Source: Arthrobacter endolithicus | GTDB taxonomy: Bacteria > Actinomycetota > Actinomycetes > Actinomycetales > Micrococcaceae | Direction: 5' to 3' | Length of the DNA stretch: 64,000 nucleotides | NCBI RefSeq assembly: GCF_026627425.1 | Contig: NZ_JAPNLH010000019.1 | Location: forward strand, 1-64,000 | Shown: positions 1-64,000 of the stretch, piece after piece | Position numbering within the stretch: the stretch's first letter is position 1 | Layout: each line of letters begins with the position of its first letter | Notes under the pieces: model-generated | Databases searched by the model: none | Told to the model about the DNA's origin: nothing | The model's input: only the letters and a program-made list of their open reading frames with translations | Made by a program: the position numbers and the translations under genes

Positions 1-498
1 GCCGTTCCCGCCAAATGATCGTATGATGCCGGCCAAGATCAGCCCCGATCTGCCGATCCGTCCTACCAGCCAGGACCCCCACAGCGATGTCCGCTCGATC
101 CGAAAACGACAACGGCCTACGCCCCACAAGCAGCTCCTCTATTCAACCAACTTGTTGCTTCGAGGGTATGACACCGCCTTTTGTACTGCACTGATTAGAC
201 GCCGTCGTGCCCCGGACGCCGCTCGACGTGCAGCTCAAATAAGCTACCCGCCATCCACCTCGAATCCGCCAGGTCACGGTAGGAACCCGGCAAAGAATTG
301 AACGTCGTCACGGCAAAGACCCCTACAGAAGACCCGCGCAGGACAATTCAGTGGCGACGCTCCGACCGGCGCGGGCGGCAGACAGCAGCCAACCAGTAAA
401 CCGCCGCTGGCCCGGCTTTATTTTCGATGTGATTTGTTACACAATTACGGACAGTGGCTGCTGATACCCACCGGGCCACACCGACCAAAGGAGTCCAC
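1..498. other. No gene recognised upstream of the first transporter
   Basis: I see no convincing coding region here. Open frames in this stretch lack ribosome sites and recognisable family motifs. Just before the first gene is an AT-richer patch (about 418-450) with a short inverted repeat TTGT-N3-ACAA at 434-444. This could be a promoter or operator for the MFS gene, but that is a guess from composition only. Confidence 0.4.
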
Positions 499-1893
499 AT
501 GGGTTGGCTTGACAGGGAGCGCACCGTCGCCCCTCCCGGCCTTAATCGCTGGTTCATCCCGCCGGCCGCTCTCGCGGTGCACCTATGCATCGGTCAGGCC
601 TACGCCACAAGCGTGTACAAGACCGCCCTGGTAAAGCACTTCGGCGCCAGTCTGACGGAGATCGGCATTATCTTCTCCATCGCGATTGTGATGCTCGGCC
701 TCTCCGCCGCCGTGATGGGCACTTGGGTGGACACGAACGGCCCACGCAAGGCCATGTTTGTCTCGGCGCTCTTCTGGTCCGGCGGGTTCCTGGTGGGATC
801 ACTGGGCATTTTCAGCCACCAGCTATGGCTGGTTTACCTCGGCTACGGGGTCATTGGCGGCATAGGGCTAGGCATCGGGTACATTTCGCCCGTCTCTACC
901 TTGATCAAGTGGTTCCCGGACCGGCCCGGCCTGGCGACCGGCATGGCCATCATGGGTTTTGGCGGAGGAGCGTTGATTGCCAGCCCCCTGTCCTCAGCGC
1001 TGCTGAAGGCCTATGACCCGAACTCGGGTGCACCCGGCTGGGTTGCCAGCGGCAACGCCGTGGGGCTGCTCTTTCTCACCCTTGCCGGCATCTACCTTAT
1101 CTACATGCTCTTTGGCGCCTTTACGATCAAGGTGCCGGCGGCGGACTGGAAGCCAGCTGGCTTTGATCCCGCCAAGGTCAAGGCAAAGACGCTGGTCACC
1201 TCAAACCACGTCTCGGCCGCCAATGCCATCAAGACCAAGCAGTTCTGGCTGGTATGGATTGCCCTATTCTGCAACGTGACCGGCGGCATTGGCATCTTGG
1301 AGCAGGCCTCACCCATGATCCAGGATTTTTTCCGCCAACCCGATGGTATGTCTCTGGTGACTGCCGGGGTCGCCAGCGGTTTTGTGGGACTGCTTTCCAT
1401 CGCCAATATGGGCGGCCGTTTTGCCTGGTCGGCCACGTCGGATCTCGTGGGACGTAAACCGGTCTACATGATCTATCTGGGTGTCGGTGGCGGGCTTTAT
1501 GTCCTGCTGGCGCTAGCCGGTTCAAGCACCACGGCGCTGTTCGTAGTCCTGGCGTTCATCATCATTTCCTTTTACGGTGGCGGCTTTTCAACAGCGCCGG
1601 CCTACCTGCGGGACCTCTTCGGCACCTACCAGGTGGGCGCGATCCACGGCAGGCTGCTAACTGCCTGGTCCGCTGCAGGAATTGCCGGTCCATTGATTAT
1701 CAATGCTTTTCTGGACGTCCAGGGCAAACCGGGCGAGCTGACGGCGCAGGCTTACCAACCGGCGCTGCTGACCATGGTAGGCCTGCTGGTGATCGGATTC
1801 ATCGCCAACCTGCTGGTCAGGCCCGTCCGGGATACGTTCCACGAATCAGCCCGAAGCATCCCCACCACCCGCGAACAAGCATTGGAGTCCTGA
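499..1893 (+). CDS. MFS transporter, oxalate/formate antiporter (OFA) family
   Basis: A 464-residue integral membrane carrier with about 12 hydrophobic segments. The N-terminal half has the OFA/OxlT-like layout: a loop GTWVDTNGPRKAM after TM2 (the MFS motif A position) and glycine-rich helices such as GVIGGIGLGIGYISP. Family members exchange small carboxylates such as oxalate and formate; the substrate here cannot be read from sequence. The ATG at 499 is preferred over the upstream ATG at 454 because AAAGGAG lies at 488-494 and the extra 15 residues look non-coding. A 33-codon membrane peptide gene starts one base after its stop, suggesting co-translation of a two-part transporter. Confidence is high for MFS and moderate for OFA. 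Confidence 0.85.
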   Translation: MGWLDRERTVAPPGLNRWFIPPAALAVHLCIGQAYATSVYKTALVKHFGASLTEIGIIFSIAIVMLGLSAAVMGTWVDTNGPRKAMFVSALFWSGGFLVGSLGIFSHQLWLVYLGYGVIGGIGLGIGYISPVSTLIKWFPDRPGLATGMAIMGFGGGALIASPLSSALLKAYDPNSGAPGWVASGNAVGLLFLTLAGIYLIYMLFGAFTIKVPAADWKPAGFDPAKVKAKTLVTSNHVSAANAIKTKQFWLVWIALFCNVTGGIGILEQASPMIQDFFRQPDGMSLVTAGVASGFVGLLSIANMGGRFAWSATSDLVGRKPVYMIYLGVGGGLYVLLALAGSSTTALFVVLAFIIISFYGGGFSTAPAYLRDLFGTYQVGAIHGRLLTAWSAAGIAGPLIINAFLDVQGKPGELTAQAYQPALLTMVGLLVIGFIANLLVRPVRDTFHESARSIPTTREQALES

Positions 1894-1894
1894 G

Positions 1895-1996
1895 ATGACA
1901 GCTGTAAAACTCACCGTTGTCTGGGCACTGGTCGGAATTCCGCTGTTCTATGGCCTGTTCATCACGCTGACCAAGGTGGCAGCGCTCTTCGGTTGA
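1895..1996 (+). CDS. Single-helix peptide, candidate small subunit of the MFS transporter
   Basis: A 33-residue reading frame beginning ATG ACA GCT and ending TGA, with GGAG at 1884-1887 giving ideal ribosome spacing inside the end of the upstream gene. The peptide is almost entirely one hydrophobic helix (LTVVWALVGIPLFYGLFIT) followed by a short lysine-containing tail, which predicts a single membrane span. Short peptides of this kind are known directly behind OFA-type MFS genes in many bacteria and have been named MFS small subunits. The one-base spacing from the transporter stop supports coupled translation. It could be chance, but the ribosome site, spacing and hydrophobicity all agree. 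Confidence 0.7.
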   Translation: MTAVKLTVVWALVGIPLFYGLFITLTKVAALFG

Positions 1997-2269
1997 TCTG
2001 GGTTGAACACCCTCAACGGGACAGTGCACTGCCTAAACTTTTATCTAACCAAGGACGAGGTCAGGCCGATTATGCTTCCGCACCTGAACGTGGTGCGCCC
2101 ATAGGTACCTTTCAAAGCAGGCTGCCTACCAAGTGGCCATTCGGAAACGGCCATCTCGGAAAGGCACTACGTCGCCACGCTCATTTTGATGGTTATTAGT
2201 GGTCGTCTAACCCGTCAATGCCGCGGTAGTGCGGTGTTTCTCTGACGGCGGGACAAGGAGTCAATAGCC

Positions 2270-2374
2270 ATACTGATACGTACAGACCCGTTCCGTCAAC
2301 TCGACCGGCTGGCCCAGCAAATACAGGGAACTGCAGCCGGGCCGGCGGCCGTGCCGACTTCAAGGCAGGGCATC
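2270..2374 (+). pseudogene. 5' relic of an Hsp20/alpha-crystallin small heat shock gene
   Basis: Reading from 2270 gives a segment matching the conserved N-terminus of actinobacterial Hsp18/Hsp20 proteins (RTDPFRQLDRLAQQ, then GTAAGPAAVP). A good ribosome site AAGGAG stands at 2256-2261, but the codon at the expected start is ATA, not ATG. The similarity stops after about 35 codons where recombinase-like sequence begins. This is a truncated, start-less relic, probably cut by a mobile element event. Confidence 0.6.
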
Positions 2375-2384
2375 AAGTTCCGCC

Positions 2385-2480
2385 CCAGAACGCGACCAGC
2401 TCCCCGAGCGCACCAAAGCCGGCATGGCCATCGCCGCCTCCCACGGACGTGAAGCAGGACGACGGGAAATCACCGCTACC
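2385..2480 (+). pseudogene. Fragment of a serine recombinase (resolvase/invertase) gene
   Basis: The frame starting at 2385 encodes PERDQLPERTKAGMAIAASH followed by GREAGRREIT. This matches the typical segment of small serine recombinases just after the catalytic domain (usual pattern FERDLIRERT-AGL-AARARGR-GGR). Neither the catalytic N-terminus nor the helix-turn-helix C-terminus is present in frame. It is a decayed fragment about 30 codons long. Confidence 0.6.
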
Positions 2481-2801
2481 CACCATGGAACCCGGAAAAC
2501 ACCTCGACCCCCACGGGACGATCTAAGAACAGCACCCCACAACAAGCCCCTTAATTGGACGGACAGCCGTACGGGTCACACGGACACTCTGCAACACAGA
2601 CATCGACAAGATACCCATGATCGAGCTTCTTCAACGAAGAGGCGGCGAGCTTGTCGGGATCCGAAGGCTCGATCTCCGCCACACCCTAAGCATGTGCTGG
2701 AAACTTCTCCAAAAGGCAGGAGACACTACCGCGTTCCGCGAACTTGAGCCACCTAAGAAACACTGCCCACGTCCACAGCGCCAAACAGAACTAAAACTCC
2801 A

Positions 2802-2841
2802 TTATGTGGAAATTAGGTATCTTATTGTGGAATTAGGTGAT
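2802..2841. repeat. Imperfect direct repeat, AT-rich, about 19-20 bp twice
   Basis: Two adjacent copies, 2802-2820 and 2822-2841, share TTAT-(T)GTGGAA-(A)TTAGGT-AT with single-base indels. The first copy overlaps a short dyad TCCA-N5-TGGA (about 2798-2810). The composition is clearly more AT-rich than the surroundings. A regulator site or a residual transposon end are both possible. Confidence 0.4.
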
Positions 2842-3383
2842 CTGCATTACAGTGGTGACATCCTCACGTTGAGGAGCCTCCAACGATTGGTCTAGGTCAA
2901 TGTCTATCCCTCATCCTGCTGCGCTGAAAGCGAGTTCGGCCGCAGCCAAGAGACGCCGGCGGGTTCCTCCGGCCCCCCTCTTGAACAGTTCTGATCGCCC
3001 TGACGGCGCGTCCAGAAATCGACCGCCCCAGACGGATCCCCACTACTGTCAGGATCATAGCGTCCGCCCCTAATAAAGGGCATAAGGAGTCCGCCCTGAC
3101 TTCGGCCGGATCGGTGCGAGGATCAGTGCCTGTAAGTCGTTGATGAAGCTGAGAAGCCATAATCCGACCGACAATTTGAACACGTAAGTGCCGGATCTTC
3201 GAGATTCTCTACACGTCCATGCGACGACCGTCTTCAAATCAGCGCCTCTGACGCTGCTGCCTCAGGAGCACCTTCCACTGGCCCTCACGCTCCACACACC
3301 CCGGCTCTGGGACTCTCCCCTGATTCTCATTCCGCCTGCGCGCCACCACAGATCATTTTTTTAGCTATTCGATAGGACCTCTA
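2842..3383. other. Gap before the allantoin operon, no gene recognised
   Basis: No reading frame here carries a recognisable domain or a well-placed ribosome site. The last 40 bases are AT-rich (ATCATTTTTTTAGC around 3352-3365) and probably contain the promoter region of the NCS1 permease gene. The rest is likely decayed sequence continuous with the relics at 2270-2480. Confidence 0.4.
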
Positions 3384-4946
3384 ATGAGTATAATTCCAGG
3401 CTCGACCCCGCCGGTCGAGGTGCATGGCCACCACCACGGTAACCATCCCGATCCGATCATGCACCACCCGCCTGAGTCGGCTTTGCGTGTACCAGGTTTA
3501 CCCGAGATCAGTGAGCGGCTGTACAACCAGGACTTGGCCCCGACCAAGGCAGAAGGTCGACGGTGGACGAGCTACAGCATTTTCACCCTGTGGGCCAACG
3601 ATGTTCACAGCTTGGGCAACTACGGCTTCGCCATTGGCCTGTTCGCCCTCGGCCTCGGCGCGTGGCAGATTCTGGTGGCACTTGGCGTCGGCGCCGTCCT
3701 CTTGTTCGCGCTACTGACCTTCTCGGGTTTCATGGGATATAAGACGGGTGTCCCGTTTCCTGTGATGAGTCGCATCTCCTTCGGAATCCACGGCGCCCAG
3801 ATTCCCGCGCTGATCCGCGGAGGCGTGGCTATTGCCTGGTTCGGAATCCAGACCTACCTCGCGTCCCTGGTCCTTCGCGTCCTGCTGATCGCCCTGTCGC
3901 CAGGACTGGGAAATCTCGACCATAACTCCATTCTAGGTCTTTCCACCCTCGGCTGGGCAGCCTTCCTCTTCCTGTGGGTGGTGCAGGTTATTATCGTCCG
4001 CTATGGAATGGACATGATCCGCAAGTACGAGGCTTTCGCCGGGCCCATCATCCTCATCACCATGATTGCCCTGGCCGTCTGGATGTTCGCAAAAGCCGGT
4101 GGGTCCATTGCCCTTTCAAAGCCTCATGCCCTCACCGGCGGTGCCATGTGGCGGGAAATTTTCGCCGGAGGTGCTCTCTGGGTTTCGATCTACGCCACGT
4201 TTGTTCTGAACTTTTGCGACTTCACCCGGGCCTCGAAGAGCCGCAAGTCAATCATCAAGGGCAATTTCTGGGGCATCCCGATTAACATGCTTCTCTTCGG
4301 CCTGATCGTCGTCGTCATCACCGGCGCCCAATTCAAAATCAACGGCGTCCTTATCAGCAGCCCCTCGGACATTGTCCAGTCCATCCCCAATACGCTCCTA
4401 CTCGTCTTGGCTGCACTGGCCCTGCTCGTGCTGACTGTCGCTGTAAATCTGATGGCCAACTTTGTCGCCCCGATTTACGCCCTGACTAACTTGTTCCCCA
4501 AGAGACTCAACTTCCGCCGGGCCAGCCTGGTCAGCGCCATCATCGGCTTGGTGATCCTGCCTTGGAACCTCTACAACAACCCCGCAGTCATCGTCTATTT
4601 CCTTGGCGGACTTGGAGGGCTGCTCGGGCCTCTGTTCGGAGTGATCATGGCCGATTACTGGCTTCTCCGCAAGGCCAAGATCAACGTCCCCGAGCTCTAC
4701 ACCGAGTCCCGCACCGGAGCTTATTCCTACCGCAAGGGCATCAATTCCCGGGCGATCATCGCCTTCATTCCGTCCGCTGCCATCTCGCTTCTCATCGCCT
4801 TCGTTCCATCTCTCCAGGCAGTCGCGTCGTTCTCTTGGTTCTTCGGAGCCGGCATCGGGGCCTTGGTCTACTTCCTGATTGCTGACCGCAAGCGCTCATT
4901 CGAAGACGTCTCCGGAGAACCGATCGCGGTCCCCAGCCTGCACTGA
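3384..4946 (+). CDS. NCS1-family nucleobase/hydantoin/allantoin permease
   Basis: A 520-residue membrane protein with about 12 spans and the NCS1 (nucleobase:cation symporter-1) pattern: cytoplasmic start ending in NQDLAPTK and TSYSIFTLWANDVHS, then the glycine-rich first helices, then FNCDFTR-type loops and a GPLFGVIMADYWLLRKAK segment near the C-terminus. NCS1 carriers import purines, pyrimidines, hydantoins or allantoin with a cation. The next genes encode a racemase-family protein and allantoinase, so allantoin is the most likely substrate. The ATG at 3384 follows TAGGA at a normal distance. It is the first gene of the operon. Confidence 0.88.
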   Translation: MSIIPGSTPPVEVHGHHHGNHPDPIMHHPPESALRVPGLPEISERLYNQDLAPTKAEGRRWTSYSIFTLWANDVHSLGNYGFAIGLFALGLGAWQILVALGVGAVLLFALLTFSGFMGYKTGVPFPVMSRISFGIHGAQIPALIRGGVAIAWFGIQTYLASLVLRVLLIALSPGLGNLDHNSILGLSTLGWAAFLFLWVVQVIIVRYGMDMIRKYEAFAGPIILITMIALAVWMFAKAGGSIALSKPHALTGGAMWREIFAGGALWVSIYATFVLNFCDFTRASKSRKSIIKGNFWGIPINMLLFGLIVVVITGAQFKINGVLISSPSDIVQSIPNTLLLVLAALALLVLTVAVNLMANFVAPIYALTNLFPKRLNFRRASLVSAIIGLVILPWNLYNNPAVIVYFLGGLGGLLGPLFGVIMADYWLLRKAKINVPELYTESRTGAYSYRKGINSRAIIAFIPSAAISLLIAFVPSLQAVASFSWFFGAGIGALVYFLIADRKRSFEDVSGEPIAVPSLH

Positions 4947-5041
4947 CAATCCCACCACCACTGGGGCACAGTCCCGACCCGGGACCCATTCGACGGACCG
5001 GACTGCGCCCCAGCGCCAAAGCAAAAGTAGGAAAGAACAAC

Positions 5042-5788
5042 ATGCGCATCCTGATCGCCAACGTCAACACCACCGTCTCCATGACAGACTCCATCGCCGC
5101 ACAGGCGCGCAGCGCCGCGGCTCCCGGAACGGAAATTATCGGTATCACTCCGCGCTTCGGCGCCGAGTCCTGCGAGGGAAATTTTGAAAGCTATCTAGCC
5201 GCGATTGCCGTCATGGATGCGGTACTGGCCTACGCCGAGCCGTTCGACGCCGTCATCCAAGCAGGCTACGGTGAGCACGGCAGGGAGGGTCTTCAGGAAC
5301 TACTTGACGTTCCCGTCGTGGACATCACCGAGGCCGCGGCAAGCACAGCAATGTTCCTCGGCCATAAATATTCGGTCGTCACCACCTTGGACAGGACAGT
5401 GCCGCTGATTGAGGACCGGCTCAAACTGGCCGGCCTCGACGCCCGTTGCGCCTCGGTGCGGGCCAGCGGCCTAGGAGTGCTGGAACTAGAAGAATTTCCG
5501 GACCGTTCGGTATCCGCGATCATCGACCAGGCCACCCAGGCTGTAGAGGACGACAAGGCAGAAGTCATCGTCTTGGGTTGCGGCGGCATGTCAGGCCTGG
5601 ATGAACAAATCCGCACACGGTTGGGTGTTCCGGTGGTCGACGGCGTGGCGGCAGCGGTCACCATCGCGGAATCCCTGGTCCGACTCGGACTGTCCACCTC
5701 AAAAGTCCGCACCTACGCAACGCCGCGGCCCAAAAAAATTATCGGCTGGCCTCTGGCCGTATCCGTATCCGTATCCGTAGGGGAATAA
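5042..5788 (+). CDS. Asp/Glu racemase superfamily protein, allantoin/hydantoin racemase-like, first catalytic Cys replaced
   Basis: A 248-residue protein starting MRILIANVNTTVSMTDSI, the signature of hydantoin and allantoin racemases (N-terminal N-x-N-T/S-T). Characterised racemases use two cysteines, one in a CFGDPG-like loop and one in VLGC-G-M. The second is present (Cys180 in VLGCGGMSGL), but the first position is Gly75 (AGYGEHGREG). The related arylmalonate decarboxylases also have only one cysteine. The ATG follows AGGAAAG. The gene lies between permease and allantoinase, so a role with allantoin or a related ureide is likely, but two-base racemisation by the standard mechanism is doubtful. 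Confidence 0.8.
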   Translation: MRILIANVNTTVSMTDSIAAQARSAAAPGTEIIGITPRFGAESCEGNFESYLAAIAVMDAVLAYAEPFDAVIQAGYGEHGREGLQELLDVPVVDITEAAASTAMFLGHKYSVVTTLDRTVPLIEDRLKLAGLDARCASVRASGLGVLELEEFPDRSVSAIIDQATQAVEDDKAEVIVLGCGGMSGLDEQIRTRLGVPVVDGVAAAVTIAESLVRLGLSTSKVRTYATPRPKKIIGWPLAVSVSVSVGE

Positions 5789-5869
5789 TGCCGTGTGCGA
5801 GCCGAAAGCGCCTCACTCCACCTTGCATTCCATCTTAGACACCCGTTCCAGGACACGAGGAGCTCTCCA

Positions 5870-7222
5870 ATGACTTACCCCACACACGACACTTTTGACC
5901 TGGTCATCCGGGGCGTCAGCGTGCTGACCCAGGCCGGCACCGCCGCACACGAGGTGGGAATCACCGCTGGCGTTATTGCCGCCGTCGAACCCCTGGGAGC
6001 CGGGCTCACGGGCAGAAAGACTATCGAGCTCACCGCTGATGAGACCCTGATCCCCGGGCTCGTGGACAGCCATGTCCACATCAACGAGCCCGGACGCACC
6101 GATTGGGAGGGCTTCGCCTCAGCCACCCGGGCAGCTGCCGCCGGCGGCGTCACCACCGTGGTGGACATGCCACTGAACAGCATCCCCCCCACCACCACAG
6201 TGCCCAACCTTGAGCTCAAGCGCGAGGCCGCTGTGGGGCAGACCTTTGTCAACGTCGGCTTCTGGGGTGGGGCCATCCCAGGCAACACCGCGGACCTGCG
6301 CCCGCTATACGACGAGGGCGTGTTTGGTTTCAAGTGCTTTCTGATCCACTCCGGTGTGGACGAGTTCCCGCACCTGGAGGCCGATGAAATGGAGCGGGAC
6401 CTGGCGGAAATCGGCACCTTCGACTCATTGTTGATTGTGCACGCCGAGGATTCGAGGACCATTGAGGAGGCCCCGGCTGTGCCCGGCCGGCACTACGCCG
6501 ACTTTCTGGCCTCCCGCCCGCGCGCCGCGGAGAACACCGCGATCGCCCACGTCATTGAGGCGGCCCGGCGCACCGGCGCCCGCGCCCACATCCTGCACCT
6601 TTCCTCCGCCGAGGCCCTGCCGCTGATCGCGGCCGCGAAGGCCGAAGGCGTGCGTATCACCGTCGAGACGTGCCCGCACTACCTCACCCTCCAGGCCGAG
6701 GACGTACCGGACGGCGCCACCGCCTACAAGTGCTGCCCGCCCATCCGCGAGGCCGGCAACCGCGAACAGCTCTGGCAGGGACTGCAGGACGGCACTATCG
6801 ACTGCATCGTCTCCGACCACTCCCCCAGCACGCTGGACTTGAAGGACCTGGAAAACGGCGACTTTGCCGTGGCCTGGGGCGGGGTGTCCTCGCTCCAGCT
6901 GGGCCTGCCGCTGATCTGGACCGAGGCCCGCAAGCGCGGCATTCCCCTGGAGAAGGTGGTCGAATGGATGTCCTCCGCCCCGGCCGACCTGGTAGGCCTG
7001 GAGGCCAAGGGCCGCCTCGCCGTGGGCGCAGACGCCGACTTCTCGATCTTCGCCGCCGACGAAGCCCAGGTGGTCGACGTGACGCGCCTCAAGCACAAGA
7101 ACGCTATCACCCCGTACGACGGCGCATCCCTCACCGGGGTCATCCGGCGCACCTTCCTGGCCGGTGCCGAGATCGACGGCATCACCCCCACGGGCAAACT
7201 GCTGCGCAACAGCCAGATCTAA
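5870..7222 (+). CDS. allB: Allantoinase (cyclic amidohydrolase family)
   Basis: A 450-residue binuclear metal amidohydrolase that opens the hydantoin ring of allantoin to give allantoate (EC 3.5.2.5). Visible motifs are [16 protein letters not shown] with the metal-binding His68-x-His70, the allantoinase block [22 protein letters not shown], the carboxylated-lysine site GFKCFL (Lys155), ETCPHYLTL and SDHSPS near the metal-binding Asp. These fit allantoinase better than dihydropyrimidinase. The ATG at 5870 has CGAGGAG at 5856-5862; the longer upstream frame to 5795 has no such site. No allantoate amidohydrolase is seen in the window, so later steps must be encoded elsewhere. Confidence 0.93.
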
Positions 7223-7437
7223 AAGCACTCCTTAACCGCCGCGAGAGAATCATTGTCCCAATGCCAACTCAACCAAAAGTTGCCTCACATGCCATCACGG
7301 TCTGGACACTACCGAGACGCGGCTCCCTTGAAATATGGATTCCTAAGTAGGGGCACCCCATAGATAGATATGTACTGTCAAATAAGAGCGAGGCGGCCAT
7401 CAGGCAGCCAGTTCACCAAGGAACTAAAGGACACAAC

Positions 7438-8298
7438 ATGCGATACGTAGTTGGCTACACTCCCGACCGACGCGGGGCCGAGGCCGTCGCCCTCGCTGCG
7501 GCGATCGCCCGCACCCAAGATGCAAAATTGGAGTTAGTGCATGTTTTGGACAACCCACGACCGGAGGACGCCGGATACCCTGAACGCGGAGTCCAGCAAA
7601 TTCTCGCCGGCAACGCCAAAGTGTGGTTGGAGGAAGCGTTGGCACTCCTCCCGCCAGACGTGCCTGTCCAAACCCACCTCCACTATGCTGAATCGTTTGC
7701 CGAGGGGCTGATTGAAGTTGCCGGGGAAGTGGACGCCGAGCTGATCGTCATTGGCGCAGCGAAACACGGCATACTCAAGCATTTCAGCATCGGAACGGTG
7801 GCCAACACGCTCCTGCATGCGTCCCCCGTGCCAGTCGCCCTGGCACCCTCCGGATACGAATCACCGCTATCAATAAGCCGCTTCACTTGCACGGTCGGTG
7901 GCAGGGAAGGCGCCAGAGAACTGCTTAGCGTAGCCATTGATGCCTCGTCACGGCGCCATGTCCCGCTTCGGCTCATTTCGTTGGTCGCCGTGGACCAGTC
8001 ACACGCAAAGGACGCCAGCGAAGTTCAGCTGGCCAAGACCAATACCCGCATAGAAGAACTAATGGCAACGGCAGCAGTGTCGGCCGACACGGAGGTCACC
8101 CACGTCGTGGCACAAGGATCGACTCTCGAAGATGCGATCGGAAACCTTCCGTGGAACGACGATGAGGTAGTCCTGATCGGTTCGAGCCGATTGGCGGAAG
8201 GGCGGAGGCTGTTCCTCGGCAGAACTGCCTACAAGATGCTCCAACAACTCCAGGTGCCCATGGTGGTTGTCCCCCGCGCCTATGCGCGCAACATCTGA
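7438..8298 (+). CDS. Universal stress protein with two UspA domains
   Basis: A 286-residue cytoplasmic protein made of two tandem UspA folds (about 1-140 and 145-284). Each ends in the hallmark strand after the ATP loop: IGAAKHGILKHFSIGTVANT followed by SPVPVALAP, and IGSSRLAEGRRLFLGRTA followed by VPMVVVP. The glycine spacing of the loops is only partly the classic G-x2-G-x9-G-S/T, so nucleotide binding is uncertain. AAAGGA precedes the ATG. It lies 215 bp behind allantoinase on the same strand and may be transcribed separately. Its role is inferred only as stress- or transport-associated. Confidence 0.88.
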   Translation: MRYVVGYTPDRRGAEAVALAAAIARTQDAKLELVHVLDNPRPEDAGYPERGVQQILAGNAKVWLEEALALLPPDVPVQTHLHYAESFAEGLIEVAGEVDAELIVIGAAKHGILKHFSIGTVANTLLHASPVPVALAPSGYESPLSISRFTCTVGGREGARELLSVAIDASSRRHVPLRLISLVAVDQSHAKDASEVQLAKTNTRIEELMATAAVSADTEVTHVVAQGSTLEDAIGNLPWNDDEVVLIGSSRLAEGRRLFLGRTAYKMLQQLQVPMVVVPRAYARNI

Positions 8299-8399
8299 TA
8301 TTAGCTGCACACAACCAATCCCGCCTTCAGATATACGGCCCAGAGGGCGGCGAAGCGTCAGCAGTCGCCCCTTCTACGTCCGCTGCGCGACCGAGGCAG

Positions 8400-8945
8400 T
8401 AATCTACCGAGGCAGGACCAAAAAGGAGCCGAAAGACGCCGAGATCCCGGGCCACTTTGGCTTTGGGCACGTCCTGGGCAATCCGCTCGCGTGCGAGCTG
8501 GATCTGGTCCAGCGATAGCTTCGGAACCCGGTCGTAAACGCCGTTCCTCCTGTCAACGGCAACGCCCTCGGCCTGTCGCTCACGGACGGTATTGCCCGCA
8601 AACGGCGCGATGGCGACCAGGACCATGAGCATGAACTCCCCTTGCGGCGTGTCAGTGTTCAGTTCCGGGTTGTCGATGAAGTCCAGGGCGACGCCCTTGG
8701 CTTTGAGTTGCTCAATGAGCGAGAAGGTACGTCTTGGACCGTGCCAGCCGATCCGGTGACTTCACCCGAACCTTGTCACCGTCGCGGACTTAGGTCAGCA
8801 TTTCCTGGAGCTGTAGCTGGTCGTTTGTGTTTTTGCCGCTGACCTTCTCGGAGAACAGCGTGGGTACAGGACCAAGTGCTTCGAGCTGCCGCGCCTCGTT
8901 CTGGTCGGCGACACTGACCCTCACGTAAAAAATGACCTGCCCTTT
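8400..8945 (-). pseudogene. Broken serine recombinase (resolvase/DNA invertase) gene
   Basis: Reading leftward from 8945 gives the N-terminus of a small serine recombinase: GQVIFYVRVSVADQNEARQL with the catalytic serine of the RVS-x-x-DQ motif, then VSGKNT and SPDRLARS. An in-frame TAA stands at 8790-8792, a frameshift lies near 8723-8735, and the frame then resumes as SLIEQLKAKGVALDFIDNPE, NTDTPQGEFM and VRERQAEG through to KAKVARDLGV. The start codon position reads AAA. At about 180 codons it covers nearly the full normal length, so this is a recently inactivated gene rather than a short fragment. Confidence 0.75.
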
Positions 8946-9349
8946 GCCTCCAGCTATCCTTAAAACGCGCGATCAGCTTTGACTAACCAAAGTCGAAGGG
9001 AGTGGCTGTTCGTTCAGAATAGCGGTTAAACGGCAGCTCAAAATTGCGGTTCGGCGGCACCGGTCGTCTTGCATCGCATGGGATTCGAGACACAGGGGTT
9101 ACGAGCTGTGGAGCCGCTCCGCGGCGTTGGGGGTTTGAGAAAACGCCCTTGTGGCTAGGTTGGGTAGCGGCGCATGATGGCAGTGCCGCGGTCGACGCCG
9201 GTGTGTCTTAGTGCTTAGAGCCTGTTTACGAGCGTGGCGTGGAGGGCTTCCACGGGAACCGTGGATTGGTGCCGCAAGCCCAGCAGCGTAGGTCTGATGA
9301 GCCCGTTTAGTAGATTCCTGAATTATTTCCCCGCCCTTCCCGCGGCCCC
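8946..9349. other. Non-coding stretch upstream of the IS110 transposase
   Basis: No supported gene. In the IS110 family the long non-coding left end between the element boundary and the transposase gene encodes a structured guide (bridge) RNA, so part of this stretch may belong to the element. I cannot place the element end because IS110 elements usually lack clear terminal inverted repeats and I see no obvious core duplication. Confidence 0.4.
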
Positions 9350-9373
9350 TGGCACCACCAGCCGGTGGTGTTG
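9350..9373 (+). ncRNA. Candidate stem-loop of an IS110 bridge RNA
   Basis: Perfect arms CACCACC (9353-9359) and GGTGGTG (9364-9370) enclose the four-base loop AGCC. Three further G-T wobble pairs extend the stem to 9350 and 9373. It sits 25 bases upstream of the transposase start, where IS110-family bridge RNAs are encoded. The hairpin is seen; its role as part of a guide RNA is inferred from family knowledge. Confidence 0.35.
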
Positions 9374-9398
9374 TTGGACCAGACGCAAGGAGTAAATG

Positions 9399-10655
9399 AT
9401 GGACATCGTGCACGAGCGCGCCGCGGGAATGGATATCTCCAAACGCAATGCGAAGGTCTGCATCCGGATACCGGGAACGCGGACAGGAACGTCCAGCAGG
9501 ACAGTGACCACATACGGGGCAACGACGAATGAGATCGTGCGCCTGCGCCGGGATCTGGAGGCAGCTGCGGTGACGGTGGTGGTGATGGAGGCCACCGGCG
9601 ACTACTGGAAACCGTTCTATTTCCTGCTGGCGGAGTCGCTGAATGTGCAACTGGTCAATGCTAAAGCTGCGCGGAATATCCCGGGCCGGAAGAGCGATGT
9701 TTCAGACGCAACGTGGCTGGCCGAGCTCGCAGCCCACAACCTGCTGCGGGCCAGTTTCGTGCCACCCGAGCCGATCCGCCAGTTGCGGGATTTGACCCGC
9801 ACGCGATCGAACCTGACTCATGAGCGCACCCGAGAATACTCACGACTGGAAAAAGGGCTGGAGGACTCCAACATCAAATTGTCCTCGGTCGTCAGCACGC
9901 TGAGCACCCAATCCGCCCGCCGCATCCTCGACGCTCTCATTTCCGGAGAACGTGACCCACAGGCCTTGGCCTCGCTGGCGCATGCCTCGATGGGCCGCAA
10001 ATCCGCAGCGCTGGTCGAAGCCCTCACGGGCCGTTTCACCGACCACCACGCATTCATGGTGCAGTTGCATCTGGACCGCATCGACCAGATCGAGGCGACC
10101 ATCGCGGCCCTGGACGCCCGCATCGACACGGTGATGGAACCTTTTTCCTTAGCCCGGGAGCTGCTGATGACCGTCCCCGGGATATCGAGGAATGTCGCTA
10201 ACGTCATTATCGCCGAAGCTGGCGTGGACATGAACGTGTTTGAAACTGCGGGCCATCTGGCATCGTGGGCCGGAGTGTGTCCGAGCCAGAACGAGTCCGC
10301 TGGACGGGTCAAGTCCACCCAAACCCGACCCGGCGACCATTACCTCAAAGCCGCCCTGGGAATCGCGGCGCTGGCCGTGTCCCGGTCAAAAACGACCTAT
10401 CTCGCCGTGAAGTATCGTCGCATCCAGTCCCATGCCGGCGCCCTGCGGGCCGTAGTCGCACTTCAACACACGCTGCTCATCATCGTCTGGAACATGCTCC
10501 ACGACGGAGTCGTCTATGACGAACTCGGCATCGATCATTACGACAAAACGAACCCCGAACGCGCCAAGAAACGCCTCCTACGCAGAATGGTCTCGCTCGG
10601 ATTCGAGCCCAACCTCACCCCACTTTCCGCAGGGAGCTCACCTTCGTTTTCTTAG
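9399..10655 (+). CDS. IS110-family transposase (DEDD type), apparently intact
   Basis: A 418-residue transposase with the two IS110 domains. The N-terminal RuvC-like DEDD domain starts AAGMDISKRNAKVCIR (first acidic residue Asp12) and continues with VVMEATGDYWKPFY and NAKAARNIPGRKSDVSDA. The C-terminal Transposase_20 domain contains the helix-hairpin-helix-like MTVPGISRNVANVII and SWAGVCPSQNESAGR, whose Ser300 matches the conserved catalytic serine position. The ATG at 9399 is preferred over 9396 because AAGGAG at 9387-9392 then has a 6-base spacing. No stop or frameshift is seen, so the enzyme could be active. Length agrees with the family (about 330-420). Confidence 0.93.
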   Translation: MDIVHERAAGMDISKRNAKVCIRIPGTRTGTSSRTVTTYGATTNEIVRLRRDLEAAAVTVVVMEATGDYWKPFYFLLAESLNVQLVNAKAARNIPGRKSDVSDATWLAELAAHNLLRASFVPPEPIRQLRDLTRTRSNLTHERTREYSRLEKGLEDSNIKLSSVVSTLSTQSARRILDALISGERDPQALASLAHASMGRKSAALVEALTGRFTDHHAFMVQLHLDRIDQIEATIAALDARIDTVMEPFSLARELLMTVPGISRNVANVIIAEAGVDMNVFETAGHLASWAGVCPSQNESAGRVKSTQTRPGDHYLKAALGIAALAVSRSKTTYLAVKYRRIQSHAGALRAVVALQHTLLIIVWNMLHDGVVYDELGIDHYDKTNPERAKKRLLRRMVSLGFEPNLTPLSAGSSPSFS

Positions 10656-10804
10656 TAGACACCATGCCCGATGAAGACAAGGGGTGAAGAGGAGAGCCCG
10701 GCAGTGGTTCACCGACCTCCCCAAAACGTCCGCCATCATCCGGGCGGAATGAGCAACGGCGGCCCACCTCTCCAAACCACTCCTCGGTAGCTCGCGTTCA
10801 CCCT

Positions 10805-10993
10805 TCACGGTGCGGCGTTCGGCGGAACGTTCGCTAGAACCTCAGCTGTCTGGCCCTCATCAAGCACCCAACGCTGACCAGGCGGGTGGTTCAGGTACTT
10901 TTCGCGAAGGTAGGATCGCACGACGCGACCCGGTCGAGTTTCCTCGGTGTAGCCCAGCTTGTAGGCGAGTTCAGCAGGTGAATAGGTGCCCAT
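10805..10993 (-). CDS. Small conserved actinobacterial protein of unknown function
   Basis: A 62-residue frame, MGTYSPAELAYKLGYTEETR onward, with a compact charged sequence (VRSYLREKYLNHPPGQRW, then VLDEGQTAEVLANV). The start resembles a helix-turn-helix of the type 'choose the domain, then a short winged tail' seen in small actinobacterial proteins. I do not recognise a named family. The ribosome site is weak (CAGGG before ATG). Codon composition fits real coding sequence. It could be a small DNA-binding protein or nuclease-associated domain. Confidence 0.5.
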   Translation of the reverse strand: MGTYSPAELAYKLGYTEETRPGRVVRSYLREKYLNHPPGQRWVLDEGQTAEVLANVPPNAAP

Positions 10994-11070
10994 GCCCTGA
11001 GTCTAAGTCTTTCGAAAGCTTGCCAAGGGCAGGTCAGATACGGTCGCATATGGCACTTTCAGAGTGTTGT

Positions 11071-11352
11071 TTATGCCAACCGTCGGTTGACGGCCTTCGT
11101 GGAAGTAGTTGTTCCTCGTGCCGGGTTGTGGGGTCCGGTCAGGTATGGGCCCGTTGAAGGATTGCCTTTCCGATAGTCCGGGCATCGGCGGCCACGATGT
11201 CCGACCTGGTCGTGATCCCGGCTTTGGTGAGGGTCAGCAGAGCATCGTCGACCTGGCCTTGGGCGCTGGACTGGTTCAAGGTCGCGTGCCTGCTCCAGGA
11301 TGGCTTCGCTGTGGGGCGTGGTATCGATGGCGACGAGGATACGGGAAAACAT
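11071..11352 (-). pseudogene. Frameshifted relic of a universal stress protein gene
   Basis: The frame starts like a genuine UspA protein, MFSRILVAIDTTPHSEAILE, and loses sense after about 30 codons. In another minus-strand frame over about 11150-11285 the sequence continues as GQVDDALLTLTKAG and IVAADARTIGKAILQRA, matching the middle of the same family. A frameshift near 11275-11290 plus loss of the rest makes it non-functional. It lies just downstream of the YeiH gene on the same strand, so it was probably the second gene of that operon. Confidence 0.6.
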
Positions 11353-11394
11353 TGTTTCTCCTGGTTGGAAGGGCGGGGTGGTCCGCTGGGGTGG

Positions 11395-12507
11395 TCAGTT
11401 CAGTCCGGTGGCGGATTGGAGTCCGAGGCTGGTCAGGGTGACGATGATCCACAGCAAGGCGCCCAAAAGAAGTGGCTTCGTTCCGGCACGGCGGAATCCG
11501 CCCAGGTCTGTCGACAGGCCGATGGCCGACAGTGCGACGGTGATCAGGAAGACCGAAAGTGTGCTCAATCCTGGGTGGGCGGCGGCGGGGATCAGGCCAA
11601 GGGTGTTAATGGCGGCAATGAGGAGGAACCCGATCAGGAACCAGGGCACGAGGCGGAACACGTTCACCCGGGCCCGGGGGGCCGGTCCTGTTCCGGCAAC
11701 CTCGCCGGCAGGGAGCCTGCTCCCGGTTTGCTTGAGGCGGTGTCCGGCCCAGGCCGCGAGGCCAAGACAGATGGGAATGATCATCAGGGTGCGGACAAGT
11801 TTGACGACGACGGCGAAGTTGGCGGCGGTGCTGCCGTACGTCGTTGCGGTCGCGACGACGGAGGACATGTCGTTCACGGCGGTGCCGGCAAAGAGCCCGA
11901 AGGCGTGCTGGCTCATTCCGAGTAGGTGACCGATCAAGGGAAAGGCCAGGACGGCGGCGATGTTGAATAGGAAGATCGTGGAGATCGCGTAGGCAACGTC
12001 AACGCTGACAGCACCGATCACGGGAGTGACCGCGGCGATGGCGGAGGCGCCGCAGATTCCCGTCCCGACGCCGATGAGGGTGCGCAGGTCCCCGACGATT
12101 CCCAGCCAGCGCCCCAGCAGATAAGCCGCAATCAGGCAGACCACCAGAGTGCCGAGCATGACGGGGAGGGATTCCAGGCCGGCCTGGGCGATCTGGGACA
12201 GGGACAGTTGGGAACCGAGGACGACGACGGAGAGCTGCAGGATGAACTTGCCTGCCGTGTTGATGCCTGGTCGAAGCCGGTCTCGGGGTTTAATCAGCGC
12301 GGCCAGTGCCACGCCGATGATGATGGCGCTGACCGGGCCGCCCACCAGCGGAACGAAACGACCGATCACTGTTGCAACTACAGCGATCGACACGGCCAGG
12401 GCCAGCCCCGGGATCCTTGCCGTGGTCCCCGAACGCAGGCGGTGCAACCTTCCCGTCCCGGGATAAGGGTTGCATGCGGTTTCCGTGCCGGTGGGTGTGT
12501 GCATGAT
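11395..12507 (-). CDS. YeiH-family (UPF0324) putative sulfate exporter
   Basis: A 370-residue polytopic membrane protein, about 10 spans, of the YeiH/Cons_hypoth698 family. Motifs include PLVGGPVSAIIIGVALAALI, LRPGINTAGKFILQLSVVVL, the invariant GVGTGICGASAIAAVTPVI and GLFAGTAVNDMSSVVATATT, all standard for the family. YeiH proteins are predicted sulfate or organosulfonate exporters; direct biochemical proof is limited. I start at the ATG at 12507 (GAGG about nine bases upstream). The open frame continues upstream to 12762, but that part looks unlike the family and is probably not translated as one protein. Confidence 0.8.
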   Translation of the reverse strand: MMHTPTGTETACNPYPGTGRLHRLRSGTTARIPGLALAVSIAVVATVIGRFVPLVGGPVSAIIIGVALAALIKPRDRLRPGINTAGKFILQLSVVVLGSQLSLSQIAQAGLESLPVMLGTLVVCLIAAYLLGRWLGIVGDLRTLIGVGTGICGASAIAAVTPVIGAVSVDVAYAISTIFLFNIAAVLAFPLIGHLLGMSQHAFGLFAGTAVNDMSSVVATATTYGSTAANFAVVVKLVRTLMIIPICLGLAAWAGHRLKQTGSRLPAGEVAGTGPAPRARVNVFRLVPWFLIGFLLIAAINTLGLIPAAAHPGLSTLSVFLITVALSAIGLSTDLGGFRRAGTKPLLLGALLWIIVTLTSLGLQSATGLN

Positions 12508-13093
12508 TCCCATCCTCGCGTTCGCGCAGTGCCGGCAGTAGGGGGCCTTCACTTGTGAGGGTACAAGTCCCGCTTGTGTCTGCGGGTGACATGTCATTGT
12601 CCCCGCGGACATCGGCTTCAGCTTCACCGCGACCGGGCAGCCGAACGGCATCTCGGCATTGCACACCCATGACGGGTCGTTCCCCCTGCTCCGAGCCACC
12701 CATGACGGTTCCCCTCCGAGCGCCTTCAGAACCGCCATACAGCGCAGCGCTTTAAGCACCATTCTGAACGAACAGTCACAATAGTCGAAAGAGACCCTAA
12801 TGGACGTTACTCTGCAGTGACCTCAACCTGTTCCCTCGGGTACACCCGTAGAACAGGGATGACTCCGGCGAGGCGTTGGACTGGTCCCGCCAGAATGACA
12901 AGTAGGCCTGATCGAAGACTTGCAGCGCAGCGATGGTCAGTACGCAACCGTGCCCGCTGGCTAGCGGAGGAGAACCTCGCCCGCCCGTCGTAACAGGAAC
13001 GGTTTGTGGTGTTCGGCCCGGAACATCGCGGCCGGCGCGGGTTTGCCCTGCATGCTCCGTGGAGCCGCCGGGATTCGAGCCGATCCGCGGGCC
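12508..13093. other. Gap between DedA and YeiH genes, with an in-frame open extension
   Basis: From 12508 to 12762 the minus strand stays open in frame with YeiH and encodes a Cys-rich stretch (SWVCNAEMPFGCPVAVKL, TMTCHP, PYCRHC). I cannot assign it to a family; it may be a relic fused by chance. From 12763 to 13093 I see no gene, only the hairpin at 12827-12857. Confidence 0.35.
12827..12857 (-). terminator. Strong two-part hairpin, possible terminator
   Basis: Outer arms CCTGTTC (12827-12833) and GAACAGG (12851-12857) enclose inner arms CGGG (12837-12840) and CCCG (12845-12848). There is no clear U-tract on either side. It lies downstream of DedA and upstream of YeiH on the minus strand and may end the DedA transcript or fold in a leader. 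Confidence 0.35.
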
Positions 13094-13729
13094 TTAGTCA
13101 GCGGCGACGTGAAGGTTCTGTTGCCTGCGGGCTTTGCGGTGTTTGTGGATGCGCCAGGTAATGAATGCGAGGGCAGCGGCGCCTACGATGACCAGAGTGA
13201 CGTCGTGGCCGACGCTTTTGGCGACCGTGAGGTATGCGTTGCCCACGAAGTAGCCGAGCAGGACGGCGGCGGCGCCCCAGAGGAGACCACCTGCTGCGTT
13301 GAAGAGCAGGAAACGCCGGTACGGCATGCGGGAGAGCCCGGCGAGGGCCGGCATCACAGCCCGGAAGAAGGCGGTGAAACGGCCCAGGAAAACGGCTGCT
13401 CCGCCACGCCGGGCGAGGAACTCGCGTGCGGCGTCGAGCTTTTGTCTGCGTTTTTTCAGTAACCGCAGGTTCAGAATTCGCGGGCCGTAGTGCCGGCCGA
13501 CCTCATAACCAACGCTGTCGCCGATGACGGCGGCCAGGATGACCAGAACCATGATCAGCCACAGCTGCAGGTGATGCTGGCTGGCCAGCACACCGCCGAG
13601 GATTGCTGCCGTTTCCCCGGGAAGGATGAAGCCGATGAATAATGCGTCTTCGGCGAAGACCAAGGCGGTGATGAGCAGGTAGGCCAGAACCGGGGTGACG
13701 TGCAGTATCGCGTTCATTATTGCGCCCAT
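13094..13729 (-). CDS. DedA/VTT-domain membrane protein
   Basis: A 211-residue membrane protein of the DedA (SNARE-associated/VTT) family. The family core is visible: FAEDALFIGFILPGETAAIL, then GDSVGYEVGRHYGPRIL, then the FLGRFTAFFRAVMPALAGL signature with the conserved F-x-G-R-F and R-x-x-x-P. DedA proteins move undecaprenyl phosphate or phospholipids across the membrane and support envelope integrity. The ATG at 13729 follows AAAGGAAAGG. The C-terminus is basic (RIHKHRKARRQQ), typical of a cytoplasmic tail. Its neighbours are also envelope genes (esterase, PAP2, MprF-like). Confidence 0.9.
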   Translation of the reverse strand: MGAIMNAILHVTPVLAYLLITALVFAEDALFIGFILPGETAAILGGVLASQHHLQLWLIMVLVILAAVIGDSVGYEVGRHYGPRILNLRLLKKRRQKLDAAREFLARRGGAAVFLGRFTAFFRAVMPALAGLSRMPYRRFLLFNAAGGLLWGAAAVLLGYFVGNAYLTVAKSVGHDVTLVIVGAAALAFITWRIHKHRKARRQQNLHVAAD

Positions 13730-13837
13730 GTTCTGCCTTTCCTTTGCTCGCTTTAGCCCAGCATTCCATGCAGGAGCTGAGAGGTCCCTGAGGACCCGGG
13801 CCGGTCTGCATTTACGTGGTGTGTCTGGTGCCGGTGT

Positions 13838-15154
13838 TTACCGGGTGAGGCCCAGGCGTGGTGCGAGCCACGTCAGCGCTGGTCCCGTAGCGTTCAGGGG
13901 TACGGCCCAGGAGTGGCCGACGCCGGCGACGGTGTGCGTCCTCACTGTCATTCCAGCTGCCTTGGCCGCCGCGGAGACCTCGTTCATATACTTGATGAAC
14001 AACCTGTCCTGGCCGCCGGCGGCGAAATAGATCCAGCTGTCCGGGTACCGGTTTCTCGCCATCACGGTCAGAGGCGTCAGGGCATCGAAAGCAGCGGTAT
14101 TGCCGCCGAACGCTTCCTGCACGGTTGCCGTCCGGTTCGCGGACAGTGCAGGTTCGGCCTCACCGCTGAGATCGATGGCCGAGGGGTAGATTGCCGGGTG
14201 TAGGGCAGCCATCTGCAGGGCGCAGGTGCCACCAAAGGAGAACCCGCCGACGGCCCAGTGTCCCGGGTCCGGGTCGACGGTGAGGGTGCTCTTGATCCAG
14301 GCCGGCACGTCCACGGAAAGATAGGTATCCGTCTTGGCGATCCGGGAATCCATGCACATGGTGTTTGCGGAACTGGACCCGTTAGCATCGGGAACGACGA
14401 CGACGGGCGCGAGTCCCTGATGGGCGGAGGCAAACGCATCCATGACCGGCTGCAGTTGGCCGGCCGTGAGCCAGTCCCCGGGGGACCCGGGCTGTCCCGG
14501 GATGAGGACGAGGACCGGCAGCTGTGGATGCGCCGCCGCCTGGTAGGCAGGCGGCAAGTAGACGTATCCGGCGCGGCCGTTGAATCCGGAGACGGTACCG
14601 GGGATCTGCACCGAGTTCACTGTGCCGTGCGTCGGCAGTCCGGGAGGCTTCACCCAATGATCGATGACGGGGCCTGCGGCCGGCGCGGCGGGGCCGGAGG
14701 CCTCGGACGGCTTAGCCGTGGACGGGGCGAGAGGGGCGATGGCCGCGGTGCTCGCCCCTGTGAAGTCCCCGATGGTGCGGTAAGTACCGAAGTACAGGTT
14801 GATCTGCACCCCGACAGTCAGCACAATGGCGGCCATCGCCGCGGGGGCGAGGAGTTTGCGCCACCGTCCGCCTAAGATCAGGTTCAGTACCATCAGCACC
14901 ACCGCGAGGACTCCGGCACCTATCCACCCGATCACCTGTAACGGCAGATCGTAGGCCGTGATACCGGAGAGGTTGACCAAATACCAGTTGATGGCCCATG
15001 CCACGGCGGCGGCCAGTACCGCGGAGGCTCCGATGTACAGGACCCAGCGGCGGCGGCGGAGCAGGAGCAAATAAGCTCCGGCAACGCAGGCCAGCACGCC
15101 CACCGCAAGAGGGAACGGACCGGAAATTAGAGCTATGCCGGAGATGGCGCCCAT
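13838..15154 (-). CDS. Membrane-anchored esterase of the antigen 85/esterase D-like fold
   Basis: A 438-residue protein. The first 125 residues form three to four membrane spans, followed by an Ala/Pro-rich linker (about 132-165) and an alpha/beta hydrolase domain outside the membrane. The nucleophile elbow is GGFSFGGT with Ser306, and the catalytic histidine is in VAGVGHSW (His414). The layout matches actinobacterial esterases related to mycolyltransferase/Ag85 and Streptomyces enterochelin-esterase-like proteins. The substrate is unknown: a lipid, peptidoglycan modifier or secreted ester. The start ATG has only a weak ribosome site. Located next to DedA, on the same strand. Confidence 0.8.
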   Translation of the reverse strand: MGAISGIALISGPFPLAVGVLACVAGAYLLLLRRRRWVLYIGASAVLAAAVAWAINWYLVNLSGITAYDLPLQVIGWIGAGVLAVVLMVLNLILGGRWRKLLAPAAMAAIVLTVGVQINLYFGTYRTIGDFTGASTAAIAPLAPSTAKPSEASGPAAPAAGPVIDHWVKPPGLPTHGTVNSVQIPGTVSGFNGRAGYVYLPPAYQAAAHPQLPVLVLIPGQPGSPGDWLTAGQLQPVMDAFASAHQGLAPVVVVPDANGSSSANTMCMDSRIAKTDTYLSVDVPAWIKSTLTVDPDPGHWAVGGFSFGGTCALQMAALHPAIYPSAIDLSGEAEPALSANRTATVQEAFGGNTAAFDALTPLTVMARNRYPDSWIYFAAGGQDRLFIKYMNEVSAAAKAAGMTVRTHTVAGVGHSWAVPLNATGPALTWLAPRLGLTR

Positions 15155-15267
15155 ATGGAAAGTGTCCTGGCGGTAGGCGGAAAGGGATGAACCCCTGAGT
15201 CTAATGGTTTATTTCCAGGATCAGCCGGCAGGAGAAGTCGCTGCTGGGAAAGTCCCTGGCGATGAAA

Positions 15268-15301
15268 GGCCCGTAAAGGAGGAGGGATTCCTTCACGGGC
15301 C
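15268..15301 (-). terminator. Hairpin terminator, long stem
   Basis: Arms at 15268-15280 and 15289-15301 (GGCCCGT...AGGA) pair over 13 positions with one mismatch around an 8-base loop. On the minus strand it is followed by TTTCATC. It lies about 100 bases downstream of the small secreted-protein gene ending at 15401 and would end its transcript before the esterase gene. Confidence 0.6.
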
Positions 15302-15400
15302 GTTCGGTTGTTTTCAGTCAAGCCCTCGGCGAGGGTTTGTTGCGCGGGTTCCCATAGGCGCCTTCTTCGGTGGTGTCGTCTCCGGCTGGCCTAAGCCCTG

Positions 15401-15790
15401 TTATGGGGAGCCCGGAAGGTCACCGGGATCGGTGTGGTCCCCGCTCTGCTGAAGGTCAGGGCCGGCATCGCCGGGCTTCTCGGGGGCGCCGGCCTTTTCG
15501 CCGGCATCCGGTGCCTCCGTGGCGCCGGATGCGTCCGGTGCGTCCGTGACGCCGGATGTGTCCGGTGCTTCGGTAGCGCCGGCCGTATCCGGGGTGTCAC
15601 CGGCGGTGGGCGTATCGGCGGTTGCCGGAGCCGAGGAGGACGGCGGCGCAGGGGGCGCGGTGGCGGCACTGGCCGCGCCGGCACCGAGTCCGGCGAGAGC
15701 CAGTACGCCGACTGCACCCAACATCACCCTCTTTTTCATGCCCATCTTCGCAAGAGTCTTCTTCATAATCTGTTCTTCCTTGATCGTCAT
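15401..15790 (-). CDS. Small secreted low-complexity protein (Ala/Pro/Thr/Asp-rich)
   Basis: A 129-residue protein with a clear signal peptide: basic start (MKKTLAKMGMKKR), hydrophobic core VMLGAVGVLALAGLGAGA and cleavage after AASA. The mature part is a low-complexity tail with degenerate 7-10 residue repeats of the type APD-(T/A)-SG-(V/A)-T-(E/D), rich in Ala, Pro, Thr and Asp and acidic overall. No enzyme domain is present. ATG at 15790 and at 15766 both have ribosome sites (AAAGGA and AAGGA). It is divergent from the sensor kinase at 15967 and may be a target or partner of that system. Function unknown. Confidence 0.65.
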   Translation of the reverse strand: MTIKEEQIMKKTLAKMGMKKRVMLGAVGVLALAGLGAGAASAATAPPAPPSSSAPATADTPTAGDTPDTAGATEAPDTSGVTDAPDASGATEAPDAGEKAGAPEKPGDAGPDLQQSGDHTDPGDLPGSP

Positions 15791-15966
15791 TGGGGGTTCC
15801 TTTCTTCGTGGACAGCTGCTGTGGCCGCCGTTGCCATCCGGAGCGGGTGGCGATGAATCCAGTCTGCCCGGGGACCACTGAGAGGAACCTAAGTCTGGTT
15901 GTGAGCGGGCTGAGAAGCCACAGACGGTAATTATGAAATCGGTGCGGGCACGGTCATTGTTGTTCC

Positions 15967-17379
15967 ATGAAACTCTCTCCCCTGCCGCAGCGCTCCCCTT
16001 CCCTGTCGGGGATGCCGATCTGGGGTGTGCGAAAAAGAGCGACGGCGACTGCCGTCGTCGTCGTCGCCGCCGCCCTCCTCGTGGGGGGTCTGCTGTTGCT
16101 GGTGCTCCTGCAGACCTCCCTGATCGCTACGACCGAGGGGGCAGGGAAACGTAAGGCCGCGGATGTGGCAGCGCAGATCAGCAGCCAGGACGTCTCCGAA
16201 GCGGGGCGGTCGTTGGGCGCCTCCGCGCACAGCGGTCAGTATGTGCAGATCATTAGCCCCAGCGGCGCCGTCGTGGCGTCCTCGGAAAAATCCGCTGACA
16301 CCACCGCTTTGTCTGCGCAGCGTCCCGGGCCTGGGCAGACTGTCAGCCAGGATGTGTCCAGCCTGCAAAGCATCGGCGACACCGACGCGTTCCTCATCGT
16401 TGCCACCGGCGTCCAATCCGGGGACGGCGTTTATACCGTCGTGGTCGCCTCAACGGTTCAAGTCCAGGCGGATACGGTATCCACGGTGGCATGGTTCATG
16501 CTCGGGGCAATACCGTTGCTGCTGGCCGTCGTGGGGACCTCCGTGTGGGTTCTGGTAGGCCGGTCCCTGCGTCAGGTGGAGCGCATCCGCGGGCAGGTCG
16601 CCCGGATCAACGCAAGCCGGCTCAGCGAGCGGGTCGATATTCCTGCCACCAACGACGAAATCCACCATCTGGCCCTGACCATGAACACGATGCTGGACCG
16701 TCTGCAGGCCTCCGACGGGGAACAGCGCAGATTCATCTCCGACGCCAGCCATGAACTGCGCAGCCCCTTGGCCACCATCAGCGTCGGCCTGGAAATCGCG
16801 GCCGCGGACCCCAGCGGGGACACTTGGCGCCAGATGCAGAGCATGCTCAGTGGGGAAACGGCCCGGATGCGCTACCTCGTCGATGATCTGCTGACCCTTG
16901 CCAAGGCCGACGATGAGGGCGTGCGCGTCGCGGCGGCAGACGTTGACCTCGACGACGTCCTGGACACCGAAATCCGCCGGCTTCGCTCCATGAGTGCGCA
17001 CCACATTAGCGCAGACCTCACCCCGGTAAGGGTCACCGGCGATGCCCGACGGCTCGGACAGGTGCTGCGCAATGTCCTCGACAACGCCAACCGGCATGCC
17101 CGCTCCCGAATCTTGGTCCGTCTCACCGCTGGCCCCGGCGGAGCGCGCGTGGTGATCGATAACGACGGCGACCCGGTGCCCGAGGCGGACCGGCAGCGGA
17201 TCTTCGAACGGTTCGTTCGTCTTGACGAGAGCCGTTCACGCGAAAGCGGCGGCAGCGGACTGGGGTTGGCCATCGCTGCAGGGATCATGGCCGCCCACCA
17301 CGGAAGCATCACCGCCTCGGTGTCCCCGGCCGGGGAGTGCCGTTTTGAGATCTTCCTTTCGCCGGACCTGCCGGACTGA
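15967..17379 (+). CDS. Two-component sensor histidine kinase (HAMP-HisKA-HATPase)
   Basis: A 470-residue membrane kinase. Membrane spans at about 25-48 and 173-198 bracket an extracellular sensor domain of about 120 residues. A HAMP linker (about 199-250) is followed by the H-box ISDASHELRSP with phospho-acceptor His262, the N-box LDNANRHA, the G1 box VIDNDGDPVPE, the F-box FERFV and G2 GGSGLGLAIA. It resembles actinobacterial PhoQ/MtrB-like kinases. The likely partner regulator is encoded convergently at 17428-18156, with only 48 bp between the stop codons. The signal cannot be read from the sequence. Confidence 0.92.
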   Translation: MKLSPLPQRSPSLSGMPIWGVRKRATATAVVVVAAALLVGGLLLLVLLQTSLIATTEGAGKRKAADVAAQISSQDVSEAGRSLGASAHSGQYVQIISPSGAVVASSEKSADTTALSAQRPGPGQTVSQDVSSLQSIGDTDAFLIVATGVQSGDGVYTVVVASTVQVQADTVSTVAWFMLGAIPLLLAVVGTSVWVLVGRSLRQVERIRGQVARINASRLSERVDIPATNDEIHHLALTMNTMLDRLQASDGEQRRFISDASHELRSPLATISVGLEIAAADPSGDTWRQMQSMLSGETARMRYLVDDLLTLAKADDEGVRVAAADVDLDDVLDTEIRRLRSMSAHHISADLTPVRVTGDARRLGQVLRNVLDNANRHARSRILVRLTAGPGGARVVIDNDGDPVPEADRQRIFERFVRLDESRSRESGGSGLGLAIAAGIMAAHHGSITASVSPAGECRFEIFLSPDLPD

Positions 17380-17427
17380 CCCTGACTTCGCCGTCCCCTC
17401 GTCCGCCGGCCCGTCGTCCCTAACGGA

Positions 17428-18156
17428 CTATGCCTCTGTCCTGCCGGTCCGCTGCTGTCCGAAGGTGCCGTTAGGCGGGTTGTCCCGGTCCGCGCTGAGC
17501 CGGTAGCCCATGCCTCGGACAGTACTCAGGGTAGAGACCTTGAAAGGGGCATCAATTTTTCGGCGCAGGTAGCCGACATAGACTTCCACCACATTGTCAC
17601 CGCCCTCGAATGCGGGATCCCAGACGTTGTCGAGGATTTCGGCTTTGGATACCACCTGATCGTGCCGGCGCAGCAGAAACTGCAGCAAGCCGTATTCGCG
17701 CGCCGTCAGGGAAATTGCGGTATCGCCGCGGTGTACGCTGCGGTTCAGCGGGTCCATGGTCAATGTTCCCAACGTCATCACCACCGGCCGTTCCGGGGCA
17801 CCACGCCTGATCAATGCCCGCAGCCTGGCAGTGAGCACCAGAAAACTGAACGGTTTGGTCAGATAGTCATCGGCTCCCAGATCGAACGCGTCGGTCTGGT
17901 CATATTCCCCGTCCTTAGCCGTAAGCATCATCACCGGCGTCCAGATTTTGCGTTCGCGCAGCTCCTTGAGGACGTCGTATCCGTTTTTCAGCGGTAGCAT
18001 GAGATCCAAAATGATCACGTCATAAGGATTCTCAGTCGCCGCCCATAGACCGCTCACCCCGTCGTGGGTCACATCCACAATGAAGCCCTCGTTCGCAAGA
18101 CCGCGTCGGACCGTTTCGGCCAGCAGTTTCTCGTCTTCAACTAATAAAATCCGCAC
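17428..18156 (-). CDS. OmpR/PhoB-family response regulator
   Basis: A 242-residue DNA-binding regulator. The receiver domain has acidic Asp8, phospho-acceptor Asp51 (VIILDLMLP), the Thr in MLTAKDG and Lys101 (YLTKPFSF). The C-terminal winged helix (about 125-225) has LTAREYGLLQFLLRR and EVYVGYLRRKID. I start at the GTG at 18156, which has AAGGAAAGGGC before it; an 11-residue upstream extension has no such site. It probably pairs with the kinase at 15967-17379 although the two genes face each other. Likely targets are the neighbouring envelope genes (inference). Confidence 0.9.
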   Translation of the reverse strand: MRILLVEDEKLLAETVRRGLANEGFIVDVTHDGVSGLWAATENPYDVIILDLMLPLKNGYDVLKELRERKIWTPVMMLTAKDGEYDQTDAFDLGADDYLTKPFSFLVLTARLRALIRRGAPERPVVMTLGTLTMDPLNRSVHRGDTAISLTAREYGLLQFLLRRHDQVVSKAEILDNVWDPAFEGGDNVVEVYVGYLRRKIDAPFKVSTLSTVRGMGYRLSADRDNPPNGTFGQQRTGRTEA

Positions 18157-18283
18157 AGAAGCCCTTTCCTTATCAGCAGTATGACGCACAGATGCTGAAG
18201 GAAAACTGAGAAGCCTTCCTCAGCATCGTCTCAGGTATGCTGCGTCATGCTGACACGGCACTACATTCCAGCCCTATGTCAGG

Positions 18284-19045
18284 ATGACCATGATCACCGC
18301 ACCACTTGGCCCACAATCCGGACTTCGCCAACGGGCCCCGCTTCCGTTTTTGCGTTCCTTGTGGTGGATCGCACTCGCCGCTGCCGTCTTCGCCGCCGCG
18401 GTCGCCGTCGGACTGATGGTTAAGGGCGCTGGCGCTATGACACCGGAACTGGGCGTGGACGTGGCCTTAAGCCAGGAGCGCAACCCAGTCCTGACCGGCA
18501 TGTCACTGGCCATCAATACTGGCCTCGGTCCTGCCGGCGCAGTCATCATCCTTCTTCTGGTCTGCCTGTTCCTCCTGGTGATCCGACGCAACCTGATGCG
18601 CGCCCTCGCGTTCGGATCAGTGGTCAGTGTCGGTTGGCTCTCATCCGAAGTCGGTAAACGGCTTGTGGAGCGGATTCGGCCCCCGGACGGGGCCGTGCAC
18701 GCACTGATCTCTGAGCGCGGTACGGATAGTTTTCCCTCCGGGCACACAGCCTTCGCCGTGGCCCTGGTCTGGGCCGTCGTCCTCGTCATTGGCAGCACCG
18801 CCAGCCGCCAGGGATTGCTTCTGGGAATCGGTGCCGTGTTTGTGGCCCTCGTCGCGTTTTCCCGCCTGTATCTAGGGGTCCACTACCTCAGTGATGTGCT
18901 TGGTTCGGTGTTCATTGCCAGCGCCGCGATCCTGGCGTGGCTGCCGATCTGGAACAACCTCCTCGCTCCCCGGTTCACCACGCCCCGGGCCGGAGCGCAG
19001 CGTGTGAGCATGGACAGTGACCCCATCCACCCTCCCGCCCCCTGA
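18284..19045 (+). CDS. PAP2-family membrane phosphatase
   Basis: A 253-residue membrane protein with about 5-6 spans and all three parts of the PAP2 (lipid phosphatase) signature: KRLVERIRPP, DSFPSGHTAFA and SRLYLGVHYLSDV. Such enzymes remove phosphate from phosphatidate, phosphatidylglycerol phosphate or undecaprenyl pyrophosphate on the outer membrane face. The start is either ATG 18284 or ATG 18290; AGGA fits the latter slightly better. The MprF-like gene starts 31 bases after its stop, so the two are probably one operon. Divergent from the response regulator. Confidence 0.9.
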   Translation: MTMITAPLGPQSGLRQRAPLPFLRSLWWIALAAAVFAAAVAVGLMVKGAGAMTPELGVDVALSQERNPVLTGMSLAINTGLGPAGAVIILLLVCLFLLVIRRNLMRALAFGSVVSVGWLSSEVGKRLVERIRPPDGAVHALISERGTDSFPSGHTAFAVALVWAVVLVIGSTASRQGLLLGIGAVFVALVAFSRLYLGVHYLSDVLGSVFIASAAILAWLPIWNNLLAPRFTTPRAGAQRVSMDSDPIHPPAP

Positions 19046-19076
19046 ACGAAGGATTAGTACCACCCGAGGAACAGCA

Positions 19077-21698
19077 GTGAACGCAGTAAAACTAAACCCT
19101 GACCCTGGCAGGCTCCGAACGTCCCGCCCGGGGCCGGGCTGGTTCCTGCCCTGGACCTATGCCCCGGTCACCGTGACCTTCCTCATCCTCTTTTGGATAC
19201 TGGGCGTCCTTACCTCTACCGTTCTTGCCGGTCCACGAGGGACGCTGCGCCCTTATGCCGTCGTCACCGCCTCGTCCCTTCCGGCGCACTGGGAGGTGCT
19301 GGTTACGGGTGCGTTCTGGGGGCGGGACCTCCCCGGCTATCTTGTCGGGACCGTGTTGCTGGTTGCCGCCGGCATTCCGGCCGAACGACGGCTGGGCAGT
19401 GTGCGGTTTGCTGCGGCCGCTCTCTCCTCTCAGGTGGTGGGCATCTTCGCCGCCACAGCGGTTGTGTACGGCGGCCGGAACTTGATGGGCAGCTGGTCAG
19501 CACAGTTGATGACGCATTGGTTTCTGGGGCCTTCCGCGCTGATTTGTGGTGCTGGGCTGGCGGCGACCGCAGCGCTGGGGACGTTGTGGCGTCGTCGTCT
19601 GCGGTTGGGAATTTTTGCGCTGCTGATCCTGCTCACGCTCTACAGTGGCTCCTTCCCCGATCTGATACGGCTCGGTGCAGCGACTGCCGGCGCACTCCTC
19701 GGGCCACTGCTGCAAGGACGCCGTCCGCGGTTCGGCATCCCCGTCACGTCCCGTCGGGAAGCCCGGGTTCTTGTCGCCATGGTTGTGGCCGCGTCCGCTG
19801 TCGGTCCGGTTCTGGCCGGTCTGCTGCCCCACGCCGTCGGACCGCTGGCCGTGCTGCGGTTCCTGTTCACCAACATTCAACCCGTTGACCCCCAAACCCT
19901 GCACAGTCTGTGTGCAGACCCCACCCGGCTCAAGGACTGTGCCGCGGCGCAGCTACAGCTGCGTGCCGGTGCCGGCGGGATCTTCATGTCCATCCTGCCA
20001 TCGGTCCTGCTCCTGCTCTTTGCGGATGGTTTGCGCCGGGGCCGACGGTTTGCCTGGTATGCCGCCCTGGTGCTCGAAGGCGCGGTGGCGGTCCTGGCCG
20101 GCAGCTATATCGCCGCGGCGCTGATGCCCGCTGGGCCGAACAAGACCCCCAACGAGGGGCCAGGCGCCATCGATATCACCGCGTTCCACCACCCGCTGGC
20201 CCTGATCCTGCCGTTGCTGCTGCCCATCCTCTTGGTCATTCTCCTGCTGGTGACCCGGAAGCTCTTTCCCGTTTGCGCCCCGCCCAGAACCTACCCCCGC
20301 CTGACACTGACCATCATTGTCTTGGCCGCGGCCCTAACGGGAATCTACCTGCTGGCGGGCTTGCTGCTGGCGGGAGGCTTCACTCCGATACCGGGAATTG
20401 GAGACCTCCTGGCGGACATCCCGGACCGGTTCGTGCCGCTGGGCTATCTGCTGGATCTGTCTCCGGCATTCTTTCCGGAAAGTGGTGCCGCCGTTGCCCT
20501 GTATGAAGGCATCGGCATCACGTTCTGGACCATCACCGCCGTCCTGGTCTTCAGGTCCTTCTTGCGCCCGGCCCATAACGTCCACGGCAGTGACGAGGAC
20601 CGGGCCCGGGCGATCCTTAAAAACACGCAGGGCTCCTCCCTTTCCTGGATGACACTGTGGAACGGAAACAGCTACTGGTTCTCCACCACTGGAACCAGCT
20701 TCATTGCCTACCGGGTGCTCTCCGGCGTCGCACTGACCCTCGGTCCTCCGGTCGGGCCCGCAAAGGAACTGCGCACCACCATGGATGAGTTCACCCGCTA
20801 CACCGGGGAGAACGGCTGGACCCCGTGCTTCTACTCCGTCCCCGACGAGGTACGCGCCATCACCGCGCCCAACGGCTGGGGATCGGTGCAGGTGGCTCAG
20901 GAAACCATCCTGGATCTGGAAACCATCTCCTTTTCCGGCAGGAAATTCCAGGACATCCGCACCGCCCTGAACAAAGCGGCCAAAGAAGGAATCCGCGCCC
21001 AGTGGATCTCCTACCCGACGGCGCCGCTGTCCATCGTGGACCAGATCCACGCCATCTCCGAAGAATGGGTCGCCGACAAGGGTATGCCGGAGATGGGGTT
21101 CACCCTGGGCGGCCTGGATGAGATCAACGATCCGGAAGTACGATGCCTGCTGGCGATCGATGACCAGCACACCGTCCACGCGGTAGCGTCTTGGTTGCCC
21201 GTTTACCGTGACGGGACGATCATCGGCTGGACGCTGGACTTCATGCGACGCCGCAGCGCCGGCTTCCGCGCCGGCATCGAATTCCTCATCGCCTCTGCCG
21301 CCCTGTCCCTCAAAGACGGCGGCTATGAATTCATCAGTCTCTCCGGCGCACCCCTTGCGAGAATTACGGCGACGGCGGAAACTGGCGCCGCTGCCGGCGG
21401 GGGCTTCACCCCGGCTCCCGATGGTGGACTGGACCGGTTGCTGGGCCGCCTCGGAGCCATCCTGGAACCGGTCTACGGATTCAGATCCCTCCTTGCATTT
21501 AAATCCAAATTCCAACCCCGCTATGAACCCCTCTTCATGCTCTACCCCGATGCCGCCGCCCTGCCGAGCATCGCCAACGCCATCGGCAGGGCCTACATTC
21601 CCAAAGTCTCAGTAGGTCAGGGCTTTACCCTTGCCGGAAAAATCATCCGTCCCCGAAGAAATTCCACTACCCCCTCTCAGATCCATGCGCCAAAATAG
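19077..21698 (+). CDS. MprF-like protein: membrane domain plus DUF2156 aminoacyl-phosphatidylglycerol synthase domain
   Basis: An 873-residue protein. The first about 520 residues are membrane-embedded; the first part resembles rhomboid-like six-helix folds (SSQVVGIFAATAVVYGG, GPSALICGAGLAATAALG). The last about 330 residues are the DUF2156 GNAT-like fold of MprF/LysX proteins, with WFSTTGTSFIAYRV, VALTLGPPVGP, FSGRKFQDIRTALNKA, PEMGFTLGG and YEFISLSGAPLAR. MprF proteins transfer an amino acid from tRNA to phosphatidylglycerol and flip the product, lowering negative surface charge. The GTG at 19077 is chosen for GAGGA at 19066-19070. The amino acid cannot be predicted. Follows the PAP2 gene. 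Confidence 0.82.
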   Translation: MNAVKLNPDPGRLRTSRPGPGWFLPWTYAPVTVTFLILFWILGVLTSTVLAGPRGTLRPYAVVTASSLPAHWEVLVTGAFWGRDLPGYLVGTVLLVAAGIPAERRLGSVRFAAAALSSQVVGIFAATAVVYGGRNLMGSWSAQLMTHWFLGPSALICGAGLAATAALGTLWRRRLRLGIFALLILLTLYSGSFPDLIRLGAATAGALLGPLLQGRRPRFGIPVTSRREARVLVAMVVAASAVGPVLAGLLPHAVGPLAVLRFLFTNIQPVDPQTLHSLCADPTRLKDCAAAQLQLRAGAGGIFMSILPSVLLLLFADGLRRGRRFAWYAALVLEGAVAVLAGSYIAAALMPAGPNKTPNEGPGAIDITAFHHPLALILPLLLPILLVILLLVTRKLFPVCAPPRTYPRLTLTIIVLAAALTGIYLLAGLLLAGGFTPIPGIGDLLADIPDRFVPLGYLLDLSPAFFPESGAAVALYEGIGITFWTITAVLVFRSFLRPAHNVHGSDEDRARAILKNTQGSSLSWMTLWNGNSYWFSTTGTSFIAYRVLSGVALTLGPPVGPAKELRTTMDEFTRYTGENGWTPCFYSVPDEVRAITAPNGWGSVQVAQETILDLETISFSGRKFQDIRTALNKAAKEGIRAQWISYPTAPLSIVDQIHAISEEWVADKGMPEMGFTLGGLDEINDPEVRCLLAIDDQHTVHAVASWLPVYRDGTIIGWTLDFMRRRSAGFRAGIEFLIASAALSLKDGGYEFISLSGAPLARITATAETGAAAGGGFTPAPDGGLDRLLGRLGAILEPVYGFRSLLAFKSKFQPRYEPLFMLYPDAAALPSIANAIGRAYIPKVSVGQGFTLAGKIIRPRRNSTTPSQIHAPK

Positions 21699-21757
21699 GA
21701 AGCAGTGTGGAACGACGACCGCCCTACGGTCACACCACCACGACGTCAGGAATGCCA

Positions 21758-22477
21758 ATGAAAACTCCGTGGTGGAAGGCAAAGCAATGGAGATGGGCGG
21801 CGCCCCTTGCCGTGGTCTGCGTCCTTGCCGGACTAGCCACCGTCAGCGTCCGTGCAGACCCGGCGCCTCCGCGTACCGGCGCTGTAGCGTCGAATCCGAA
21901 CGCCACCCAGGTCGTCATTATCGGTGATTCCCTCAGTACCGGTTACGGCACCAGCGCCGAGCTCGCGTGGCCCCACCTGGTCGAAGACGGCACCGCACAA
22001 CGGATCCGCCCCCTGCAGATCACCAACGCCGCCGCCAACGGAAGCGGCTACCTCAGCGTCGGGGACGGTGATCGGACGTTCGCCTCCGAAATCAGTGAAA
22101 GCGTCACCGCGGCAACTAAGGTCGTGCTGATCTTCGGCTCCGAAAATGATATGGGCTCCGACAACACAGAGTTAAAAAATGCCGCCGCTGCCGCCTACGC
22201 CCAGGCCAAAGCCGCCGCACCCGCCGCCGCTATAATCGCCGTCGGCCCTCCCTCTTACACCACCACCCCTGACCCTGAGCTGCTCCAGGTCCGGGACCAG
22301 GACCAGGCCGCGGCGGCAGAGGCCGGAATAACTTTCATCGATCCGATCCAAAACCAATGGTTCATGGGCCACGCGGACCAGCTGATCGGGCCCGACGGGG
22401 ACCACCCCAGTGAAGAAGGGCAGCACTACCTGCAGGCAAAAATGGAGCCCCTTCTGCTCGCAGCCTCCGGGGCTTGA
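21758..22477 (+). CDS. Secreted SGNH/GDSL hydrolase
   Basis: A 239-residue exported esterase-type hydrolase. The start WWKAKQWRWAAPLAVVCVLA is a signal peptide or anchor. The SGNH blocks are visible: GDSLSTGYG (nucleophile Ser58), AANGSGY (block II), GSENDMG (block III Asn) and DGDHPSEEGQHYL (Asp and His of block V). Targets of the family include acyl groups on glycans, lipids and peptidoglycan. ATG 21758 fits AGGA at 21747-21750; the ATG at 21752 is also possible. It follows the MprF-like gene by about 60 bp and may share its transcript. Confidence 0.85.
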   Translation: MKTPWWKAKQWRWAAPLAVVCVLAGLATVSVRADPAPPRTGAVASNPNATQVVIIGDSLSTGYGTSAELAWPHLVEDGTAQRIRPLQITNAAANGSGYLSVGDGDRTFASEISESVTAATKVVLIFGSENDMGSDNTELKNAAAAAYAQAKAAAPAAAIIAVGPPSYTTTPDPELLQVRDQDQAAAAEAGITFIDPIQNQWFMGHADQLIGPDGDHPSEEGQHYLQAKMEPLLLAASGA

Positions 22478-22633
22478 GCCGTCCAGTAGAGGTCGTTTCG
22501 CAACCGCTGGTCGGCTTGCGTCATCGTGACCTGGTCACGCACCCACGCGCGGGCATACTCGATCACCTGACGGGGTCGTGGGTCCCGTGGCTGAGCCGAC
22601 TCGAAAGGGAAGAGAACGTTCCCCGGGTTGCTT

Positions 22634-24091
22634 TCACGCTCGCGGCCCGAAAAGCTCAGCGACTGCCTCGGCGGTCTCTGAGAGGGCAAGCACCGAATCT
22701 CCAGCCCGCAACTTCATGCCGCCTCGGACTTGGACAAGATGTCCGTCGCGGCGGACCATGCTGATCCAGCCGTCTTCGCCCAGCTCCAGATCAGCGATTG
22801 TCGCCCCGTCGGCAGCGGAACCTTCGGCAACAACAAACCGGTGCAGGCCGTGCGGTTCATCGCTGAACCGCATCCCCAGCGCCCACGGCTGCTGCTCCAC
22901 CCGACGCATCGGCACCCGGAATGCGGACGCCAGATAAGGCAACAGGCCCCCCTGCAGGACAACCGAGATGAGTACGACGATGAAAATGATGGAATACATC
23001 GCCTGGGCGTGGTCGGCACCGGACCCGAGGATATACATGCCCAAAAGAATAGGCACAGCACCCTTCAGCCCGGCGCTAAGAATAAACGCCCGCTCCCCCA
23101 GCTTGAGCCGGATCCTGACAGACAACAAGCCAACCAGGACCGGTCGGATGACAAGGATCAGCAGCCCCGCCAGAGCGAGACCGATAAGTACCACTCCCGA
23201 GCTGAGGACGTCACGCAGTGAGACACTCAATCCCAGTACGGCGAACGCGACAATTTCCGCAATACTGGCAATACCGGAGGCAAAACGCTCGATTTCCAGT
23301 TTGTAAGGCGCCCGGGAATCACCAACTATGATCCCTGCCAGGAAGACGGCGAGGAACCCCGATCCGTGAAGCATGGTGGCCGCCGCATAGATGAACGCGG
23401 CGCAGGCGATAGCCCGCACCGAATGCAGCGACTCGTTCGGCAGCCCCACATGGCGCATCAATTTCATCAGGCCATAGCCGCCGAGGATCCCGACAACGGC
23501 TCCGACGCCCATCTGCAGGAGGAATTCGCCCACGCCTCCGGCCACCGCTGACAGGCCACCACCGCCGGCGGCAAGGAGACTGGCCATCAGGGCAATGCCG
23601 ACAGGATCGTTCGCGCCCGACTCTCCTTCGAGGATCGTCCCGCTGCGGCCGGCGATTTCACGGCCTCCGAGGACTGAAAAGACCACCGCGGGGTCCGTGG
23701 GTGAGAGCGCCGCTCCCAACAGCAGCGATGCCCGCCAGTCAAAGCCGAAGAAGTAGTGGGCGGCGGCGGCAAGTGCGGCTGCCGTCACAGCCGTCCCGGC
23801 AACGCCGATCCAGACGATCGCGGCCGAGGCACTGCGGAAGCGTCTGAAGCCTATGTGCATTCCACCGTCGAACAGAATGAAGACGAGGGCCACCGTGACA
23901 ATACGCTCGTCAACCTTGATCGGCACCTGGCCAAGGACCGGGAAGAGGTCCGATGCGACTGCGGCAACGACGAGGAAGAGCGCCGGAGCGGGAACGCGTA
24001 TTCGCTGGCCCAGCCGGTTCGATGCGACTGCCACCATCAAGGCTGCCGCCACCAGCAGGATGACAAGACTAAACGGCTCTACATCAGGCAC
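22634..24091 (-). CDS. Cation/proton antiporter (CPA1, CvrA/NhaP2 type) with regulatory C-terminus
   Basis: A 485-residue antiporter with about 12-13 spans and a cytoplasmic C-terminal domain. Motifs include GGMHIGFRRFR, LLLGAALSPTDPAVVFSVLG, the active-site region GESGANDPVGIALM and FLAGIIVGDSRAPYK. The last about 85 residues (from ADGATIADLELGEDGW to GDSVLALS) resemble a TrkA-C/RCK-C ligand-sensing domain, as in K+/H+ antiporters of the NhaP2/CvrA group. It would exchange K+ or Na+ for protons. It is convergent with the SGNH gene; its start is at 24091 and no partner gene is adjacent on its own strand. Confidence 0.88.
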   Translation of the reverse strand: MPDVEPFSLVILLVAAALMVAVASNRLGQRIRVPAPALFLVVAAVASDLFPVLGQVPIKVDERIVTVALVFILFDGGMHIGFRRFRSASAAIVWIGVAGTAVTAAALAAAAHYFFGFDWRASLLLGAALSPTDPAVVFSVLGGREIAGRSGTILEGESGANDPVGIALMASLLAAGGGGLSAVAGGVGEFLLQMGVGAVVGILGGYGLMKLMRHVGLPNESLHSVRAIACAAFIYAAATMLHGSGFLAVFLAGIIVGDSRAPYKLEIERFASGIASIAEIVAFAVLGLSVSLRDVLSSGVVLIGLALAGLLILVIRPVLVGLLSVRIRLKLGERAFILSAGLKGAVPILLGMYILGSGADHAQAMYSIIFIVVLISVVLQGGLLPYLASAFRVPMRRVEQQPWALGMRFSDEPHGLHRFVVAEGSAADGATIADLELGEDGWISMVRRDGHLVQVRGGMKLRAGDSVLALSETAEAVAELFGPRA

Positions 24092-24175
24092 AGTCGAAGC
24101 CTACTCTTCCGGGTCAGACCCGGGCCGCCGGTCCGGCACCGTGGAAGCACCGGCATCGCCAGGAAAAGAACCCAC

Positions 24176-24688
24176 CTATAAGCCCAGGATCAAGGTCTCA
24201 TCCGCGCGCGGTTCGCCGGCTGCGCGGGCAAACACTTCAAATCCTGCCAGAACGGTCTCCTGTTCGGGACCGGACAGTCGGCTGAGCACCACGGAAATCT
24301 CCTGCCGACGGGACCGGGTGACCTCGGCGCAGATGCGCGAGCCCTCTTCTGTGAGGGAAATAATGACCTCGCGGCGGTTCTCGGTGCTCGCTGATCTGGC
24401 GATCAGGCCCCCAGCCACCATGCGGTCCGCGAAGCGGCTGAAGGTGGATTGGTTGGTACCCAGCCGCACGGCAAGCTCTCCCATTCGGAGCGGCCCGAAG
24501 TTCGACAGCACCACCAGCACCCTGAACTGTGGAAGCGTGACGGCGTCCATGACCGGCGCCAAGGACCGGGCAATAACACCCAGCAGCGCCCGTGACGCGG
24601 TCAGCGACTTATCGACAACTTCAAATCCTGGGTCAACGGCCGCATCGGGCCGGGATGCGCCGGCGGCACCGGGTGATGATATCGTCAT
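24176..24688 (-). CDS. MarR-family transcriptional regulator
   Basis: A 170-residue regulator with the MarR winged-helix: FRVLVVLSNFGPLRMGELA (helices 1-2), RLGTNQSTFSRFADRMVAGG (recognition) and the wing ARSASTENRREVIISLTEEG with the conserved D/E-R-R-x-x-x-x-x-L-T pattern. The ATG at 24688 is chosen because upstream residues to 24850 overlap the divergent ClC gene and its promoter. It is divergent from the ClC gene with 59 bp between starts. An AT-rich spacer lies between them. It probably controls itself and the ClC gene (inference). Confidence 0.85.
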   Translation of the reverse strand: MTISSPGAAGASRPDAAVDPGFEVVDKSLTASRALLGVIARSLAPVMDAVTLPQFRVLVVLSNFGPLRMGELAVRLGTNQSTFSRFADRMVAGGLIARSASTENRREVIISLTEEGSRICAEVTRSRRQEISVVLSRLSGPEQETVLAGFEVFARAAGEPRADETLILGL

Positions 24689-24690
24689 GA

Positions 24691-24711
24691 TTGCTATAGT
24701 ACATATATTGC
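24691..24711. promoter_or_regulatory. AT-rich spacer with short dyad, possible MarR site or promoter
   Basis: In otherwise GC-rich DNA, the 21 bases from 24691 include the inverted repeat TATA-GTACA-TATA (24695-24707) and two direct TTGC motifs at the flanks. The position between the divergent MarR and ClC genes is where a shared operator would be. The dyad is short, so this is only a candidate. Confidence 0.35.
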
Positions 24712-24747
24712 ACCACTTCATAGATATTCTTACCCAAGGAGTTTGAC

Positions 24748-26994
24748 GTGACCGCCCTGCCTTCGACCGGACGACGTTGGTTGCCGGGGGGAAGGAGCGT
24801 GCGCACGTTGCCAATGCGGCTCGCGGGAACATCCTACCAGTGGGTCGCAATGGCCATCCTCGTCGGCGCGGGCGCGGGACTGGCCGCCGTCGCGTTCCGC
24901 TGGCTGATCAGCATCGCCACGCTTATCTTTACCGGCACGTCGGACTACTCCGCCAGCCACGGCCACCCGGGCCATCCCTGGGCGCCTTGGCTAGGGGGAT
25001 TTTTCGTTGTCCTGGCCCCGGTTGTCGGTGGGCTCTTATATGGACCCTTGGTCCAACGCTTCGCCCCCGAGGCCCGTGGCCACGGCGTCCCGGAGGTCAT
25101 GTACGCCGTCAGCCAGCACGGCGGCAGAATTAAAGGCCGCGTTGCCCTGGTCAAAGCGCTGGCCTCAGCCATCTGCATCGGCTCCGGAGGATCCGTCGGC
25201 AGGGAGGGCCCGATCGTCCAGATCGGCTCGGCGCTGGGGTCTTGGCTCGCCCGTATATTCCGGATGCCGGAATCCAGGGTCCGGGCGCTGGTTGCCTGCG
25301 GTGCAGCCGGCGGCATCGCTGCCACCTTCAACGCTCCGATTGCCGGGGTGTTCTTCGCCTTGGAACTCATCCTCGCCGACTTTGCCGCCGGATCCTTCGG
25401 CGCCGTGGTCCTTGCATCGGTGACGGCCTCCATCATTGGGCGCAGCTTTCTGGGCAACGAGGCTTTCCTGAAGTTACCGGCCTTCACGATCACCTCGGCC
25501 GCTGAGTACCCTTTGTTTATCCTGCTGGGCCTGCTTGCCGCGATTGCCGGCGTCGGCTTCACCAGGATCCTGTACCTGATCGAGGATTTGTGCGACTGGG
25601 CCTGGCACGGACCGGCGTGGCTGCGGCCGGCGGCCGGAGGCGTGCTTCTGGGATTGCTGCTGCTGGTCCTGCCGCAGATGTACGGGGTCGGCTACCCGGT
25701 CATGCAAGCAGGAGTCGCCGGTTCCTACGCCGTCGGTTTTCTGGTCCTTTTGCTCGTAGGCAAGATCGTGGCCACCAGCCTCACCATCGGCATCGGAGGC
25801 TCTGGTGGCGTGTTCGCGCCCTCACTGTTCATCGGCGCCATGCTCGGTGCCGCGTTCGGAGAGGTCGCCGGTTTCCTGGTACCGGCCCTGAACGGACAGG
25901 TCGGCGCCTTCGCCTTGGTGGGCATGGGCGCGGTCTTCGCCGGAGCCGCACGGGCGCCGATAACGGCCGTCATCATCATGTTCGAACTCACGGGCGAATA
26001 CTCCATCATTCTGCCCCTGATGCTGGCGATCGTCGTCGCCACCGGTGTTTCAAAAATCATGAGCCGAGACACCATTTACACCCTCAAACTGCGCCGCCGC
26101 GGAATCGATCTGGAGCGGCACCCGGGCACGGAACTTTTGAGCCGAACCCGGGTAGACGCCGTCATGGACACCTCGTTTCGTGCCCTTCCGGGATATCTAA
26201 GCGTCGCGGAAGGTGCCCGACGGCTACTGGGTGCCAAACACCCGGCCCTTCCCGTCATCGGTGCGGATGGGACACTGACCGGTATTGTCACGGTTCAACA
26301 CCTTGCGAACGTGCTAAACGACGACGACGACGAAAGGGACCGCATGACGCTCTCCGACGCCGCCGAAATGACAGCCACGGTGCTGCCAGAGGACACTCTT
26401 CAAATGGTCCTCGGTGCCGTGCTGGGCTCCTCCACAAACGCTGGGCTGCCCGTTACAGATGCAGACGGCTCGCTGCGAGGTTGGCTGAATCAGGAAACGG
26501 TTCTGCGCATCCTTTCGAGCCCCCATGCATTACCAGTGTCGGGAGTAGAACAACGGACCGACGGCCCCCGCCCGTCCGTTCAGCCTCGGCCGCGTCCCGG
26601 CTCCGCCGGTAAACGCACACTCGTGCGGCGAAGATTCCAAAGACCGCCCCCTGAACAGTCTCATGAAGACTCCCGTTCCGGAGTTGACATGAACAACCGC
26701 ACATCCGCCTTGCGACGGCCGCAATCCGGTACCGCCCGGATCGAACGTCCCCAGGTTCACACGAACGGGGGAACGTTTCTGGTCTTCCCCGACGGCCACG
26801 TCGTCACGGTCACCAATGAAACGTATGAACAGGGCCGCCGTGCACTGGCCCGCGTCGCCTTCGCCGACCCCAGGCCGGCGGCGCTGGACCGGGCAAAGGA
26901 GGACTTCCGGCGCATCGAAGAAGAATGCTTCCGCGAATTCGGACTCATTCGCCACGGCAACGAATGGGTTTTCACCGAGCAGTCAGGACCATAA
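24748..26994 (+). CDS. ClC-family chloride channel/transporter with CBS pair and extra C-terminal tail
   Basis: A 748-residue protein: ClC membrane domain (about 30-440), two CBS domains (about 475-600) and an unrelated C-terminal tail (about 648-748). The ClC loops read GHGVPEV, GSGGSVGREGP with gating Glu153, NAPIAGVFFALEL and GIGGSGGVFAPS. The residue matching the proton-relay glutamate of E. coli ClC (E203) is Leu207, and the chloride-binding serine position is His112. The start is GTG with AAGGAG at 24735-24740. The tail contains GGTFLVFPDGHVVTVTNETY and could also be made separately from ATG 26689, but its ribosome site is weak. Divergent from a MarR regulator. Confidence 0.9.
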   Translation: MTALPSTGRRWLPGGRSVRTLPMRLAGTSYQWVAMAILVGAGAGLAAVAFRWLISIATLIFTGTSDYSASHGHPGHPWAPWLGGFFVVLAPVVGGLLYGPLVQRFAPEARGHGVPEVMYAVSQHGGRIKGRVALVKALASAICIGSGGSVGREGPIVQIGSALGSWLARIFRMPESRVRALVACGAAGGIAATFNAPIAGVFFALELILADFAAGSFGAVVLASVTASIIGRSFLGNEAFLKLPAFTITSAAEYPLFILLGLLAAIAGVGFTRILYLIEDLCDWAWHGPAWLRPAAGGVLLGLLLLVLPQMYGVGYPVMQAGVAGSYAVGFLVLLLVGKIVATSLTIGIGGSGGVFAPSLFIGAMLGAAFGEVAGFLVPALNGQVGAFALVGMGAVFAGAARAPITAVIIMFELTGEYSIILPLMLAIVVATGVSKIMSRDTIYTLKLRRRGIDLERHPGTELLSRTRVDAVMDTSFRALPGYLSVAEGARRLLGAKHPALPVIGADGTLTGIVTVQHLANVLNDDDDERDRMTLSDAAEMTATVLPEDTLQMVLGAVLGSSTNAGLPVTDADGSLRGWLNQETVLRILSSPHALPVSGVEQRTDGPRPSVQPRPRPGSAGKRTLVRRRFQRPPPEQSHEDSRSGVDMNNRTSALRRPQSGTARIERPQVHTNGGTFLVFPDGHVVTVTNETYEQGRRALARVAFADPRPAALDRAKEDFRRIEEECFREFGLIRHGNEWVFTEQSGP

Positions 26995-27039
26995 GCGCGA
27001 AACCGTGAGTCGCCCGAGCGGTACCTTCAGGATTTCCAT

Positions 27040-27060
27040 CCGACGCCGAGGACTCGTCGG
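27040..27060. terminator. Hairpin between convergent genes
   Basis: Arms CCGACG (27040-27045) and CGTCGG (27055-27060) with a 9-base loop lie between the convergent ClC and H+-ATPase genes. There is no U-tract on either strand, so it is a weak candidate for a bidirectional terminator. Confidence 0.3.
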
Positions 27061-27106
27061 TGCCGGGGTGGTCGTGGAGATGGTTCCTGATTTACTGCCC
27101 GTAGGG

Positions 27107-29752
27107 TCAGTCGTTGTAGTCGTGGTAGACGGGGTCGCCCGGTTCGGTGTCGGTGTAGAAGGCGCTGGTCGTCGTCGAGGACGGGCCGGGGGCGCAGTGG
27201 TGGTCAGGTGACGCAGTGGCCTTGGTCGGCTTCCCATCGTCCGGGTTGGTGGTCGGGTTGGCGGGGTCGAGGATGCGGTAGGCAAGGAGTTTGATGCGGT
27301 CGCTGGCCAGGGCCCAGATGATGGCGTAGCCCCAGACGAAAGCGGCCCAGCCCCAGCCCAGTGGGGTCATGAAAAGACCGTAGACAGCGATCAGGGTCGC
27401 GATGGCCTGGGTACCGAGAACTGCCATCCACAGGATGGGGGCCGGGCGGATGGACCAGGACGGGCCGCGTGTGCGGGTGAGGAAGATGGTGAGATGCCCG
27501 GCAACGGACAGCATCAGATACATCATCGTCTGCAGTTGGGGACGGCCTACGCCGAAAACCCTGTCGCCGAGGTAGAACAAGCCGAATGCGGCGATCGGCC
27601 CGACGACGCCCAGAACGGTGGCGATACCCAACACCATACGCATGTTCCAGGCTTCGGGCTTCATCTTGTAGTGGACGTTGTCGTAGGCGATGGAGAGAAT
27701 CGCGCCGTCGTTGAGCAGTGCCAGCATGACGATCATGATCGCGGTAACCGGGAAGAAGTTGAAGAAGAGGATCGCCCCGGTCACGAACAGCAGCACCCGC
27801 AATGTTTCGGCGATGCGGTACATGGCGTAGGAGTTCATCCGCTGAAAGATCTTGCGGCTTTCCTTGATCGCGTCAATGATCACCGCAAGCCCGGGGGTGA
27901 GCAGGATGATGGCAGCCGCCGCGCGGGCGGCGTCAGTGGCGCCGGAAACAGCGATGCCGCAGTCCGCTTTCTTTAGGGCCGGGGCGTCGTTGACGCCGTC
28001 GCCGGTCATGCCGACGATGTGGCCGCGCTGCTGCAGGACGTCAATGATGTGGTATTTATGCTCGGGGAAGACTTGGGCGAACCCATCGGCTGTCTCGATG
28101 GAGCGCACGCTCGCCGGACTCTCTTCCTTTTTCACGTCACCGAGGCCAGCGGCGTCGAGGATGTTGGTGCCTAGCCCGACTTTTCCGGCGGTCTCTTTGG
28201 CGATCGCGATGGCGTCACCGGTGACCATTTTCACGCTCACGCCCATCGCTTCTGCGGTGGCAATTGTGGCCTGGGCGTCCTCTCGTGGCGGATCGAACAG
28301 CGGAAGCACCCCCAAAAAGTTCCACCCGTCCTGGCCGTCGCGCCGGGCCACTCCCAGTGACCGGTAGCCGCGGGCGGCAAAATCGTTGACGGCTTCCTCG
28401 ACAGCCGGTGTGTTCTTGGCGCTCTCGCCGGTGAGAGCGAGGATGACCTGCGGGGCGCCCTTGCTGACCTTGAACGCCTTCCCGTCCGCACCGGTGACGC
28501 TGGCCTCGGTGCGTTTGTCGACCGGGTTGAACGGTTCAAAGTGGCTGATCGTGTAGGTCTCCAGTGCGTTTTTGTCGTTGACGCCGCCGAGGACGGCGAG
28601 ATCGATGGGGTCGTCATTGTCGGCGCGGGAGGCCAGTGCGCCTGCCAGGATGACCTCGGCGGCGGTGACCGTGTCAACGCTGAACGGATCACCTAGGGTC
28701 AGCGAGTTCTGCGTGAGGGTACCGGTCTTGTCCGCGCACAAGACGTCCACGCCGGCCAGTTCCTCGATCGCGACCAGCCGACTGACGATGGCCTTCTTCT
28801 TGGCCAACAGCCGGGCACCGACAGCCATAGTCACCGACAGCACCGTAGGCATCGCGACAGGGATCGCCGCAACGGTCAGCACCAGGGCGAACTGCAGGGT
28901 GGTCAGTATTGCGTCGCCCCGAAGCAGGGAGACGAGCACAATCACCGCCACGAAGACTGCTGCGAGGATGATGAGATAGTTGCCGATTTTCAGGACTGCT
29001 TTTTGGAAGTGGCTGACGGTGTGGGCGTCGGCGACCAGTTCGGCAGTCTTGCCGAAGTAGGTGTGGATGCCGGTGGCGTAGACCAGCGCACCGATCTCAC
29101 CGCGGCGGATGATCGAGCCCGAGTACACCGGATTGCCCGGACCGCGAGTGGCCGGCAGGGACTCTCCGGTGAGGGCGGACTGGTCAACCTCGATCTCGTC
29201 GCCGTCCAGGAGTCGGGCGTCGGCGGGGACGATGTCACCGAGACGCAGACGGATCACGTCACCGGGCACCAACTCCCTGGCCGCCGGGGTGACCCATGCG
29301 CCGTCGCGTTTGACCCTCGCGCTGATGGCGAGCTTGGCCTTCAGCGCGTCGATGGCGTTCCCGGCTTGACGTTCCTCGGTGTAGCCGACCACGGCGTTGG
29401 CCATCAGCAGCACCAAGATGATGAAGAAGTCCGGCCAGTGCCCCACCGCGCCGGAGAGGATCACCGCGGCCTCGATCATCCACGGGATCGGCCCCCAGAA
29501 GTACGAGAGGAACTTCAACAGCGGGTTGGACTTGTGCTCGGCGATCTCGTTCGGCCCGTACTTGCTCAGCCGTTGCGCTGCTTCGGCCTGAGTCAGGCCC
29601 TCCGCTGAGGTGTCGAGCTGCTGGAGGACGTCCGCCATCGGCAGCGACGCCAAGTCAGGCAACTGATCCGGATTTGACGCCGTCGAACCGACCGGCGCAG
29701 ACTCGCCCGTCGTGAACGCGCTCGGCGAGGATCTAACGTTGTCATCGCTCAT
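27107..29752 (-). CDS. Plasma-membrane type H+-exporting P-type ATPase (P3A)
   Basis: An 881-residue ion pump of the P3A family, which exports protons using ATP. Visible are the actuator motif ALTGESLP (195-198 TGES), the phosphorylation site CADKTGTLT with Asp341, the nucleotide-domain motifs FKVSKGAPQVIL and VKMVTGDAIAIAKETA and the hinge MTGDGVNDAPALKKAD. The first transmembrane region FLSYFWGPIPWMIEAA is typical of H+-ATPases and not of Ca2+ or heavy-metal pumps. The C-terminus is a short polar tail rich in Thr and Ser. It lies downstream of phosphoketolase on the same strand. The pump would build membrane potential or export acid. Confidence 0.9.
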   Translation of the reverse strand: MSDDNVRSSPSAFTTGESAPVGSTASNPDQLPDLASLPMADVLQQLDTSAEGLTQAEAAQRLSKYGPNEIAEHKSNPLLKFLSYFWGPIPWMIEAAVILSGAVGHWPDFFIILVLLMANAVVGYTEERQAGNAIDALKAKLAISARVKRDGAWVTPAARELVPGDVIRLRLGDIVPADARLLDGDEIEVDQSALTGESLPATRGPGNPVYSGSIIRRGEIGALVYATGIHTYFGKTAELVADAHTVSHFQKAVLKIGNYLIILAAVFVAVIVLVSLLRGDAILTTLQFALVLTVAAIPVAMPTVLSVTMAVGARLLAKKKAIVSRLVAIEELAGVDVLCADKTGTLTQNSLTLGDPFSVDTVTAAEVILAGALASRADNDDPIDLAVLGGVNDKNALETYTISHFEPFNPVDKRTEASVTGADGKAFKVSKGAPQVILALTGESAKNTPAVEEAVNDFAARGYRSLGVARRDGQDGWNFLGVLPLFDPPREDAQATIATAEAMGVSVKMVTGDAIAIAKETAGKVGLGTNILDAAGLGDVKKEESPASVRSIETADGFAQVFPEHKYHIIDVLQQRGHIVGMTGDGVNDAPALKKADCGIAVSGATDAARAAAAIILLTPGLAVIIDAIKESRKIFQRMNSYAMYRIAETLRVLLFVTGAILFFNFFPVTAIMIVMLALLNDGAILSIAYDNVHYKMKPEAWNMRMVLGIATVLGVVGPIAAFGLFYLGDRVFGVGRPQLQTMMYLMLSVAGHLTIFLTRTRGPSWSIRPAPILWMAVLGTQAIATLIAVYGLFMTPLGWGWAAFVWGYAIIWALASDRIKLLAYRILDPANPTTNPDDGKPTKATASPDHHCAPGPSSTTTSAFYTDTEPGDPVYHDYND

Positions 29753-29782
29753 GGTGGGTATCCGCCTACTCCAATGGGATGC

Positions 29783-29801
29783 CGACCCCGGATGGGGGTC
29801 G
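29783..29801 (-). terminator. Short GC-rich hairpin after the phosphoketolase gene
   Basis: Arms CGACCCC (29783-29789) and GGGGTCG (29795-29801) pair perfectly around a 5-base loop. It lies between the phosphoketolase stop (29944) and the H+-ATPase start (29752) on the minus strand. There is no U-tract, so the terminator role is tentative. Confidence 0.35.
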
Positions 29802-29943
29802 CGGCGCCGTGCTCATCATGAGAAGCTCCAGCGAAAGGACTGTCGGCGTCGGTCGCGCCGGTGCCGGCGGGTGGGGAAACTGTCTGCGGCTTGACCGTCG
29901 TCGGGCTGGGCACCGGCGCGGGGACGGTCGGAGAGGTGGTCGG

Positions 29944-32355
29944 TCATTGCCAGGGGGTCCAGACCCAGTCGCGGATCTCGGGCAGGTCCTGGCCCTGTTG
30001 GTTGATATAGAGGTTGTGTTCGATGAGCTTGTTGGTCATCGCTTCTTTAAGGTAGTCCCCGGTTGCACCAAGCTGGGGCAGCCGGTCGACGACGTCCTGG
30101 ACGAGGTGGAAGCGGTCGAGCCGGTTCTGCACGCGCATGTCAAAGGCGGTGGTGATGGTGCCTTCTTCGTTGTAGCCGCGCACGTGCAGGTTACGGTTGG
30201 TCCGCCGGTAGGTCAGGCGGTGGATCAGGGTCGGATATCCATGGAACGCGAACACGATGTGCTTGTCCTTGGTGAACAGCGAGTCGTAGTCCTGATCGGA
30301 GAGGCCGTGTGGATGCTCACTCGCTGATTGCAGCTTCATCAGGTCCACGACATTGACGACCCGGACCTTCAGCTCTGGCAGGTGCTCACGCAGGATCGAC
30401 ACAGCCCCCAACACCTCCAGTGTTGGGGTGTCCCCGCAGCAGGCCAAAACGACATCGGGTTCGGCACCGCGGTCATTGCTGGCCCACTCCCAGATCCCGA
30501 TTCCCTTGGTGCAGTGGAGCTCCGCCTCGGCCATGGTGAGCCATTGTGGCATGGCGTGCTTACCGGCGACGACGACGTTGACGTAATGACGGCTGCGTAG
30601 GCAGTGGTCGGCGACAGTGAGCAGGCAGTTGGCGTCCGGCGGGAGATAGACCCGGACGATGTCGGCCTTTTTGTTCACCACATGGTCAAGGAAGCCGGGA
30701 TCCTGGTGGGTGAAACCGTTGTGGTCCTGCTGCCACACATGGGAGGCCAGTAGGTAGTTCAGCGACGAGATGTCACGTCGCCACGGCAGGGCCTTGGTGA
30801 TCTTGAGCCATTTGGCGTGTTGGTTAAACATCGAGTCGACGATGTGGATGAATGCCTCGTAGCAGTTGAATAGGCCGTGGCGGCCGGTGAGCAGGTAGCC
30901 TTCCAACCATCCCTGGGACTGGTGCTCGGAGAGCATCGAGTCCAACACGAGACCTTGAGGCGCCAGTGCCTCGTCACCTTCGACCATACGGGCCTCCCAT
31001 TGGCGGTCGGTGACCTCGAACACCGCCCCCAGCATGTTCGACAAGGTCTCGTCCGGGCCAAAGATCCGGAAGTTGCGTCGCTCCGCGTTTAACCTGATGA
31101 CATCGCGCAGGAAATCCCCCAGGACGCGCGTATCCTGTGCTTCCACCGCACCGGGCGCCGTCACGGCGACCGCGTGGACCCGGAAATCGGGCATCCGCAG
31201 GTCCCGCAGCACCAGGCCGCCATTCGTGTGGGGATTGGAACCCATCCGCTGTTCCCCGGAGGGAGCCAGCGCTGCCAGATCGGGCAGCAGCCGACCGTTC
31301 TCATCGAACAGCTCCTCCGGTTTATAGCTGCGCATCCATTGATCGAGTTGTTCGACGTGCCCCGGATGGGCCTCATCCACGAGCAGCGGCACTTGGTGCG
31401 CCCGGAAGGTGCCCTCAATCTGCAATCCGTCAACCACCTGAGGTCCGGTCCACCCCTTCGGAGAACGCAACACGATCATCGGCCACTGCGGCCGGGTCGC
31501 AGCACCACCGGTACGCGCATCAGCCTGAATGCTGCGGATCGTTTCGACTGCCTGGTCGAGAGTGGCCGCCATCAGTTGGTGCATCGCCCCCGGATCATCA
31601 CCTTCGACGAAGCGCGGGTCCCATCCGCAACCACGCAGGAACGCCTCCAGTTCCTCGGGCTCGATCCGTGCCAGCACCGTGGGGTTGCTAATCTTGTACC
31701 CATTTAGGTGCAGGATCGGCAGCACCGCCCCGTCGCTGACCGGGTTGAGGAACTTCGTGGACTGCCACGCGGTGGCCAGCGGCCCGGTCTCGGCCTCCCC
31801 GTCGCCCACCACACAGGCGACGACGAGCCCGGGATTGTCGAACACGGCACCGAACGCGTGGCTCAAGGAATAGCCCAGTTCACCGCCTTCGTGGATCGAT
31901 CCTGGGGTGGTCGGAGCGACGTGGCTGGAGATCCCACCCGGGAACGAGAACTGCTTGAACAGCTTCTTCAACCCGGCCTCGTCCTCGCTGACGTCCGGGT
32001 AGATCTCTGAATAGCTGCCCTCAAGGTAGGTGTTGGCCACCAGCGCCGGCCCGCCATGCCCGGGTCCCGCAACGTAGAACATATCGAGCCCGTACTTCAC
32101 AATCACCCTGTTCAGATGCACGTAAATGAAGTTCTGCCCCGGGGTGGTGCCCCAATGCCCCACCACCAGCGGTTTCACATCCGTCAGCGCTAGCGGGCGC
32201 CTGAGCAAGGGATTGTCATAAAGATAGATTTGCCCCACTGACAAGTAGTTCGCAGCGCGCCAGTAAGCATCCATCCGGCGCAGGAGTTCAGCGCTCAGCG
32301 ATGGCCGCGGCAACGGACTCGTTGCGGACAGTTCGACGGCGACGTTGTCGGTCAC
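29944..32355 (-). CDS. xfp: Phosphoketolase (xylulose-5-P/fructose-6-P)
   Basis: An 803-residue thiamine-diphosphate enzyme that cleaves xylulose 5-phosphate or fructose 6-phosphate to acetyl phosphate plus a shorter sugar phosphate (EC 4.1.2.9/4.1.2.22). Motifs: [31 protein letters not shown], the TPP/Mg site [33 protein letters not shown] and [10 protein letters not shown]. Full family length. I start at the GTG at 32355, which has AGAAGGA upstream; the ATG at 32373 overlaps the ribosome site. It begins 14 bases after the slipin gene stops, so both are co-transcribed. Confidence 0.93.
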
Positions 32356-32369
32356 GGGTACATTCCTTC

Positions 32370-33263
32370 TCACTTCGGGATGTGCGCGGCCGGGTCGATG
32401 CTTGGCCGACTGACGCCATTCGGGACGGCCGCGAGGAGGTCCGCAACAGGTGTTTTCGCCGTCCCGGGGTCCTCTGGGGCCAGCCCGGCCGCGGACTTCG
32501 TTTCACGGGCGAGGAATGCTCCAAGTTCGCCGATTGTGCTCATCAGCGGCGCGGGGAAGACGACGGTGGTGTTCTTGTCGACGCCGATCTCAACCAAAGA
32601 CTGCAGGTTGCGCAGCTGCAGCGCAAGCGGGTGCGCCATCATGGTGTCGGAGGCTTCCCCCAGAGCGGCCGCGGCCAACGACTCACCCTCGGCGTTGATG
32701 ATCTTGGCGCGCTTCTCACGCTCGGCCTCAGCCTGGCGGGCCATGGCGCGCTTCATGCTGTCGGGCAGCTGAATGTCCTTGAGCTCGACGAGAGTTACCT
32801 CCACACCCCAGTCCACCGTGCTGACGTCGAGGATCTCTCGAATGTCCAGGTTGATCCTGTCGGTCTCCGAGAGCGCCTCATCCAAGGTGTGCTGGCCGAC
32901 AACCTTCCGCAGCGTGGTCTGGGCGATTTGGTCAATGGCGGAATAGACGTTCTCGATCGCGACGACGGATTTGACCGCATCAACGATGTGAAAGTACGCG
33001 ACCGCAGAGATGTCTACGCTGACGTTGTCCCGGGTGATGATGCCTTGGGACTGGATCGGCATGGTGACGGTCCGCAAGCTGACCTTGGGCATCCGGTCAA
33101 TGACCGGGATGATCCAAGTCAGCCCGGGGGCACGGACCCCGATCACCCGACCGAGCCGGAAAAGCACCCCCATCTCGTACTGGGTGACGACCCGGATCGA
33201 TAGCTTGAGCGCGATCAGCGCCAGGATCAGGACCACCACAATGATGGCCACGAGAATAGTCAT
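32370..33263 (-). CDS. Slipin, SPFH/Band 7 (stomatin-like) membrane protein
   Basis: A 297-residue protein with one N-terminal membrane span ([17 protein letters not shown]) and an SPFH domain: [58 protein letters not shown] and the coiled region [20 protein letters not shown]. Slipins form cage-like oligomers that organise membrane microdomains and associate with proteases and ion channels. The gene is immediately upstream of phosphoketolase, in an operon. The usual partner NfeD is not seen here. Membrane organisation is the family role; a link to the downstream H+-ATPase is inferred. Confidence 0.9.
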
Positions 33264-33699
33264 ATCAAGTCCTTGAAAATTGGCTCAATTCCGCAGGAAC
33301 CAAGCCACGATGCGTGAAGATATCTGATGGGACCGCGCCTGCTTCGGGGTGGTCACCAATGGTGAGGAAGATTCGGAACCGTTCGCGGCCCGTGATGAGC
33401 TCGCGGAAACGGGTCGGCACGGGAGGCGCGTGCAACCGTTAGCTTTGTCCTCGCGTCATGACCGACGCTCCCGCCTTGGCCTCTGAACGGCCAGAATAAT
33501 TCAAATCGGTGCCAGCGCCAACTTGGCTGTCCACGCAATCAACACCGTCGATGAAACCCATCGTACGCTCGTGTGGAAACCCCGCGGCTGTGTAAATGCT
33601 GATGGTTTGCCACCAATGCGGCGGACGCCTGCACGTTCCACAGACGCTAACGTCGCGCGTTTCAAGGCTCAATCAGCACTGCAGGAGTAGCGTGGGGGA
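33264..33699. other. Intergenic region between divergent slipin and SOUL genes
   Basis: No supported gene. The 77-codon minus-strand frame at 33439-33672 has no ribosome site and no family features. Promoters for the slipin operon and the SOUL gene are expected here, but I see no clear -35/-10 pair or dyad. Confidence 0.4.
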
Positions 33700-34284
33700 A
33701 TGACTGAACAACAGCCGTACCAGATTGTTCAAAGCCACGAGGATTTTCAGGTGCGCAGTTATCCCGGGCACCTGCTCGCCGAGGTGATCACCGAGGGTTC
33801 CTTTGAAGGCGCTGGCAACCGCGCCTTCCGTTACCTCTTTGCCTATATCGCCGGAGAGAACCGCTCAAGCCAGAAAGTCGCCATGACCGCACCGGTGGTC
33901 CAGGACTCCGCGTCAGAAACAATCGAGATGACCGCCCCTGTCGTGCAGCAGGGAATTGAGATGCGGCCCGGCAGCGCTGAGATCCCACGGTTCCGGGTTG
34001 CTTTCGTTCTGCCGGAAGGTTTCACTCTCGAGAACGCGCCTCGGCCCACCAGCCCCCTCGTCCACTTGCGGGCTGTTCCAGAGACTCTCGCTGCGGTCAT
34101 CAGTTTCAGCGGTCGGTGGACTGCCGCGAGCTATCAACACCATCTCGACACGCTGAGAAGTGCTGTGGCAGCCGCCGGACTGACACCCATCGGTACACCA
34201 CGTTTCGCCCGGTTCGATCCGCCGATCAAGCCATCGTTTATGCGCCGCAATGAGATAATACTCGATCTCGAGAACCCCGGATGA
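33700..34284 (+). CDS. SOUL family heme-binding-like protein
   Basis: A 194-residue protein with the SOUL/HBP pattern: YQIVQSHEDFQVRSYPGHLLAE, then FRYLFAYIAGENRSSQKVAM and TAPVV repeated twice, and the C-terminal RFDPPIKPSFMRRNEII. SOUL proteins bind heme or related tetrapyrroles; bacterial members are mostly uncharacterised. No signal peptide is seen. The start follows GGGGGA. It is a single-gene unit convergent with the SDR at 34380. Confidence 0.88.
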   Translation: MTEQQPYQIVQSHEDFQVRSYPGHLLAEVITEGSFEGAGNRAFRYLFAYIAGENRSSQKVAMTAPVVQDSASETIEMTAPVVQQGIEMRPGSAEIPRFRVAFVLPEGFTLENAPRPTSPLVHLRAVPETLAAVISFSGRWTAASYQHHLDTLRSAVAAAGLTPIGTPRFARFDPPIKPSFMRRNEIILDLENPG

Positions 34285-34379
34285 GGCGGCGCCAAACACG
34301 GTTGCAAATTCCCTAAAAGCAGACAATGCAAGCTCCCTGAAACCGCTCCGACACTGAACTTCCAGAACGGCCCGGGACG

Positions 34380-35069
34380 TCAATCGAACGCAGCGGCAGA
34401 AAGGTCCGCCTCATCGGCGGCGATTGCCGCCACTATCCGGGCCGCCACAACGTCAGCAGCCAGGCCCCGTCCCAGAGGCGGCGAGACGCCAGAGATCGGG
34501 CGAGTGTGCAGACCGGTCTGCGTATGGGGAGGGCGCACATCCAGAACGCGTATCTTTTGCCGGCGCAACTCTGCACCCATGGCGGCGCTAAAGCCCGTCA
34601 AGGCTGATTTGGTCGCCGAGTAGGCGGCCATTCCTTTCATCGGCTTCTCAGCGACGACGGCGCTGAGGTGCACAACGACGGCCCCGGGATTGAGTTGCGG
34701 CAGTAAACTCCGCAGCAACCGCACCGGAGCGACAAAGTTCAGCAACAGCAACTCATCGAAAGTCTCGTCGTCGAGCTCTCCCAACGGCCCGAACGCGACG
34801 ACGCCTGCCGCATAAACCACACCATCTATTCCGCCGTCTTCCGCCGCTGCCGCAGCCACGGCTGCTGGGCCGGCCGGAACACTCAGGTCGGCAGACACCG
34901 TTGTCACCACCGCTTCGCCCAGCTCTTCCGCCAGGGCCGCTAGCTTCGCCTCATTTCGCCCTGCCAGCGTTAAGCGTGCTCCTTCATCGGCCAACCGACG
35001 GCAGATGGCAGACCCAAGCCCACCGGTCGCGCCAACAACGAGCAGATGGGCATCACGTAACTGTGTCAT
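34380..35069 (-). CDS. Short-chain dehydrogenase/reductase (SDR)
   Basis: A 229-residue NAD(P)-dependent oxidoreductase. The cofactor loop is VVGATGGLGSAICRRL (TGxxxGxG) with an Arg after the second strand (AGRNEAKL), favouring NADP. The active site has AAYSATKSALTGF (YxxxK) and VVHLSAVVAEKP (Ser). The size is shorter than the usual 250. The substrate is unknown. It overlaps no neighbour and is separated by 61 bases from the glycosyltransferase upstream region. Confidence 0.88.
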   Translation of the reverse strand: MTQLRDAHLLVVGATGGLGSAICRRLADEGARLTLAGRNEAKLAALAEELGEAVVTTVSADLSVPAGPAAVAAAAAEDGGIDGVVYAAGVVAFGPLGELDDETFDELLLLNFVAPVRLLRSLLPQLNPGAVVVHLSAVVAEKPMKGMAAYSATKSALTGFSAAMGAELRRQKIRVLDVRPPHTQTGLHTRPISGVSPPLGRGLAADVVAARIVAAIAADEADLSAAAFD

Positions 35070-35130
35070 GGGCGAAGGCTAACAAGTGAGCCACCACTCC
35101 CACAATGGCACGGGGCGCTGCTGAAGGCAG

Positions 35131-36435
35131 CTACCCCTGAAGGGCCGAACGAATCCGGGCGTGCCCGTCCCCTTGGCGCAGAGAACGCCCAAGTTCATGC
35201 AGGGCTGCACGTTTGTCTTCGGGAAGCTGCAGCATCGAGCCGAGAGCGAGTTTGATGTCTGCAACGGTGGCGGTATTCGGGGCCAGAACTGCGCCGAAGC
35301 CAGTGGATTCGAGCGCAGCGGCACCGGCGAACTGGTCTGTAGAGAAGGGCAAAACCACCAACGGCACCCCAAACGTCATAGATTCGGTGACGCTGTTGTT
35401 GCCCCCGTGGGTCACGCCCGCGGCGGCTGATTCCAGCAATGTTACCTGCGGGAGGAATTCACCCACCAGCCAATGTTCTGGAATTTCCCCGAGGGCTGCC
35501 AAATCCCCCGAACCGTACGCCACCGCTGCACGGATCCCGGATTCCCGCAGTGCGGTGACGACCCTATTGAGGACATCATCGCGCACCGAAAGAAAGCTGC
35601 CGAAGCTCACATAGACGAAGGGGTCGGTGTTGGATGCGAGCCACTGCTCCACGTGCGGCTCGGTGGGCTCGGAGCGCACAGAGGAGCCCAGGAATAGGTG
35701 CTGGGGCAGCAGCTTGGTTCGTTCCGTTGACACCAATTCGGCGGGGTAATTAAAAATGAGCAGGTCGCCATGCTCGGCGAAAGCGTCCGGTGAGGGCTGG
35801 AGCGTGGGAGCCAACTGAGCCAACGCCAGGTTCCATTGCGTGGTGAATGATTCACTGACCTGAACGCACAAGTTCTTCAGCTCCTGCAGTTCAGCCTCGC
35901 CCGGGGAGAATGCGGCCGGCCAAGCCGGAGGAAGCCCGTACACCTCGGATGCTCGGGGCAATGGCAAAGCCGTGGGATGGCCCAGGACGACGTCGATGTG
36001 ATGTATTCCTGCAGCAACCATGGCCAGACGAGCGCTGAACGCCAGATGATCGACAATGATTGTCTCCGGGTTCAGCTCCTCGATGATTGCCTGTACCGCC
36101 CGGGCAGTCTTGACCGGCTCCCACATCAGGTCATTCATGCGGGCCTCTGCCTGGAAGGCAAGAGTTTCAATCATGCCGCTGCGCGTGGCCGAGAAAAATC
36201 CGCGCAGTGACTCGTCTTCACCTTCGGGCTGTTCTTCAGCGCGGATCACACCAGGGTTTGAACCCCTGCTCAGTTGCAAGGGAGCATGTTCGAACCCAAA
36301 GGATTCGACAATCGCAGAGGTGGCAGGTCCGGTCGCCACCACGACCCGTTCACCTGCCTCCAGCCAACTTGTTCCCAAGGCAGCAAGGGGGTAGAGATGT
36401 GAGGCATAGTCAGGGCTGATTATCAGAAGTGTCAT
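35131..36435 (-). CDS. UGT/MGT-type glycosyltransferase (GT1-like)
   Basis: A 434-residue nucleotide-sugar glycosyltransferase of GT-B fold. The C-terminal half has FVYVSFGSFLSV and the sugar-donor motif AGVTHGGNNSVTESMTFGVP followed by LVVLPFSTDQ, the H-G-G-x-x-(S)-x-x-E pattern of the UDP-glycosyltransferase superfamily. The N-terminal half begins LLIISPDYASHLYPLAALG with the catalytic-type His. Such enzymes glycosylate lipids, polyketides or small molecules. It overlaps the upstream HEAT-GT4 gene by four bases (ATGA), so the two are translationally coupled and probably act on the same product. Confidence 0.85.
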   Translation of the reverse strand: MTLLIISPDYASHLYPLAALGTSWLEAGERVVVATGPATSAIVESFGFEHAPLQLSRGSNPGVIRAEEQPEGEDESLRGFFSATRSGMIETLAFQAEARMNDLMWEPVKTARAVQAIIEELNPETIIVDHLAFSARLAMVAAGIHHIDVVLGHPTALPLPRASEVYGLPPAWPAAFSPGEAELQELKNLCVQVSESFTTQWNLALAQLAPTLQPSPDAFAEHGDLLIFNYPAELVSTERTKLLPQHLFLGSSVRSEPTEPHVEQWLASNTDPFVYVSFGSFLSVRDDVLNRVVTALRESGIRAAVAYGSGDLAALGEIPEHWLVGEFLPQVTLLESAAAGVTHGGNNSVTESMTFGVPLVVLPFSTDQFAGAAALESTGFGAVLAPNTATVADIKLALGSMLQLPEDKRAALHELGRSLRQGDGHARIRSALQG

Positions 36436-38642
36436 GGGGCCAACATCAATTCTCTTCGAACTTCAACATCGTCGTGGTGCACATCTGAATACACCTGGGT
36501 CAAGGTGTGAGCCATCGCTTCGATCGTGAAACGTTCCTGGACAATCCTGCGGGCGTAAACAGCCCGATCGTCCGTGTTTTCATCGGCTGCGCACATCAGG
36601 GCCGCATTGACCGCGTCACGCAGCAGCGCGGTATCCCAAGTTGTTGTGAGAAATCCGGTGCGCCCCTGTTCCACATAGGTTGCTGGACCGCCCGCGTCGG
36701 GACCCACCACCAGCAAACCTGAGGCCATGGCCTCCAACAACGCGATACCAAATTCTTCCTTGAGGCTTCCGCAGACATAAACACCGTGCGGAGCCGCGAA
36801 ACCCGGCAGTCCAGTGCGCGTCGCAGCGACCCATCGGGCCACTGTGTCGTTGGGCCGGTGCCCCGAAAGCAACAAACCCTCCCGGAGTTGTTCGCGTGGG
36901 TCAACTATGGCCTCTATGAGGTCAAGTTGTTCGCGTTCGTCGGCCGAGGGGTTCTGGAGGTTTCCACCAATGAGCATAAGATTGGTTCGGTGACGAAGGT
37001 CGGACCCAGCCCACGCTTCGACGATGGTGGCCATGCCCTTGACCCGGTGAAATCTTCCAACACTGGTCAGCAACGGCAGTCCGCGGCGTTCGGCCGGAAG
37101 ATTGCTGAGGAGGTCTCGAAGTTCGAGCAGTGCTGCGCTCGCTGGTTTTCCGGAAGCAAGTGACTGCGCTTCCAGGACTGCCCGGTCAATCACCTGCAGA
37201 TCGATGCCTTCGGGAACAACAGTGTGTCGGTTGGGTTCCTTCGCAATGTCAATGCCCACCAGCTCGATGATGTCCTGCCGCAGGTTTGGTCTTGGGAAGA
37301 ACACGGTGTGGGCTGAGGTAGCGGCCAGTCGCTGAACGAGTCGGGCACGGAACCAAAAATGTTCCACCTCGTCAATGTTCCCAAAGTTCTCCCGGTTGAG
37401 AGTGCCCGCATGATCCATCGAGTTAATGACCGAGTGTGGATCCGGTGCCACAGTGAAGACAACCGGAATATCGAGGGCCCGGGCGACGTCGAAGGCAGCC
37501 AAACTGCCCACATCCGCCATCCGTAGGTGAATTACTTGAACGCCTCTGGCTGCCCTGAGTATCCGGCTGATGCCTCGGCGGGCGGCGACCAGGAACGGCC
37601 AGGCGTTCGCTGATCGCTTTGGGCCCTGCAGCAAAGGGATACGGCCGTACAGGTGGCCGTATCGGGTGTTGCCCAGTGCTGCCACGCTCTGTGCCGCCTC
37701 GTCCGCGTCACCCCTTGAAAGGGTCAGCACACGGTCAACCGGCAATCGATGGTCCGTTCCAGCGGGGCAATCATCCATATCACGTTCCGGGGCGGACACG
37801 AGCGCATCACCGAGCCGTACCAACAAGGTGGCAATACCGCCGTTATCCCCACTGCCGGACTGGCTCAGGTGTGCGTCGATATCGGCGTGAAGGAAAAGCT
37901 GGGCGACTGTCAGACCGGCGTCGGGCTGCCGAATTGCCTCGTCGCTTTCCGAAACGTCTTGAACGTCAAGGTCAACCAAGGAAAGCTGGGCCACCTCGGC
38001 GAGGCGGCCTCCGTTTTCAACTAGCTTTTCCAGGAGATCGACTATTTTTGGCTGCCCCTTGCGTTGTCCCAATGCTGCGATGGCTGCAACTCGAACAGAT
38101 AAATCCTCGTTCTCGTCGTGGGCTATGCGCAGCAAGGGAGCAGTGGCGATGGGGTGATACACCAGGCCCAGTGTCTCCACCAACCGATAGCGGCTCTCCG
38201 CTTCAAAGACACCAAGCAGGGCGCTTTCCAGACCGATGGTTACCAGTTCAGGTGCGGGGGTTCCCCACGCTTCAAGAGTTCGCTGGGACAACATCGCGGC
38301 AAAGCCCCCCGAAGCAACCAGGCCGATGAGCCGCCCCATGGATTCGGAGCGAGGAACGCGGGACCTGTGCGCCCAAGCTGCATGCTCCCGGATGAAACCA
38401 TGTTCACTGGATAAGAGTTCAGATAGGGCCAGGTCGGCTTCCTCATCAACCATTTGCGCAAGCGCATGAGTCGCTGCGATCGCAACGATCTGGTCTTTCG
38501 AAGCGATGGCGCTGCGGAGTATGCGAATGTTTCTCACGCCGCCGTTGCGGCTTGCTTGGACTGCCAAATCGTCGGCGAGCCGCAGGGCATCGACGAGACG
38601 ATCAGTCTTTTTCAAAGCATCGAGAGAGTTCTGAACGCTCAC
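36432..38642 (-). CDS. Glycosyltransferase family 4 protein with N-terminal HEAT-like repeats
   Basis: A 736-residue fusion. Residues about 1-230 are alpha-helical repeats with HEAT-like periodicity (ASKDQIVAIAATHALAQMV, SVRVAAIAALGQRKGQPKIV). Residues about 265-720 are a GT-B fold of the GT4/sucrose-synthase-like type: GGIATLLVRLGDAL, LTSVGRFHRVKGM, LMLIGGNLQNP, SLKEEFGIALLEAMASG (E-x7-E) and GGPATYVEQGRTGFL. The repeat part probably binds a protein or folds on an acceptor. It starts the two-gene unit; the second glycosyltransferase overlaps by four bases. Product unknown. Confidence 0.85.
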   Translation of the reverse strand: MSVQNSLDALKKTDRLVDALRLADDLAVQASRNGGVRNIRILRSAIASKDQIVAIAATHALAQMVDEEADLALSELLSSEHGFIREHAAWAHRSRVPRSESMGRLIGLVASGGFAAMLSQRTLEAWGTPAPELVTIGLESALLGVFEAESRYRLVETLGLVYHPIATAPLLRIAHDENEDLSVRVAAIAALGQRKGQPKIVDLLEKLVENGGRLAEVAQLSLVDLDVQDVSESDEAIRQPDAGLTVAQLFLHADIDAHLSQSGSGDNGGIATLLVRLGDALVSAPERDMDDCPAGTDHRLPVDRVLTLSRGDADEAAQSVAALGNTRYGHLYGRIPLLQGPKRSANAWPFLVAARRGISRILRAARGVQVIHLRMADVGSLAAFDVARALDIPVVFTVAPDPHSVINSMDHAGTLNRENFGNIDEVEHFWFRARLVQRLAATSAHTVFFPRPNLRQDIIELVGIDIAKEPNRHTVVPEGIDLQVIDRAVLEAQSLASGKPASAALLELRDLLSNLPAERRGLPLLTSVGRFHRVKGMATIVEAWAGSDLRHRTNLMLIGGNLQNPSADEREQLDLIEAIVDPREQLREGLLLSGHRPNDTVARWVAATRTGLPGFAAPHGVYVCGSLKEEFGIALLEAMASGLLVVGPDAGGPATYVEQGRTGFLTTTWDTALLRDAVNAALMCAADENTDDRAVYARRIVQERFTIEAMAHTLTQVYSDVHHDDVEVRRELMLAP

Positions 38643-39117
38643 GTGTGTACCTCTTCAGGAGTAAGTCCTCGTCAGCACTGCAAATAGAATACAAGTCCGA
38701 TCCTAACCGTGGCTTGGCTAGATCGCCCACACGACCAGTGCCATTGCACAACCGGAAGGGCTGGCGACCAAGTTCCAGATCGTTCGGTGTGTCTGCTTTC
38801 AATCAAGCAAGAACTCCTGTTAATCCTTTATCTAGACCCTCAACCTCGCGGGCGTCGATGTCCAGCAGGCGCTTGAGCCGCGACAGAAAACCGACGCGGC
38901 GAAAGCGTCGAGGCTGTCGAAGGACGTGTGAGCGTCGAAGCCGTCATGGTTTTCAGCCTAGGTGCGCACCAGCACCGCGTCCACCGGAAGGGCAATCCCT
39001 GTGTTCCGGGGGCTGGCTCTTCGCCGTGGAAGTGATCGGACTCAGTCGATAACGATGCGCGATCACACAGGAGTGAGGTTCGGGATTCAAATCAAGGGAC
39101 GTCTGTATGCTTTGTGA
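38643..39117. other. Gap without a clear gene, possible decayed reading frame
   Basis: On the minus strand around 38850-38960, pieces of sequence read like coding residues in different frames (FDAHTSFDSLDAFAA; LSRLKRLLDIDARE), with shifts between them. This suggests a decayed gene, but I cannot name it. No intact frame or ribosome site is seen. Confidence 0.35.
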
Positions 39118-39627
39118 GTGCTTCCCGAACCAACCCCTCGGCTTCGATTCCGTCAGATGGCTCCAGCAGACCTCGACAACATGACATCGCTTCTAAGCGA
39201 CCCGGCCGTCATGACGTATTACCCCGCGGCCAAAACACGTGACCAGGCTTCGCAATGGATCGCCTGGAACGAAGCGAACTACGCCGAACTCGGCTACGGC
39301 CTGTGGATCGTGGAAACCCATGATGGCCAGTTTCTCGGAGACTGCGGCCTGACCTGGCAAGGAGTCAACGGCCGCATGGAACTGGAAGTCGGCTATCACC
39401 TGCTCGTGAGCGCACAAGGTCAGGGTTACGCCACTGAAGCGGCAGCAGCGGCCAAGGACTTCGCCCGCCATGAGCTCAACGTTCAACTGCTCGTCGCCAT
39501 CATCCATCCAGACAACGCAGCCTCTCGTCGTGTCGCAGAAAAGATCGGCATGCGGCACATTGAGGATGACCGCAGCGGGGCAACGGCAACCCGGGAGGTC
39601 CTTGGGATTCAACTAGACGTCCGGTAA
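39118..39627 (+). CDS. GNAT-family N-acetyltransferase (RimJ/RimL type)
   Basis: A 169-residue acetyltransferase: PRLRFRQMAPADLDNMTSLL (N-terminal strand), GLWIVETHDGQFLGDCGL, then the acetyl-CoA site GYHLLVSAQGQGYATEAAAA (Q/R-x-x-G-x-G/A) and IHPDNAASRRVAEKIGM. It resembles RimJ/RimL-type enzymes that acetylate protein N-termini or small amines. It starts with GTG at 39118; no good ribosome site is visible, so the start is uncertain. Single gene. Confidence 0.85.
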   Translation: MLPEPTPRLRFRQMAPADLDNMTSLLSDPAVMTYYPAAKTRDQASQWIAWNEANYAELGYGLWIVETHDGQFLGDCGLTWQGVNGRMELEVGYHLLVSAQGQGYATEAAAAAKDFARHELNVQLLVAIIHPDNAASRRVAEKIGMRHIEDDRSGATATREVLGIQLDVR

Positions 39628-39920
39628 AGGTTATGCTCTGGGACGGCCACTATGGAAAGTGATAGTGCCTCAGGTGCATTACTCTGCAGAGCCCGGAGCG
39701 CCCGCGGACTCTCCGATGAGCTACGCCATGGCGGCGCTCATCTACCGCGGTCAAGGCCTCATTGCCACAGTGCGGGCAAAGAAGTTTCTGGCGCTCCACC
39801 CTTAAAGCGGCGCGGTTGTGGCAGCCGGGACTAATCCGTGCCGGTCCGCGGTTAGAGTTATGGAGCCGACACCCGGTTCCGCGGAGTACGCGCTGTAGGC
39901 GCCGACGGAAATGAGATCAT

Positions 39921-41375
39921 GTGACGACAACGACCACCGCGGGGGTTGGCTTTCGCTCTCAACGCGGGCCCATCCTGATCGCCCTGATGCTCGCCACCGG
40001 CCTGGTCGCCATCGACTCAACGATAGTGGCCACCGCGGTGCCGTCGATCGTGCACGACATCGGCGGCTTCTCCGCGTTTCCCTGGCTGTTTTCCGCCTAC
40101 CTGCTCGCGCAGGCTGTCTCCGTGCCCGTTTATGCCAAGCTCTCCGATATGATCGGCCGCAAACCGATCGTTCTCGGCGGGATCGGTCTCTTCCTGCTCG
40201 GCTCGATCCTGTGCGGGGTGGCTTGGAGCATGCCCGCGTTGATAGCGTTTCGTGTGCTGCAGGGCCTTGGCGCCGGCGCCGTCCAGCCGATGGCCATCAC
40301 CATCGCGGGCGACATCTATACCCTGGCGGAGCGCGCCAAGGTCCAAGGCTACCTCGCGAGCGTGTGGGCGATCTCCTCGGTCGTCGGCCCAACTCTCGGC
40401 GGAGTGTTCTCCTCTCTTGGCTTCTGGCGGGGGATCTTCCTAATCAATATCCCGCTGTGCCTCCTCGCCGGCTGGATGCTCATCCGCACCTTCCACGAGG
40501 ATGTCCACCGTACCAAGCACCGAGTGGACTACCCCGGAGCAGTTCTTCTCACGATCGCGCTCAGCCTGATCATTCTTGGAGCCTTGCAGGGCGGGCAGGG
40601 CTGGTCCTGGAATTCACCGATCAGCATCGCAGTGTTCGCCATTGGAGCCGCCGCCTTCGCGGCGTTCCTGCTCGTTGAGCGCCGCGCCGCCGAACCGGTG
40701 CTCCCGCCTTGGGTAGTGTCGCGACGGCTCCTGACGACGACGGCGCTGATCTCCTTCGGCGTCGGCGCCATCGTGCTTGGCCTGACCTCCTACGTTCCCA
40801 CCTTCCTCGAAGGCGCCCTGTCGACGTCGCCGATTCTCGCCGGGCTGTCCCTGGCGGCTCTGACCCTCGGCTGGCCGATCAGCGCCTCACAGGCGGGGCG
40901 CTTATACCTGCGGATCGGTTTCCGGCGGACGGCCTTGATTGGCATCGCACTCACGGTCACCGGAGTCGCCGTACTCGCCCTCACGGCGCCCAGGCCCAGC
41001 GTCATAGTCGTCGCCGCCAGTTGCTTCGTTGTCGGCTTGGGTCTGGGTCTGGTGGCCACCCCAACGCTCATCGCGGCCCAATCGAGCGTGGAATGGAACG
41101 AACGCGGAGTAGTCACCGGCACCAATCTCTTCGCCCGATCGATCGGCAGCGCGCTGGGAGTCGCCGTCTTTGGCGCCGTAGCGAATGCGATCTACGCCGG
41201 GACCCCGAACGGCAGCTTAAACACGCACACCATCGTCTCGGCTTCCACCGCCGTGTTCGTGTCGGTATTGGTGAGTGCCGTGCTGACCGTCATCGCCGTC
41301 GTCGCCATGCCCAACAGCAAACGCGGGCCGGCCACGTCGACGACGCAAGCCGACGTCCAAGAAACCACGTCTTAA
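39921..41375 (+). CDS. MFS drug efflux transporter, DHA2 (EmrB/QacA) type
   Basis: A 484-residue membrane protein with about 14 spans. It begins with the DHA2 pattern GLVAIDSTIVATAVPSIVHD and LSDMIGRKPIVLGG (motif A), then RVLQGLGAGAVQPMAITIAG and WAISSVVGPTLGGVFSS (motif C). Proton-driven export of toxic compounds is the family role. The GTG start at 39921 has only a weak ribosome site (GGAAATGAG). No regulator is adjacent. Confidence 0.88.
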   Translation: MTTTTTAGVGFRSQRGPILIALMLATGLVAIDSTIVATAVPSIVHDIGGFSAFPWLFSAYLLAQAVSVPVYAKLSDMIGRKPIVLGGIGLFLLGSILCGVAWSMPALIAFRVLQGLGAGAVQPMAITIAGDIYTLAERAKVQGYLASVWAISSVVGPTLGGVFSSLGFWRGIFLINIPLCLLAGWMLIRTFHEDVHRTKHRVDYPGAVLLTIALSLIILGALQGGQGWSWNSPISIAVFAIGAAAFAAFLLVERRAAEPVLPPWVVSRRLLTTTALISFGVGAIVLGLTSYVPTFLEGALSTSPILAGLSLAALTLGWPISASQAGRLYLRIGFRRTALIGIALTVTGVAVLALTAPRPSVIVVAASCFVVGLGLGLVATPTLIAAQSSVEWNERGVVTGTNLFARSIGSALGVAVFGAVANAIYAGTPNGSLNTHTIVSASTAVFVSVLVSAVLTVIAVVAMPNSKRGPATSTTQADVQETTS

Positions 41376-41666
41376 GGTTCACCGGGACAGCCAAGCGCCG
41401 CCCCACCTCTCCCGGCTCGAACCCGGAACCTTTCGCGCGCCGGGTTACGGGCGTCATCATGCGCTTCGGCAGAGTGTGCAGGGCGACCGTGCCGCGGTTC
41501 AAAGTAGCCCAGACGACGACGGGGCGCCTACCGCCGAACGGGCCAGAAAATTTGAGGGAGACATACGCGGGCGGTCGTTGATGCGGTGACAGGGCCATCA
41601 CGGCGGCCCGACAAACCCCAGTGCACTGCCCACTGGCTGGCGCTACCGTTCTGCCCTATGGACGGG

Positions 41667-42026
41667 CTAGCGATATTTTTTCTGTGTCTCGTCACGGGCT
41701 GAACGGATAACTGCGGCAGCCAATGCACTCTCCTCGGCGCCGGCCGCGTTGGCACCCGGTGGTGGCAGGACGGCCAAGAGGGCAGCTGAACTTTCTAGCC
41801 CTCCGATGACAGTGCGCCATAGTTCCCCTACTGTTCGGCAATGACTGCTCCCGCCGGTGGCAGAGGTGGTTGTCCAGCCGTCGGCCACCGCCGTTACTTT
41901 GGCAGCACCCGGAAGTTTGCGGCAGAGGGCGTTGACGGTTTGGGCGACGATTAAGTGTTGCCGGATTGTCCGGACCGATCCTAGGATCGGGTCCGCGACG
42001 GCAGCTCTTCCGCAGGCTCCGCACAT
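41667..42026 (-). CDS. Small protein with N-terminal CxxCGR motif, unknown function
   Basis: A 119-residue protein starting MCGACGRAAVADPILGSVR. The two cysteines of C-x2-C at the N-terminus could bind metal, and a third pair may lie at SSHCR. The body is Ala-rich and has no named fold. AAGGAAAAG precedes the ATG at an ideal distance. It begins 17 bases after the SDR at 42044-42766 and is the last gene of the leftward operon that starts with asparaginase. Homologous small CxxC proteins are common in Arthrobacter-like genomes but lack a known role. Confidence 0.65.
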   Translation of the reverse strand: MCGACGRAAVADPILGSVRTIRQHLIVAQTVNALCRKLPGAAKVTAVADGWTTTSATGGSSHCRTVGELWRTVIGGLESSAALLAVLPPPGANAAGAEESALAAAVIRSARDETQKKYR

Positions 42027-42043
42027 AGGCTTTTCCTTATCTT

Positions 42044-42766
42044 TTAGGGCATGACGTCGCCGGAGTTTGGTCCCAGTGTCTGCCCGAGGTAGAGGTTGCC
42101 GCCCGGGTCGCTGGCCAGCAGCAGCGCAGTGGGGGCCACCTCGGAGGATTGTCCGAACCGGCCTAGTGGCAGTTCGGCGCGTTTGGCAGCCTTCCAGCCT
42201 TCGGAGATGCCCTCGACGAGCGGTGTCTCAATAGGTCCGGGAGCAATGGCGTTGACCAGGACATTGTCAGCCGCGAGTTCGAGTGCGAGGGACTTGGTCA
42301 GTGCAATGACCCCGGCCTTGGCTGCGCTGTAGTGGCTGAGCCCGACTCCGCCCTTGAGCGCCAATTGCGAGGCAATGTTAATGATGCGGCCCCATTGTTG
42401 CTCGCGCATCTGTGGCACGACTTCGCGGCAGCACAAAAAAACGCCGCTTAGGTCGATACTGAGCGTCTCGTTCCACTGCGCCAGCGTCATGTCTGCCAGC
42501 GGCGATTCGGTAAGCAGACCGGCGCTGTTGACCAGCACCTGGATCGGGCCCAGTTGCTGGCGGGCGATCGCGAATGCGCTGCGAACGCTCCCTTCGTCTG
42601 CGACATCCACCGAAATCACACCGGGTCCGGCGGCCCGGTCCAGGACAGCCACCCGGTCGCCATTGGCTCGGAACGCTTCCGCGATTGCCCGCCCTATGCC
42701 GCTCGCTCCCCCGGTAACGACGACCGAGCGGCCCTCCTCGAACGAGACGGATGTTGGTTCTGCCAT
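42044..42766 (-). CDS. SDR family oxidoreductase
   Basis: A 240-residue NAD(P)-dependent enzyme with VVTGGASGIGRAIAEAFR (TGxxxGIG), an Asp after strand 2 (AVLDRAAG, suggesting NAD), NSAGLL, the Ser in NIASQLALKGG, and HYSAAKAGVIALT (YxxxK). The ATG at 42766 has GGGGAAG before it; six more codons upstream are open but unlikely. It lies 14 bases behind the second SDR (42781-43545), in the leftward operon. Probably oxidises or reduces an intermediate of the imported compound. Confidence 0.9.
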   Translation of the reverse strand: MAEPTSVSFEEGRSVVVTGGASGIGRAIAEAFRANGDRVAVLDRAAGPGVISVDVADEGSVRSAFAIARQQLGPIQVLVNSAGLLTESPLADMTLAQWNETLSIDLSGVFLCCREVVPQMREQQWGRIINIASQLALKGGVGLSHYSAAKAGVIALTKSLALELAADNVLVNAIAPGPIETPLVEGISEGWKAAKRAELPLGRFGQSSEVAPTALLLASDPGGNLYLGQTLGPNSGDVMP

Positions 42767-42780
42767 TTCTTCCCCTGCCC

Positions 42781-43545
42781 TCACGCCCGCATTTTGACGG
42801 TAAGCCCGCCGTCGACGACCAGTGCCTGCCCGGTCAAATAGCCGGCATCGGCGGAGGTGAGGAATCCGATCACCGAGGCCACTTCCTCCGGTCGACCGAC
42901 TCTTCCCCAGGGGATGTCTTTCCCTGCCTGTTTAAGCCCTTCGGGTCCCAGTGAGTTAACCGGGTCGAGTGACTGGGGTGTTTCGATCAGGCCGGGGATG
43001 ACGGCGTTGACCCGGATGTGGCGCGGGCCGAGTTCGACGGCGACGCTGCGGACCAGGCCGAGCACGCCAGCCTTAGCGGCGGCGTAGTGGGCGTGTTCTT
43101 CCCAGCCGTAGACCCCGCCGGCAATGGATGAGATGGCGACCATTGCCGCGCCCTCCCCCATGTGCCGGGCCCCGGCGCGGAGCGTTCGCAGCACTCCGGT
43201 CAGGTCAACGTCAAGCATGTCTGTCCAGCGCTCGTCAGACAGGTCCGCCAATGCCGCATTGCGAAGAATCCCGGCATTCGCAACCGCGAAGTCCAGCCGG
43301 CCGAATTCATCGATGGCGCGCTGGGCGAAAGCGTCGACCGAAGGTGTGTTACGGACGTCGACCTCGTGGATCACTGCCTGGCCGCCCGCTTCCCTGACCA
43401 ACCGGAGAGTTTCCTCCGGGTCGTGCGGATCACCGGAAAAGGTGCCGATAACAGTGCATATGTTTCGCTGCGCGTAGTGCACAGCCGATGCCCGGCCGAT
43501 ACCGCTGGCTGCACCGGTGACGATGGCGACTTTGGGCTCACTCAT
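42781..43545 (-). CDS. SDR family oxidoreductase
   Basis: A 254-residue classical [23 protein letters not shown] (TGxxxGIG), [18 protein letters not shown], the Ser in [26 protein letters not shown] (YxxxK) and the C-terminal [15 protein letters not shown] different sequence from its neighbour at 42044, so two distinct steps are likely. Its start overlaps the MFS stop by eight bases. Substrate unknown; by context a hydroxy acid or amide from the imported compound. Confidence 0.9.
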
Positions 43546-44926
43546 GGGGGTGGTCCTCCAGAACTGCCTCGACCGGGGGCTTCGCGGCGAACATCAGGAT
43601 GCCAGAAACCAAGGTTCCAAGGGCGCCGACCCAAAGTGCTGCGGTTCCGGTGCCCGAACCGGCGGCAAGGCCAGTGAACAGGGCTCCGCCGATGATAGTC
43701 CCCGGTTGGCTCATCGCCCCGATGAAGGCGGTGCCCGTGGCGCGGCAGCTGACCGGGTAGCACTCGGCCATGAAGTACTGGATCGCAGCGTACGGGCCGA
43801 CGAGGAAGAACAGTCCGGCACCATACGTGAGGATAATCATGAAGGGGCTGGTGGCGATGGGGCTGAGCATAACCGCAAAGCAGATTCCGGAGATGATCCA
43901 GCCTCCGATGATCGTGCGCTTGCGCCCGATCTTGTCGCCGATCCAGCCGTGAAAGACGTACCCGAAGTAGGCGAGCAGGTTGATGATGATCAGCATCCAG
44001 AAGGCATCGGAGAGCTGCACGCCCTTGGCGTTCTTCAGCACTGAGCTACCCAGGACACTGAAGATTGTGATGCCAAAGAAGTTGATGATCCACGCGAGCG
44101 AGAACACGATCGTGTTCCTGCGCAGGTGCGGTTCCCAGATGCGCTTGAGCGGGGCCGCTGAGGAGTGTTCTACCCCGTAGGAGCGGGCCAAGGCGTGGGC
44201 GTCATCCGGGTTTCCGTGTTTTTCCAGTTCGGTAAGTTTGCGGTGTAGCTCGAACTGGGGCGTTTCCTTCAATTTCCGGGAAATCACCCAGACTATGATC
44301 GCTGCCGGGATGGTGGCCATCAGGTAGAGGGCACGCCAGCCCAGGGAGGGCAGGAAAGCCAGTGCCAAGGCGCTTGCGAGCAGGAAGCCCAGCGGCCAGC
44401 CGCCCTGGATAAAGGAGTAGTGGAATCCGGGACGCTTGCGCTTATCGGCGACCTCGGTAACCTGGTAGACCTCATTCATGTAGGTCGCGTTGACTGCCTG
44501 TTCCGAGAAACCCAGTCCACCGAAGGAACGGATCAGCACGAGCAGTCCGTTGCTGAGGAAAGGAATACCGGTAGGGATGGCTGCCGTGAGCCCGGAGATG
44601 ACGGCGGTGCCTCCGATCGTGACCATCATGCCCTTGCGCCGTCCAAGCCGGTCAATGACGGGGCCGATGGCGAAGCAGACCACGGCGGTACCGACGGCAA
44701 TCCATGTGTTGATCGCGTACGCTTCCGGCGCCGTCCAGCCAAATTCCTGCTGCATGGCAGGCAAGAGGGTACCAAAGAGTCCGTAGTCGAAGACGGCGAC
44801 GGTCCAGGCCAGCAGGGCAAGGGTGGTGGCGATGGTGGTGTGTCTTTTGGAGAAGATGGGGAAGCGGCGCTTCTCATCCGCCCTTGGCGGGGTCAGGTCG
44901 ACCCCTGCCTGATTGATGGTGCTCAC
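43538..44926 (-). CDS. MFS transporter, sugar/organic acid-type (AAHS/SHS-like)
   Basis: A 462-residue carrier with about 12 spans. Motif A reads [15 protein letters not shown], and the PESR-like loop after TM6 is present. The frame [18 protein letters not shown] and [23 protein letters not shown]-like helices match organic-acid (aromatic or dicarboxylate) MFS carriers. The start is GTG, overlapping the upstream deacetylase-fold gene by four bases (GTGA), which indicates tight coupling. It probably imports the substrate of the cyclic-amide enzymes next to it. Confidence 0.85.
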
Positions 44927-45813
44927 TTGGTGGTTTCCTTTCGGGGGCTGCGGGAGAGGAAGGAATCGGCGATCTGGTCAAAGGTGAGCCAGCTGATGCC
45001 TTCGTGGCTGTTAATGTGCTCGATCAGGCGTTCCAGCATGAGCAGAACCTGCGGACGTCCCGAGACATCAGGGTGAATGGTCATGGTGAAGGTCGCCTGA
45101 TCCATTTCCCGATAGACCCAGTCGAATTGGTCCCGCCACATCTGTTCGATATCACGCGGGCTAACGAAGCCGTGCGAATTCGGGGAGGCTTTGATGAACA
45201 TCATTGGCGGCAGGTCATCGAGGTACCAGTTGGCCGGGATCTCCACCAGATCGGTCTCCTCACCGCGGACCAGCGGCTCCATCCACGTCTCGGCGGCCTT
45301 CGTGTAGTCGATCTTCTTCCAGCTATCACCCACCCGCACGTAATAGGGCTCGAAGTCACGATGCATGAGGGAGTGGTCGTATTTGATGCCGCGCTCGAGC
45401 AGGATCTCGTTGGTCACGGGGGAGAATTCCCACCAGGGTGCCACATACCCCGTTGGCCGGCGCCCTGAGGCCTTTTCGATCAATTCGATCGAGCGGTCGA
45501 GGATCGCGGTCTCCTGCTCCCTGGTCATCGCAATGGGATTTTCGTGCGAGTAGCCGTGGACTCCGATTTCGTGTCCTTGGTCCACGATCATTTTGACCAG
45601 CTCAGGGAAGGTTTCGAGGGAATGACCAGGGACGAACCAGGTGGAGGGAAGGGAGTACTTCTCGAACATACGGATAAGGCGAGGGCCGCCGACTTCTCCG
45701 CTGAATAAGCCGCGTGAGATGTCACACGGTGAGTCCTCGCCCCCATAGGACCCGAGCATTCCGGCAACTGCGTCCACGTCTACACCGAACGCTACTTGGA
45801 TATCCTTGGTCAT
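44923..45813 (-). CDS. CE4/polysaccharide-deacetylase-fold hydrolase, PuuE (allantoinase)/cyclic imide hydrolase-like
   Basis: A 296-residue metal hydrolase of the NodB/CE4 fold. The Asp pair is near the start (VAFGVDVDA, Asp12/Asp14), the metal histidines are in [13 protein letters not shown] (His86, His90), and a late histidine is in [12 protein letters not shown]. The full length and [13 protein letters not shown] block match cytoplasmic PuuE allantoinase and bacterial cyclic imide hydrolases rather than secreted chitin deacetylases; there is no signal peptide. Such enzymes open a cyclic amide or imide ring. Its start lies 53 bases after asparaginase, and the MFS gene overlaps its end by four bases. 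Substrate unproven. Confidence 0.8.
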
Positions 45814-45866
45814 GAGTCAACCTTTCACTTCGTTTTGTTTAATGTGGTCTTTTCGCGGCAGACCGG

Positions 45867-46880
45867 TCATGGGAGCGCGCCGCGGCGGGCGAAGACTTCT
45901 GTGATGCGGGACATAGGGGTCCCGAGTCTGAGCAGGAGACTAAGTAGGATCAGTGACTGGGACGGCCTGAGCAGCCCGGAGGGTATGGCCCCGGCCGCTC
46001 TAAGGTCCTCCCCGCCGCCGTCGCCGTAGCGTGGGACCACGGCGCCGGCATCCACCCTGGTGCTCGTCACCACCACTACGCCGGACGACGTGGCCTGGGC
46101 GATCCCCCTGCAAAGTTCATGGTTCGCATTGCCGATCCCGGTGCCTTGGAGCACAATTCCCGCGGCCCCGGCTTGGAGGGCCGCCCGTAGAAGTGTGGAG
46201 TCCGCGCCCGGATAGACAGCGATGAGGTCCACCCGCGGCGAACCTGCTGCCGTCCCAGGTGCAGGCAGAGGTTCAATTCGGGCCGGCGCATGCCCCATTC
46301 GGACTTCTCCTGCGGCGGATACGGATCCTGCTGGTCCGAAGTCCGGATTGGCGAAGGCACGCAGCTGCGTTGTGTGGCACTTACGTACTCCCGTTACAGG
46401 GAAGATAGTTCCGGCAAAAACTACGAGTACACCCCTGTCCCTCGCCAAGGGGGACGCGGCGACGGCGATAGCCTGGGAGAGGTTATCCGGACCGTCCGGG
46501 ACCGGGGAATCGGCGGCCTGCTGTGCTCCGGTGAACACAACCGGGCGCGGATCATCATGCAGGAGGTTAACAAGATAAGCTGTCTCCTCCATGGTGTCCG
46601 TGCCGTGTGTGACCACCACCCCCAATACCTCAGGGGTTGCCAGAGCCTCTTGTATCCGCATGCTGATGGCGGCCATGTCATCGACGGTCAGCAAATAGGA
46701 ACCCTTCCGGAAGACATCGACAACACGGACCGGATGGGAGGGCCGCACGGCCATGCTGGCGAACACCTCCTCGCCCGAGTCCGACGCCACTGCTCCCCCG
46801 GTCCCGGATGCGCGGGAGGATATTGTCCCCCCCGTGGCAAGGAGCACCACATGCGGCCCCGAAATGTTGTTGACAGTCAT
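45867..46880 (-). CDS. Asparaginase-family amidohydrolase
   Basis: A 337-residue N-terminal nucleophile-type L-asparaginase fold. The two catalytic threonines are in LLATGGTISS (Thr19) and VTHGTDTMEETA (Thr94 with Asp95); the Lys position is in RKCHTTQLRAF. The usual asparaginase loop GAMRPAD is GAQQAAD, so Arg is lost and substrate preference may differ. The C-terminus (about 300-337) is typical. The ATG at 46880 has GGAG nine bases before it. It is the first gene of the leftward operon, 29 bp from a palindromic operator. Members hydrolyse asparagine, glutamine or other open amides. Confidence 0.85.
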   Translation of the reverse strand: MTVNNISGPHVVLLATGGTISSRASGTGGAVASDSGEEVFASMAVRPSHPVRVVDVFRKGSYLLTVDDMAAISMRIQEALATPEVLGVVVTHGTDTMEETAYLVNLLHDDPRPVVFTGAQQAADSPVPDGPDNLSQAIAVAASPLARDRGVLVVFAGTIFPVTGVRKCHTTQLRAFANPDFGPAGSVSAAGEVRMGHAPARIEPLPAPGTAAGSPRVDLIAVYPGADSTLLRAALQAGAAGIVLQGTGIGNANHELCRGIAQATSSGVVVVTSTRVDAGAVVPRYGDGGGEDLRAAGAIPSGLLRPSQSLILLSLLLRLGTPMSRITEVFARRGALP

Positions 46881-46909
46881 TTCCACTCCGTAGATCTTGT
46901 GTAGCCGTT

Positions 46910-46931
46910 CCTCCCCAATCGATTGGGGAGG
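46910..46931. promoter_or_regulatory. Palindromic operator 1, LacI-type
   Basis: A perfect 22-bp palindrome centred on 46920/46921 with core CCCCAATCGATTGGGG. The central CG is typical of LacI-family operators. It sits 29 bp upstream of the asparaginase start and would block its promoter. The second, almost identical palindrome is 109 bp away, centre to centre. Confidence 0.8.
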
Positions 46932-47017
46932 CGGCCAAAACCGACCCCTGCGACGCTTTGGTACTTGAGCCCGCCTGGTTTGACGACACATGGTCATCCG
47001 TTGCGGGTTCGAATACC

Positions 47018-47041
47018 GCTTACCCAATCGATTGGGTAAGC
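47018..47041. promoter_or_regulatory. Palindromic operator 2, LacI-type
   Basis: A perfect 24-bp palindrome centred on 47029/47030 with core ACCCAATCGATTGGGT, sharing CCCAATCGATTGGG with operator 1. A TATAGA element begins 10 bases downstream toward the regulator gene, so binding would repress the regulator itself. Together with operator 1 it is well placed for loop formation by a LacI tetramer. Confidence 0.8.
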
Positions 47042-47051
47042 TGGGAGCAAC

Positions 47052-47057
47052 TATAGA
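47052..47057 (+). promoter_or_regulatory. Candidate -10 element of the regulator gene
   Basis: TATAGA lies just downstream of operator 2 and about 98 bases before the regulator start. A matching -35 would fall inside the operator (ATTGGG, 47031-47036), which fits autorepression. No further evidence. Confidence 0.4.
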
Positions 47058-47154
47058 ATGTGAGCTGCGGCACGTCAAGAGTCCCGGAGCGGGCCTCTAA
47101 GACAGCCGGCAGATCTTATGGTTGCGCTTTTCGAAATCAGACTGGGGGAACGAA

Positions 47155-48210
47155 TTGAACGACAGCACGGCAGGGGGCCGGACGGTCACACTGAAGGATC
47201 TTGCGAATGAGCTCGGCATTCACCCATCGACCGTGTCCAGGATCCTTCACTCCGGCACCGAAGTGGCGCGGGGAGCCGCGTCCGTGGCGACGGCCAAACG
47301 AGTTCGTGACCTGGCGCACAAGCTCGGCTACTCCCCCGATCCGCAGGCCACTAGTCTGCGGACCCGGCGCACCCACCTTCTGGGAGTAATAGTGCCCAGG
47401 CTTTCGGACCTCGTTCTGGCCATCATGTACGAGGGCATTGAAGAGGGTGCCGCCGGGCTGGGCTACTCCACTTTTGTCATGAACTCCCGCGACAACCCGG
47501 TGGAACAACGACGGAAAACGGACACGATGCTGGCTCGCCGGGTGGACGGGCTGATCATCGGCGATGCGCATCTGGACAACGTCCTGCTGCAGGAACTACG
47601 CACCCGCAAGGTTCCATTTGTCCTCATGAACCGCCGCGTCCCCGGCCACCCGTCGGCCACCTGTGACGACGTGCTCGGAGGCCAGCTTGCGGCCGACCAC
47701 CTGTGGAGCCGCGGGCATCGGAACGTCGCCGTGATCGCCGGCGAGCCCTATGCCAGCACCGCCGTAGACCGGACGGCCGGCTTCGTTGATCAATGGAAGT
47801 CCTTTGGCGGTGCAATCTCACAGCAAGCCGTAGTGTGGTCGCGGTTCGATACCGCCGGAGGACGGGAAGCTGCTGAAAACATCCTTAACGCATGCAATCC
47901 TCGTCCCACTGCCCTCTTCGCCGTCAATGACTTCGCAGCGATCGGAGCCATGGGAGCATTGCGTTCCCACGGCCTAACGGTCGGGCGCGACATGGCCGTC
48001 GTCGGCTTTAACGACACCTCCTTGGCCGCGGAGCTGCCCATCCCTCTGTCGTCAGTGCGCTCGCCTATGCTCGATATCGGGCGAACCGCAGTGCAGCTCC
48101 TGAAACAGGTTCTTGACGGGGAACGCGTCGAACCCATCAGGTTGAAACCCACTCTTTGTGTCCGCGAAAGCAGCGCCCGAGCAATCAGCGCGACACTTTT
48201 GCGGCAATGA
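47155..48210 (+). CDS. LacI-family transcriptional regulator
   Basis: A 351-residue regulator. The N-terminal HTH is VTLKDLANELGIHPSTVSRI with the hinge TKRVRDLAHKLGYSPD and the DNA-binding linker PQATSLRTRRT. The periplasmic-binding-like sensor domain has LGVIVPRLSD, VDGLIIGDA, CDDVLGGQLAADHLW, RNVAVIAGEPY, FAVNDFAAIGAMGALRSHGL and VVGFNDTSLAAELPIPLSSVRSP. The TTG at 47155 is chosen because GGGGGA precedes it; the frame is open further upstream to 47122. It is flanked by two perfect palindromes and sits between the two opposite operons. The effector is probably a substrate or product of the neighbouring pathway. Confidence 0.9.
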   Translation: MNDSTAGGRTVTLKDLANELGIHPSTVSRILHSGTEVARGAASVATAKRVRDLAHKLGYSPDPQATSLRTRRTHLLGVIVPRLSDLVLAIMYEGIEEGAAGLGYSTFVMNSRDNPVEQRRKTDTMLARRVDGLIIGDAHLDNVLLQELRTRKVPFVLMNRRVPGHPSATCDDVLGGQLAADHLWSRGHRNVAVIAGEPYASTAVDRTAGFVDQWKSFGGAISQQAVVWSRFDTAGGREAAENILNACNPRPTALFAVNDFAAIGAMGALRSHGLTVGRDMAVVGFNDTSLAAELPIPLSSVRSPMLDIGRTAVQLLKQVLDGERVEPIRLKPTLCVRESSARAISATLLRQ

Positions 48211-48511
48211 CCAAAGCCCCGGAGCCTCCCCGAGCGATGCAGCAGGCGTGCCAGTTCCCAGCCTCGCCTCAGCTCCTCATACCGCTCTGAGGCGATGACC
48301 TGCTCAACGTGCCTCATGACCAACGCAAAGGGAACTTCCGGCGGCAGTTCCAGCAGCGGCAGGCCATGCTCCGCGCCGGCCCGAAACGGGCGCGGAAGCC
48401 TCCTGGAACACGGGATTAACCGCCGATTAGTGCAATAACGATAATCCAGCCCACCAGATTCAGCGGCCTGCACAATTCCCGCAAGGCCAGTTGTTGAGTA
48501 ACGTTGCCTCC
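48211..48511. other. Gap between regulator and pxpA, with an unassigned minus-strand reading
   Basis: The minus strand carries a coding-looking stretch (HGLPLLELPPEVPFALVMRH, EQVIASERYEELRRGWELAR) that runs into the 3' end of the regulator gene in an open frame. I cannot name a family and see no ribosome site, so I treat it as a possible relic. A second operator matching CCAATCGATTGG is not present here. Confidence 0.35.
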
Positions 48512-49261
48512 ATGCAAGCCACTGTGACCACCGACACTCACTCCCACGTGACGTTGAACTCCGATTTGGGCGAAGGGCTGGGCATTCACGAGTTCGGCAA
48601 TGACGAGGAACTCATGCGCATCATAGACGTCGCCAACGTTGCCTGCGGATATCACTCCGGTGATCCCGACGTCATGAACCGGACCGTTGCCCTCGCGGCA
48701 TCGCACGGTGTGGCGGTCGGAGCCCATCCCGGCCTTCCGGATGTGGTGGGCTTCGGCCGCCGTCGAATGGTGCTCAGCCCAGAAGAAGTCGGGTCAATCA
48801 TTCTCTACCAGACCGGAGCGCTCGCTGCCTTCCTCAAGAAGCACGGGCTGGAACTTAACCACATTAAGCCGCACGGCGCTCTCTACGGCATGCTCGCTGC
48901 CGACGAGGAACTGATGCAGGCGGCCGCCTCAACGGCATTGCAGTTCGGTGTCCCCTTCTACGGTCTGGCCGGCACTGCGCACGAAATCGTCTGCCGGGCC
49001 ATGGGCGTGGACTTTGTGCCCGAGCTCTATGTTGACCTCAATTACGGCCCCACTGGCGAGCTCCTAATTCAGCGTCGTCCGGCCCCCACTGATCCGGTCG
49101 CGGCGGCCGAGCGCGTCAGCCAGGCATTGGCCGGAGAGCGTGTCCTCGCCGTTGACGGCACTAAGCTGGACATCCCCTTCCAGAGCGTCTGCGTCCACTC
49201 CGACGCACCCAATTCGACCGCCGTGGCCTCCGCCGTGCGCGCCGTCCTCGGTCCACGTTGA
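48512..49261 (+). CDS. pxpA: LamB/YcsF family protein, 5-oxoprolinase subunit A
   Basis: A 249-residue protein of the LamB/YcsF family: NSDLGEGLGIHEFGNDEEL, NVACGYHSGDPDVM, GVAVGAHPGLPD, IKPHGALYGM and FVPELYVDLNYGPTGEL. PxpA works with PxpB and PxpC in ATP-dependent opening of 5-oxoproline; the family takes its name from a fungal lactam-utilisation gene. The ATG at 48512 lacks a strong ribosome site; an alternative start is TTG at 48491. First gene of the five-gene unit whose spacing is 31 bp, 2 bp and then overlaps. An intact PxpA supports a lactam or cyclic amide as substrate. Confidence 0.88.
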   Translation: MQATVTTDTHSHVTLNSDLGEGLGIHEFGNDEELMRIIDVANVACGYHSGDPDVMNRTVALAASHGVAVGAHPGLPDVVGFGRRRMVLSPEEVGSIILYQTGALAAFLKKHGLELNHIKPHGALYGMLAADEELMQAAASTALQFGVPFYGLAGTAHEIVCRAMGVDFVPELYVDLNYGPTGELLIQRRPAPTDPVAAAERVSQALAGERVLAVDGTKLDIPFQSVCVHSDAPNSTAVASAVRAVLGPR

Positions 49262-49292
49262 TCTAAACTCCTTCGAGAAAGCGAGAATCCAC

Positions 49293-49532
49293 ATGGCAAT
49301 CATCGTCTCCCCACTGCCGGGAATTTTTTACCGCAAGCCCGGTCCGGGCAAGCCTCCGTTCGCCAACGAAGGGGACACCATCGTGATTGGACAGACGGTG
49401 GGCATTGTCGAAATCATGAAGCAGTTCACTGAAATCCAGTCTGACGTCGCCGGCGTCCTCCAGTCCTTCGAGGTCGATGACGGCGCAATGGTCAACCCGG
49501 GCGATGCAATCATTGTCATCCATGAAGGATAG
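49293..49532 (+). CDS. Free-standing biotin carboxyl carrier protein
   Basis: A 79-residue biotinyl domain with the lysine in the biotin motif VEIMKQF (Lys43) and the preceding and following strand pattern GDTIVIGQTVGIVE and DGAMVNPGDAIIVI. It lacks the Ala/Pro linker and N-terminal region of a usual AccB (about 150 residues). GCGAGAA precedes the ATG. It lies between pxpA and biotin carboxylase. In this operon no acetyl-CoA carboxyltransferase genes are present, so this carrier probably serves the PxpBC-type carboxyltransferase. It could be biotinylated by the host's BirA. Confidence 0.9.
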   Translation: MAIIVSPLPGIFYRKPGPGKPPFANEGDTIVIGQTVGIVEIMKQFTEIQSDVAGVLQSFEVDDGAMVNPGDAIIVIHEG

Positions 49533-49534
49533 AT

Positions 49535-50887
49535 ATGAAGAAACTGCTGATCGCAAATCGCGGCGAGATTGCCGTGCGGATTGCCCGCACTGCCCGCCAA
49601 ATGTGTATTGAAACAGTCCTCGTGGCTAGCGAACCCGACGCTGATTCCCTCGCTGCACGTTCCTGCGACCATTTTGTCTTGATCGGTCCGGCTCCCGCGA
49701 CTGCTAGCTACCTGAACCAGGACGCGATTCTCGCCGCAGCTCTGGAGACCGGTTGCGAGGCAGTCCACCCGGGCTATGGTTTCCTCTCCGAGAACGCCGC
49801 GTTCGCCCGCAAGGTAGCTCAATCGGGCCTGATCTGGGTCGGTCCGGACGCCGCCGCCATAGAAATGATGGGCAACAAGTCCATGGCAAGGGAATCGGCC
49901 CGTAAGGCCGGCGTCCCTGTTCTCCCCGGATCGGACGGCCCGCTGGATCCGGCCGCGGACGCCGTCGAAGTTGGCCGCGGAATCGGATACCCGCTCGTGG
50001 TTAAGGCATCCGCAGGCGGCGGCGGCCGAGGAATCCGCTTCGTCGACCACGAAGACGAGCTTCTTGAAACAATCGATATGGCGCGTGGCGAAGCGGCTTC
50101 CGTCTTCGGTGATCCCACCGTCTATCTGGAGCGCTTCGTCCAACATGCACGGCACGTAGAGGTGCAGATTCTCGGCGACGGAACCAGCTTTATCCACCTC
50201 GGAGACCGTGACTGCTCCCTGCAGAGACGCTCACAGAAAGTTATCGAAGAAGCACCGGCACCGGACCTTCCCGACGCGGTGCGCCGAATCATCCGGGAGT
50301 CCTCCGTGGAACTTGCCCGCGGATGCGGTTACAGCGGGGCCGGAACCGTCGAATTTCTGTATGACCCCAAGAACCAGGAAGCAGCATTTATCGAAATGAA
50401 CACACGTATCCAGGTCGAGCACCCAATCACCGAGGCAATCACCGGCATCGATCTGGTCCGCGAACAACTGCAGATTGCCTCCACCGGCACCATGTCCTTA
50501 AGGCAGGACGACATCCGTCTCGTCGGCCACGCTATAGAATGCCGCATCAACGCCGAAGACCCGGACCACAACTTCTTCCCCAGCCCTGGCCTGATCAAGG
50601 ACTTGCACTGGCCCACCGGTCCAGGCATTCGAGTCGACGCGGGAGTGGAGCGAGGGTCGGTGGTCAGCCCGTATTATGACTCGCTGCTTGCCAAACTGAT
50701 CCTCTACGCGGATACCCGTGAAGCCGCCATAAAGGAAATGCTCAATGCGCTGGACCAGACGCGGATCGAAGGGGTCAAAACCACTATCGGGCTTCACAAA
50801 AAGCTGTTGGCGCGCCCCGAATTCGCAGCTGTCACCCACCACTCAAAGTTCATAGAAACAACGGCCGACCTAATGGAGGCGCAATGA
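49535..50887 (+). CDS. Biotin carboxylase subunit
   Basis: A 450-residue ATP-grasp enzyme that carboxylates biotin on the carrier using bicarbonate and ATP. Motifs: LLIANRGEIAVRIARTARQM, YGFLSENAAFARKV, the glycine loop VVKASAGGGGRGIRFV, the catalytic HLGDRDCSLQRRSQKVIEEA, FIEMNTRIQVEHPITE and the C-terminal SPYYDSLLAKLI. The full family length is present. It starts two bases after the carrier stop, and its own stop overlaps pxpB by four bases. No AccA/AccD is adjacent, so its acyl acceptor is not acetyl-CoA by context. Confidence 0.93.
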   Translation: MKKLLIANRGEIAVRIARTARQMCIETVLVASEPDADSLAARSCDHFVLIGPAPATASYLNQDAILAAALETGCEAVHPGYGFLSENAAFARKVAQSGLIWVGPDAAAIEMMGNKSMARESARKAGVPVLPGSDGPLDPAADAVEVGRGIGYPLVVKASAGGGGRGIRFVDHEDELLETIDMARGEAASVFGDPTVYLERFVQHARHVEVQILGDGTSFIHLGDRDCSLQRRSQKVIEEAPAPDLPDAVRRIIRESSVELARGCGYSGAGTVEFLYDPKNQEAAFIEMNTRIQVEHPITEAITGIDLVREQLQIASTGTMSLRQDDIRLVGHAIECRINAEDPDHNFFPSPGLIKDLHWPTGPGIRVDAGVERGSVVSPYYDSLLAKLILYADTREAAIKEMLNALDQTRIEGVKTTIGLHKKLLARPEFAAVTHHSKFIETTADLMEAQ

Positions 50888-51789
50888 GCGGCCCGGAATT
50901 GGCCCTGCAGGAGGCGCGTTACACATGGGGAGCAGATGAATTCCTCTTCGTCGAGGTTTCAGAGGCCATGAGCCTGGCCGCCAACTTCAAGGTTATGTCA
51001 CTCGCCGCCAGGCTCTCGGACTCCAACCTCCCCGGGATTGTGGACATCTGTCCTGCCAATGCCTCGCTTCTGGTGCGGTTCGATCCCGACGTCCTCCCAC
51101 CGCACACCCTTGAAAAGACCGTCCGTGCGATCGAACGCGACCTGACCCATCATCAGGAGCAGACGCTCCAAACCCGGATCATTGAGGTCCCAGTCTGGTA
51201 CGGCGATCCCTTCACCGCTGAGGTGGAGAAGCGCTTTCGTGACGGATTCCATCAGGAACCCGAAGGGACCGACGTCGAGTTTGCTGCCAAGGTCAACAAC
51301 CTCAAAGACTCCGCCGAATTTATTGAACGCCATCACAGCCAGCCCTGGCTCGTATCCATGGTTGGCTTCGTCGCCGGGCTACCCTTCCTCTTTCAACTGG
51401 TCGAGCGGGAAAAACAGCTCCAAGTCCCCAAGTACCTGAGCCCACGTACCGATACGCCCAAACTGACGGTGGGCCACGGCGGCTGCTTTGGTTGCATCTA
51501 CTCGGTGCGCGGCGCAGGCGGGTACCAAATGTTCGGCGTGGCTGCCGCACCGATCTTTGATCCGGCCCAGGCCCTGGAAGACTTCAAAGACTTCATGGTT
51601 TTCTTTCGGCCGGGGGATATCGTCAAATTCAGCCCGGTTACAGAAACCGACTACAACAGCATCCAGAGACAGATTTCTGCCGGAACGTTCCGGTACCGCC
51701 AAAGACCCGTGACCTTTGACCTTTCCAAGGCTCTGGCAAACCCCGAACGGTACAACCGGGAACTCTTGGAGGCCCTCAATGGCATTTAG
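50884..51789 (+). CDS. pxpB: 5-oxoprolinase subunit B/allophanate hydrolase subunit 1-like (KipI family)
   Basis: A 301-residue protein of the AHS1/KipI family, with the core ADEFLFVEVSEAMSLAANFK, PANASLLVRFDP, EVPVWYG, VGFVAGLPFLFQL, LPKYLSPRTDTPKLTVG-like positions and SVRGAGGYQMFGVAAAPIFD. It is about 60 residues longer than ordinary PxpB (about 240), the extra lying around residues 105-155 and at the C-terminus. The homologous half is part of the carboxyltransferase domain in urea carboxylase. Overlaps accC-like gene by four bases and pxpC by eleven. Confidence 0.87.
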   Translation: MSGPELALQEARYTWGADEFLFVEVSEAMSLAANFKVMSLAARLSDSNLPGIVDICPANASLLVRFDPDVLPPHTLEKTVRAIERDLTHHQEQTLQTRIIEVPVWYGDPFTAEVEKRFRDGFHQEPEGTDVEFAAKVNNLKDSAEFIERHHSQPWLVSMVGFVAGLPFLFQLVEREKQLQVPKYLSPRTDTPKLTVGHGGCFGCIYSVRGAGGYQMFGVAAAPIFDPAQALEDFKDFMVFFRPGDIVKFSPVTETDYNSIQRQISAGTFRYRQRPVTFDLSKALANPERYNRELLEALNGI

Positions 51790-52765
51790 AATTAAAACAC
51801 CGGGGTTGGCAACAACAGTCCAGGACCAGGGACGCTTCGGTCACTACAACGTCGGTATCCCGCAAAGCGGTTCTATGGACCAGTACTCAGCTGAACTCGG
51901 CAACGCACTCGTGGGCAACTCGGTACAGGATGCCGTTCTCGAATGTACCTACGTCGGCCCCGCGCTGATCACCGATCACCATGTTGTCATCGCCATCACC
52001 GGAGCACCGGTGGATATCAAGGTCAACGGCATGCCACGACCGCAGTGGACCAGGCTGCGCCTTAACGCCGGCGATGAGCTCAGCTTCGGAGTCATCCAAG
52101 GCGGGACCCGCTACTACATCGCGGTCAGCGGCGGTATCGACGTTCCCGAGGTACTTGGCAGTCGATCCACCTACAGTCTCGGCGTCATTGGCGGATTTAA
52201 AGGCAGAAAGCTAGAGACCGGAGACGAAGTTGCCATCGGCGATCCGATTAACAACAGGACGCTGTCCGCCGTCGAAGCTGTCCCGGAAAACTTCAGGCCG
52301 GTATTTACTAAGGAACAGGTGGTCCGCATTGTCCTGGGCCTGTACGACCACCGTCTCTCCGTCGAAGGGCTGGACAACCTTCTCCACGGCGAGTGGACGG
52401 TGACACCCGTGGCAGACAGGATGGGATTGCGTTACTCAGGTCCAGGTGTGACGTGGAAGGACCGCGAGCAGCCCTTTGGCGCAGGGTCAGACCCATCCAA
52501 CATTGTTGATGCCGGCTACGCTGTCGGATCTATCCAAATTCCGGGCGGCACTCAGCCCATCATTCTGCACCGAGATGCTGTGTCAGGCGGCGGCTATGCC
52601 ATGGTCGCCACAGTCATAAGCGCAGACATGGATCTGGTAGCCCGAGCGGCACCGGGCACAGCCACGACTTTTAGAGCCGTCAGTCAGCACGAGGCCTTGT
52701 CAGCCCGCGAGGAACTCTCTGACCGCAAAAATGAGGCCTGGGCGGCAGTGGGTGCCACCCGGTGA
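51779..52765 (+). CDS. pxpC: 5-oxoprolinase subunit C/biotin-dependent carboxyltransferase-like (AHS2, KipA family)
   Basis: A 328-residue AHS2/KipA protein: TPGLATTVQDQGRFGHYNVG, IPQSGSMDQYSAELGNALVG, GTRYYIAVSGGIDVPEVLGS, TVTPVADRMGLRYSG, DAGYAVGSIQIPGG and QPIILHRDAVSGGGYAM. With PxpB it forms the KipIA-type unit whose fused form is the carboxyltransferase of urea carboxylase. The ATG at 51779 overlaps pxpB by eleven bases; an upstream frame to 51716 is not real. Last gene of the operon. Expected partners: PxpA for ring opening and the biotin carrier and biotin carboxylase before it. Confidence 0.88.
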   Translation: MAFRIKTPGLATTVQDQGRFGHYNVGIPQSGSMDQYSAELGNALVGNSVQDAVLECTYVGPALITDHHVVIAITGAPVDIKVNGMPRPQWTRLRLNAGDELSFGVIQGGTRYYIAVSGGIDVPEVLGSRSTYSLGVIGGFKGRKLETGDEVAIGDPINNRTLSAVEAVPENFRPVFTKEQVVRIVLGLYDHRLSVEGLDNLLHGEWTVTPVADRMGLRYSGPGVTWKDREQPFGAGSDPSNIVDAGYAVGSIQIPGGTQPIILHRDAVSGGGYAMVATVISADMDLVARAAPGTATTFRAVSQHEALSAREELSDRKNEAWAAVGATR

Positions 52766-53249
52766 GGGCCACCGTTGAACTATCTTCCGTTGCCGTTTTA
52801 AAAAGTTCGAACCCACCAAGTCCGTGGCTTGGATCCCCTCCCCTTCGCCACAGGCTTTTAATCCTGGCCAAGGACTGATTTCGCTCCGCTCGTTACGCCG
52901 TTCCAGATCAGTACAACCGCGCTTCGCATCCCGGTATCACCGTCCCCGATGACGCGCGTCAGCGGATACGATCGGCGGGGCCGCCGGATTCTTCCACTTT
53001 GCCAAGGGCATCGGCGGAAGCGACCTCAAGGCGTACCTGGCCGGCAGTATCGCCGCTGCGCCGAACTCAGTCCCGTTGATCGACGGGATTCAACAACAAC
53101 ATTGGACGGCGCCAACTCCTTCTTACGACTGGACAGTGCACGAGCCGGTCACACGTCAAACGGCATGAATTTGTTCTTCGCCACACTCTTAAGCGAACGG
53201 GGACCACTTGGCTCCCGCGACCGGTACCTAGCGGCTTCAGATACGCATC
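52766..53249. other. Gap after pxpC, no intact gene
   Basis: Mostly non-coding. At about 52971-53100 the plus strand reads AAGFFHFAKGIGGSDLKAYL and IAAAPNSVPLIDGI in one frame, which looks like the remains of a protein I do not recognise. No start or ribosome site is seen. Confidence 0.4.
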
Positions 53250-53390
53250 TATGGTCTGCTCGCTCACGGCTGGGACCTAGCCCAAGCCACGGGCGAACGG
53301 GCAGCGCTGCCGGAGGACCTGGCCGAGCAGGCGCTGACGTTTGTCGCCAAGCCACGTCAGCCGATTGATTACAGCCGTGTGCCGTGGTCC
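53250..53390 (+). pseudogene. C-terminal relic of a mycothiol-dependent (TIGR03086-like) enzyme gene
   Basis: The frame at 53250 reads YGLLAHGWDLAQATGERAAL followed by PEDLAEQALTFV and PIDYSRVPW. This is the C-terminal signature (HGWDLA-x-ATG) of the maleylpyruvate isomerase/TIGR03086 family. Upstream residues are blocked by a stop at 53229. It is a truncated relic, related in superfamily to the intact gene at 55374-56057. Confidence 0.6.
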
Positions 53391-53548
53391 TTATCCGTTT
53401 CTACAAAAATCCGCCGACCGACCGCCACCGCGAGTAGGGGATCTGGCGCGGCAACCGCTAATTCATCAACCTGTGAGCCAGTCCGTGTCCCCCTCGGGTC
53501 CGAGACAGCGAAAGCAGTTGCACTCAGGCCCCAGCGGGGGCGGGGTTG

Positions 53549-53998
53549 TCAGGAGATCGCGGCCCTCACCAATTCAGCAATCCGCTTCTCCACTACCGGG
53601 CTCCACTTTTCCAACGCGTATGACACGGGCCAGATTTCGCCCTGGTCGAGCCGTGCAGCATCCTGGAACTCCAGGGTCGAATAGCGGGTGTTAAACTTGC
53701 CCGCGTTCTTGAAGCAGAAAACGACCTTGCCGTCCTCGTTCGCGTAGGCCGGCATCCCGTACCAGGTCTTCGGCGACAGCATCGGGGCATTCTCGGTCAC
53801 CGCCACGTGCACGCGCTCGGCGATCACGCGATCTCCCGGCGCCATTTTAGCGATACTGTCCAGGACCGCCTGCAGCCCATCCGCCTTCTTGGCGCCCTGC
53901 TTACCCTCGGCACGCAACTCCGCTGCGCGCTCCTTCATCGCAGCATGCTCCGCTGCTAAGAAGCCGACGGATTCGGACTTGGCTTTATTCGTGGGCAT
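53549..53998 (-). CDS. DUF1801-domain (YdhG-like) protein
   Basis: A 149-residue protein. The C-terminal two thirds match DUF1801: ENAPMLSPKTWYGMPAYANE, GKVVFCFKNAGKFNTRYSTL and the acidic and aromatic tail. The N-terminus has a helical charged stretch (MKERAAELRAEGKQ). Members are linked to iron homeostasis or nucleotide-related functions, but the role is not established. A single gene in a region of relics. No strong ribosome site was identified. Confidence 0.75.
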   Translation of the reverse strand: MPTNKAKSESVGFLAAEHAAMKERAAELRAEGKQGAKKADGLQAVLDSIAKMAPGDRVIAERVHVAVTENAPMLSPKTWYGMPAYANEDGKVVFCFKNAGKFNTRYSTLEFQDAARLDQGEIWPVSYALEKWSPVVEKRIAELVRAAIS

Positions 53999-54329
53999 TC
54001 TTCGCTCTCCCTTTGTGATACGCGGTGCTGGAAGCCTCCCCGCCTCCTGTGACTAGACTATGTCCGGCCACGCTTCGGCGCTTCTCCATTCCTGCTCGGA
54101 TCGCGGTCCCTGAGTGCACCGGTCGATCTGGTCCTAGGAGTTCAGCAGGGCTGGACGGGACGGGACGGGTCGGGTCGGGATGGAGCGGGCGATCACTTGA
54201 GGGGGGCCGAGCAACTGTCTCAAGGACCGTTCGATCTCACCCGGATGACCTAGCCGAGGGCACAGAATCCGTGCGGTCCGTTCGACACCCGTGCCCATTG
54301 CTCCTGAGTGGCGCAACTGGGCGGCTGCG
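53999..54329. other. Gap with a short tandem repeat
   Basis: No gene is supported. The stretch holds the five-fold pentamer repeat at 54156-54180 described separately; the rest shows no motif. Confidence 0.4.
54156..54180. repeat. Five tandem copies of a CGGGW pentamer
   Basis: CGGGA-CGGGA-CGGGT-CGGGT-CGGGA in tandem from 54156. Such short GC-rich arrays can slip or form G-rich structures. The array is intergenic, between the DUF1801 gene and the membrane protein; no function is indicated. Confidence 0.6.
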
Positions 54330-55115
54330 TCAATCGGAGCCGAGTTCCGCCTTCACGCGGACGTCGCCGCGGCAGTCCTGTATTTCGCGGCCGGTCGCGG
54401 ACAGATAGCCTACGAAGATCGCGATCAGGATCGTCAAGACCAAGGCTACCCACCCGGCACCGAGTCCAAGCCCACTGGCGTCCTGGGGCTTTCCGAGCCA
54501 ATCGGCAACGGAGGCACCCAGCGGCCGGGTCACCACGTAGGCGAACCAAAAAGCGAGGATCGAGTTGAATCCGAACCGGTGTCCGATAGCGGGAATCAGG
54601 ATGATCACCGCGAAGATTACCGCAGAGCCGAAGTACCCAAGGTGGAGCGTGTAGGCAACCATGTCCCCGAGGGCAGTACCCAAGGCGAACGTCGAGATGA
54701 CCGCCAGCCAGTAGAAAATCTCCCGCCGCGGCGTGTCGACCACGTGGATCGACAGAGTCTTCTCGACGACATGCCATGTGAGGAAGACGGCGGCCAAGGC
54801 GGCCGCGTAGAACGTGGAGGACACGAGGTAGGAGACGCCGAAACCGACGTGGAGGACGTCCGCGCACATCGTCCCGAACACACCGACCATCACTACTGCC
54901 AGCCAGTAACGCCACGCGATGTAATGCCTTGCTCTGAATTGGATAATCATCGCGACGACGAAGGCAGCGAATCCAAGGAGCACCGCGGGAACCGGCCCAA
55001 TGGTGTTCACAAGATAGTCACTGGTTGACTCGCCCATAGCGGTCGACAGGCCCTTGATGATCCAGAACAGAACCGAGATCTCGGGCACCCGCAACATACC
55101 CTGCCTGACCGTCAT
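54330..55115 (-). CDS. COG4705-type membrane protein, unknown function
   Basis: A 261-residue integral membrane protein with about 7 spans and internal repetition of a helix motif with a small residue-acidic pair: VLFWIIKGLSTAMGESTSDY, MCADVLHVGFGVSYL, GTALGDMVAYTLHLGY and VTRPLGASVADWLG. The recurring G/T-(D/E)-x-x-(S/A/D) motifs are typical of COG4705 membrane-anchored proteins, which are common near P-type ATPases and two-component systems but have no agreed function. The ATG at 55115 has no strong ribosome site. Confidence 0.8.
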   Translation of the reverse strand: MTVRQGMLRVPEISVLFWIIKGLSTAMGESTSDYLVNTIGPVPAVLLGFAAFVVAMIIQFRARHYIAWRYWLAVVMVGVFGTMCADVLHVGFGVSYLVSSTFYAAALAAVFLTWHVVEKTLSIHVVDTPRREIFYWLAVISTFALGTALGDMVAYTLHLGYFGSAVIFAVIILIPAIGHRFGFNSILAFWFAYVVTRPLGASVADWLGKPQDASGLGLGAGWVALVLTILIAIFVGYLSATGREIQDCRGDVRVKAELGSD

Positions 55116-55373
55116 GCATGCTCCTCACAATCGCGCTCCACATCACCCTCCGCGGGGAGTGAAGCGATCTATTTCTTCCTAACAGGGCGAATAAGCCCTG
55201 AAGATACCCGCTGGCTACTGTCTCACAGTTACCTTGGTGATCTGTCCCAGGCCCAGGACGGGGCGCCGGCGGAAGTTCTTTTGGGGAGGACCGAGTCGCA
55301 GACCTGTCCGGCCTCGGTGCACGCTCCTTGTCCCGCCTACGCACGGCCTCCCCGTTTGAGAAATCAGGTGCAG

Positions 55374-56057
55374 CTAGGACGCGTTGTCATCCTGCTCCCG
55401 CGGCTGTTCAGCTGCGGTGCTTTCGAGGCGTGCCCGAAGCGTCGGCATGCCGGGACCCTGGAGGTACTCAAGGTAAGGAGCGCGTCCGGCCATCGTCATC
55501 ATCAGGGCAACGGTTGGCCCAGTTACCAGTGGTCCCGTACCCGCTGTGAAGGGCCCGTCGTCTGCCCTCAGCTGGAGACCTGCAGCGTGCGTACGGCTGG
55601 CAACCGTGAAGTTGCGGCGGGCGTAGAACTCCGCGACGGGTGTCAATGCATCAATGCTCGGAGCATTGGGAAGCCCCAGTGGGTGGCGAATATCTTGGGC
55701 GTGGACGAGAACTTCGCCAAGGTAGGCCCGAGTGTGGGAGGACGGTGCAATGCTGCTATTGATCACAGCGCGAAACAGGTCCAGGGTCTGGGCCGGGGTG
55801 TTTCCGCGGTGCTCCTGGAGCCGGCGCTGGTTGTGAACATCGGGCCGGAAACGCGAACCAAGCATGCTGCGCAGCCACTGCGACTGGTTCAGGCTCGCCG
55901 CGGCAGTCAGATGCGCGACAACTTTCTCGACATCCCACCGCCCACACAGCGTCCCGTGATGCCACTGTTCCGGGGAGAGGCCCGTCAAATCCTCCGCGAG
56001 CGCGGCGCGCTCGGCATGGGCAAGAGCCCAAAGATCGCCATCCGAAGGTTCTGCCAT
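55374..56057 (-). CDS. Maleylpyruvate isomerase/mycothiol-dependent (DinB-like) enzyme family protein
   Basis: A 227-residue protein of the TIGR03083-type family. The start LWALAHAERAALAEDLTGLS is followed by CGRWDVEKVVAHLTAAAS (W-x-V-x-x-x-x-x-H) and by EVLVHAQDIRHPLG (H-x-x-D), giving the metal-binding His and Asp set. Members act with mycothiol, the actinobacterial thiol. The ATG at 56057 follows GGGAGGAAAG; upstream codons to 56120 are not real. The substrate is unknown. Confidence 0.85.
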   Translation of the reverse strand: MAEPSDGDLWALAHAERAALAEDLTGLSPEQWHHGTLCGRWDVEKVVAHLTAAASLNQSQWLRSMLGSRFRPDVHNQRRLQEHRGNTPAQTLDLFRAVINSSIAPSSHTRAYLGEVLVHAQDIRHPLGLPNAPSIDALTPVAEFYARRNFTVASRTHAAGLQLRADDGPFTAGTGPLVTGPTVALMMTMAGRAPYLEYLQGPGMPTLRARLESTAAEQPREQDDNAS

Positions 56058-56287
56058 AGCGACTTCTTTCCTCCCTTCCGTTTTTGTGGCTTCAATCTTA
56101 CGCCGCCCATACCGATGCATTCAGGCAGAAGCTGGCGCCTGGTTGGGCACCTAGTCGAAGGAAAACTCAATAGGTCAGCTCACGGCGCTACCGTGATGCC
56201 CGACGGTCGGCAGCGCGTCACTGCCATGATTGACTCCCGGCCGACTGACGACCGGCGGGCTGACCTACGTTCCGCCCGTCTTTTTCA

Positions 56288-57145
56288 TTAGTGAATGACG
56301 GAAGCGGTCCCAGACACGACGATTCCGCCGGTCGCAGGGATATCGACAGTAAGGATGCTCGGCCGCCCTATATGTCGGCCCTGACGAATGGTAATCCGGA
56401 CTGGCACATTGACCAGACGAAGCGCCCGAAGGTATCCACCTACAGACGCCGCAGCGGATCCGGTGGCAGGATCCTCGCTCATCGTTCCAACAGGGAAAAG
56501 ATTGCGCGCCTCGAATTCCAGGGAGGTGATTGCATACAGTGTGGTCACGGTGCCCGACCAGCCCCGTTCATCCATCAGTGCTCGCATTCCATCCGGGTCG
56601 AAGGTGAAACTGTCGAAAGCAGAACGCTGTGCGAAGACAATCACGGGGTGTATATTTCCGGCGAACGATAGCCGCGGCGGATAATGCGGGTGCAGATCTG
56701 CCGCAACGATACCCAAGAGGGTCATCAGCCGCTGAAGCACTGGCTCCTCCATCGACTCGACGCGCGGCTCGACGCTGGTAAAGGAAGCGATGGTGCCGGC
56801 AGCAGTTGGATGGGTCTCGATCTTCACCTCTCCGATCGGCGTCTCGAAAAGGTAAGTTTTGGCTTCACCACGATTGGCCAGTGCGACGGCGGTCGCTATC
56901 GTGGCATGGCCACAAAACGGCACTTCGGCCGTTGGTGAGAAGTAACGGATTCCGACGCGGCACGGCTCCGCCGGCGTCGCCGGCCGCGTGACGAACGCGG
57001 TCTCGGCATAGCCGATGTCCGTGGCAATCTGCTGCATCTGCGAAGTAGACAGGGCACTCGCGTCCAGCACCACGCCTGCCGGGTTTCCCCCTGATGGTTC
57101 TGAGGCAAAGGCCGTCAATCGCAACACCGTAGTTCCCTGGTCCAT
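56288..57145 (-). CDS. PhzF-family isomerase/epimerase
   Basis: A 285-residue protein of the PhzF family: LRLTAFASEPSGGNPAGVVL, the acid in IGYAETAFVT (Glu), RYFSPTAEVPFCGHATIATA, NLFPVGTMSEDPATGSAAAS and IRQGRHIGRPSILTVD. The family has isomerase and epimerase-like activities on small amino acid-like compounds; only PhzF of phenazine producers has a defined reaction. No phenazine genes are around. Monocistronic by spacing. Substrate unknown. Confidence 0.9.
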   Translation of the reverse strand: MDQGTTVLRLTAFASEPSGGNPAGVVLDASALSTSQMQQIATDIGYAETAFVTRPATPAEPCRVGIRYFSPTAEVPFCGHATIATAVALANRGEAKTYLFETPIGEVKIETHPTAAGTIASFTSVEPRVESMEEPVLQRLMTLLGIVAADLHPHYPPRLSFAGNIHPVIVFAQRSAFDSFTFDPDGMRALMDERGWSGTVTTLYAITSLEFEARNLFPVGTMSEDPATGSAAASVGGYLRALRLVNVPVRITIRQGRHIGRPSILTVDIPATGGIVVSGTASVIH

Positions 57146-57217
57146 GTCCGCAATACTAGGCCACGGTTGCGCACGTATCCTCGCGAGGAGTAGGTTCTGC
57201 GATTAACTGCCCCGTGC

Positions 57218-58105
57218 CTACTGGGGTTTGCGAGGGTCTCCCCTGCCGGTCACGGCATCGTACTCGAACTGGCCGGTGCGCGGGTCGAACTGCCGTCGTT
57301 GAAGCCGAGCGAACTCTCCTGCGGTTCTTCCCCCAAATGGTCTTCCGTGATCTGCGTATTCCTCACGGAAGAACACCATCCTCCACGGTCCCAGCAACAG
57401 TCGGGCACCGGTGCGCAGGATGTTAGGGTACGCGCCCTCGTTGGCTGGATCGCCGGGATGGAAGACGTACTCGTCGTCGTCGGTGTGGACAATACTCCCG
57501 TGCGCCGCGGCAAGCTCCGGCAACCTGAAGTTGGCTTCCGGCCCACTGCCGATCACCGTGATGTCTTCGGTGAGGTTGAACTCCTTGGGCGGACGGCCGT
57601 CCCATGTCTCGCTGTCCCTGACAAAGATGAGCCTGGGCCGGCCACCACCACGCGAATAGTGCGTAGTGGTAGGTTTCATCCGGTACTGCCGCTGGAAAGT
57701 AGGGGAAAGCGGCAGGGGCGTGGACGGGGGAAACCGGCTTTTGGGAAAACGATTGGAGGCCTGGGCCTTGATGACGGTTGTCCAAGTATTCGACCTGCCC
57801 GGCTTGATGTGGTGTGAGTTTGTGAGCAGCCGTTGCACGCGGGACACTTCCACCGCCCCCAGACTGACAATGGTGCCCTCCGGGACAGTTACTGTCACTA
57901 CGATTCCGCGTTTGGCCAAGGACGCCGCCAGGTCTCTAATGGGGGCTAAGTTCCTGCGGGATTCCAGCCGGAAGAGTGCTGCGTTCTCCGCGTAAATGAT
58001 AATCTCGGCGCCCGAAGCTTTGATACTTCCCCTTATCGGCGCCGATTCTTTGCCATCTTCGGCCGGCAACTCCGCCGAGAATTCAAGATCAATGTCAAAG
58101 CGCAT
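57218..58105 (-). CDS. FHA-domain protein
   Basis: A 295-residue protein. The first about 120 residues are a beta-rich domain (FDIDLEFSAELPAEDGK, ASGAEIIIYAENAALFRLES). A low-complexity linker leads to a C-terminal FHA phosphopeptide-binding fold: EFNLTEDITVIGSGPEANFR, LPELAAAHGSIVHTDDDEYV and GARLLLGPWRMVFFREEY. The start is ATG 58105 with AGGACAG before it; the longer frame to 58234 overlaps the small gene upstream. FHA domains bind phosphothreonine, so a Ser/Thr kinase link is expected, but no kinase is near. It follows the 84-residue gene by 10 bases. Confidence 0.82.
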   Translation of the reverse strand: MRFDIDLEFSAELPAEDGKESAPIRGSIKASGAEIIIYAENAALFRLESRRNLAPIRDLAASLAKRGIVVTVTVPEGTIVSLGAVEVSRVQRLLTNSHHIKPGRSNTWTTVIKAQASNRFPKSRFPPSTPLPLSPTFQRQYRMKPTTTHYSRGGGRPRLIFVRDSETWDGRPPKEFNLTEDITVIGSGPEANFRLPELAAAHGSIVHTDDDEYVFHPGDPANEGAYPNILRTGARLLLGPWRMVFFREEYADHGRPFGGRTAGEFARLQRRQFDPRTGQFEYDAVTGRGDPRKPQ

Positions 58106-58115
58106 CGTCACTGTC

Positions 58116-58370
58116 CTAAAGCTTGGACTGTGCAGTGGCGGCGCTCTCGTTATCACTGGTGGTGACCCGCAGGGTGCCGTTGAACTTCCAGGTAGCACGC
58201 GGGGCATCCGGCCCGATGTCGCGGGGAACTTCAACGGTCATGTCCATGAAACTGTAGTTGACTGCGGCCCCGCGGCCTGTCAGATAGGACCAAAGCTGCT
58301 GGCCAAGGTCAGACCAGTCGCTGACGGGGACCGTGCTGAAATCGTCGGCAATGGGTTGGCTATCAGTCAT
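58116..58370 (-). CDS. 84-residue conserved protein upstream of the FHA gene
   Basis: A small protein starting TDSQPIADDFSTVPVSDWSD. It has a short acidic start and a C-terminal half with DMTVEVPRDIGPDAPRATWK and FNGTLRVTTSD. CTAGGAGG is nine bases upstream, an excellent ribosome site. It precedes the FHA gene with 10 bp between, so the pair is likely co-expressed. No domain is recognised. It could be a companion or regulator of the FHA protein. Confidence 0.75.
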   Translation of the reverse strand: MTDSQPIADDFSTVPVSDWSDLGQQLWSYLTGRGAAVNYSFMDMTVEVPRDIGPDAPRATWKFNGTLRVTTSDNESAATAQSKL

Positions 58371-58684
58371 TGGTATGCCTCCTAGCTGATTGCTGCGGGT
58401 GCACAGTACACCGCAGAAGTTGCGCAAACGCCAGACGGCCCACCCCGGGCCACTGATGATCGTGCACTTGGTGCAACCATAATCACACCTACCTCCAAAA
58501 GCTAGAGTTCGGCCAGACTCAGGGAAGGTCCCCGCTCCTGGCAACGGCCGTCGTGAAGGGGTCTCCTCTGCGCACCACGGGGTCCATCAAGACCGGCCAC
58601 CAGCCCGATGAACGGTCGGAATCAGATACCGGATGGCCTCAGCAGCCACAACTACGCGAAGCGCGGCTCAGCGACGAAAAGGGA
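58371..58684. other. Gap, no gene seen
   Basis: Open frames here lack ribosome sites and families. The 58498-58560 stretch is unremarkable. Promoter of the small-gene/FHA unit is likely in the part nearest 58371. Confidence 0.4.
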
Positions 58685-59230
58685 CTAGTCGTGCAGGAGA
58701 ACTTGATACAGAATGTGGTCCTGCCATTTCCCCGCAATCTGCAAGTACCGCGGCGCCATCCCGATCCGGTCGAAACCCGCCTTGGTCAGCACCCGCTGCG
58801 AGCCGATATTGTCCAGGAGGGTACTGGCTTCCAGCCGGTGCAGCCCGATTTCGTCACGAACGGCGTCAATAATTATCTTGACCGCAGCCGTTGCCAGGCC
58901 ACGGCCAGCGTAGATCTTATCCACCCAGTAGCCCAGCCCTGCACTCTGAAAGGGACCGCGCACTATTCCCGCTACGTTGAATCGGCCCACTAACGCAGCG
59001 CCGGCAAACAGGCCAAACGCATACCCCTCCCCCGATCGATGTGCCACCAGCCGGTTGGCGATGTCCGCAGCCTGCCATTCTTGGGTGTAGTACTCCTCCG
59101 GACGCACAGGTTCCCAACGGGAAAGATAGTCACGGTTGCGCGCATACGCAGCGGTCAGCACTGATGCATCGCTCAGTCGCAGTAGTCGCATGCTGACGTC
59201 TGCACTTAGCTGGCGAGATTCAAACATCAC
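58685..59230 (-). CDS. GNAT-family N-acetyltransferase (RimJ-type)
   Basis: A 181-residue acetyltransferase: MRLLRLSDASVLTAAYARNR, PEEYYTQEWQAADIANRL, AGLGYWVDKIYAGRGLATAA (acetyl-CoA site), GLHRLEASTLLDNIGSQRVL and KAGFDRIGMAPRYLQIAGKW. The pattern is RimJ-type (ribosomal protein N-terminal acetyltransferase family). Acceptor unknown. The start is ATG 59230, followed by a second ATG codon. It stands alone. Confidence 0.88.
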   Translation of the reverse strand: MMFESRQLSADVSMRLLRLSDASVLTAAYARNRDYLSRWEPVRPEEYYTQEWQAADIANRLVAHRSGEGYAFGLFAGAALVGRFNVAGIVRGPFQSAGLGYWVDKIYAGRGLATAAVKIIIDAVRDEIGLHRLEASTLLDNIGSQRVLTKAGFDRIGMAPRYLQIAGKWQDHILYQVLLHD

Positions 59231-59279
59231 GCCACCCTACCCGGGATCATCGCTGTCATCCTCGAAAGTCGGCAGACAC

Positions 59280-60065
59280 CTATCTGTGGGTCGTCTGTCG
59301 CTTGCGGTTGAGGAAGTCGTTGACACGGGAAAAGAACTCTTTTGTGTCTGCCGCCGGGCCTTGTGGGAGGGCGCGTGCGGGGTTGTCCAGCGGGGCGAGT
59401 CCTTGGTTTACAGCGGTTTTGGATGCTTTGAGTGAGGCTTGGGACAGGGTGCTCCAGCGTGTGGTTATCTGCTGGACCTCTTCCCAGGCGCGTCCGGTTT
59501 CCGTTACGGTGGTCACCAGTCCCATGTCAAGCGCTTCCTTTGCGGTGAGGAGTCGGCCGCCGTAGAGAAGATCTTTGGTCCGGGACGGACCGATCCGCAA
59601 GGACATCCGGTTGGCGAAAGTCGGTGGAATAAGCATGCCGAGCCGTGCAATTGGCATGCCTATCAGCGAGGTTGCTTCCAGGACCTGAAGATCGCAGGCC
59701 AGCGCCAGTTGGCAGCCGGCTCCGGTGGCGACGCCTTGGACCAACGCTACGGTTGGAACGGGGATGGCCTCGAGCGCCTGCAGCGCCGCCTCAATGGCGC
59801 AGAAGGCGGCGGAAACGTCGGCACCGGTCCCATGCTGCCACTCCCGCAGGTCCGAGCCCGAGCAGAACGTTCCACCGGCGCCCCGTAGGACGACGGCCCG
59901 GACGCACGGATCCGCTGCCAGCGTGCGGGCCGATCTTTCAAGGACCTGCCATTGCGCGGAGGCGAGCGCATTGAAGCGTTCCCCGGTACCCACCTCCAGA
60001 ACGGCGACCCGGCCGGGGGCCGGGATGAGTGGAAGGTCAAGTTTCTGCCCGGCGGCGGCCGTCAC
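59280..60065 (-). CDS. Enoyl-CoA hydratase/isomerase family protein
   Basis: A 261-residue crotonase-fold enzyme: VLEVGTGERFNALASAQWQV, RAVVLRGAGGTFCSGSDLRE, GVATGAGCQLALACDLQV (oxyanion loop) and SLIGMPIARLGMLIPP. The position of the second catalytic Glu in the crotonase pattern (E144/E164 of rat hydratase) reads as Ala/Met-type residues, so hydratase activity is not guaranteed. The start is GTG and overlaps the CoA-transferase stop by four bases (GTGA). Last gene of the four-gene operon. Acts probably on the CoA thioester made by its neighbour. Confidence 0.87.
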   Translation of the reverse strand: MTAAAGQKLDLPLIPAPGRVAVLEVGTGERFNALASAQWQVLERSARTLAADPCVRAVVLRGAGGTFCSGSDLREWQHGTGADVSAAFCAIEAALQALEAIPVPTVALVQGVATGAGCQLALACDLQVLEATSLIGMPIARLGMLIPPTFANRMSLRIGPSRTKDLLYGGRLLTAKEALDMGLVTTVTETGRAWEEVQQITTRWSTLSQASLKASKTAVNQGLAPLDNPARALPQGPAADTKEFFSRVNDFLNRKRQTTHR

Positions 60066-61444
60066 TGGACTGCTCCGCTGAGGTGCAGCGATTGGATCCG
60101 TTCAGTGGCGAAGCCCAGCCCCGCAAGAACCTCATCGGTGTCCTGGCCCAACAGCGGTGGGGCCGTCCGCACGGACGGCGGCGTCCTCGTCAGCCGAACG
60201 GGGCATCCCACTACTTTCATAGGTCCCGCGGTCGGATGCACGAGCTCGGACACCATGTTCCGGGCGAGGACCTGTGGGTCTTTCAAGGCCTGGTCCACGG
60301 TCTGGATCGGCCCTACCGGGACTCCGGCTGCGTCCAGGTCAGCAACCCATTCAGCGGTGGTCCGTTCCCGCATGATCTGTTCAAGCAGCGGTATCAGTGT
60401 TTGACGCTGAGCGACCCGCGAGGGGTTTGTAGCAAAGCGCTCGTCAGCGGCCAAATCACTGCGGCCGACGGCGGTTGCGTACTTACGCCAGAGGCTATCG
60501 TTTCCGACGGCGACCATGACGAATCCGTCCGCGGTGCCGAAGGCCTGATACGGGGCGATGGTCGGGTGGGCCGATCCATAGCGTTGCGGGATATCACCGC
60601 TGGCGAAGTACCCGCTGGAGACGTAAGTCAGCCAGGAGACGGAACCGTCCAGCAAGCTAATGTCCACCCATTGACCGCTACCGGTCCGCTGTTTTTCATG
60701 CAGGGCCGCGAGGATACCGATTGTGGCCCACATGCCCGCGACCAAATCGGCGCTGCTGACGCCCACCCGCACTGGGGGCCCGCCGGACTCGCCTGTGACG
60801 CTCATGATGCCGCTGCGGGCCTGGGCGATTGCGTCGTAGCCGGCCCGGTCAGATTCCGGACCCGTTTGACCGTATCCGCTGATGGAGGCGTAAACGAGCC
60901 CGGGGTTCTCGCGCGCGAGGTCGTCATAGCCGAGCCCCAGGCGTGCCGCTGTTCCGGGCCTGAAGTTTTCGACGACGATGTCAGCACGCCGTGCGAGATC
61001 CAGCACTATCTGCAGACCCTCAGGCGACTTCAGATCCACCGCGAGGCTGCGCTTGTTCCTGTTGACCGCAAGGAAATACGCGGCCTCCTCGCCCTGAAAC
61101 GGCGGACCCCACTGCCGAGTGTCGTCTCCGGCCCCCGGCTGTTCAATTTTGATAACATCCGCGCCGAGATCGGCAAGGGTCATCGTGGCAAAGGGGCCTG
61201 AAAGGATGCGGGTAAGGTCCAGAACCAGCAGATCACCTAACGCTCCGCCCGGCTCCGCCGCCGGGCCGGCCGCCCGTACAGCGAAATTGTCGCGACCCTG
61301 CGCGCCCCGGTCCGCAGCAGTATCATCGGTCACCTTTACGCCGTTTACCGCTGCGCTACCAACCGTCGTGCTGTCCATCTTTGTGCTGTCCACCTCTGGG
61401 TCATCTGCCTTTTTTTTGTCTGGTTTTGTGTCCTGAAAAGTCAT
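60062..61444 (-). CDS. CaiB/BaiF-type CoA-transferase
   Basis: A 460-residue CoA-transferase, moving CoA to a carboxylic acid. Motifs: VLDLTRILSGPFATMTLADL, GADVIKIEQPGAGDDTRQWG, FLAVNRNKRSLAVDLKSPEG, ENFRPGTAARLGLGYDD, YASISGYGQTGPESDRAGYD (catalytic Asp region) and MWATIGILAALHEKQRTG. It has an unusual polar N-terminal extension of about 65 residues rich in Asp, Thr and Lys (KPDKKKADDPE, DSTKMDSTT). The ATG overlaps the MFS stop by four bases (ATGA). Class III transferases of this group activate dicarboxylates. Confidence 0.9.
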   Translation of the reverse strand: MTFQDTKPDKKKADDPEVDSTKMDSTTVGSAAVNGVKVTDDTAADRGAQGRDNFAVRAAGPAAEPGGALGDLLVLDLTRILSGPFATMTLADLGADVIKIEQPGAGDDTRQWGPPFQGEEAAYFLAVNRNKRSLAVDLKSPEGLQIVLDLARRADIVVENFRPGTAARLGLGYDDLARENPGLVYASISGYGQTGPESDRAGYDAIAQARSGIMSVTGESGGPPVRVGVSSADLVAGMWATIGILAALHEKQRTGSGQWVDISLLDGSVSWLTYVSSGYFASGDIPQRYGSAHPTIAPYQAFGTADGFVMVAVGNDSLWRKYATAVGRSDLAADERFATNPSRVAQRQTLIPLLEQIMRERTTAEWVADLDAAGVPVGPIQTVDQALKDPQVLARNMVSELVHPTAGPMKVVGCPVRLTRTPPSVRTAPPLLGQDTDEVLAGLGFATERIQSLHLSGAVQ

Positions 61445-62766
61445 ACGCGGTCCGCGACAGGTGTCTGTGCGGGGTTGATAAGGGACTTGGAGATCCTGGG
61501 CAGAAAGATCAACGCGAGCATGCTGACAACACAGCAGATAATGATGTAGACGGAGATTGCTGTTGAGCTTCCGGTGGCCTGCAGCAAAGCAGCCGCGATA
61601 AGCGGGGCCGGTCCGCCCGCCACAACACTCGCCAGCTGATAGCCCATCCCGGCCCCGGTGTAGCGGATATCGGCGTCGAAACTTTCGGCAATCAGGGCAG
61701 CCTGCGGGCCGTACTGCACGTCGTGAATCATCAGGCTGACGATGATCGCGAGCCCCACGAGAACGGCATTACCGGTATTGAGCAGACCGAAGTAAGGGAA
61801 GGCAAAGACGGCGGTCAGGACAACGCCGGTCCCGTAGACCCTGCGCCGACCGAACCGGTCTGAGAGCCTGCCGAAGACCGGGATGCTGATCAACCCCAGC
61901 GCAGCGGCTATTAGTGTGTCATCGAGAATCGAGTTGCTGTTGAGTTTGAGTTGTTTGACGGCATAGGTGAGCACGAAAGTAATGAAGAGGTAAAACGGCG
62001 CCTGCTCCGAGGTGCGGACCAAGGCCGTCAGCAGAACCTGCTTGGGCTGGCGCTTGAAGACCTCGATAAGGGGATTCTTTACGACCTTGTTGGCCTTGCG
62101 GAGAGCCTCAAATTCGGGGCTCTCAACGACGCGTAGCCGAACGAAAAGGCCAACACCGATCAGCACAATGCTCAGGATGAACGGAATTCTCCACCCATAG
62201 GCGGCGAAACCCGCGGTGCCCGTGAGGCCGGACGTGATCCGCACCACACCTGTAGAGAGGACAAGCCCGATCGGCACACCCATCTGCGGCCAGCTGGCGG
62301 AGAGGCCACGACGTTTTTGCTGACCCCACTCCATGCTCAGCAGGACCGAGCCGCCCCACTCACCACCAACGCCGATCCCCTGAACGATACGCAGCAGGAC
62401 AAGAATGATCGGCGCGGCGATGCCGATACTTTGATAGGTCGGCAAAAAGCCGATGAGGACGGTACCGAACGCCATCAGGAACAGGGTCGCCATCAAGGTC
62501 GTCTTGCGGCCAATCCGGTCACCAAAATGACCAAAGATGGCCGCGCCCACCGGGCGTGCCACGAAACCAACGAACTGTGTGGCAAACGCAGCCAGGACGC
62601 CGGCGAAGGCATTTTGGCCGGGAAAGAACAACTGTGGAAACACCAGCGCTGCCGCCGTGCCGTAGAGGAAAAAGTCATACCATTCGATTGTGGTACCGAC
62701 GACGCTTGCAATCGTGGCACGCCTTACGGCCTGCGCACGGGTTACTTCTTGAACTTTCATCATCAC
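61441..62766 (-). CDS. MFS transporter, metabolite:H+ symporter (MHS, ShiA/ProP-like)
   Basis: A 441-residue MFS carrier. It has TIEWYDFFLYGTAAALVFPQ and ARPVGAAIFGHFGDRIGRK (motif A of the MHS family), then GIGVGGEWGGSVLLSMEW, GWRIPFILSIVLIGVGLF and FGRLSDRFGRRRVYG. MHS carriers import acids such as shikimate, dicarboxylates and betaine. The ATG is at 62766. Its stop overlaps the CoA-transferase by four bases, so the transporter and activation enzyme are made together. Confidence 0.88.
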   Translation of the reverse strand: MMMKVQEVTRAQAVRRATIASVVGTTIEWYDFFLYGTAAALVFPQLFFPGQNAFAGVLAAFATQFVGFVARPVGAAIFGHFGDRIGRKTTLMATLFLMAFGTVLIGFLPTYQSIGIAAPIILVLLRIVQGIGVGGEWGGSVLLSMEWGQQKRRGLSASWPQMGVPIGLVLSTGVVRITSGLTGTAGFAAYGWRIPFILSIVLIGVGLFVRLRVVESPEFEALRKANKVVKNPLIEVFKRQPKQVLLTALVRTSEQAPFYLFITFVLTYAVKQLKLNSNSILDDTLIAAALGLISIPVFGRLSDRFGRRRVYGTGVVLTAVFAFPYFGLLNTGNAVLVGLAIIVSLMIHDVQYGPQAALIAESFDADIRYTGAGMGYQLASVVAGGPAPLIAAALLQATGSSTAISVYIIICCVVSMLALIFLPRISKSLINPAQTPVADRV

Positions 62767-62824
62767 TCCATTGTTATGACGCCGGCGGGCGTAGTACCCA
62801 CAGGGGATTTGTCTGCTGTCGTTG

Positions 62825-63646
62825 CTAAGCTGCGGCGGCGGGCTTCAACGGGCCCGAGAGAAGCCGCCCGGCCCCCGGTATGGCCGGCTCGTGGCCCAGA
62901 GCCCGCAGAATTTCGTAAGTCGTCGCAGTGGCCGCCGTTATGACCGGGAGTCCGAGTTCATCTTCGACCTTCTGGACCGCTGCCAGGGAGGGCATCTGCA
63001 CACAGGCCGAAAGCACTACGGCATCCACGCCTGCATGGTTCAGACGAGCGGCAATGGAAGGCAGCGCCGTCGGATCCAACCGGCCAACCTCAAGGTTGTC
63101 GGGCACCCCGAGCCCAATCACGTCCTGCACCTGGATGCCTGCGCCCTCAATGTAGTCGGCGACCATCTTGGTCAGCTCAGGCAGGTACGGGGTTACCATC
63201 GCAACCCGGCGTGCCCCCATTGCCTGCAGAGTCCGCACCAACGCCCCGGCACTGCTCGTTACCGGAGCAGGATGACCGTTCTCGGCAGCAGCCGCAGCGA
63301 TCACTGCCTCGGAGCCCTCATGGGAGCCGGGACCCTGAGCCATCACGGCCACCAGACATGCGTAAGCAATGACATCCACATCCGCGTCGGACACCGCCGT
63401 GGCGCAGTCACCGGCTTTGGCTACCATCGCCGCCAGTTCCTGGGCCGTGACGCTCTTCAATGCCGCCCGGGCGGAGTGGAATGTGTAGTGCTGACCGGTC
63501 GCTTCGGATTGCCGGCGGAACAACTCCGGCAACTCAGTTTCCATCGTCGTATTGGAACTGGGAACGATCAACCCGATTCTCGAAGTCGCCCCGCTAATTC
63601 CCCACGAGAGCAGCTGCTCTGACGTACTCGCTTTATTCACTGCCAC
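62825..63646 (-). CDS. Maleate isomerase-like Asp/Glu racemase superfamily enzyme
   Basis: A 273-residue enzyme. The start SRIGLIVPSSNTTMETELPE is the signature of maleate cis-trans isomerase, and both catalytic cysteines are present: AYACLVAVMAQ (Cys97 from my start) and VLSACVQMPSL (Cys215). Family members isomerise maleate to fumarate, or act on substituted maleates such as citraconate. GTG at 63646 (or 63640) is chosen with AAGGA upstream; a GTG at 63679 is possible. First gene of the leftward operon, divergent from an IclR regulator. Its length fits maleate isomerase (about 250-270). Confidence 0.85.
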   Translation of the reverse strand: MAVNKASTSEQLLSWGISGATSRIGLIVPSSNTTMETELPELFRRQSEATGQHYTFHSARAALKSVTAQELAAMVAKAGDCATAVSDADVDVIAYACLVAVMAQGPGSHEGSEAVIAAAAAENGHPAPVTSSAGALVRTLQAMGARRVAMVTPYLPELTKMVADYIEGAGIQVQDVIGLGVPDNLEVGRLDPTALPSIAARLNHAGVDAVVLSACVQMPSLAAVQKVEDELGLPVITAATATTYEILRALGHEPAIPGAGRLLSGPLKPAAAA

Positions 63647-63721
63647 TTCCCATTCCTTGACTGCTGACCCGGACTCCACGCAATCGCCCCACTCCCCAGT
63701 GAACCCATCAAGTGGACTACC

Positions 63722-63774
63722 AACCCATAATGCGGGTTTAATCGGAATGTGTCAACGATCACTTCTTTCGAAAG
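63722..63774. promoter_or_regulatory. Two dyads between isomerase and IclR gene, possible operator
   Basis: AACCC (63722-63726) and GGGTT (63734-63738) form an inverted repeat with 7-base spacer, and CTTTCGAAAG (63765-63774) is a perfect palindrome. Both lie in the intergenic region between the divergent operon and its IclR-type regulator, where IclR operators are expected. No promoter elements were clearly resolved. Confidence 0.45.
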
Positions 63775-63839
63775 GCAAGCCATTGACTAAGATGGACAAC
63801 CGAAGACAAAGTAGATCGCAGGTGGCAGGGGACAGCACA

Positions 63840-64000
63840 GTGACGAAAGAACACGGCGACCGGACAACTCCGATTCTTGTGCTGGGCAAGGTCAGCGAAA
63901 TCCTAAATTGCTTCTCCATCGAGTCGCCGGAACCGACGCTTCAACACATCGCCCGCACCACCGGATTGCCTGCCAGTACCTGCCAGCGGCTCGTCCAAAA
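63840..64000 (+). CDS. IclR-family transcriptional regulator, 5' part only
   Basis: The reading frame from the GTG at 63840 continues past the window end. The first 53 codons encode an HTH of the IclR type: ILVLGKVSEILNCFSIESPE, TLQHIARTTGLPASTCQRLV. AGGGGA precedes the GTG at a good distance; an ATG at 63792 is in frame but without a ribosome site. It is divergent from the isomerase/MFS/CoA-transferase operon and is likely its regulator. The effector-binding part lies outside the window. Confidence 0.85.
   Translation, partial: MTKEHGDRTTPILVLGKVSEILNCFSIESPEPTLQHIARTTGLPASTCQRLVQ

Follow-up and report, generated by a model that had tools for sequence, protein, structure and literature searches.

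The window considered here, 64,000 nucleotides of an Arthrobacter endolithicus contig (NZ_JAPNLH010000019.1), carries five genes whose products, judging from sequence, would together constitute a split biotin-dependent lactam (i.e., cyclic amide) carboxylase and hydrolase, a reading to which we assign a probability of roughly 0.68. That is, kinship with urea carboxylase combined with a ring-opening subunit implies that a cyclic amide is probably tagged with CO2 for opening. All five open reading frames lie tightly packed on a single strand (48512-52765, +), overlapping by 4 nt between the biotin carboxylase (BC) gene and pxpB and by 11 nt between pxpB and pxpC, and the Pfam domains of all five proteins each exceed their curated cut-offs. 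In strand, frames and domains the pxpA-carrier-BC-pxpB-pxpC operon is as the initial annotation had described it:

48512..49261, + strand: pxpA-like LamB/YcsF hydrolase subunit (ATG at 48512; frame open from TTG 48491; PF03746, 276 bits)
49293..49532, + strand: stand-alone biotin carboxyl carrier, 79 aa (PF00364 Biotin_lipoyl, 50 bits)
49419-49421, + strand: codon of the carrier's biotinyl Lys, within VEIMKQF
49535..50887, + strand: stand-alone BC, 450 aa (Biotin_carb_N 140.7, CPSase_L_D2 231.2, Biotin_carb_C 131.9 bits)
50884..51789, + strand: pxpB, urea-carboxylase-type carboxyltransferase half with subdomains C/D (CT_C_D, 143.3 bits)
51367-51369 and 51430-51432, + strand: codons of PxpB F162 and K183
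51779..52765, + strand: pxpC, carboxyltransferase half with subdomains A/B (CT_A_B, 280.1 bits)
52499-52501, 52508-52510 and 52535-52537, + strand: codons of PxpC N241, D244 and Q253

The pxp gene names that had been given are approximate, that of PxpA holding and those of PxpB and PxpC fitting less well. PxpA, whose nearest PDB kin are 1v6t and 2dfa, passes NF003814 (249 bits vs a cut-off of 226). PxpB, however, scores higher with the urea carboxylase model TIGR02712 (120.9 bits) than with the PxpB model TIGR00370 (91.1 bits; cut-off 145.55), and PxpC matches first TIGR00724, a generic 5-oxoprolinase/urea-amidolyase domain (245.7 bits), then TIGR02712 (229.7 bits) and then the PxpC model NF045499 (177.2 bits vs 500). 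Both differ from their 5-oxoprolinase counterparts in failing these curated cut-offs. TIGR02712 itself describes BC, carboxyltransferase and carrier as a single polypeptide, and here its matches are spread across four proteins at 512.6, 229.7, 120.9 and 26.3 bits, vs a cut-off of 1303.85.

With regard to the biotin parts, 16 of 17 positions compared between BC and AccC are identical, position 236 being the one which differs, and K116, K159, H209, K238, E276, E288, N290, R292 and R338, which we take to be the catalytic and ligand-binding residues of AccC, are all nine identical in BC. The MK of the carrier is conserved in 103 of the 103 carriers compared, and a biotin ligase gene is found in the genome. 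Sequence comparison, that is, finds both the BC active site and the biotinyl Lys which characterize biotin carboxylases generally. BC and carrier miss the AccC equivalog TIGR00514 (585.4 vs 626.5 bits) and the BCCP model TIGR00531 (67.6 vs 115.2 bits), respectively, but pass NF006367 (616 vs 597) and NF005457 (104.1 bits vs a cut-off of 87), both of which are acetyl-CoA carboxylase by name. As originally noted, no acetyl-CoA carboxyltransferase is present within the operon, nor is a partner (Carboxyl_trans, PF01039) found near it, with the search of the genome giving only two genes, on contigs C4 and C66. The genome's other three BC proteins (604, 772 and 1143 aa) each carry a C-terminal Biotin_lipoyl domain, so that use of the window's carrier solely by an acetyl-CoA carboxylase located elsewhere, which would have counted against the original proposal, looks unlikely.

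Kinship of the carboxyltransferase is seen in an unrooted tree in which 38 window-type PxpB/PxpC rows form one group (99*) on the same side (99*) as 10 urea carboxylases, and from which 43 Arg-type rows stand apart, these being 'quick' trees with SH-aLRT support only and with some named nodes unstarred. The window type is thus of the urea-carboxylase lineage, yet is a group of its own. Lys1605 of Kluyveromyces lactis has been described, in the available part of the source, as the likely general base of urea carboxylase (PMC5770610). At that place, as located by counting along the alignment, Lys is found in 38/38 window-type rows and 10/10 urea carboxylases and Arg in 43/43 Arg-type rows, and a later set gives Lys in 6/6 and Arg in 34/34, respectively. 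From excerpts of two further sources, D1584 and N/D1330 are signature residues of urea/guanidine carboxylases (PMC11410670, PMC12186494). The first place is D in 10/10 urea carboxylases but F in 38/38 window-type and 43/43 Arg-type rows, and the second is D in seven and N in three of the 10 urea carboxylases but Q in 38/38 window-type and 42/43 Arg-type rows. The window type, that is, lacks both substrate residues throughout. In a Foldseek search with the AlphaFold model of PxpB, 5i8i and 3va7 come out on top, ahead of 2phc and YbgJ; because the active-site loop (187-203, 207-212) falls below a pLDDT of 50 (mean of model, 79), the model was used solely for this fold ranking. Adjacent, unstudied homologues of both carboxyltransferase halves are mentioned in the accessible text of PMC3199775.

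The window set thus shares with urea/guanidine carboxylase (TIGR02712; 3va7, 5i8i) a BC, a biotin carrier, a CT_A_B plus CT_C_D carboxyltransferase, the catalytic Lys, and the Asn and Asp found at PxpC N241 and D244. It differs in consisting of four proteins, in being without D1584 and N/D1330, in the lineage of its BC, which on the BC tree is not grouped with the BC domain of urea carboxylase, and in having PxpA in the role of allophanate hydrolase. With PxpABC 5-oxoprolinase, e.g., E. coli pxpBCA, it shares PxpA, PxpB, PxpC and the F and Q at both substrate positions, but the catalytic place there is Arg rather than Lys, and biotin genes are absent from the 7 kb surrounding the E. coli genes.

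Linkage of the five genes is widespread. They occupy a single strand in 78 of the 80 best database relatives, and the set occurs in proteobacteria, actinobacteria and haloarchaea, with the haloarchaeal sets retaining linkage under differing gene orders. Even genome samples were drawn around two centres, the window's own genome and a Variovorax genome (G537), with Lys and Arg types separated by score to a Lys-type model. Among 248 genomes of the window's order, nine carry the window type (own genome counted), all nine with carrier and BC, and six of these nine also have an Arg-type match; among 249 genomes of the phylum of Variovorax, seven carry it, six with BC and five with carrier, one contig ending there. 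Excluding the centres, BC is nearby at 13 and the carrier at 12 of 14 sampled window-type loci, as counted by locus rather than as independent events and with Fisher values that take no account of relatedness, which bears out the co-occurrence with pxpABC that had been suggested as a check. Given these counts the arrangement is more than chance, and carrier and BC as chance neighbours can be rejected.

Canonical (Arg-type) PxpBC loci have BC nearby in 24 of 65 cases, so nearness to BC is not unique to the window type, and the carrier in one of 65. For the Variovorax phylum, 34 of 35 Arg-type places were used (G625 left out), two of the 34 belonging to the centre; for the window's order, the 31 Arg-type loci are a non-random set, taken mainly, though with gaps, from the top rows of the list, G443 and G330 having been picked since these genomes also carry the Lys type. 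Across the 112 loci examined, BC and carrier are absent within reach at three (L050, L098 and L217), and L112 and L213 are truncated by contig ends. Twelve loci of family f18 with 1.5-kb flanks were left out of the 112; within these flanks ten show a BC and two (L016, L023) show none. L163, a contig of 5.3 kb bearing a fragment that resembles urea carboxylase, was excluded from counts. BC partners of the window type fall at two or more separate points of the BC tree, as if the operon had been paired with a BC more than once.

A rule that biotin genes occur only beside Lys-type PxpB is broken by operons of family f26 and Lactiplantibacillus (L138-L141, L150), which combine a biotin/lipoyl carrier and BC with PxpB and PxpC, PxpA being within reach in four of five. 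These differ from the window in their Arg-type PxpB, gene order and separate tree group, and L150 also in its hydro-lyase and NRAMP neighbours.

The proposed mechanism would begin with BC, its residues intact, using ATP and bicarbonate to form carboxybiotin on the 79-aa carrier. PxpB/PxpC may then transfer the carboxyl to a lactam or other cyclic amide, at its amide nitrogen (or oxygen). PxpA would hydrolyse the ring so activated, much as allophanate hydrolase acts after urea carboxylase, and the resulting carbamate would shed CO2 to give an omega-amino acid. ATP- and bicarbonate-dependent lactam opening is known from OplAB/CapAB, which are hydantoinase/oxoprolinase-related and whose descriptions, in those portions that are available, mention no biotin part (PMC11033972, PMC8453981).

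What is supported of the initial proposal, based on tree, Lys and linkage, is a split urea-carboxylase-like enzyme with a LamB/YcsF hydrolase; what is not is 5-oxoproline as its substrate. A separate, canonical PxpABC is encoded on contig C33 of the same genome, so 5-oxoproline is not supported as the window's substrate, and the window set is not the cell's sole 5-oxoprolinase. For some relatives 2-pyrrolidinone is indicated because GABA transaminase adjoins the operon, and probably it is the substrate of that group; that of the window is probably a related cyclic amide and probably not 5-oxoproline. The transaminase exceeds the TIGR00700 cut-off at L049, L122 and L143, phmmer gives 512-773 bits also at L056, L118, L119, L127 and L137, and in total 10 of 106 loci of a similarity-selected set have it nearby, two weakly (L125, L149). 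This group spans alpha- and betaproteobacteria plus one family (f18) of the window's phylum, and the window's PxpA falls outside of it, in a tree excluding L172 (short) and L138 (none). As a rule a general GABA link fails, with GABA genes at none of the 14 sampled window-type loci (centre L119 left out). In Aspergillus nidulans, LamA is urea-carboxylase-like, the lam substrate is 2-pyrrolidinone, and LamB presumably is the namesake of LamB/YcsF. This system is fungal and not a split operon; lamA and lamB are, per the accessible portion of PMC8016842, lactam catabolism genes under AmdR, alongside gatA and gabA, which are omega-amino-acid genes.

For the window itself the following conserved neighbours are relevant:

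43541..44977, - strand: MFS transporter, stop-to-stop frame (PF07690, 120.3 bits; homologous frames in 24 loci)
44923..45813, - strand: PuuE-like polysaccharide-deacetylase-family enzyme (PF01522, 68.6 bits; in 24/106 loci)
45867..46880, - strand: asparaginase-family enzyme (PF00710, 173.6 bits; in 25/106 loci)
47122..48210, + strand: LacI-family regulator, upstream (homologue in 25/106 loci)

By position and conservation the LacI-family regulator probably controls the operon, and the MFS transporter possibly imports the substrate. Compatible with the lactam carboxylase reading is a variant, which we hold tentatively and at rather less than even odds, in which the window's substrate is not a simple lactam but a cyclic imide, hydantoin or nucleobase-derived ring, with the asparaginase and PuuE-like enzyme performing further steps. 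Besides those two enzymes, an NCS1-type permease (query annotated as an allantoin permease) in 27 of 106 loci, hydantoinase B in 12 and, at L079, a PucR regulator whose frame has homologues in 30 loci point this way. Such neighbours occur in only part of the loci, however, and both the asparaginase and the PuuE-like enzyme (TIGR03212, 83.4 bits) fall under equivalog cut-offs.

A broader and unlikely extension is that all PxpBC, classical 5-oxoprolinase included, are biotin carboxyltransferases. The window operon would then supply a BC and carrier for itself, canonical sets would make use of the housekeeping BC-carrier belonging to acyl-CoA carboxylase, and 5-oxoproline opening in bacteria would pass via an N-carboxy lactam. 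The BC adjoining 24 of the Arg-type loci is a hint of this, as is the grouping of BCs from window-order Arg-type loci with the C4 BC-carrier fusion (12 rows, 100*). For MSMEG_0435-0436 of Mycobacterium smegmatis we know of no dedicated carrier. These PxpBC-type proteins, as far as the accessible record of PDB 9yx5 goes, are bound in a long-chain acyl-CoA carboxylase complex, another hint, although that carboxylase differs from the window's. Against the extension are the Arg in place of the catalytic Lys throughout the Arg-type rows and ATP hydrolysis by PxpBC, as reported in the available text of PMC8453981.

Quite doubtful is a classical ATP-dependent lactamase made up of PxpABC by itself, with PxpBC as its ATPase and with carrier and BC as travelling extra copies from acetyl-CoA carboxylase. 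That elsewhere PxpA/B/C open 5-oxoproline (PMC8453981, in part) and that pxpTABC is reported from Corynebacterium glutamicum, in an excerpt, are consistent with it, as are the three loci without biotin genes and the acetyl-CoA carboxylase names of the models passed; but linkage persists between phyla under differing haloarchaeal gene orders, the PxpBC pair groups with biotin carboxyltransferase and has its Lys, and each of the other BCs in the genome comes with a carrier domain. Least probable by far is that the split enzyme carboxylates urea or guanidine and PxpA acts on the carboxylated product, a reading which tree grouping and the shared Lys, Asn and Asp would fit, but which, as a split urea carboxylase proper, is rejected on its F and Q (38/38, as in Arg-type PxpB/PxpC) at the substrate positions, and besides which annotated relative stretches list no allophanate hydrolase other than PxpB/PxpC, some so named.

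In the open-access literature no assignment of function or enzyme activity was found for the five-gene operon, though an earlier description is possible, and biotin-driven lactam activation would, so far as that literature goes, be a chemistry without prior assignment. Unstrained lactams resist hydrolysis. Rhizobial, marine and soil records label such genes as parts of acetyl-CoA carboxylase and of 5-oxoprolinase or allophanate hydrolase; if the lactam carboxylase reading is true, then gene sets so labelled would be one enzyme, one activating lactams by means of biotin. The mechanism of PxpABC would then become testable, and the GABA-linked members would be direct candidates, useful for nylon-4 monomer waste.

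The initial annotation had proposed a five-gene set, that is, pxpA, biotin carrier, biotin carboxylase (BC), pxpB, and pxpC, and all five indeed are present on the plus strand, with Pfam confirming each family:

48512-49261, plus strand, pxpA
49293-49532, plus strand, biotin carrier of 79 aa, biotinyl motif VEIMKQF
49535-50887, plus strand, BC of 450 aa
50884-51789, plus strand, pxpB
51779-52765, plus strand, pxpC

As these genes are separated by gaps of 31 and then 2 bases, followed by overlaps of 4 and 11 bases, they likely are cotranscribed as a single unit. The BC is identical to E. coli AccC at 16 of 17 positions compared, nine of those 16 being catalytic or ligand-binding. Elsewhere in the window (42047-43593, minus strand), two short-chain dehydrogenases adjoin an MFS transporter, with homologous frames found in 18 related loci.

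The genome as a whole (G000; 3.96 Mb, completeness 99.97%) possesses three PxpA genes (window, contigs C33 and C5), two CT_A_B genes (window and C33), four BC genes, two classical carboxyltransferases, and a biotin ligase gene. All of the other three BC proteins carry a Biotin_lipoyl domain of their own. Their frames span 604, 772, and 1143 aa, the second also having a methylcrotonyl-CoA carboxylase BT domain and the third PYC_OADA and HMGL-like domains, as in pyruvate carboxylase. Contigs C4 and C66, which bear the 604- and 772-aa frames, also bear both classical carboxyltransferases. In this genome it is only the window BC and carrier that have no classical carboxyltransferase on their own contig or in their own chain, and PxpB/PxpC are their obvious partner. 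C33 encodes a canonical pxpA-pxpB-pxpC, around which no BC was found in the 16 kb read.

We use ‘window type’ here for PxpB possessing Lys at the catalytic place and ‘Arg-type’ for canonical PxpBC, with Arg. On a tree of 91 concatenated PxpC and PxpB sequences, for which no root was inferred, the 38 window-type rows form a single group (support 99). This group and the ten urea carboxylases (100) lie together on one side of the tree (99). On the opposite side are the 43 Arg-type rows, among them that of E. coli, the C33 copy, and the biotin-linked Arg-type sets. Fungal urea carboxylase is the top match by both PDB sequence search and Foldseek, and the NCBIfam urea-carboxylase model outscores the PxpB and PxpC models for the window pair, with the best model for PxpC itself being the generic TIGR00724.

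Lys1605 of K. lactis urea carboxylase is reported as the likely general base, with K1605A resulting in severe inhibition (PMC5770610). Counting along the alignment places this residue at K183 of the window PxpB. The place is Lys in 38/38 window-type rows and 10/10 urea carboxylases versus Arg in 43/43 Arg-type rows and, in a later set, Lys in 6/6 window-type versus Arg in 34/34 Arg-type. The window type also has N241 and D244 of PxpC in common with urea carboxylase, places where Arg-type rows mostly have Glu and Ser. The printed signature positions D1584 and N/D1330 (PMC11410670; an Asp/Asn rule appears as well in PMC12186494) correspond to F162 in PxpB and Q253 in PxpC, the same residues being seen in Arg-type enzymes. 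At the sequence level, the enzyme thus unites biotin-carboxyltransferase catalytic residues with lactam-enzyme residues at the substrate positions. The mapping presumably holds in three dimensions, the predicted PxpB model being poor in that loop.

Scanning GTDB genomes with a PxpB alignment yielded at least 559 relatives, and among the best 80 a same-strand set of all five genes is seen in 78, the exceptions being L112, where the contig is cut, and L098, for which 8 kb contain neither BC nor carrier. Across all sources, 106 window-type loci have a nearby BC in 104 cases, carrier in 103, and PxpA in 105. Annotated examples include Diaphorobacter, Ruegeria, Rhizobium, Sulfitobacter, Shinella, and Methylobacterium, as well as Azospirillum, Aestuarium, Acidiphilium, Ensifer, and Phyllobacterium; in two haloarchaea all five genes are present in shuffled order. 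Because these sets were selected by similarity, two even samples were drawn, i.e., 248 genomes from the window's order and 249 from the phylum of a Variovorax genome (G537). The type occurs in 9/248 of the former (own included), with carrier and BC in 9/9, one of them (L162) in different gene order, and in 7/249 of the latter, with BC in 6/7 and carrier in 5/7. Excluding the two centre genomes, BC is found at 13/14 and carrier at 12/14 window-type loci. Arg-type loci of the same samples have BC nearby in 24/65 and a stand-alone carrier in 1/65 (Fisher, 2e-4 for BC and 2e-11 for carrier, with loci counted regardless of relatedness).

For those 65 Arg-type loci (L164-L194, L218-L251), 23 of the 24 BC frames are at least 584 aa and one (L235) is 461 aa; those from the window's order group with the BC-carrier fusion of C4. 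According to its title, PDB 9yx5 shows the PxpBC-type pair MSMEG_0435-0436 of M. smegmatis bound to the long-chain acyl-CoA carboxylase complex.

Biotin genes were not found near three window-type loci, L050, L098, and L217. The genomes of the latter two encode other BCs, including in that of L217 a carrier-BC pair resembling AccB-AccC, and these could serve PxpBC in trans. In L050 (Paenarthrobacter sp. YJN-5 plasmid pYJN5-2, 6172-9858), the order is pxpA, pdxS, pxpB, pxpC, with pdxS occupying the carrier and BC slot. Upstream of these are genes for a class III aminotransferase, an aldehyde dehydrogenase, and a glutamine-synthetase-like protein. In L065 (Pseudarthrobacter sp. Fe7, 6288-9880), carrier, BC, and pxpC each are split into two overlapping frames, which is decay or sequencing error.

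On the BC tree, 25/30 window-type BCs, the window's included, form one group (support 92), separate from other G000 BCs and from that of urea carboxylase, with those of haloarchaea, L162, and family f18 of the window's phylum placed elsewhere. On the PxpA tree the window type is split in two. One group contains the window PxpA and the solo C5 PxpA; the other (ten rows, 99), consisting of Variovorax, Diaphorobacter, Glaciimonas, Ruegeria, Aestuarium, Cohaesibacter, Rhizobium, Azospirillum, and two f18, is closer to canonical PxpA (support 89). Neither the BC nor the hydrolase combined with the carboxylase module so seems to be of a single kind, as though part of the substrate range were determined by PxpA. 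On C5 (L043, 5347-7584) an amidase-signature enzyme directly precedes the solo PxpA; the 14 kb read there showed no PxpBC, carrier, or BC. Inside a window-type operon (L161, genome G459) lies a gene whose product is closely related to this amidase (735 bits). The window's module might serve two hydrolases. An Arg-type match also is present in 6/9 window-type-bearing genomes of the window's order sample. G537 has two such matches and Arthrobacter sp. SO3 (G539, genome of L058) one, the latter carrying on its contigs C1 and C90 two Lys-type PxpB copies and one Arg-type.

Neighbours of the 106 window-type loci include NCS1-type permease (27), asparaginase (25), PuuE-like enzyme (24), TorT-type binding protein (20), hydantoinase B (12), succinate-semialdehyde dehydrogenase (SSADH; 11), GABA transaminase (10), and molybdenum hydroxylase (10). 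Scores above the curated GABA cut-off are seen for the transaminase at L049, L122, and L143, and scores below it for that at L050 and in the two haloarchaea. Neither GABA transaminase nor SSADH was found beside any of the 65 Arg-type loci, and beside the 14 sampled window-type loci the counts are 0 and 1 (L216), respectively. For the GABA-transaminase-linked subgroup, 2-pyrrolidinone is a tentative candidate substrate, at somewhat under even odds. The window shares in a neighbourhood class of asparaginase, PuuE-like enzyme, LacI, and MFS transporter, and its enzyme may act on a lactam, a cyclic imide, or a hydantoin-like ring.
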